This document shows positions 1 to 23,822 of a DNA stretch of 23,822 nucleotides, one piece after another (positions within the stretch are counted from its first letter, which is position 1; every line of letters starts with the position of its first letter). The notes under the pieces were generated by a model. It was not told the origin of the DNA. It made no database searches and worked only from the letters and a program-made list of their open reading frames with translations. This stretch comes from a virus. The stretch is from IMG/VR virus record IMGVR_UViG_3300030333_002331, positions 1 to 23,822 of that record. One strand, 5' to 3'. Made by a program: the position numbers and the translations under genes.

Positions 1-491
1 AAAAAATTCCCAGAAGTAATACCATCCAAAGTGTCAGCGTCTAATCCTGAACCTGCTCCATCTACTGTTTTGATTAATGTAAGAATTTCTGCTGCTGTTT
101 GATCTGCTGTCGCTCCATCTTCTACGTTTATAATTGTTCTTACATCTGAAGCCGATAATTCTTTAGGGACAGCATTACCGCTATCATTACCAACAATTCT
201 ATTGCTAGTTATAACCTCTAATTTTGATAAAGATATAGCTGCGTCTGATGCTATCTTTGCATTATTAACGACACCACTATCGATAGTAAAAGTCGCACCA
301 CTATTTGAAACCGTAATATCTCCTTTATCCCCGTCATCAATTCCACCGCCGCTTATTTCTGCAACTGAACCATCATCTTTCTTTGTGAAAAGCTTACCTT
401 CATCTGTCCGTATTGCTATCTCACCAACTACTAAATCGGAGCTACTGGGATCTCCACCTGATCCTCTTTTTAGTTTGATTGTGTTAGACAT
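1..491 (-). CDS. Tail fibre protein, N-terminal part (runs off the window edge)
   Basis: This is the N-terminal 163 residues of a fibre protein whose 3' end lies beyond base 1. It starts at ATG (491-489) with a good GGAGG ribosome binding site at 504-500, eight bases upstream. The protein begins MSNTIKLKRGSGGDPSSSDL and continues with a VVGEIAIRTDEGKLFTK segment, then low-complexity Ala/Asp/Gly/Ser-rich sequence ending near GLDADTLDGITSGNFF. That style is typical of trimeric phage fibre shafts in marine phages (recognition by pattern, not by search). The first eight residues resemble those of the fibre gene just upstream (MANTIRIKK), suggesting a shared attachment peptide. It is the last visible gene of the fibre cassette. 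The role in host adsorption is inferred. Confidence 0.8.
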   Translation of the reverse strand, partial: MSNTIKLKRGSGGDPSSSDLVVGEIAIRTDEGKLFTKKDDGSVAEISGGGIDDGDKGDITVSNSGATFTIDSGVVNNAKIASDAAISLSKLEVITSNRIVGNDSGNAVPKELSASDVRTIINVEDGATADQTAAEILTLIKTVDGAGSGLDADTLDGITSGNF

Positions 492-520
492 TTGACCTAC
501 CTCCTATGTAGTAATTGTAG

Positions 521-1810
521 TTAGTAGGTTCCTCCGTCTACATCAAAGCCAGAAGTCGAACCATCTTCAAGGAAAGTAACCAGATCAGACAATGCTACCT
601 GTTTCATGGTCCCATTGTCGTTACAGACAAAACGGTCAGCCGTAGCCAAAGTGGTAGAGGTTGCAGAAGTATCACCATCAACAATATTTAACTCAGCAGT
701 TGTAACTGTTGCTCCATCTAAAATTCCTACCTCTGTAGCAGAAAGATCAGCTAAAGCATTCGCAGCCGCTTGAGCCATTGTTGCAAGCTCTGTAAGCTTG
801 TCGCTATGTGGTTCAACATCAGTTCCTATTACAAGCCCTAAAGCTGTACGAGCAGCACTAGCTGAAGTTGCCCCTGTTCCTCCATCGCTTACAGCAAGCG
901 TTCCTGTTATAGAACTCGCCGCTAAGTCAACAGCAATTTCGGTGGATTCAATAACAAGGCCACCGTTGCTTTTTAAATCGACAGAATAAACATTTCCAGT
1001 TCTATCAAGTCCATCTCCTGCGGATGTAACCCCTGCAGAACTAAATTGAGTAAATGCTAAGTTATTTGTTCCAACAACTGCTGAACCTTTATTGCTAGAG
1101 CAAACCCAACCTGTATCAGCGTTAGTACTTCCTTGCTCAATAAATGCAAACGCTCCAGCAGCGTCAACACCTGCGGCTAGATCATCAGCCCTTGTCCAAC
1201 TTCCACCGCTTACAACTTTGTAAATACCGTTCTGACTAGCTGTTGATTGACCTGCAACAAGAACACGATCATCAGCAGATAAGGAGACTCCATCAATCGT
1301 CTGTGTTCCTGAAAGAGTTATATTACTTGTTGCTATAACAACGCAGCTATCTTTTACGTCTAAACCTTCAGCGTTTGAATCTACATAGCCCTTAGTCGCA
1401 AAATGAGCATCAGCAGTTGGAGTAACACCAGAAACCGGATTCGTTGCACTTGCTAACTGATCGACTCTATTAGCTTGGACACCTGTATCAAAATCAGATA
1501 TTTTTGTATGAGCTATTGAGGGAATATCAGCAGCAACTAAAGCCCTAAACGTCGGTGCTGCATCGGATCCTGTGGTAGGTCCAGATAAGATTGCATTAGC
1601 TGCTCTTGTATCTGTCTTATTAAAGAATGCTCCAGAACCACCAACAGTGATAATTGAACTTGCAGAAGGTGGAGTTGAACCGTTATCGCCAAAACCGTAA
1701 TACAGTTTTAAATCACTTTCATTAAACGCTAATTCTGAAGGAAAGAGACTAGAAGGAGCACCATCTGCACCACTAGCGGCTCTCTTCTTAATTCTGATTG
1801 TGTTAGCCAC
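521..1810 (-). CDS. Long tail fibre-like protein
   Basis: A 429-residue protein, the largest of the visible fibre cassette. It starts at GTG (1810-1808), sharing one base with the TAG of the gene before it (TAGTG). A GGAGG site at 1824-1820, nine bases away, supports this start. The N-terminus MANTIRIKKRAASGADGAPS is followed by a SELAFNESDLKLYYGFG segment, then Ala/Ser/Thr/Gly-rich shaft sequence. A central block near residues 137-260 (HFATKGYVDSNAEGLDVKDS, then NGIYKVVSGG and SWTRADDL) is a pattern I recognise from phage fibre proteins. The C-terminus (DLVTFLEDGSTSGFDVDGG) is short and has no chaperone domain. Expected to be a trimeric distal fibre. Receptor specificity is unknown. Confidence 0.8.
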   Translation of the reverse strand: MANTIRIKKRAASGADGAPSSLFPSELAFNESDLKLYYGFGDNGSTPPSASSIITVGGSGAFFNKTDTRAANAILSGPTTGSDAAPTFRALVAADIPSIAHTKISDFDTGVQANRVDQLASATNPVSGVTPTADAHFATKGYVDSNAEGLDVKDSCVVIATSNITLSGTQTIDGVSLSADDRVLVAGQSTASQNGIYKVVSGGSWTRADDLAAGVDAAGAFAFIEQGSTNADTGWVCSSNKGSAVVGTNNLAFTQFSSAGVTSAGDGLDRTGNVYSVDLKSNGGLVIESTEIAVDLAASSITGTLAVSDGGTGATSASAARTALGLVIGTDVEPHSDKLTELATMAQAAANALADLSATEVGILDGATVTTAELNIVDGDTSATSTTLATADRFVCNDNGTMKQVALSDLVTFLEDGSTSGFDVDGGTY

Positions 1811-2040
1811 TAGAAGTTACCTCCGTTTGTAAGTGTGTCTGTGGTCCAAATATTATTGGCCTTAAGACTTGAAGAACTACCGTCATAATAAACGATAGAT
1901 TTATCTACAGCATTATCTACATCAATTTCATCCGCGGCACTAGCTCCCTGTGGCCCCTGAGTCGCGACAGTAATGACCGATGAATTGTCTTCATCAACCG
2001 TGACTGTATTCTTATTCGTGGTGATGTTTACTGTGGTCAT
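1810..2040 (-). CDS. Small fibre-cassette protein with GPQG motif
   Basis: A 76-residue protein. The ATG at 2040 makes an ATGA overlap with the stop of the preceding gene (2039-2037), so I chose it over an in-frame start at 2082 that would add 14 residues and overlap that gene much further. The sequence has a Thr/Val-rich beta-prone start (MTTVNITTNKNTVTVDEDNS), a short collagen-like TQGPQGAS turn at about residues 27-34, and a DGSSSSLKANNIW segment near the C-terminus. Similar small proteins accompany fibre genes in marine phages, from memory. It may be an adaptor between larger fibre units. Its function is not established. Confidence 0.7.
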   Translation of the reverse strand: MTTVNITTNKNTVTVDEDNSSVITVATQGPQGASAADEIDVDNAVDKSIVYYDGSSSSLKANNIWTTDTLTNGGNF

Positions 2041-2378
2041 CTTGTATATCCTTGATCCATATAGATCGTACCTTCTAACCAATATTCTTTCAGCCCCGAA
2101 CCATTAGTTAGTAAGACGTCATATTTATATTCATCAGCCGTAAAGGTTGCTGTTTGAGTATCGGTTAATTTCCAATCAAAAGCCCCACCAGTTGTATTCG
2201 TAATAGCTATTGTTACGTCGGCAGCTTTTGTTGTGCGATCTGAATCCCAAACTTGTGACGCGACAGTATAACCTGTGAGATTTACCGCACTACCACCTGA
2301 ATCTTTCAGGGTTACAGAAACATTGTGATCCGAAGCTCGTTGGATCGTCATATCATAATTTCCGGGTGCTATTGCCAT
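2037..2378 (-). CDS. Small beta-sandwich tail protein, BppU N-terminal-like
   Basis: A 113-residue protein beginning MAIAPGNYDMTIQRASDHNV. It follows the DxTIQRGxxf...VNLTGYTV...QVW pattern seen in many small phage proteins related to the N-terminal domain of baseplate upper protein BppU. The order is: N-terminal strand and IQR (about 9-14), VTLKDSGGSAVNLTGYTVASQVW (20-45), then a GLKEYWLEGTIYMDQGYT C-terminus. The ATG lies three bases after the TAA of the preceding gene. An immunoglobulin-like or BppU-like fold that anchors or extends a fibre is the likely role. The assignment rests on motif recognition, and no catalytic residues are visible. Confidence 0.7.
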   Translation of the reverse strand: MAIAPGNYDMTIQRASDHNVSVTLKDSGGSAVNLTGYTVASQVWDSDRTTKAADVTIAITNTTGGAFDWKLTDTQTATFTADEYKYDVLLTNGSGLKEYWLEGTIYMDQGYTR

Positions 2379-2381
2379 TTT

Positions 2382-2642
2382 TTAACTATATGGACTTGTC
2401 CCTAGAATAGCGGTATTCCACTGAGCTTTTAAAGCATCTGTATCAGAAGCGGATGCAATTGCTGAATCTGCTGGAGCATCTCGCAAAGCCTGTTTCTTCG
2501 CAACAATATCTGTAGTGCTCGCGTTTGTTTCTTGTGCTTTTTGAAATTCAACATCAAGCTCGGCAAGCTTGTCCACCCTTGCTCGTCGAATGTTGTCTTT
2601 ATGAATTTCTCTGGCTTTCGCCATGTCAATACCAAATCCCAT
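2382..2642 (-). CDS. Helical fibre-cassette protein (second half of a split pair)
   Basis: An 86-residue protein, strongly helical. It begins MGFGIDMAKAREIHKDNIRR, then has an acidic/basic helix (LAELDVEFQKAQE), a KKQALRDAP segment and a C-terminal DALKAQWNTAILG. I recall this KAREIH...KKQALRD...KAxW pattern in phage tail-fibre regions, where it often directly follows a DRTFRNAW segment in one polypeptide. Here the DRTFRNAW part is the preceding gene in the same frame. Only its TAA and two codons separate the two. No clear ribosome binding site precedes the ATG, so translation may depend on reinitiation or coupling. A later Met at residue 7 (2624) is an alternative start. A chaperone or fibre-assembly role is possible but unproven. 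Confidence 0.7.
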   Translation of the reverse strand: MGFGIDMAKAREIHKDNIRRARVDKLAELDVEFQKAQETNASTTDIVAKKQALRDAPADSAIASASDTDALKAQWNTAILGTSPYS

Positions 2643-2648
2643 GATTAG

Positions 2649-2843
2649 TTATTCTGTATAAGTCCAAGCGTTTCGAAAAGTTCGATCTGTTGGAACGGTT
2701 GATTTCTCAATAATATAAGAAGCAATACCATCAGGAACTACTCTTTTTTGAACAGTCTCAACTGGATCTCCAATCGGATAGGTAACATTTAACATTCCAT
2801 CCGAATCAGTCCAAACAACAACCTTAGTAGACGTAGACATCAT
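2649..2843 (-). CDS. Small fibre-cassette protein with DRTFRNAW motif
   Basis: A 64-residue protein. It starts at ATG 2843, sharing one base with the TAA of the preceding gene (TAATG). A second Met codon follows at once. It reads as a short beta segment (TKVVVWTDSDGMLNVTYPIG) followed by VPDGIASYIIEKSTVPTDR and TFRNAWTYTE at the C-terminus. The VPxGxxYxIxxxxxxPxDRTFRNAW pattern is one I know from phage tail-region proteins of unknown function. The in-frame continuation of this pattern is encoded by the next gene, which starts two codons after this stop. Its function is unknown. Confidence 0.7.
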   Translation of the reverse strand: MMSTSTKVVVWTDSDGMLNVTYPIGDPVETVQKRVVPDGIASYIIEKSTVPTDRTFRNAWTYTE

Positions 2844-3256
2844 TAAACTCCAAAAGCAACAACAGAAACATAGTCGGCATCCTGATTAACATTGTTAGCC
2901 GGATGAAGAACACAAACTCTACATTCTCCGGCTCCGGGTGAGATTTTGCCACCCCCGTTATTTGAATGAATACCGATTAAATTATTACTACTGTTTACAG
3001 ATCCATCTTGTTGCGTACTTGCTACAACGCAATAATCATTACCACCTGAAAAATCATTTTGCCAAAAAATTCCATAATTACCAACCCCACTATCGTTCAA
3101 GCTGCTTACATTGAAACTAGCTCGATCACCAAAGCTTGAACCATTAAAAGAAGTCCAACCACCTGCAAACTGACCAATTTCAGTTCCCGAAGAATTGTGG
3201 ATTGTAGGAGCACCTGATCCAGTGCCCTTAACTGTACCGACAACAAGTGTACTCAT
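2843..3256 (-). CDS. Receptor-binding-type fibre tip protein
   Basis: A 137-residue protein joined to the preceding gene by an ATGA overlap (3256-3253). The N-terminus MSTLVVGTVKGTGSGAPTIH looks like a fibre anchor. The body (about 38-137) follows the RASFNVSSLNDSGVGNYGIF...NDYCVVAS...RVCVLHP...DADYVSVVAFGV pattern of a beta-rich domain found at the tips of many marine phage fibres (from memory). Four Cys residues are scattered through the domain, with no metal-site spacing that I can recognise. It probably contributes a distal receptor-contacting module. The ligand is unknown. Confidence 0.7.
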   Translation of the reverse strand: MSTLVVGTVKGTGSGAPTIHNSSGTEIGQFAGGWTSFNGSSFGDRASFNVSSLNDSGVGNYGIFWQNDFSGGNDYCVVASTQQDGSVNSSNNLIGIHSNNGGGKISPGAGECRVCVLHPANNVNQDADYVSVVAFGV

Positions 3257-3549
3257 GGTTTCGGATTATCTGATTTAACTTTAGCAACAGCATCGACCCA
3301 CGTAGTTGTGCCGTTCTTTTTGTCCCAATACTGCATGTCTAATTGGTCAGCAATAGATGGATAAGCTGCGGCTCTATCTGACTGATATTTAACAGCCGCC
3401 GCCGCAGTGTTTAGTTCTGTTCGAGCAGTATCTATTTTTGATTGCTCTAACTCAACGGAATTACCATCCTTATCAAAAGCACCCATATCATCATGGATTC
3501 TTTTTACATTCGGATAGGCTTTTCTAATTGCGTCGTGATCTAAACTCAT
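3253..3549 (-). CDS. Small tail-cassette protein, YPSIADQLD family
   Basis: A 98-residue protein, ATGA-coupled to the gene before it (3549-3546) and to the one after it. A predicted helix spans about residues 34-60 (ELEQSKIDTARTELNTAAAA), followed by AYPSIADQLDMQYWDKKNG at 62-80 and WVDAVAKVKSDNPKP at the end. The YPSxxDQLDxxYW...W...VKxxxPKP signature is widespread in small tail-region proteins of marine phages. It is often labelled tail chaperone-like or hypothetical. No enzyme motif is visible. A role in fibre assembly is inferred from position only. Confidence 0.7.
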   Translation of the reverse strand: MSLDHDAIRKAYPNVKRIHDDMGAFDKDGNSVELEQSKIDTARTELNTAAAAVKYQSDRAAAYPSIADQLDMQYWDKKNGTTTWVDAVAKVKSDNPKP

Positions 3550-4127
3550 GTACTTACCTCCATAAGCGTAAGGGATGATGTAGTTCTTGGCCTGTAAGTT
3601 TCGTTTGAAGTATCTTCAGTTCTGTTCAAGTACATTGTTTCATTTCCACCTCCTCCCCATCCTCCGCCTATTCGGATTCGGTAAGTAATAGCAGAAGTAG
3701 TACTTGGTGAGTCTAAATAATTGATAACTAAATTTTCAGGTCTTTGGTTATTACCAGTTGAACCACTTGGACCAAATCTACCCCTAACGCCGTCAGACGC
3801 ACCTCTATAATCATCTATTATCGTTGAATCTCGAACTAAAATAGCTCCTACTTGTTCCGTTGAATTAACTCCTACATTTAAAGATGCTATACATAAAATT
3901 TTACTTGTTGTTGCTTGAGGAGTTATAGATAACGTCATAACGTCGCCAGTATATTCAGCACTAGCAACAGACTCGGAAAACTTGGCAGAAGTAGCAGTAC
4001 TAACAACTTGAACAATTACTCCCGGTGCTGCTGGAAATTTTATAACTTTATCGCTACTACTTGATGCCGGTCCCTCAAAAGCAACTGACCCTCCTCCTGA
4101 TCCTGCATTTAATTTAATTTTTGACAT
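3546..4127 (-). CDS. Beta-rich fibre/receptor-binding protein
   Basis: A 193-residue protein whose ATG directly follows the TAG of the S74 gene. The start MSKIKLNAGSGGGSVAFEGP is a short anchor. A segment SSDKVIKFPAAPG matches the pattern of fibre 'titles' that precede a C-terminal jelly-roll-like domain. Residues 60-190 (EYTGDVMTLSITPQATTSKIL...TYRIRIGGGWGGGGNETMYL...SSLTLMEV) match a common marine phage domain with the hallmark SITPxATTSKILV. An exposed GGGWGGGG loop is present. Likely a trimeric receptor-binding or fibre-head domain. The receptor cannot be inferred. Confidence 0.72.
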   Translation of the reverse strand: MSKIKLNAGSGGGSVAFEGPASSSSDKVIKFPAAPGVIVQVVSTATSAKFSESVASAEYTGDVMTLSITPQATTSKILCIASLNVGVNSTEQVGAILVRDSTIIDDYRGASDGVRGRFGPSGSTGNNQRPENLVINYLDSPSTTSAITYRIRIGGGWGGGGNETMYLNRTEDTSNETYRPRTTSSLTLMEVST

Positions 4128-4811
4128 TTAGGCAGCCTCCAATGCAGCAACTTTAGTCTCTAATGTTTCTACTTTAGCGATCAAGTCTTTAATTGCTGCG
4201 GTAAGTACAGGGGTTATCTTTCCGTAATCAACCCCTTGGTACGCAGGAGTACCATCAGGATTAACTGCATCTTTTGTTCCACTTGTACAATCAGGTATTA
4301 CTGCCTGTATTTCGTGAGCGATAAATCCATCATAAAAAGTACCGGGTTCATTTTTAAAATTAAATTTTCTAGGTTGTAATAATTTTACTTTTGCTAATCC
4401 ATCGGTTATATCTGAAATGTTTTCTTTCAAACGATAATCAGAAGAGGTATTATATTGAGTTGCATTATTTTTACATTTAATTTCACCAACAAGAGTACCT
4501 GACTTAGAAAAACCAACATGATTCCTGTAATTGCTATCTGTGTCAGTAGTCCGATTAAACATACAAACGTAATTGCTATATAGTTCTTGATCAACCCTTA
4601 ACGCTTCTTCAGATATAGCACTACTAGAAGTACCAATAAACATCCTTCCATTTGCGTTTAACCGAAATCTTCTTGTTCCTCCTGTAGAAGCATCAATAAT
4701 ATCTGTACCAAAAGAAAAACCCGTATTTGTATCCGTACCAGTTAAGCCCGGAGACGAAACTGATCCATTTGCTGAGTTTATCCCTGAGGTTCCGTCAATT
4801 GTTACTGACAT
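4128..4811 (-). CDS. Fibre protein with peptidase S74 intramolecular chaperone domain
   Basis: A 227-residue protein starting one base after the preceding TGA. Residues 1-120 are a short beta-rich passenger (ASTGGTRRFRLNANGRMFIG). Residues 121-227 form an endosialidase-type intramolecular chaperone (peptidase S74): SSDYRLKENI with candidate catalytic Ser124 and Lys129, then LQPRKFNFK, GFIAHEIQ with conserved His166, and a C-terminal coiled coil (about 203-227). In this family the domain trimerises the fibre and then cleaves itself off in front of the Ser. Cleavage would release a mature product of about 123 residues. The small passenger makes this a compact S74 protein. It lies in the middle of the cassette, not at the end of the longest fibre. 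Confidence 0.88.
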   Translation of the reverse strand: MSVTIDGTSGINSANGSVSSPGLTGTDTNTGFSFGTDIIDASTGGTRRFRLNANGRMFIGTSSSAISEEALRVDQELYSNYVCMFNRTTDTDSNYRNHVGFSKSGTLVGEIKCKNNATQYNTSSDYRLKENISDITDGLAKVKLLQPRKFNFKNEPGTFYDGFIAHEIQAVIPDCTSGTKDAVNPDGTPAYQGVDYGKITPVLTAAIKDLIAKVETLETKVAALEAA

Positions 4812-4812
4812 A

Positions 4813-5406
4813 TCAAGCTATTGTCCATGAAGACGTTGAAGGTATTGTAACCGTTATTCCTGAGTTTATTGTAATTGTCCCAAAACTGCCAGCACCTCTT
4901 GATGCTGTTATTGAATAGTCATGGGTAACAGTTAGCTCGTTCTCCCAAAAGACAGCATTCTGTCCATTGTTTCCGCCTGTACTTCCTGCACCACTTCCAA
5001 CATTTAACCAATTACCATTCTTGTATGCTTCTACCTCATGGTCTGTGCTGTTATAACGTATATCGCCATTAGTAGGAGATCCCGGCCTTTGTGCTGTTGT
5101 GCCTGACGGCAATTGAATCGAACCAGTGGAATTGAATATGACCTCGCCTGTAAATGTGGCTCCAGCTAATAAAGCAAGACCTAAATTAGCTGTGTTACTT
5201 GAACCAATCTCTACCCATCCATTATTACTTCCATTTCGTATCTTGAGGAGGTTGTTACTTGTATCCAACCAGAGCATATAAGCAACAGTGGAAGCCGGTT
5301 CCGAAGATCCAGAGTTTAGCGATTGGATTGCACCAAGAACGTCATTCAGGTCGCTACGGACAGCCGAGCCTGAAGCGTTTGCGATTACATAGTCGTGTTG
5401 GCTAAT
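4813..5406 (-). CDS. Fibre protein downstream of J, apparent ATT start
   Basis: The reading frame is open from a TGA just upstream of the GGAGGA site to 4813. The first ATG in frame is at 5277, but the 43 codons before it read ISQHDYVIANASGSAVRSDL and so on. I recognise this as the conserved start of marine phage fibre proteins (usually MSQHDYVI...SGxAVRxDLNxxLxAI). The homologous Met position here is ATT (5406-5404), seven bases after GGAGG. This gives 197 residues: an N-terminal adaptor (1-60), a shaft with TAQRPGSPTNGDIRYNST near 105-122, and a C-terminal beta segment. Its position right after J suggests it attaches to the tail tip. The ATT start is inferred. The 154-residue version from 5277 is the fallback, and a sequencing error is possible. 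Confidence 0.8.
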   Translation of the reverse strand: MSQHDYVIANASGSAVRSDLNDVLGAIQSLNSGSSEPASTVAYMLWLDTSNNLLKIRNGSNNGWVEIGSSNTANLGLALLAGATFTGEVIFNSTGSIQLPSGTTAQRPGSPTNGDIRYNSTDHEVEAYKNGNWLNVGSGAGSTGGNNGQNAVFWENELTVTHDYSITASRGAGSFGTITINSGITVTIPSTSSWTIA

Positions 5407-5412
5407 TGCTCT

Positions 5413-5418
5413 TCCTCC
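5413..5418 (-). promoter_or_regulatory. Strong ribosome binding site (GGAGGA) that decides an ATT start
   Basis: GGAGGA at 5418-5413 lies seven bases before the ATT at 5406. No ATG, GTG or TTG in the fibre frame is at a usable distance. The site also sits inside an 8-codon ORF (ATG 5425 to TAG 5402) whose stop overlaps the ATT, so reinitiation is an alternative way to start the fibre gene. Confidence 0.65.
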
Positions 5419-5432
5419 AATTCATTAATAGT

Positions 5433-8400
5433 TTAAGCCCCCCGGCCATAACCTACAGCAGTCCAAGAAAAATTCTTGTTAATTGCTGACCCTCCTGAGT
5501 TTTTGATAGTCACAGTAAATTGGGTTCCTGTAACTGTGCCCATGTCGATAAAATCACCACTTGATAAACCAGTTACATTCAAGGAAACGCTTGGCAGGTA
5601 AGCATTGACACCGCCTAATGAAGACGTCCCTGTCCAAAAAGGCTTAGTAAAAGTAACTGTTTTAGCACTTGTTCCACTAGCAACAACGCCTGTGCTGTGT
5701 TCACTTCTGACGTCAAGTCTTGCTTCATATCCTAATTGGTCAACCAATATATTTTCAGTCGTATCGTTGCTTGTCATGTCTGTTTTAAATTGGAAAGCTC
5801 TACCGCTAAAAGTTCCATTTTTCAAAGAAACCCATGATCCCCAAGTAGGAGATCCACTTGGGTTGTCATTTGTAGTGCGTACAGACATCGAAGCATTGAC
5901 ATCATCAATGACAGCCCCATCCCAGTCTGATCTTGCATCTATATCAGGCCAAACATCCATCAAGTCGCTTGGTCTAACGCCTCTACTTACAAAATATCTT
6001 TGAAGATCAAGAGCGAAAACACCTTCCAAATCTAAAGTTGAAGCAAACTGGTACGAACCAGAGCTATTAATGGCTCCACCACTTGAAGTTAATTGAAGAG
6101 CATCAAGACCAGAGTCATATTCTGTATTTGTTTTACTGCCTGTGAACGGAGTTGGACTTATTTGATCTTCTCTTTGATTTTTAACAAGTAAAGTATCCGC
6201 CTTTTCTGAAGGAGTTTGGATAATAATACTTGCGGCATTTGTACTAAAGTTCCCTGATGAATCGGCAAATTTTACAAGTGTTTCTCCTGCTAGTTTTGGG
6301 ATCACAACTTCAGTTGAAGTTCCTGCTATTGAGTCGATTAAATCAACACTGTTGTTCCAATTACCTGTGCCATCAGTTAAACTTGAGTGCCTAACGTGAA
6401 TTTTTCCACCAACTTTCACATCAATATCAGTTGTCGCGTCCCATTTGAGTCTTCCTGAATTAGGACTAATGTCTTCAAAAGTAAGGTTAGAAATATCGGA
6501 AGGAGGTGCTGTTTTTCCCAACAATGTCCAAGTGTTAGAAGCAAAAGGACTGCCATATCCTAAATAGTTGTAAGCTCTGATCTCTGTTCTAAGTGTTCCA
6601 ACTTTTAAATCTTTTATCTTTAAGGAAGGAGAAGTGGTTGTAAGTCTTACCCAATTATTGTCTTTAAAACGATAACCAACTCTAAACTCAGTAACGGATT
6701 GAGCAGGTGCCGACCATGCAAGATCAAAAGCTGTTTTAATATTTTGGCCGTCTTGGTAAAGATGTTCTTGCCCTGTGACGTTGGTAACTGCTTCTGGAAC
6801 GACACTTATATTGGATACATCTCTTTCTGTTATTTCGTCGCCCTCATCTACAGCGTCATAAATAGAAGAATTGTACTTAAGTGCAGAAACAGAATAAACT
6901 CCTTGATCTCCTTCACTTACACTTAAAATTCTAAATTGTTGAGATAATATGTCTGATGTTTGTATTAACCAAGCAGCCCCTTGTTGTGGTACTTGTGAGA
7001 ATGTTCCTGCACAATTAATGGTCGTTCCAGAAATAGAATTAATATCTTTTTTCTCAAAAAAGCCTCCTTGTAACATTATTGAAAGCGTAGGATTATTACT
7101 TAAATCTACATCTGCTAAGTCTTTATCATTATCTACAATAATGACAGAAGTAGAAGAACCAGTTGAGACCCTACCCATCCTTCTCTTTCCTCCTTTTACT
7201 GGATCTGCAATATCTATAACCATGCCCGGACGTAAAACAATTCCAGCCGAAATGTCAACGGAAAATGTAACTGTTTCTGTTAAATTCTGCTCACTTAGTA
7301 AAAGCCATTTGCCCATTCTTTGAGCTTGTCCTTGTGAATAACATCCAACAGCTTTAATGTCTTTATTTATAACTCCATAATTACTAATACCTTCCTGATC
7401 TTCTACATATTCAAATTTTACTTCACCTAATAAGTCATAATCTTGATAAGCAACTGTGGCTGTTGTATGTCTAGATTTTTGCGAAGTTCCTGAATATTCA
7501 AATATTCCATTGATCACATTTGCAGGACCAAGCAAATACTGACTGTCAGAAGGTTTATCCTGCTTCATTGTTAAAGAACCTGCTCCGTAAAAAGCCATGC
7601 CTCTAAAAATTGAAGTTAATTCTTGAATGACATTAAAGACTTCATCTCTTGAATTGAGTAATAGATTAATAGAAAATCTTGGTTCAGTTCCACCTTTCCC
7701 ATTTGGAACCAGTTCATTAGCATACTTACTACAACTATAAAAATCCCATTTATCTAAGGAACTTGCCGGGATGGATGCCCCGTAACGGGTGTCTGTCATA
7801 AGATCCCATAAGCACCAAGCAGGATCAGAGCACCATTTAGCAGATCCAAAAGACCCGTTCCACGTGCCAGAATAAGTTACACGACCTGAAGAAGAATCAA
7901 CAGAAGCATTAGATGGTAGCTGAACTTTTAAGCCTTTTACATGATATTTTCTTGAAGGAATCCCACTAAAATTTCTAGAGTCAAACCTTAAATAACATAA
8001 AGCACTATTCGGGTACCGATATTTTTCATCTTGTATTTCTGTATAGCTAGACCAGAAGGTCCGACTCATGTTTTTAGTTGTTTGATTATCGGCTGTTTCT
8101 CTAACTAACTTTATATCGTGAGGAAAATTTCCACTCAGACTGACCATGTAATCACGCTTATAAGCATTACTGGTTTTTCCTCTAATCTTGTCTCCTATTT
8201 TTTTGCTATAACCACCTCCATTTGATTGAGTATAAATTGAAATCTCTACTTCATTTCCAACAATATCTCCATCATCTTCAAATTTTTGAAGACTTGGAAT
8301 GTTGATTGTAATTCTTACTCTATCGACGGTTGTATCAGTAACAGTTCTAATAACTGGGGTCGAGTTTAAAATCTCGACATTTACATTTTTCTCGCTTTGT

Positions 8401-9128
8401 GATCCTTGATTACTTGAAATATAAGTTTGCCCCTGTGTTCCATTTCTAGTTAAGACGTTATAACCAACAAAATTAGACTGACCTCCAGCACTTTTAATTG
8501 GTGTCCCGTCTAAATAAATTCCTTTCTCTCCGTCAACGATTCCTTCAATTTCTCCTTCACAAAGCAAATCTACAACATGAGCTTTTTGAACACTTTGAAG
8601 CGTGTCATCTGCCTCCGTTGGAGTATGAGAACTTCCGCCACCGCCACCGCCTTTAGAACCACCACCACCACCAGCACCTTGTATACCTGTTCCTAATCCT
8701 GCATTGTGAACCCGAATATTTCCAGCGATAAAAGTGTGCTGGTTTTCAACGGTTAAGTTATAGACCGTCCCATGTCCTATTTTTTTGCTTTCGATTAAAG
8801 GTAATAAATGTCCGTTAATATCTACGACACAATCATCAGGACCAAGCGTTCCAATCCCTACAAAAGCATTGAACTGATTTAATACCCAATGGTTCGGAGT
8901 TGCAATGACAGACTTATCACCCCAGAATTTATAATCCCAAATTTCTTCTGCTAAATGTCGATGTACTTTTAATATTTTTGCCTCATGTATTTCGCCTTTG
9001 TCGTCGAAACTTAAAACCTTTTCACCTTCCTTTAAGTCATTTATAGGACGAGAACCTTCAGGCGTTTTGATTAACGTAGAGCCAAAAAAACATCCACCAC
9101 CACCACCTGATCCTTCGATGTATTTCAT
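5433..9128 (-). CDS. J: Tail tip / host specificity protein, lambda J-like, with Hint domain
   Basis: A 1231-residue central tail-tip protein that forms the end of the tail and carries fibres. The start at 9128 makes an ATGA overlap with the I-like gene and gives MKYIEGSGGGGG. An in-frame start at 9179 would overlap I by 55 bases and is rejected. Order: Gly-rich start (1-12); Hint domain (13-142); second Gly-rich linker (about 153-169); the J signature HTPTEADDTLQSVQKAHVVD...EGEIEGIVDG (about 172-205); the J core with tip-attachment region (to about 770); one or two fibronectin III-like repeats (about 775-975); and a C-terminal beta domain (WVSLKNGTFSGRAFQFK) ending GYGRGA. Lambda J is 1132 residues from memory, so the length without the Hint domain is close. 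Function in adsorption and tail-tip assembly is known for the family. The insertion is described separately. Confidence 0.93.
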   Translation of the reverse strand: MKYIEGSGGGGGCFFGSTLIKTPEGSRPINDLKEGEKVLSFDDKGEIHEAKILKVHRHLAEEIWDYKFWGDKSVIATPNHWVLNQFNAFVGIGTLGPDDCVVDINGHLLPLIESKKIGHGTVYNLTVENQHTFIAGNIRVHNAGLGTGIQGAGGGGGSKGGGGGGSSHTPTEADDTLQSVQKAHVVDLLCEGEIEGIVDGEKGIYLDGTPIKSAGGQSNFVGYNVLTRNGTQGQTYISSNQGSQSEKNVNVEILNSTPVIRTVTDTTVDRVRITINIPSLQKFEDDGDIVGNEVEISIYTQSNGGGYSKKIGDKIRGKTSNAYKRDYMVSLSGNFPHDIKLVRETADNQTTKNMSRTFWSSYTEIQDEKYRYPNSALCYLRFDSRNFSGIPSRKYHVKGLKVQLPSNASVDSSSGRVTYSGTWNGSFGSAKWCSDPAWCLWDLMTDTRYGASIPASSLDKWDFYSCSKYANELVPNGKGGTEPRFSINLLLNSRDEVFNVIQELTSIFRGMAFYGAGSLTMKQDKPSDSQYLLGPANVINGIFEYSGTSQKSRHTTATVAYQDYDLLGEVKFEYVEDQEGISNYGVINKDIKAVGCYSQGQAQRMGKWLLLSEQNLTETVTFSVDISAGIVLRPGMVIDIADPVKGGKRRMGRVSTGSSTSVIIVDNDKDLADVDLSNNPTLSIMLQGGFFEKKDINSISGTTINCAGTFSQVPQQGAAWLIQTSDILSQQFRILSVSEGDQGVYSVSALKYNSSIYDAVDEGDEITERDVSNISVVPEAVTNVTGQEHLYQDGQNIKTAFDLAWSAPAQSVTEFRVGYRFKDNNWVRLTTTSPSLKIKDLKVGTLRTEIRAYNYLGYGSPFASNTWTLLGKTAPPSDISNLTFEDISPNSGRLKWDATTDIDVKVGGKIHVRHSSLTDGTGNWNNSVDLIDSIAGTSTEVVIPKLAGETLVKFADSSGNFSTNAASIIIQTPSEKADTLLVKNQREDQISPTPFTGSKTNTEYDSGLDALQLTSSGGAINSSGSYQFASTLDLEGVFALDLQRYFVSRGVRPSDLMDVWPDIDARSDWDGAVIDDVNASMSVRTTNDNPSGSPTWGSWVSLKNGTFSGRAFQFKTDMTSNDTTENILVDQLGYEARLDVRSEHSTGVVASGTSAKTVTFTKPFWTGTSSLGGVNAYLPSVSLNVTGLSSGDFIDMGTVTGTQFTVTIKNSGGSAINKNFSWTAVGYGRGA
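8703..9092 (-). other. Hint / mini-intein-like (BIL-type) domain inside the J protein
   Basis: Residues 13-142 of the J protein (130 residues) show all splicing-domain blocks. Block A is CFFGSTLIKTPEGSRPINDL with Cys1. A block B TPNH (Thr65, His68 of the domain) follows, then a block F-like GHGTVYNLTVENQHTFIAG and the block G ending HN. There is no room for a homing endonuclease. The residue after the final Asn is Ala, not Cys, Ser or Thr, so ordinary protein splicing to a C-extein nucleophile is not expected. That matches bacterial intein-like (BIL) domains, which cleave or splice inefficiently. Both flanks are poly-Gly (GSGGGGG before, GAGGGGGSK after), suggesting insertion into a flexible Gly linker. 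Activity is inferred, not shown. Confidence 0.88.
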
Positions 9129-9772
9129 AATCTGTCTGTATCTAGACCAGAGCTTAAAACAGCACTTCCAATAAAGCATCTACCATAAACAATAGGTACT
9201 GGCAATCCTTGCTGGCTCGTTTGAGTAATTCCGCTAAATGAATAATTTGTCAATTTAGTTGCTTCTTTGCTTCTTCCTAATCCGGGTTTAGGTGTTGGCG
9301 AAATGATTTGACCAACTCCTCCTATTAACAAGGAAACCCCCATCCATCCAACGGCCTTTGACACTCCTGCCGAGAACAGCCCTGTTCCTACTGCACCCAT
9401 GAAACCCTGACCTGCAGTAGCCAAGGGAATACCCGGAGCAAAAAATATCGCTGCACCTATCAAAGCTGCTCCTAACAATGCCTTACCCCATCCTCCACCT
9501 GCTCCTGAAATAACAGGCGTAATATTGAAAACTTCTTTTTCACTCCAAGGATAAGAAAGCCGTTCAATATTATCCTCTCCAATTTCTTCTTTGTCTAAAA
9601 CAACTTTATAAGCAATCCCATCTTTTTCGCTGTCAATAATCCAATTTTCTAAACCCGGAAAGTTTGCACATAAAGCTCTAATTGCTTCAGCAGGGTTAAA
9701 GACATCAAACTCAAAGGTTCCTTGACCTCCAAGCTTTTCTTTTAATGCTCCGTGGACTTTAACGACTTTCAT
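9125..9772 (-). CDS. I: Tail tip assembly protein, lambda I-like
   Basis: A 215-residue protein of the lambda gpI family. The N-terminal 90 residues have the small beta-grasp (ubiquitin-like) pattern MKVVKVHGALKEKLGGQGTF...PAEAIRALCANFPGLE. They are followed by SGAGGGWGKALLGAALIGAAI, a stretch of hydrophobic Gly/Ala-rich segments (about 92-165), and a C-terminus with GLPVPIVYGRCFIGSAVLSSG. It overlaps the K-like gene by 14 bases and J by ATGA. In lambda, I is needed to assemble the tip together with L, K and J but is not clearly retained in the mature tail. Its substrate is unknown. The hydrophobic part may help membrane interaction during DNA entry (inference). Confidence 0.9.
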   Translation of the reverse strand: MKVVKVHGALKEKLGGQGTFEFDVFNPAEAIRALCANFPGLENWIIDSEKDGIAYKVVLDKEEIGEDNIERLSYPWSEKEVFNITPVISGAGGGWGKALLGAALIGAAIFFAPGIPLATAGQGFMGAVGTGLFSAGVSKAVGWMGVSLLIGGVGQIISPTPKPGLGRSKEATKLTNYSFSGITQTSQQGLPVPIVYGRCFIGSAVLSSGLDTDRL

Positions 9773-10478
9773 GTCTTAATCCTAATGCAGTCGCTTTGTA
9801 ATAATAGCCTCCCCACTTATAAACATCACGACTTGATAATCTCCCTTGTACGTGATGTAAAACTAAATTTTCACCTAAATAAATTGAACCATGATTGACG
9901 ACAGGACTTTGAATTGTCATTAGAAACAAATCACCATACTTTGCTTCTTCTATTTCAATCTCTTTGAAACCTTCCTTTTTGAAATTATCTACATATAAGT
10001 TTTGACCCTTTAGCCACCAGTCGTCTTGCCTGTTGTAATCCTTTAATTCAATTTTAAATTCTCTTTTATAAAAGTCTCTTATTAGGGTATAACAATCAAC
10101 AATGCCATGTGACCATTCCCTCCCAACATAAGGAAGTTCAAAACCTGACGGTTTATATTCTCCCCAATTTTCAGTTTGCGGATTAACAATAAACCAAGGT
10201 AATTTGCTTTTTTCACATGCAACTTTATCCGCTTCGCTTGGGGCGTGGTTTGTTGTTGGGTGGCTATGGATAACAGCAGCTATTGAACCTAACTTTTCAG
10301 CTTCTAGATAATCTGCAGGATCAAGAACAAAATGTTCTTCTGGATTTGTTGCCTGATTCTTGCAAGGAAAATAACGTTGCTTTCCTTTTACAATATGAAC
10401 TAAACCAACACTTTCTTTTGGGAAATCTTCTTTGGCATGTTCTAGTGCCTTTTCCTTGATGCTTTCTATTAATTTCAT
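9759..10478 (-). CDS. K: Tail tip peptidase, lambda K-like (JAMM + NlpC/P60)
   Basis: A 239-residue two-domain enzyme. Residues 1-110 are a JAMM/MPN metalloprotease-type domain, with Glu22 (PKESVG) and HSHPTTNHAPSEAD giving His71, His73, Ser81 and Asp84, the complete zinc-binding signature. Residues 115-239 are an NlpC/P60 cysteine peptidase: DCYTLIRDFY with nucleophile Cys129, NHGSIYLG with His196, and a later HH at 208-209. In this family the NlpC/P60 part cleaves peptidoglycan cross-links to open the wall during DNA entry. The JAMM part's target is unclear. The start at 10478 is ATGA-coupled to the L-like gene. Both active sites look intact, so both activities are plausible. Confidence 0.93.
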   Translation of the reverse strand: MKLIESIKEKALEHAKEDFPKESVGLVHIVKGKQRYFPCKNQATNPEEHFVLDPADYLEAEKLGSIAAVIHSHPTTNHAPSEADKVACEKSKLPWFIVNPQTENWGEYKPSGFELPYVGREWSHGIVDCYTLIRDFYKREFKIELKDYNRQDDWWLKGQNLYVDNFKKEGFKEIEIEEAKYGDLFLMTIQSPVVNHGSIYLGENLVLHHVQGRLSSRDVYKWGGYYYKATALGLRHESR

Positions 10479-11377
10479 CGAGTTTGCCCCACACTAGGGA
10501 ATGAGCCAAAAGGCAATGCACCGTTATGTCCAAATCTTAGCTTGCAACTATAAACTCTTTTTCCACATCTATCAGCAGCCAAAGATCCAACTCCGTTGTC
10601 ATTGACATCATAATAATTATTACCTGTGTAACCACATTCAGAACCTCTGTACTCCCACTGACAAACGTTTGCAATTAATTGTCTTTTAGGTAGGAATTGA
10701 CCAGCAAGATCAAACTTGGAAGCTAACTCAAACTGAACAATATCTCTAGTCTCTGTTGCCTTTCTATCTATATACCAAATTTCAACAGGCCATAAGGCAT
10801 TAGGATCTGCTGTCGGTTCTCCATCAATATATTTTTTCAATGTACGGATTCGTCTTACTTCTGCCCCTGTTAAGTCGTTCCCCGGAGTCGTAGCGTTTAC
10901 ATCTAATAATAAGGCTGTTAGTGTTCCATCTATATTTGAAACGGTTAAAGTTGGTCGAGGTAAAGATCCCTGAGCAGTCCATTCAAAACCTTCAGCTTCT
11001 ACGGGGAAACGAAAATAAGGTTGACCGTCCCAAATAATATTTCCAGAAACATCAGCATTACAACCGTTATGCCATCTTGTAACGTTATTACTTCCATGAA
11101 GTGCACTAACTAAGCGAAGTTCAAAAAGCTCAATAATCGTATCCGGTTCTAACGTCTGAACATCTTTATAAACGCTACTAATAGCAACCCATCCACAAGT
11201 GTTATCAGTAACGGTTGAACCAACCTCAGTCGGCCAAGTTGGTTCGGTTCCACCAGTTGTGCCCGGATTAATACACCTGAAAAATAAACCTAAATTTTTT
11301 GATGGATTATCAGTAGTGGCTCTCCTTTCATCTCCAACTGAAACACTGACTCCTGAAGACCATGCTGCTACCGCCAT
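10475..11377 (-). CDS. L: Minor tail protein, lambda L-like, with extra N-terminal domain
   Basis: A 300-residue protein of the lambda gpL family. The C-terminal part (about 236-280) has four Cys at 239, 248, 271 and 278 around WEYRGSECGYTG. This spacing (9, 23, 7) is the one I recall for the Fe-S cluster ligands of lambda gpL. The core starts near residue 70 (KDVQTLEPDTIIELFELRLV). Residues 1-68 are additional: AWSSGVSVSVGDERR, LFFRCINPGTTGGTEPTWPT and GSTVTDNTCGWVAIS. That is a small beta module of the kind seen on other phage structural proteins. Lambda L is about 232 residues, so the excess fits this module. It helps form the tail tip with K, I and J. Confidence 0.92.
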   Translation of the reverse strand: MAVAAWSSGVSVSVGDERRATTDNPSKNLGLFFRCINPGTTGGTEPTWPTEVGSTVTDNTCGWVAISSVYKDVQTLEPDTIIELFELRLVSALHGSNNVTRWHNGCNADVSGNIIWDGQPYFRFPVEAEGFEWTAQGSLPRPTLTVSNIDGTLTALLLDVNATTPGNDLTGAEVRRIRTLKKYIDGEPTADPNALWPVEIWYIDRKATETRDIVQFELASKFDLAGQFLPKRQLIANVCQWEYRGSECGYTGNNYYDVNDNGVGSLAADRCGKRVYSCKLRFGHNGALPFGSFPSVGQTR

Positions 11378-11380
11378 AAT

Positions 11381-11722
11381 TTAAGGCTCCGCTACTTCTT
11401 GGAAAGTTGCTTGAATCGTAGCTCTATTTAAATATGAAATAGTTTTAGTCCATGATCGACAAATAAAATTGGAAGAACTTCCTTCACCCGGAGGAGTCCA
11501 AACAAACGATTCTTTACCAGCCCTTGCTTCTAAAAAAGTAGAGATCGTATCTGCATCTGTTTCACTAATGTTATTCCATGTAGGATTATAAGATTTTAAA
11601 TCTTGATTTAAACCAAAAACTGTTCTCATAGAATATCCATCACCAAATTGAACTTGCCTTACATTGGGACTGCTTGTTTTTCTCAATCCATAACTGGGAT
11701 CAATCGAAGGAAATGTTGCCAT
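11381..11722 (-). CDS. M: Minor tail protein, lambda M-like
   Basis: A 113-residue protein matching lambda minor tail protein M in length, position (between tape measure and L) and motifs: an early GLRKTSSPNVRQVQFGDGYS, then LKSYNPTWNNISETDADTIS, an F(L)EARAGKESFVWTPP segment and a final TIQATFQEV. The VxQVxFGDGYxQR-like segment and the FVWTPPG region are the family signatures. It forms the ring that joins the tail tube to the tip complex. There is little doubt about the family. Confidence 0.92.
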   Translation of the reverse strand: MATFPSIDPSYGLRKTSSPNVRQVQFGDGYSMRTVFGLNQDLKSYNPTWNNISETDADTISTFLEARAGKESFVWTPPGEGSSSNFICRSWTKTISYLNRATIQATFQEVAEP

Positions 11723-11725
11723 AAG

Positions 11726-13738
11726 TTAACCAGCCAATAAACCACCCGGACGTTTTTGACGTACAAGTTCTGTTTGGATTGCACTTGCTAACATATTACC
11801 TAATTGTTTCGCTTGATCTCCATCTCCTTCTACAGACGAGCCTGATGCGTCAACATTAACCGAAATATTAACACCGCCGCCGCCGCCTAATTGATCATTC
11901 GGAATGATGGCTCCCGATCTATTTGGAGTAAATACTTCTGGCCCTTTTTCTCCTACGACATAAGAACGTCCACGACTAACAGGACCACCATTAGCCATAA
12001 ATGGAAGATTGAAACTCTTAAAAGCCATACTTAGTGCAATATCTATTAATTTGTCTTGAATCCTGTTTAAGATTCCATTTACTGCTTCTCCTAATGACTG
12101 CGTCCCTTTTATGGCTGCTTTAAGCCCGTCAACCATTGAATCTTTTATTTCTGTCCCTAACTCTTGAAATACTCCTTTCAATTCTTTAGCTGCGTCTACC
12201 TGTTCTTTTAATGTTTCTCTTTTCTTGACAGCAGCCCTTATCGCTTCTTCATTTGCTTCTCCACCTTCTTTTATTAACTTTTGAATTTCTTGTTCTAATA
12301 AAAACTCTTGTTCTTTTCCTGCTAGTTGGGCTTCTAATAATGCTGTTTGTTCCATTATTGGAGCTAATGCTGCTTTTTCTGCTGCTGCCCTTGCCTTTGC
12401 TGCTTCTGCTATTTTTTCCGGTGTTTTAGATGCTAGAAACGCTTCTTTTGCTTCGTCCTTTTCTAGCATTTGCTTATTATGTATTTCCGACTCTAATGTT
12501 TTAATTCTTTCTTGAAGCAATTGGATTTCTCTTTGCTTTTGCTTTCCTGCTGCTGCTTTTTGCCTACCAGTTCCAGAAACAGGAGTTTGAACTAACTTAT
12601 CTAATTGTGCTGTTAGCTCTTCCTGTTTTTTAATTAAATCAGTAGAACTGCCTGAGCCTAATAAAGCATCAAATTCTCTTTTTGCATCCCTTGACTCTTT
12701 TCCTATTCTGCTAATTGCAACGGCTATTCCTGTTATCGCTCCGGCTACCAAAATAAATTTAGCAGAGGCAATAACCAACGGAATCAAAGCAATACTGGCT
12801 GCTGCGGCTGCTGCTTTTAATGCAACCAACGTAGGAACAACTACAACGGCTGCTGCTGCTAAGGAAAGGATGGTAGCAACACCCGCCTTTATACCCGGAT
12901 TCAAGGCATTAAAAGCCTCCAATAATTTTGTCAACATTCCTGTTAGTGGCAATGCTACAGGTATCAAATTATCCCCTATCGCAATCTGTAATTCTTCTAC
13001 TTGATTCTGTAAATCTTTCATCTTCTGAACTGGAGAATTTTCCATAATTGATGCAATCTTTCCAGCCCCTTCTCTTTCAATTCTTTCTAACGAAGCAATA
13101 ACAATATCTGCTGTTATTTGTCCTTCTGATGCCAGCTTCTTCAATTTTCCTACTGGCTGTCCCATTTCCCTACTGATCGCCGTCATAATGGCTGGCATCT
13201 GTTCAGAAATGCTTCTAAATTCATCCCCTTGTAATCGACCTGATCCTAAAGCCTGTGATAACTGCCTAAAGGCTCCAGCAGCTTCAACAGCACTTGCTCC
13301 TGATAGTTTTGCCGCCGTATTAAATCCAACAAAGGTGGTTTCTATATCCTCCAACGAAACACCCATCGGACGAAGACGAGCGTATATGTCTGCTACTCCA
13401 CCTGCTGCTTCCCGTTGGCTTAATCCAAAGGTTTTTGCTGCTTTTGCTGCTACTTCTAACGCCGCCGCATTCTCTCCATAATCTGAAGTCAACAATGCAA
13501 TTCTTTGTTGCAAAGCTGCATAATCAGCAGAAGCAGCGACAGCCCTGCGACCTGCTTCCGCTAATGCAACACGTCCAAGGATTCCACTTAATCCATTTAA
13601 TTTCTTGCTTAATCCATCTGTTTTCTTTTGAACTTCTCTAAATCTTTTACTTAAATTCTTTGCTTGCTGATTAACACGCCTTAATGCACTAACGGCCCCT
13701 CCGGCTACAACTTTCAGAACGACGGGGACTTCTGCCAC
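11726..13738 (-). CDS. Tape measure protein
   Basis: A 670-residue tape measure protein, which sets tail length and is ejected with DNA. The N-terminal domain (about 55-240) has the hallmark series ADYAALQQRIALLTSDYGEN...VADIYARLRPMGVS, KLSGASAVEAAGAFRQLSQA, and GSGRLQGDEFRSISEQMP. A hydrophobic Ala-rich region with likely membrane segments covers about 285-345. A long helical, charged coiled-coil region follows (about 350-530). The C-terminus has GGPVSRGRSYVVGEKGPEVF, the usual tape measure end. The start is GTG (13738-13736), 25 bases after the end of the frameshifted chaperone, with only a weak ribosome binding site. At roughly 1.5 angstrom per residue the tail would be about 100 nm (inference). 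Confidence 0.95.
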   Translation of the reverse strand: MAEVPVVLKVVAGGAVSALRRVNQQAKNLSKRFREVQKKTDGLSKKLNGLSGILGRVALAEAGRRAVAASADYAALQQRIALLTSDYGENAAALEVAAKAAKTFGLSQREAAGGVADIYARLRPMGVSLEDIETTFVGFNTAAKLSGASAVEAAGAFRQLSQALGSGRLQGDEFRSISEQMPAIMTAISREMGQPVGKLKKLASEGQITADIVIASLERIEREGAGKIASIMENSPVQKMKDLQNQVEELQIAIGDNLIPVALPLTGMLTKLLEAFNALNPGIKAGVATILSLAAAAVVVVPTLVALKAAAAAASIALIPLVIASAKFILVAGAITGIAVAISRIGKESRDAKREFDALLGSGSSTDLIKKQEELTAQLDKLVQTPVSGTGRQKAAAGKQKQREIQLLQERIKTLESEIHNKQMLEKDEAKEAFLASKTPEKIAEAAKARAAAEKAALAPIMEQTALLEAQLAGKEQEFLLEQEIQKLIKEGGEANEEAIRAAVKKRETLKEQVDAAKELKGVFQELGTEIKDSMVDGLKAAIKGTQSLGEAVNGILNRIQDKLIDIALSMAFKSFNLPFMANGGPVSRGRSYVVGEKGPEVFTPNRSGAIIPNDQLGGGGGVNISVNVDASGSSVEGDGDQAKQLGNMLASAIQTELVRQKRPGGLLAG

Positions 13739-13763
13739 GCTTATTCACAAACTTCTTTTTATT

Positions 13764-13943
13764 CTACCGTTTTCTCTTTGACTTTTCTATTTCTCGTCTA
13801 TCATCTTCCCCTTTGTTCTCATAAAAAGCAGCAAAATGAATAAACTCCGACTCCGATAATTCCAACCGAAGCCTACTAACAGTCATTCCTAATTCTGTTG
13901 CAAGGAAAAACTCAAAATTTAACCAGCTATCCCCCCTTAGTCT
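13764..13943 (-). CDS. T-like C-terminal extension made by -1 frameshift (GT chaperone)
   Basis: This open stretch has no start of its own. Read in the -1 frame after the slippery heptamer it encodes 59 residues: RLRGDSWLNFEFFLATELGM, then TVSRLRLELSESEFIHFAAF, YENKGEDDRREIEKSKRKR and a TAG at 13766-13764. The FFLATELGMTVSRLRLEL...SEFIHFAAFYE pattern is the hallmark of the T portion of lambda-type GT chaperones. Together with 118 residues of G it gives a 177-residue GT protein. GT recruits tube protein to the tape measure during tail assembly. It ends just before the tape measure gene, as in lambda. Confidence 0.85.
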   Translation of the reverse strand, partial: RLRGDSWLNFEFFLATELGMTVSRLRLELSESEFIHFAAFYENKGEDDRREIEKSKRKR

Positions 13944-14296
13944 TTTTTTGCTTCTTTTAAGTTAGCGTCACCACCTACTCCAAACAAAAACAGTTCTATT
14001 TCATTTAGAACCGATTCTGGTAATTCCCTTTGTAATTTAATAGCATCTCCAGCATCGAAGGCTTTTCTTCCATCTTTGAGTTCCGCTATTTGGACAAGCA
14101 TCTGGGTGCTAATTTCCAAGGCTTCGTCTGTTCCGGCTGCTTCTTGAGCTACTTTCCTATCTGACCTAGTTATTGGACGGAAATAAAGATCAATCAAAGC
14201 ATTTCCGTTGTCGTCTTTGACTGTATATTTTTTCCTGTGAGAAAGATCGAACGTGCTAGTCAACAAGTCAACTGCACGTTGTTTAGATTCTGCCAT
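13937..14296 (-). CDS. G: Tail assembly chaperone, G-like
   Basis: A 119-residue protein located between the tail tube and tape measure genes, the usual position of lambda G. It has YFRPITRSDRKVAQEAAGTD and a helical C-terminal part (ESVLNEIELFLFGVGGD). It ends in KEAKKD with TAA at 13939-13937. Its last codons contain the slippery run that feeds ribosomes into the T frame. G binds the tape measure in the family. The main product is G alone and a minority is GT (established for lambda, inferred here). Confidence 0.88.
   Translation of the reverse strand: MAESKQRAVDLLTSTFDLSHRKKYTVKDDNGNALIDLYFRPITRSDRKVAQEAAGTDEALEISTQMLVQIAELKDGRKAFDAGDAIKLQRELPESVLNEIELFLFGVGGDANLKEAKKD
13943..13949 (-). 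promoter_or_regulatory. Programmed -1 frameshift slippery heptamer A_AAA_AAA
   Basis: In the G frame the bases read GCA AAA AAA GAC TAA, so A_AAA_AAA lies at 13949-13943, and both Lys tRNAs can re-pair perfectly after a one-base backward slip. The heptamer is four bases before the G stop. The -1 frame then continues as the T-like extension. I see no strong downstream pseudoknot, though a GGGGGG run follows at 13936-13931. Family knowledge (lambda GT) supports its use. Confidence 0.83.
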
Positions 14297-14323
14297 GTTT
14301 AAGTGATTTTATCTTTTTATATA

Positions 14324-14740
14324 TTAGACAGCAGAAGTGATTGCACCACTAGCTTGGTAGGTAGCAGAAACAGAAGTTAATTCACCAACTGTTGTTGATG
14401 CACTAATCCCTGTAATAATTCCAGAAAAAGACCATTTCTTAGCTCCAGAAGTATCAATGTAAAGCTCAAACTGAGCATCAGCCGCATCTTCGGTCACTAA
14501 AACATCATCAATCAAGTTCTTTGTTTCGTTACCTGTTGCTGCTGTGTAATTAAATTCAATGGAGCCAGATCCAGAAATCAATCCACCTACATAAGTACGA
14601 GCAGTGCTACCTTGAACGGTTGTTTCTAACACTTCCTTCGCTAGATCAAGAGTCCAACTTGTAGTTTGGACAACTGCCTCTGTTGTTCCTGATGCATTTT
14701 TGAACTTAACAGAGCCTTCCTCACCTCGATAGTTAGCCAT
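14324..14740 (-). CDS. Tail tube (major tail) protein
   Basis: A 138-residue protein with the compact tail tube pattern: MANYRGEEGSVKFKNASGTT, then SWTLDLAKEVLETTVQGSTA, GLISGSGSIEFNYTAATGNE, a FELYIDTSGAKKWSFSGIIT strand pair, and STTVGELTSVSATYQASGAI at the end. The WxLDxxxExxExTxxGxxxRxYxxGL arrangement is typical of lambda V / TP901-type tube subunits. Position just before the G/GT chaperones agrees. It forms hexameric rings stacked along the tape measure. It is short for the family and carries no C-terminal immunoglobulin-like domain. Confidence 0.9.
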   Translation of the reverse strand: MANYRGEEGSVKFKNASGTTEAVVQTTSWTLDLAKEVLETTVQGSTARTYVGGLISGSGSIEFNYTAATGNETKNLIDDVLVTEDAADAQFELYIDTSGAKKWSFSGIITGISASTTVGELTSVSATYQASGAITSAV

Positions 14741-14767
14741 TTAAAAAAGGGGTTTAATGAATAGAGT

Positions 14768-14914
14768 TTAACCTTTTTCTGTCTTGGAAACAGATTCTTG
14801 TGTTTTTGATTTGCTATCAAGGTATTGCTGACAGCGTGGGTCCCATAAAGCAGGGTTCCTTTTTCCCTTGACCGCTTCAATAGCGTCAAGCTGTTCTTCT
14901 GTTAGGTGGGGCAT
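14768..14914 (-). CDS. Small conserved-looking protein, 48 aa
   Basis: A 48-residue ORF starting at ATG 14914, which shares one base with the TAA of the tail terminator gene (TAATG), and ending at 14768. It reads MPHLTEEQLDAIEAVKGKRN followed by PALWDPRCQQYLDSKSKTQE and a short Lys-rich end. The stop/start overlap and the absence of other coding in this 170-base gap support it. The N-terminal helix (TEEQLDAIEAVKG) resembles small helical tail or neck proteins. No homologue is recognised and the function is unknown. Confidence 0.65.
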   Translation of the reverse strand: MPHLTEEQLDAIEAVKGKRNPALWDPRCQQYLDSKSKTQESVSKTEKG

Positions 14915-15336
14915 TAAAGTTCTTCTACGGTTTCAAAAGTTATTCTAATCTGTGATTGAAAATAATTCTGTGGAGAAGACGTTTCTTGAATATCAGGCCC
15001 GTTAGCAGCATCAAAATAAACACCTGAAACGATAACTCTATTAAATAAGTTTCTTAGTCTGGATGCTATTTCTAAGTTTTCACCAGCACCGAGCCCTATT
15101 TCAGTAAATACATTTAATACAACAATTCCATCAATCAAATTTGCCGACCCTGTTGTTCCTCCAAGAGTTAAATAACTATTGCTTCCAAAATTAATTAAGC
15201 ATTGAACCCATGAATTTTTTGTCGCCGTATATGGAACATTGTTAAAAACAACAGGGATAACAGGAGCCTTTTTAAGTTCCGCATTAACTCGTTCCTCAAT
15301 AACTTGACGAACATCATTAAGAACGATTGCTGCCAC
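14914..15336 (-). CDS. Tail terminator-like protein (DUF4128 type)
   Basis: A 140-residue protein starting at GTG 15336 in a TAGTG overlap, with a GGAGG site at 15349-15345, eight bases upstream. It begins with a helix (LNDVRQVIEERVNAELKKAP) followed by VIPVVFNNVPYTATKNSWVQ, the pattern of DUF4128-type tail terminator or tail completion proteins. A middle beta region (IDGIVVLNVFTEIGLGAGEN) is followed by a helix (ASRLRNLFN) and a final strand (QSQIRITFETVEEL). In such phages it caps the tail tube and joins it to the head. Family placement is by pattern. Confidence 0.78.
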   Translation of the reverse strand: MAAIVLNDVRQVIEERVNAELKKAPVIPVVFNNVPYTATKNSWVQCLINFGSNSYLTLGGTTGSANLIDGIVVLNVFTEIGLGAGENLEIASRLRNLFNRVIVSGVYFDAANGPDIQETSSPQNYFQSQIRITFETVEEL

Positions 15337-15824
15337 TAGCCTTTCCTCCGTATATACTCAAGTCTAGATTTTGTTTTTCTTAGTTGGGCTTTTGCTATCA
15401 AATCTAACCATCCAATTTGAGCTTGAGCACTTCCCCTGATTCCTGCCTTTTTCCATGATGGAGGCAAACTGGTGCCATAAGAAAGAGCTTCAGCGTATGG
15501 CAAATTATTGTGGATATAATAGCTATTTCCAATGTTTTCAAAGCCTGACCTGTAACCCACTGTTTTCATTTTTCCGTCTCCTTGATCAACATACAAAGGA
15601 GCTCGGGGTTTTGGCTTCTGGTAAAAACTTTTAGGTGCAGGTGGAAGTTGACCAGCAGCCGTACTGTTTTGGCCTATCTGCCAACTCATACGAAAACGAC
15701 CTGTATCAACTGGGCTTGCTTTCTTAATTGCAATACCTAATTCTAAAACTGTGCCTCTTAACAAACTTGTAACAATGTCATCGTAATATGCCCCTAAATC
15801 ATCCAACTTTATTATTTTAGTCAT
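15336..15824 (-). CDS. HK97 gp10-like neck/tail completion protein
   Basis: A 162-residue protein joined to the preceding gene by an ATGA overlap (15824-15821). It has a helix SLLRGTVLELGIAIKKASPV directly followed by DTGRFRMSWQIGQN, the PVDTGxxRxS(W) hallmark of HK97 gp10 / lambda Z-type proteins. A central loop is rich in Pro, Lys and Tyr. A helical segment (YIHNNLPYAEALSYGTSLPP) then gives the Y(A)xxxExG-like signature. It sits between head closure and tail terminator and would act at the neck. The Lys/Arg-rich C-terminus fits interaction with DNA or neighbours (inference). Confidence 0.82.
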   Translation of the reverse strand: MTKIIKLDDLGAYYDDIVTSLLRGTVLELGIAIKKASPVDTGRFRMSWQIGQNSTAAGQLPPAPKSFYQKPKPRAPLYVDQGDGKMKTVGYRSGFENIGNSYYIHNNLPYAEALSYGTSLPPSWKKAGIRGSAQAQIGWLDLIAKAQLRKTKSRLEYIRRKG

Positions 15825-16177
15825 CCCCTTAATACCAGTTCATAGCTAATAGCAGTATTATCTTGCTCTACAATTTTTACCCTAATAATTTGATAAGTTG
15901 AACCACTAATAATAACTTTATCTGAAGTAGCAGGAACGTAAGTAATGCTAGATGCTGCAATAGTTAAAAGCCGATCATCCGCTTGAATAAGTTGGCTAAC
16001 TTCTCTTTTATTTATATCTTCAACAAACCCTTTTACAGTTGTATCTGTTTTTGATTCTGCTGCTTTTCCTGTGGCTGCATTATAAGTACCTGTTGTAACT
16101 CGTCGAATAGTTACATCAGCACCAACTGTTTTTAAAACTTTGTTAGCTGCTTTTTTTAACGCAGAAGCGAGAGCCAT
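15821..16177 (-). CDS. Head closure / head-tail joining protein
   Basis: A 118-residue protein with a TAATG overlap to the preceding gene (16179-16175). A short N-terminal helix (ALASALKKAANKVLKTVG) is followed by a beta-barrel-like sequence: ADVTIRRVTTGTYNAATGKA, VKGFVEDINKREVSQLIQAD, a DRLLTIAASSITYVPATSDK strand, then YQIIRVKIVEQDNTAISYEL. The TGxYNxxTGxxxxxxxxxxVKGxxxxxxxxE...G...D.....I.......P...D.V...G..Y.I pattern is typical of SPP1 gp16-like head closure proteins. It plugs the portal before tail attachment. Neighbours agree with this role. Confidence 0.78.
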   Translation of the reverse strand: MALASALKKAANKVLKTVGADVTIRRVTTGTYNAATGKAAESKTDTTVKGFVEDINKREVSQLIQADDRLLTIAASSITYVPATSDKVIISGSTYQIIRVKIVEQDNTAISYELVLRG

Positions 16178-16416
16178 TAAATCCGATACGCCATAAGGGA
16201 ACCTGCACTTGTTTGCGTAATGCTTGTAAAAATCCCTTCGATTTCTGTGCTTGCCTTTAACTCAATTCCAGAAACAGTTGACGATCCATTTTTTGTTACA
16301 TTCGGAGAAACCAAAGTAACAGTTGAATCTGTTAAGCAGGTAATTTTTCCAAACCTTCCAGTGTGAGCACTGGTGTCTGTGATGATGATGGCTGCTGGAT
16401 AACTAGAAATTCCCAT
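16177..16416 (-). CDS. Small beta-rich structural protein
   Basis: A 79-residue protein: MGISSYPAAIIITDTSAHTG, then RFGKITCLTDSTVTLVSPNV, a KNGSSTVSGIELKASTEIEG segment and IFTSITQTSAGSLMAYRI. The DTSAHTGxFxxxTxLxDxxxxxxxxPN...GxxLxxxxxIxGxFTSITLxSGxxxAY arrangement is a small single-domain beta fold common in marine phage head-tail regions (from memory). It could be a head decoration, fibre or spike-base type protein. Nothing in the sequence decides between these. Its stop overlaps the next start. Confidence 0.7.
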   Translation of the reverse strand: MGISSYPAAIIITDTSAHTGRFGKITCLTDSTVTLVSPNVTKNGSSTVSGIELKASTEIEGIFTSITQTSAGSLMAYRI

Positions 16417-16420
16417 TGGA

Positions 16421-16981
16421 TTAACTCCGTTTAATAGCTACATTACCGGGTCCACTAATTCTAAGGCCAGTGAAATACCTTTCAAACATTGGTGGAACTC
16501 TATCCGCACCAACAGATCCGTAAAAGTTAGGGGTTACATTCATGCTACCAATATTGACCTGTTTAAAGTCTTCTAGTCCTGAGAGTCCTAACCCATCTTT
16601 ATTGTTATGTAAATAAACACTCAAAACAGCTTGTGCCTTTTTGATCTGATCAGGGATTTCTGTATCAGTAAAATAATCAGTTGTTATACGAAATGGGAAA
16701 CCAACAGTATAAGTGTTGATATATGTATCCGGTTTCCTAACGCCTGTTCTGGGCCACTGAAGAGATTGAGTATCTGTCGCTCTAGCACCTAAAAAACGCT
16801 CACGATCAATTCTTTGTGCTGCTGTGTACAGAGCACGATTCTTTTGATCCGTTGTAGCAGAAGCCCACTCAACAACATCATCATCTTCAATTAAACCGTC
16901 AATCAAGGATTGAGCGTCAGTCAGAGTCAGATAACTGTTTGCGTTTGCTGCTCCCACCGTTGCGTTGATTGCTATCGCCAT
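16421..16981 (-). CDS. Head-tail connector protein ('DnaT-like' family)
   Basis: A 186-residue protein of the family usually labelled 'DnaT-like ssDNA-binding protein' in phage annotations. The signature is SYLTLTDAQSLIDG near the N-terminus, WASATTDQKNRALYTAAQRI with DRERFLGARATDTQSLQWPR (about 40-78), IPDQIKKAQAVLSVYLHNN, and GSMNVTPNFYGSVGADRVPP. Its place between decoration and head closure genes argues for a connector/adaptor role rather than replication. The TGV(R) segment after LQWPR is the family motif. The ATG at 16981 lies inside the preceding small ORF, giving a 65-base overlap. Confidence 0.8.
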   Translation of the reverse strand: MAIAINATVGAANANSYLTLTDAQSLIDGLIEDDDVVEWASATTDQKNRALYTAAQRIDRERFLGARATDTQSLQWPRTGVRKPDTYINTYTVGFPFRITTDYFTDTEIPDQIKKAQAVLSVYLHNNKDGLGLSGLEDFKQVNIGSMNVTPNFYGSVGADRVPPMFERYFTGLRISGPGNVAIKRS

Positions 16982-17096
16982 CAGTAGAAACTTTAGATTT
17001 CGTTTTACGCTTTTGTTTTGGTTTAGGAGCAGGACAAGAGACTGCTGTTAAAGCAGCCTCCTGTTCTTTTGCTCGCCTAAATGCGAACATCCCCAT
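16917..17096 (-). CDS. Small basic protein, 59 aa, overlapping the connector gene
   Basis: A 59-residue ORF starting at ATG 17096 in a TAATG overlap with the decoration gene. A second ATG two codons later is an alternative. It reads MGMFAFRRAKEQEAALTAVS, then a Pro/Lys-rich segment (CPAPKPKQKRKTKSKVSTDG) and a Ser/Gln-rich tail. The last 65 bases lie inside the connector gene in another frame. A MFAFRRxxEQEAA start is familiar from small phage ORFs at this place (weak memory). It may bind DNA or capsid because of its basic tract, but no function is known. Confidence 0.6.
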   Translation of the reverse strand: MGMFAFRRAKEQEAALTAVSCPAPKPKQKRKTKSKVSTDGDSNQRNGGSSKRKQLSDSD

Positions 17097-17461
17097 TAGC
17101 TAGATGCACCCTTAAAGAGAACAAAGTTAATAACAGCAGCTTCGCTCAAAGAACCGCCGGATACATTTCCAACAGATACTTTGAATGAACCAGCAGCTAC
17201 AGCAGAAACATTGACATTGTAAGCACCAGCAGTTCCAGTAGCCCCAAGGCAGGCATAAGGACAGTCTGTTGCAGCAACTCTGTCATTGTTCACTTGAAAT
17301 GTAACTTCAGCACCATCTGCTAAAGCTGCATTGTTCATTGTGATTTGACCTGATTCTGCATTTAAAGTCACAGCAGTTGACTTGTTAGTCGCCTGAGTAA
17401 CAGTGCCGCCAGTAGTAGGCCCAACAGCCTTACCAGCAGTTACTTCAAATTTTGAAGGCAT
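17096..17461 (-). CDS. Head decoration-type protein
   Basis: A 121-residue protein placed directly after the major capsid gene, the usual location of decoration proteins. It has GGTVTQATNKSTAVTLNAES followed by GQITMNNAALADGAEVTFQV and a C-terminal strand region (YNVNVSAVAAGSFKVSVGNV, SEAAVINFVLFKG). The GGxVTQxTxKxTxVTLNxxxGQITM motif is common in phage structural proteins. Two Cys at about 67 and 71 are unusual for such a small capsid protein. An AGAGGT-like ribosome binding site precedes ATG 17461. The decoration role is inferred from position and beta-rich composition. Confidence 0.75.
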   Translation of the reverse strand: MPSKFEVTAGKAVGPTTGGTVTQATNKSTAVTLNAESGQITMNNAALADGAEVTFQVNNDRVAATDCPYACLGATGTAGAYNVNVSAVAAGSFKVSVGNVSGGSLSEAAVINFVLFKGASS

Positions 17462-17473
17462 AATTAATTACCT

Positions 17474-18499
17474 CTAATCCTGATTGGATACGTTGGTTGC
17501 CCTAACGATTCCAATGTTCTTAAGCTCGTAGACCTTCGACCAGTTGGCTACGGTTTCTAGTTGGGCACGAGTAGGATTTGTTGTAGTAACAGCCCACTTG
17601 GAACCAACAGGGTGATATGTGTAATGAAGATCGACAGCTAAAGCATCGGACTTAGCCAAGATGTCTCTGTCAGTTTCCATTGTCAGTCCAGCCTGCTCAC
17701 CTGAAGCAACGGCTCCAGCAGTAAAGAAGTAGGTTGAGTACTCAGTAGAGGCACCTGAACCAGTTGTTGCTACATCATCAGAAACAATTACACGAAGCCC
17801 ACAATATGTAGGAACTGCACCATTGCCACCGTAAGCAGGAGCAATAGTACCGCCAGAAGCAGTTGCAGTTGCGTTTGTATCTGATGCTAAAACGTAATCA
17901 ACTAATTTACGCTCAACAAGGTCGTAGTAAACCTTTGAATGAATACAAACAGCAGTTAGCTTGTCACCTGCATCACCCAAAATAGCCTTTGCTTTTGCAA
18001 CATGCTTTGGACTTAATGCTGTAGGAGTATCGCTACTTTCTGAGTCAATACAAAGATTGAAGAAAGCAGAATTACTGTCATTTGCATTTATAGAACCAAA
18101 AACTCCAGAAAGAGTAGAAAGTAAATCTTTCTGTCTTTGGTGAGCGATATAAGCACCAAGCTTATTACCGATTGCTGCCATAGGGTCGCTACCAGCAGCC
18201 AAAGCAGCCAAATCTCTTGCTTCAAAAGCACGACCTCTGTGTAAAACAACAGAAATCTGTTTGTCTGCTTGAATCTTACCGGGTGTTAATGATGTGCTAT
18301 CTGATAGAACTTCAAAATCACCAGAAAGATTTGCTTTCCAAAATGGGACGTTAACAAAATCACCACCCTCAGTTGCGTTTAACTCTGCCAAAGGCTGAAC
18401 CACACCGCTAGCTAAGAAAGCGTCACGTTGAGTTGTTTGCTCTATGACATAAGGTGTAAACACCTCTGGGATGATTACGTCCGACCGTAAGGTCGCCAT
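17474..18499 (-). CDS. Major capsid protein
   Basis: A 341-residue major capsid protein. Family cues are the N-terminal MATLRSDVIIPEVFTPYVIE with QTTQRDAFLASGVVQPLAEL, then GGDFVNVPFWKANLSGDFEV, the RGRAFEARDLAALAAGSDPM segment with GAYIAHQRQKDLLSTLSGVF, a long helical/beta middle with SPKHVAKAKAILGDAGDKLT, and a C-terminal TYHPVGSKWAVTTTNPTRAQ. This matches the HK97-fold coat proteins annotated as gp13/P22-like major capsid in many siphoviruses. No protease gene and no obvious cleavable delta domain are seen; a separate scaffold gene lies just upstream. Size and context make the call secure. Confidence 0.93.
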   Translation of the reverse strand: MATLRSDVIIPEVFTPYVIEQTTQRDAFLASGVVQPLAELNATEGGDFVNVPFWKANLSGDFEVLSDSTSLTPGKIQADKQISVVLHRGRAFEARDLAALAAGSDPMAAIGNKLGAYIAHQRQKDLLSTLSGVFGSINANDSNSAFFNLCIDSESSDTPTALSPKHVAKAKAILGDAGDKLTAVCIHSKVYYDLVERKLVDYVLASDTNATATASGGTIAPAYGGNGAVPTYCGLRVIVSDDVATTGSGASTEYSTYFFTAGAVASGEQAGLTMETDRDILAKSDALAVDLHYTYHPVGSKWAVTTTNPTRAQLETVANWSKVYELKNIGIVRATNVSNQD

Positions 18500-18576
18500 A
18501 AAAATACCAAAGAAATAGAATTACGATGTGGGCCACAAGCCCCTGACTCAGCACAGCCTTGTCTTATCTAAATATA
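18500..18576 (-). other. Intergenic gap between scaffold and capsid genes
   Basis: At 77 bases this is the second longest gap in the window. On the transcribed strand it holds a 4-bp GGGC/GCCC inverted repeat with a 5-base loop (18542-18530) and no T run after it. No convincing promoter, terminator or ribosome binding site is visible. It could affect message processing or capsid gene translation, but nothing here shows it. Confidence 0.3.
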
Positions 18577-19263
18577 CTAACGCTTTGCCGCCGATTGTAA
18601 CCGATCATATAAATCTTTGTCTGTTCTATACAACCTCATTTGTTCTGTAATATTAAAACTTTCAGCTTCAAACGGGTTCTTGGTTCCAGCCGGAACAGTA
18701 GCAGATGTTGTTCTTCCAGCAGGAGCCCCACCCCCTTGCGGTGTCTGTTGTTTCAGCAAATAGGGAGCCTGTTCTTTTAGTTTTGTTTTGGCCCATTCAG
18801 CAACAGGAATACGTTCATATCCATCAACAACAACGGGCTTTCCTTCCTGAAGATCAATTTTATCTTTTGGCAAAAAGTTTTGTAAAACTAAACTAGGGTC
18901 ATGCACTATTTCTGCTAATGCTTGGCTTGCAGGTGAAATTAATTCGAGTTCTCGGACTTTTGATTCAAGCTCTTCTATACGCTGTTTATCTGTTGATGAT
19001 TTCTCTCTATATTGCTGTTCTAATGCTTGTTTTGCTTCTCCGTATTTTCCTTTCTGCTCTAGTTCGGCCTGCTCCGCTTTCGCCTTGAAATCAAGCAAAG
19101 CTTGAACGTCCACATCAGGAGCAGCGTTAGCTTTTGCTTTTGCTTTTTTTGTTTCGTTTAATAGCTCAGCGTTTTTTTTACGCATCGCCTCTATTTCTGC
19201 TTTTAGATTCTCAACCTCGGAATCGACAGCCTGCTCCACAGGAGCGTTAGCTTCTTCAGACAT
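18577..19263 (-). CDS. Head scaffolding protein
   Basis: A 228-residue protein starting at ATG 19263. An in-frame GTG at 19272 would add three residues and is less likely. It is dominated by a long charged coiled coil (about 15-125): EVENLKAEIEAMRKKNAELL, then KAEQAELEQKGKYGEAKQAL and DKQRIEELESKVRELEL. A C-terminal domain (LVLQNFLPKDKIDLQEGKPV, VAEWAKTKLKEQAPYLL) and a Gly/Thr-rich linker end in a short helix with DLYDRLQSAAKR, likely the capsid-binding tip. Position directly before the capsid gene is typical. It would form the internal core of the procapsid and then leave. No protease domain is visible. Confidence 0.88.
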   Translation of the reverse strand: MSEEANAPVEQAVDSEVENLKAEIEAMRKKNAELLNETKKAKAKANAAPDVDVQALLDFKAKAEQAELEQKGKYGEAKQALEQQYREKSSTDKQRIEELESKVRELELISPASQALAEIVHDPSLVLQNFLPKDKIDLQEGKPVVVDGYERIPVAEWAKTKLKEQAPYLLKQQTPQGGGAPAGRTTSATVPAGTKNPFEAESFNITEQMRLYRTDKDLYDRLQSAAKR

Positions 19264-19296
19264 AAAACCCACAGGGTCGTAACTTCTAAAAGTATA

Positions 19297-19350
19297 TTAC
19301 TTTTTCTTCCCTTTGCCTTTTTTCTTACTTCCTAATTTGCCGTAACCCAT
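19297..19350 (-). CDS. Possible 17-aa Lys-rich mini-protein
   Basis: A 17-residue ORF reading MGYGKLGSKKKGKGKKK then TAA, in the gap between the MuF-side small gene and the scaffold gene. Nine of 17 residues are Lys. Very small MGYGK-type Lys-rich ORFs occur near portal and scaffold genes in some marine phages (weak memory). No ribosome binding site is evident. It is listed because the gap would otherwise be empty, with low confidence. Confidence 0.3.
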   Translation of the reverse strand: MGYGKLGSKKKGKGKKK

Positions 19351-19369
19351 AATTTAAAAAGCAATTACT

Positions 19370-19531
19370 TTAAACATAAGCCGAAGCCTCTAACTCTTCA
19401 TCTGTCACTTGATCCTTTTTAATCATTTCCTTCATTTCGTTATACAAGCGATCTGCTGTCACAAAATCAGCCTCCCAGTTGGCCATCTTCCTTTGATGGC
19501 ACAAGGTTAAATACTTGGAATCAGTAATCAC
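19370..19531 (-). CDS. Small helical protein, 53 aa, GTGA-coupled to MuF gene
   Basis: A 53-residue ORF starting at GTG 19531, whose GTGA overlaps the TGA of the MuF gene (19530-19528). It reads MITDSKYLTLCHQRKMANWE and continues ADFVTADRLYNEMKEMIKKD, then QVTDEELEASAYV. A later ATG at 19486 would give 38 residues. The 15 codons before that Met also read like protein and the overlap is of the kind used throughout this operon, so I prefer the GTG. Predicted helical, acidic at the end. The function is unknown; it may assist the portal or MuF protein. Confidence 0.6.
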   Translation of the reverse strand: MITDSKYLTLCHQRKMANWEADFVTADRLYNEMKEMIKKDQVTDEELEASAYV

Positions 19532-21603
19532 AATCCTTCGTAAAGCATCTTGATATATTTTAGTGCTTTTGCATCAGAAATACCCACAAGATTATCGGTT
19601 CGTTCCCTAATATTTCGTGCCATTAATTCCGGCCCATCTAACTCTTTTTTCAACAGGGTTTTTACTTTCTTTCTGTTTGAAATAAATTTCTTATATTTGG
19701 AGCTACTTTTTACCAAGAATCCATCAGGTCCAATCAATTCAAGTTCCTGAATAACCCTGTAAGATTGCCAATCCCCACCAACTTTTCCCATTATATTATT
19801 CGCTTCTCCCGTTCCCATTGCTTCTATTAATGCCGCTTTTGGATCTGATTGAGCCATCCCTAAATCTATCGCCATCCCTTTCTTCGTTTTCCTGTCATAG
19901 AAGAAATTCATCCCGTGCATATCGTTATGAGCAATCCCTTTTAAGTGAATAGATTTTCTAACGTCCAAATATGAGTCCATCATTTCAACAGCTTCTTTTT
20001 TACCTGCAACTCCTACTGCAATTTCTTTCATTAAAGGCTTGCCCTTGGCTTTGCCCATTGTTAAGTATCCAGTTTTAATTGTTACCGTTGACGACGAAGC
20101 AATCTGTGCTTTCCTTTCTAATTTTTTAAACCCAAAAAGTTCAGGAACAACACCTGTATCCTGCAACTTCCTCATGGATGCAACTTCGTTTTCAGCTATA
20201 CGACCACGCTTAATAACAACTCCACCTTGCCTGTTGGATACATACCTAGCTTCTCCAGCTACTCCTTTTCCTAATTTGATAGAAGTGGGTTTCTCGAAAA
20301 ATTTCTTAGGATCATCCACAATAGGTTGAATCGGTCTGTTCTTTCCTGTTCTCTTTGGTTGTAATTTCGCAGGATCGCCGTATCTAGCCTTTAATTGTTT
20401 TAACGAAACCTCGCTCCCATCCTCACGAACGATTGAACGCAACGCATCCCTTCCACCCTTTTGTTTTGACAACCGACGGAAATAAGCAGACTTTTCTTTC
20501 CCTAAAACTTCAGCCTGCACACTTTTAGGTTGCCGAGCTAACCATTGCCCGTATGTCATATTTCCGGGTACGGGTCTGCCCTTTTGTTCCTTCCCCCACT
20601 TGGCTGCCCTTTTTGTTTCATCCGGCCCGAAGACTTTATCCGGTGGCGTTTCTCCAAACTGCTCGTACCACTCGTCATCTATAACAGGAACAATTGTTGA
20701 TCTGCAATTAAAATGTTGGGGTGGGGTTGGCCCTTTGTTATATGTGAATTTCTGACCGTCAAGTTGGGCACAAATGGCAGATGTTCGACTATCTAAAGTC
20801 GCCACATATTTGTATTTTTTAGCAATATCAGAATTAGCCTCGAATGCTCTTTTGCTTGCTGTATTTGCAACTTGATTAACGCTAGTTCTAACAATCGTCA
20901 TCACCTGATGATTTGCCATTTTTGTGGCATGACCTCCAGCTAATGCAATCTGTCTGACATTTCCAGTTTGTCCAAATTCCAAACGGCCCTTTAATCTCCG
21001 AGCCATTTGCTGAGTTGTATCACCTGCCAATAATCCACTTCTAACGACTTGACTAAATCTTTCGGCCTGCTGAACAGCTAAACCACGAAATGCTTTCTGC
21101 ACTGTGGTTCCATTTGGCAAAGTTATGTACGCACCCTCCGGAGCCGTTAATTTGAATTTGCCCCCTCGCAATTCATCCTGTAATTGATCGGGAACATTAA
21201 AAATATTGACTGATGTTGGGTCAGTCATAACAACTGATTTAGCAAAATCAGGACTAACAGCAACAGTCCGAACAGGGACGTACTCTCCTTTAGGAACCAG
21301 CTTTTTTAACTCATTCTCTACAAACTCAGACTGCAAAACTGCCAAACCCTGCAACTCTTCCTTTGTGACATTCGCACTATCTATCGCCCACGTTCCAAGC
21401 GATTCTTTTAATTGGGCTAATAATGACCGGAGCCTAGTTGCCGTATATGGTGCTGTTGTTTCGTCTATCTGTTGTAATTTATTTGCTGTTTCAACAATGA
21501 TGTCGTTATAGGTTGTAATTAATTTTTTAGACACTCCATTGCTAAAACGATTAAGGTCAATCGCTTGGCGATAAAAAGTGTCAGGGGTTGGTAAGTCGGC
21601 CAT
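19528..21603 (-). CDS. MuF head-morphogenesis protein with C-terminal kinase-like domain
   Basis: A 691-residue minor head protein starting four bases after the portal stop. Residues 1-215 are a helical N-terminus. Residues 220-310 are a MuF (phage Mu gpF) domain: IVRTSVNQVANTASKRAFEA, YVATLDSRTSAICAQLDGQ, and PPQHFNCRSTIVPVID with Cys278, His297 and Cys300. A GNMTYGQWLARQP...LG segment (347-368) commonly follows MuF. Residues 441-600 then show a protein kinase-like domain: GKGVAGEA loop (445-452), VIK (Lys465), Glu471/473, a hinge (YLTMGKAKGKPL), HNDMHGMN (Asp561, Asn566) and DLG (Asp580). MuF proteins sit on the portal and can be carried into the host. The C-terminal module may be an injected effector (inference). 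Confidence 0.88.
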   Translation of the reverse strand: MADLPTPDTFYRQAIDLNRFSNGVSKKLITTYNDIIVETANKLQQIDETTAPYTATRLRSLLAQLKESLGTWAIDSANVTKEELQGLAVLQSEFVENELKKLVPKGEYVPVRTVAVSPDFAKSVVMTDPTSVNIFNVPDQLQDELRGGKFKLTAPEGAYITLPNGTTVQKAFRGLAVQQAERFSQVVRSGLLAGDTTQQMARRLKGRLEFGQTGNVRQIALAGGHATKMANHQVMTIVRTSVNQVANTASKRAFEANSDIAKKYKYVATLDSRTSAICAQLDGQKFTYNKGPTPPQHFNCRSTIVPVIDDEWYEQFGETPPDKVFGPDETKRAAKWGKEQKGRPVPGNMTYGQWLARQPKSVQAEVLGKEKSAYFRRLSKQKGGRDALRSIVREDGSEVSLKQLKARYGDPAKLQPKRTGKNRPIQPIVDDPKKFFEKPTSIKLGKGVAGEARYVSNRQGGVVIKRGRIAENEVASMRKLQDTGVVPELFGFKKLERKAQIASSSTVTIKTGYLTMGKAKGKPLMKEIAVGVAGKKEAVEMMDSYLDVRKSIHLKGIAHNDMHGMNFFYDRKTKKGMAIDLGMAQSDPKAALIEAMGTGEANNIMGKVGGDWQSYRVIQELELIGPDGFLVKSSSKYKKFISNRKKVKTLLKKELDGPELMARNIRERTDNLVGISDAKALKYIKMLYEGL
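19804..20283 (-). other. Kinase-like domain of the MuF protein
   Basis: Residues 441-600 of the MuF protein carry, in order, a Gly-rich loop, a VIK-type Lys465, a helix with Glu471/473, a hydrophobic hinge, a catalytic loop with IAHNDMHGMNFF, and a metal-binding DLG (580-582). The HxDxHxxN catalytic loop is closer to small-molecule, RIO or ABC1-type kinases than to eukaryotic Ser/Thr kinases (HRDxKxxN). All the key residues look present, so activity is possible. The substrate is unknown. Confidence 0.75.
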
Positions 21604-21606
21604 CCA

Positions 21607-23028
21607 TTATTCATCTAATGGTTCTTCTATTTCACCTGTTGTTGCTTTTTGTTCTGGCTGATTCATTTCTATTAATCCGGCTGCCTGCGTCGCTTCTATT
21701 TCTTCCTCAACCTCGAAATCATCACCTAAAACTTCACCTTCATGCAGCTGTTTTAATAAAGTTTCTTGTGTAATTGTTCCGGCTGTATATAGCTGGAGAA
21801 GGCTTGCAATTTCTTGAGGTTCCAACCTAGAAGCTAAGAAATCACGATTAACAAAACTGCTACCTGATTCATTTGATCCCAGATAACGAGCATGAAATAA
21901 AAGGCTATTATCAATCATGTCCTGCATCTGCTGTGCTACGACCTGCATTGTTGAGTCGCCTTGAGAACGGTCAATTGTTTTTGCTTCGGCTGTCTCTGCT
22001 GACAGCTTTTGACCTAGAACAGCAGCCAAGCCAAGTTCGTTTATTTGGCCTTCTAGCTGTTCTAATCTTTTAAATTGTGCGTCATAGCTAGTCCCTTTAC
22101 TTTCTATATATTCGGCACGACCTTCAGCAGGGAAAGCGATTGCTTCACCCGGCCCTGCACTTACTTCTTCTGAACTTTGAGGGAATCCATAAAACGCCAA
22201 CATAGGCACAGCACTGATATGTAATTGATTATCTAAATCGCTTTGTGTTTGATATGCCTTCAGATTTAATTCTGCTATGTCTTCCATCGGTGGACGAGAT
22301 TCCATAACATTTACCCTGTTTGCATAAGCAACAGAAAACGGTATATCAGGCAAACTCATAGAGCCTTTTTCATGGAGCGTAAATTCTCCCTTATCGTCTT
22401 TTCTGTGGATTTCAAAAGCACCCGGTGTTAATAAACGGACTTGTTCGACTGCTTTCTCTCCATATAAACCATCAGGCTCAATAACCTTTTCTAACAATCT
22501 AAGTTGAGTTAATTTCTGTTGACCATCTGTAATTTCCGTTCTCCAACCCAATATTTCTCTTGGCGTATAAGTAACCCAATAAGGCCGACCCCCTTCCCCA
22601 GAAGCAGGAGCATCAACTAAAACGCCCACATGCCCGTAACGAATCATTTTTCTTGCTGTGTCATAAGTCCATACATTCAGATCGTTACCCTGAAGATCAA
22701 CATCAAATAACTGCTCCCTAATTACATCAGCAACATCATTTAATCGAACAGGCTTTCTTGTCAGCATTCCAGCCAACATCCGTTCCAATCGAATGTAGAA
22801 AGGAGGTGCAACAGAACGAGCTAAACGGTTGTCATAACTATCGTCTTGTTCCCTCGGTTCCTGTGGAAGGTAGCGTCTATGCTTTCGCCTGATTTCGTAT
22901 GTGCCGCCTAATAAATCTTCAATCAATACCCAATGAGGCTCCTGATTTTTCCACGCAGCATTAGGATCATTAATGTTGGATACTGATCCTGTTCTTTCCC
23001 TGTTGTAATAATTGAAACCGCTATACAC
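21607..23028 (-). CDS. Portal protein (DUF4055 type)
   Basis: A 473-residue portal protein starting at GTG 23028, with GAGG at 23039-23036 seven bases upstream. Family cues: W(V)LIEDLLGGTYEIRRKHRRYL near 34-54, LARSVAPPFYIRLERMLAGM and LTRKPVRL, a DTARKMIRYGHVGVLVDAPA segment, ITDGQQKLTQLRLLEKVIEP, SRPPMEDIAELNLKAYQTQS, LHISAVPMLAFYGFP, and the AVLGQKLSAETAEAKTIDRS region. This is the DUF4055 portal family. It forms the dodecameric DNA channel at the head vertex and is next to the MuF protein that usually binds it. The C-terminus is acidic (EVEEEIEATQ, EEPLDE). Confidence 0.92.
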   Translation of the reverse strand: MYSGFNYYNRERTGSVSNINDPNAAWKNQEPHWVLIEDLLGGTYEIRRKHRRYLPQEPREQDDSYDNRLARSVAPPFYIRLERMLAGMLTRKPVRLNDVADVIREQLFDVDLQGNDLNVWTYDTARKMIRYGHVGVLVDAPASGEGGRPYWVTYTPREILGWRTEITDGQQKLTQLRLLEKVIEPDGLYGEKAVEQVRLLTPGAFEIHRKDDKGEFTLHEKGSMSLPDIPFSVAYANRVNVMESRPPMEDIAELNLKAYQTQSDLDNQLHISAVPMLAFYGFPQSSEEVSAGPGEAIAFPAEGRAEYIESKGTSYDAQFKRLEQLEGQINELGLAAVLGQKLSAETAEAKTIDRSQGDSTMQVVAQQMQDMIDNSLLFHARYLGSNESGSSFVNRDFLASRLEPQEIASLLQLYTAGTITQETLLKQLHEGEVLGDDFEVEEEIEATQAAGLIEMNQPEQKATTGEIEEPLDE

Positions 23029-23074
23029 TGTGACGCCTCATCTTTTCAATCAGTTTAGTGTACTCTTATTTCTT

Positions 23075-23752
23075 TTAACCATAACCCTCGGCTAATAAAA
23101 TCTGTTTATATTTTTCCTGTTTAGCAGTCAATTTACCGGCTTTGCGTCCCATTGTTTCCAACATAATGTTGTTCTCTGTTTGCTTCCTTTCTTTTGCTGT
23201 TAATTTCTTTCCATAATCAGCAGCACTCGTAGTGAATTTTTGGCCGTATGAGAACGATTCGTTCCTATTTGCTTCTACTTTCTTTCCTATTGCTTTGCCT
23301 TTCTCTTTTGCTAGTTGCAGTTTTCTTAACTCAGCCTTTTGATGTGCTGCTGTCATTTTGAGATGTGCACTACGCCCTCCAAACTTTCTTGTAAGCAAGT
23401 CGGGTTGTTGTCCATACGGATAACTAAGCTTTGGATCTGACAAGCTTTTTGCTGTCATCGGATCTCCTGCGTTTAACCTGTTTCTCTTTTGCTGCTTCTC
23501 GTAGTCTTCAAGAGATATTCCTTTTTTCCCTTTGTTTTTTACTCTATTTTTAGCTGCCTCTATTGCTCTTAGTTCGGCTGCTTTTTCTAATGGCATATTA
23601 GCAAAAGCCGCACCACTAAGCGGTCCGCCGCCACCGCCGCGTTTGGCTGCTTTTCTTGCTGCATTTGCCGCCTTGCTATGGCCACCGGAATGAGCGTGGA
23701 CTTCTTGTGCCGGAATATTTGTTAATAGAAAACGTAGAAAAGAATTAAACAT
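23075..23752 (-). CDS. Basic protein of unknown function before the portal
   Basis: A 225-residue protein. The ATG at 23752 lies four bases after the preceding stop; a TTG at 23770 in the same frame is rejected because it overlaps that gene. The N-terminus (MFNSFLRFLLTNIPAQEVHA) is weakly hydrophobic and is followed by HSGGHSKAANAARKAAKRGG with a run of five Gly. The rest is Lys/Arg/Ala-rich and helical (LEKAAELRAIEAAKNRVKNK, LRKLQLAKEKGKAIGKKVEA), ending LTAKQEKYKQILLAEGYG. No known domain is recognised. The high positive charge fits DNA or nucleoprotein contact, and the position between the packaging and portal genes suggests a head role. Both are inference. Confidence 0.7.
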   Translation of the reverse strand: MFNSFLRFLLTNIPAQEVHAHSGGHSKAANAARKAAKRGGGGGPLSGAAFANMPLEKAAELRAIEAAKNRVKNKGKKGISLEDYEKQQKRNRLNAGDPMTAKSLSDPKLSYPYGQQPDLLTRKFGGRSAHLKMTAAHQKAELRKLQLAKEKGKAIGKKVEANRNESFSYGQKFTTSAADYGKKLTAKERKQTENNIMLETMGRKAGKLTAKQEKYKQILLAEGYG

Positions 23753-23756
23753 TTCA

Positions 23757-23822
23757 CTAAAGCTTTTCAATACAGTCTAATACCTGTGCCCCGTCCTGCC
23801 CGAGCATATAACGGATTAAATT
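23757..23822 (-). CDS. C-terminal end of an upstream gene (partial)
   Basis: Only the last 21 residues and a TAG (23759-23757) are in the window: NLIRYMLGQDGAQVLDCIEK then L. The sequence reads like protein and its stop lies four bases before the next ATG, in keeping with the tight operon. In such phages the gene before the portal region is often the terminase large subunit, but 21 residues are too few to say so. Confidence 0.5.
   Translation of the reverse strand, partial: NLIRYMLGQDGAQVLDCIEKL

Follow-up and report, generated by a model that had tools for sequence, protein, structure and literature searches.

The J gene and its tail module

The window, that is, the whole 23,822-nt stretch of DNA analysed here (an IMG/VR virus record), carries on its minus strand a lambda-like tail module that encodes the tape measure, L (PF05100, Phage_tail_L), K, I (phrog_32) and J. 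Its J gene product matches phrog_31 'central tail fiber J' (2.7e-224) as well as Pfam FNIII-A_GpJ, and is recognizable as a lambda J homolog from its hub-domain sequence, its FNIII-A domain, and the L-K-I-J order of the genes. We placed the start of J at the ATG at 9128 because a relative (L002) has a stop codon just upstream. From this start J reads MKYIEGSGGGGG-[C...HN]-AGLGTGIQGAGGGGGSKGGGGGGSSHTPTEADD, such that the translation of 8703-9092 (minus strand), CFFGSTLIKTPEGS...TPNH...NQHTFIAGNIRVHN, comprises exactly 130 amino acids ending in His129-Asn130. This domain begins twelve residues from the start of J, occupying J residues 13-142, and is flanked in the window by MKYIEGSGGGGG and AGLGTGIQGAGGGGGSKGGGGGG (Table 1).

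A sequence-only reading of this DNA had already proposed that a Hint domain is inserted in the poly-Gly N-terminus of a lambda J-like tail tip protein, and both the J profiles and the flanks agree with this. The same reading described the domain-bearing J as adjacent to the K peptidase, which is wrong in detail, since gene I intervenes. The genes for gpK and gpI were found both with and without the Hint domain, therefore nothing ties it to the K peptidase, and we rejected a dependency of the domain on either protein.

Several other features of the region deserve mention in their own right. After its N-terminal part gpI contains TPVISGAGGGWGK, which resembles the J signature IxGAGGGGGK and appears in relatives as xPVxAGAG; together with the JAB domain of gpK this motif recalls the ubiquitin-like/JAB pairing that has been proposed for lambda tail proteins. 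An intramolecular chaperone domain of the Peptidase_S74 type (2.6e-11) is present in a tail-fibre-like protein (4128-4811, minus strand), and gives this tail region, besides the Hint domain, another module that could cleave itself. Further away, a 691-aa protein (19528-21603, minus strand) combines a Mu F-like head morphogenesis domain (PF04233, 3.8e-16) with a region that weakly resembles protein kinases (Pkinase 1.1e-4, short of the cut-off; motif HNDMHGMNFF...IDLG).

Table 1. Coordinates of the J gene, the inserted domain and neighboring features in the window.
Feature	Coordinates	Strand	Basis
Gene K (JAB + NlpC/P60)	9759-10478	-	Profile matches
Gene I (gpI, phrog_32)	9125-9772	-	Between K and J
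Tail-tip protein J, 1231 aa, domain at residues 13-142	5433-9128	-	phrog_31, FNIII-A_GpJ
N-flank peptide MKYIEGSGGGGG, first copy of J N-terminal signature IxG[AS]GGGG	9093-9128	-	-1 Gly in 178/178
Upstream direct repeat GGTGGTGGTGGTGG, proposed recombination seam	9094-9107	-	Longest exact flank repeat in window
Hint (BIL-like) domain, 130 aa, Cys1 to Asn130	8703-9092	-	Translation, profiles, predicted structure
Cys1 codon, N-S acyl shift nucleophile	9090-9092	-	Cys in 177/178
Block B TPNH (Thr65, His68)	8889-8900	-	Thr 178/178, His 177/178
Cys88 codon, DDC motif	8829-8831	-	Invariant, 178/178
His119 codon, block F His	8736-8738	-	178/178
His129-Asn130, predicted C-terminal cleavage dyad	8703-8708	-	178/178
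+1 to +4 AGLG, C-flank	8691-8702	-	AGLG 173/178, AGIG 3, SGLG 1, AGLS 1
TGIQGAGGGGGSKGGGGGG, second complete copy of J N-terminal signature, as at start of Hint-less J	8634-8690	-	N-terminus comparison
Downstream direct repeat GGTGGTGGTGGTGGT, proposed recombination seam	8658-8672	-	Flank-repeat comparison

Fold and active site of the inserted domain

With the isolated domain as query, the NCBIfam models intein_Nterm and intein_Cterm scored 29.9 (cut-off 24.5) and 20.4 (cut-off 15.6), respectively. Pfam Intein_splicing matched the window domain at 2e-7, which does not reach the gathering score of that model. One of the domain's close relatives (L022) passed the Pfam cut-offs for both Hint and PT-HINT. 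These matches to intein and Hint models are not due to chance. In an AlphaFold2 model made from an alignment of 60 relatives, pLDDT averaged over blocks of 10 residues exceeded 90 throughout residues 11-140 of the modelled stretch, and the flanks, including the linker after the domain, were predicted to be disordered. In a Foldseek search against the PDB the top matches to this model were all Hint domains (E down to 1e-11; VIA-align Z about 20), the best solved structures being BIL2 of Tetrahymena, gp41-1 and CthBIL4, with DnaB and DnaE inteins also among them. We are certain that the predicted fold of the J-inserted domain is that of the Hint superfamily, with its horseshoe-shaped all-beta architecture, a Cys at position 1, and the block B TxxH motif. 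The sequence-only reading had named structure prediction as a check on its assignment of a Hint/BIL-type domain to 8703-9092; the Hint fold was obtained, and the assignment is right to the base, with translation, profiles, AlphaFold2 and Foldseek in agreement.

Conservation was assessed in 178 distinct Hint sequences that pool all IMG/VR loci; each search kept its best 80 loci, and therefore this sample is biased toward closer relatives, with very divergent members under-sampled. The domain is 130 aa long in all 132 sequences counted. The catalytic residues that had been picked out from the window alone (Cys1, the block B Thr and His, and the terminal His-Asn) are kept in 177-178 of the 178 sequences, and the Ala at +1, also singled out earlier, recurs in all but one, the exception (L017) having Ser. 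Codons at these catalytic and conserved positions vary freely among synonyms, and dN/dS is about 0.12 over 108 non-overlapping pairs, a set in which some repeat-scan copies of one contig were retained; taken together, synonymous variation and low dN/dS point to selection for an intact auto-processing site. It is accordingly very hard to believe that this Hint fold is dead, or has a structural role only, and never undergoes processing. One natural copy (L018) does fit such a description, having lost Cys1 with its reading frame otherwise intact, but it is set against near-complete retention of the catalytic positions amid freely varying synonymous codons.

Two further observations concern this alignment. 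The invariant Cys88 is none of the usual catalytic residues, and may have a redox or metal role. In one copy (L201), immediately before position 4001, the poly-Gly ahead of Cys1 becomes WWWW when translated in the Hint frame, which suggests a frameshift or an assembly error in the GGN tract.

Distribution of the domain among J genes

The Hint domain is common in environmental phages. Two scans of IMG/VR returned 468 and 525 contigs with a close relative and further scans added loci, for at least 525 contigs overall. A survey of phage J proteins for Hint domains at the same Gly linker had been suggested from the window sequence. All 176 testable copies lie directly upstream of J, with Ala at +1 as described above. 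By comparison, when 50,697 isolate phage records were searched by tblastn with the domain, no J gene contained a copy and the matches were all distant, lying in helicases, reductases, terminases, a methylase, and unannotated or hypothetical genes. J relatives are present among isolates, reaching 40-49% in the best matches, and none of them carries this domain. A DNA-level search in phages gave no match. Among 84,980 cellular genomes there was one match, on a 7-kb contig that is binned as a cyanobacterium (MAG) and reads as phage tail genes. A viral structure library contains many Hint domains, of which the top match, an uncharacterised 1016-residue protein from an uncultured virus (34% identity), may be a relative of the J Hint family.

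Using J bodies rather than the Hint domain as queries recovered many J genes without the domain, mostly with N-termini of the form M..[I/V/L]xGAGGGGG-K-GGGG-..TPTEADD. In two Hint-less J genes (L143, L147) the poly-Gly signature has shrunk to GSKGGKGGG. A tree of 133 J bodies, 83 of which have Hint and 50 of which lack it, shows 24 changes of the Hint state, and well-supported branches force at least 12 of these. In two pairs (L020/L319 and L372/L370) the J proteins share about 98% identity across 330 residues and differ in the presence of Hint; the domain is therefore not needed by J in general.

Comparison of the N-termini shows how the two states are related. Hint-plus alleles have the signature twice: one copy (IxG[AS]GGGG) precedes Cys1, and a second, complete copy, with Lys, follows AGLG. 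In one Hint-plus locus (L227) the unusual string IQGASTGGG is common to both copies, and in one pair of alleles (L039/L356) the Hint-less N-terminus, MTMIEIQGAGGGGGGGKGGGG, is the upstream copy fused directly to KGGGG. The poly-Gly tract itself contracts and expands.

Movement with breakpoints in poly-Gly codons

The Hint domain moves as a unit between phages, with breakpoints inside the poly-Gly codons. Among 260 pairs in which Hint DNA identity is at least 90%, there are 17 with Hint at least 10 points above both flanks, and a single pair in the opposite direction, with Hint at least 5 points lower. In the clearest case (L276 versus L371/L382) the Hint regions are about 94-95% identical in nucleotides and the gpI and J flanks 65-67%, with similarity beginning in the upstream GGN codons and stopping in the downstream GGN codons. 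When the two flanks are compared for exact direct repeats, the longest one measures 11 nt in the median, versus 6 in the control, and 14 nt in the window. All sequences are metagenomic, and poly-Gly repeats can yield assembly chimeras; the same junctions recur in independent samples.

This mobility bears directly on an idea from the sequence-only reading, namely that the domain is a maturation part of J, capping the protein until assembly and then cutting itself off as a control of timing. Strong purifying selection on the domain is compatible with such a switch, as are the near-invariant AGLG after the predicted cut, the complete J N-terminal signature that directly follows it, and the position in the tip of the lambda J N-terminal region, where it contacts the neighboring gpI and completes a domain together with the C-terminal part of gpL (PMC10721106). 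A dedicated maturation part is nonetheless difficult to reconcile with J proteins up to 98% identical that do without it, with gpK and gpI that are present regardless, and with a cassette that jumps alone between diverged J genes. We consider this function unlikely, and the comparison does not support the proposed switch as a general need of J.

A proposed self-processing cassette

In Hint domains generally, Cys1 forms a thioester with the N-flank, and the C-junction is cut as the terminal Asn, with the assistance of His, cyclises. Standard splicing then requires Cys, Ser or Thr at +1; in the alternative splicing of BILs it is the freed +1 amine that attacks the thioester. A-type BILs are often without a +1 nucleophile and prone to C-terminal cleavage, and some splice by an alternative route (PMC5874633), with which a 2020 review stating that A-type BILs do not ligate (PMC7765530) is in conflict. 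The earlier inference that Ala at +1 makes standard splicing unlikely thus stands as an argument against transesterification, but not as one against ligation (PMC5874633).

We hypothesize, with reasonable confidence, that the domain is a mobile A-type-BIL-like cassette that removes itself from J and spreads via GGN-repeat recombination, without an endonuclease. The fold, the conservation of the active site, the optional presence on J, the movement as a unit and the poly-Gly breakpoints are all computed results. Because the domain has every residue for BIL-type chemistry, it probably removes itself from J, in line with the self-cleavage suggested earlier. In such a reaction the Gly-Cys1 bond would shift to a thioester and Asn130 would cyclise, cutting Asn|Ala, whereupon the 130-residue domain would leave J. 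Either J would then start at AGLG..., or the new Ala amine would attack the thioester and re-join J to the short N-peptide (aminolysis). Since the cassette brings a second copy of the motif, both products would have a native-looking J N-terminus (hydrophobic-x-G-A/S-GGGG-K-GGGG). At the DNA level, recombination between the flanking GGN-codon repeats would either excise the cassette in frame or introduce it. Purifying selection would maintain the activity, the simplest reason being harm to J from a cap left unprocessed; by analogy with the crowded lambda tip, a retained extra domain would plausibly be costly. In the absence of a homing enzyme, a cassette that was purely neutral would be expected to disappear in the long run, and the explanation given here may thus overlook some benefit.

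The natural role of BIL domains is poorly settled, partly since their host proteins are ill-defined. Here the host, J, is among the best understood of phage proteins, and naturally matched J alleles that differ in having the domain, with about 98% identity in some pairs, make direct tests of BIL function possible. Recombination between glycine-codon repeats is also a suggested route by which intein-like elements could be mobile without a homing endonuclease. Hint domains in phage enzymes such as terminase are already known. The literature searched contains no description of a Hint domain in a tail-tip J protein, nor of endonuclease-free movement through poly-Gly codons.

Relation to known Hint, BIL and intein systems

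In profile searches the family matched CthBIL4 at 5e-11 (45.9 bits), BIL2 at 8e-10 (42.0 bits) and gp41-1 at 2e-9 (40.6 bits), and by sequence score it is barely closer to BILs than to the gp41-1 or Mtu RecA mini-inteins; the comparison covers about 130 columns at 20-27% identity, too little to resolve a tree. Membership in the A-type BILs is likely, although not settled by sequence score. The features that recommend it are the C-terminal His-Asn in all 178 sequences, a +1 residue that is nearly always other than Cys, Ser or Thr (Ala 177, Ser 1 of 178), and insertion in a variable region of the host, here the N-terminal poly-Gly of J, which varies in length. CthBIL4 of Clostridium thermocellum (PDB 2lwy) shares the Hint fold with an rmsd of 1.5-1.6 A and 26-27% identity, and A-type BILs similarly have the terminal His-Asn, commonly a non-nucleophilic +1 residue, a variable host site, and no endonuclease. 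Unlike CthBIL4 and other A-type BILs, the J domain is hosted by a phage tail-tip hub protein, is fixed in length and site with a near-invariant AGLG after the predicted cut, and moves laterally via poly-Gly codons.

BIL2 of the Tetrahymena BUBL1 locus (PDB 6y75, 6tmm) is the best Foldseek match (E 1e-11, 23% identity), and unlike the J domain it lies between ubiquitin-like domains and makes isopeptide bonds, joining its N-flank to a lysine side chain (PMC8616854). It is tempting to imagine a similar conjugation device in J, in which the thioester of the poly-Gly N-peptide would be passed to an isopeptide bond with a Lys in the J Gly linker, in gpL or in gpI; the tip of some phages would then be covalently marked or cross-linked with no need for ATP or enzymes. 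Indeed, 140/140 Hint-plus J proteins have a Lys in the downstream Gly linker, but the same Lys occurs in 76/86 Hint-less J proteins examined, and the other ten lack a Gly-rich linker within J, so the Lys is not there for Hint. Moreover, one of the two zinc ligands named for BIL2 is not kept in the J domain: as we read the alignment, His48 corresponds to His46, but His125 to Asn112, and a BIL2-like zinc control was set aside. Conjugation of this kind therefore strikes us as highly improbable, and we retain the self-removing cassette as the preferred reading.

The mini-inteins gp41-1, Npu DnaB and Mtu RecA have the same fold and match over the whole domain. All three depend on Ser, Thr or Cys at +1, and the proteins that they interrupt, at conserved sites, are replication or packaging enzymes. 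Could the J domain be an ordinary selfish mini-intein, with Ala at +1 by chance, full ligation of the flanks and no role for the phage? It passes the intein_Nterm and intein_Cterm cut-offs, the gp41-1 and DnaB mini-inteins match it nearly as well as BILs do, and its patchy distribution and lateral transfer are intein-like. It seems rather unlikely all the same, given a +1 Ala, unusable by standard splicing, in 177/178 sequences, a fixed 130-aa length without endonuclease, and a site that is a flexible, length-variable Gly linker and not the conserved catalytic motif of any essential enzyme. Because the +1 nucleophile (Ser, Thr or Cys) is absent and the insertion is in a variable linker instead of a conserved motif, the domain is not a canonical class 1 intein. 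The phiCbK TerL intein is likewise a Hint domain within a phage protein, in that case 341 residues long, at a conserved TerL site, followed by Ser472, and predicted to undergo conventional splicing (PMC3556154).
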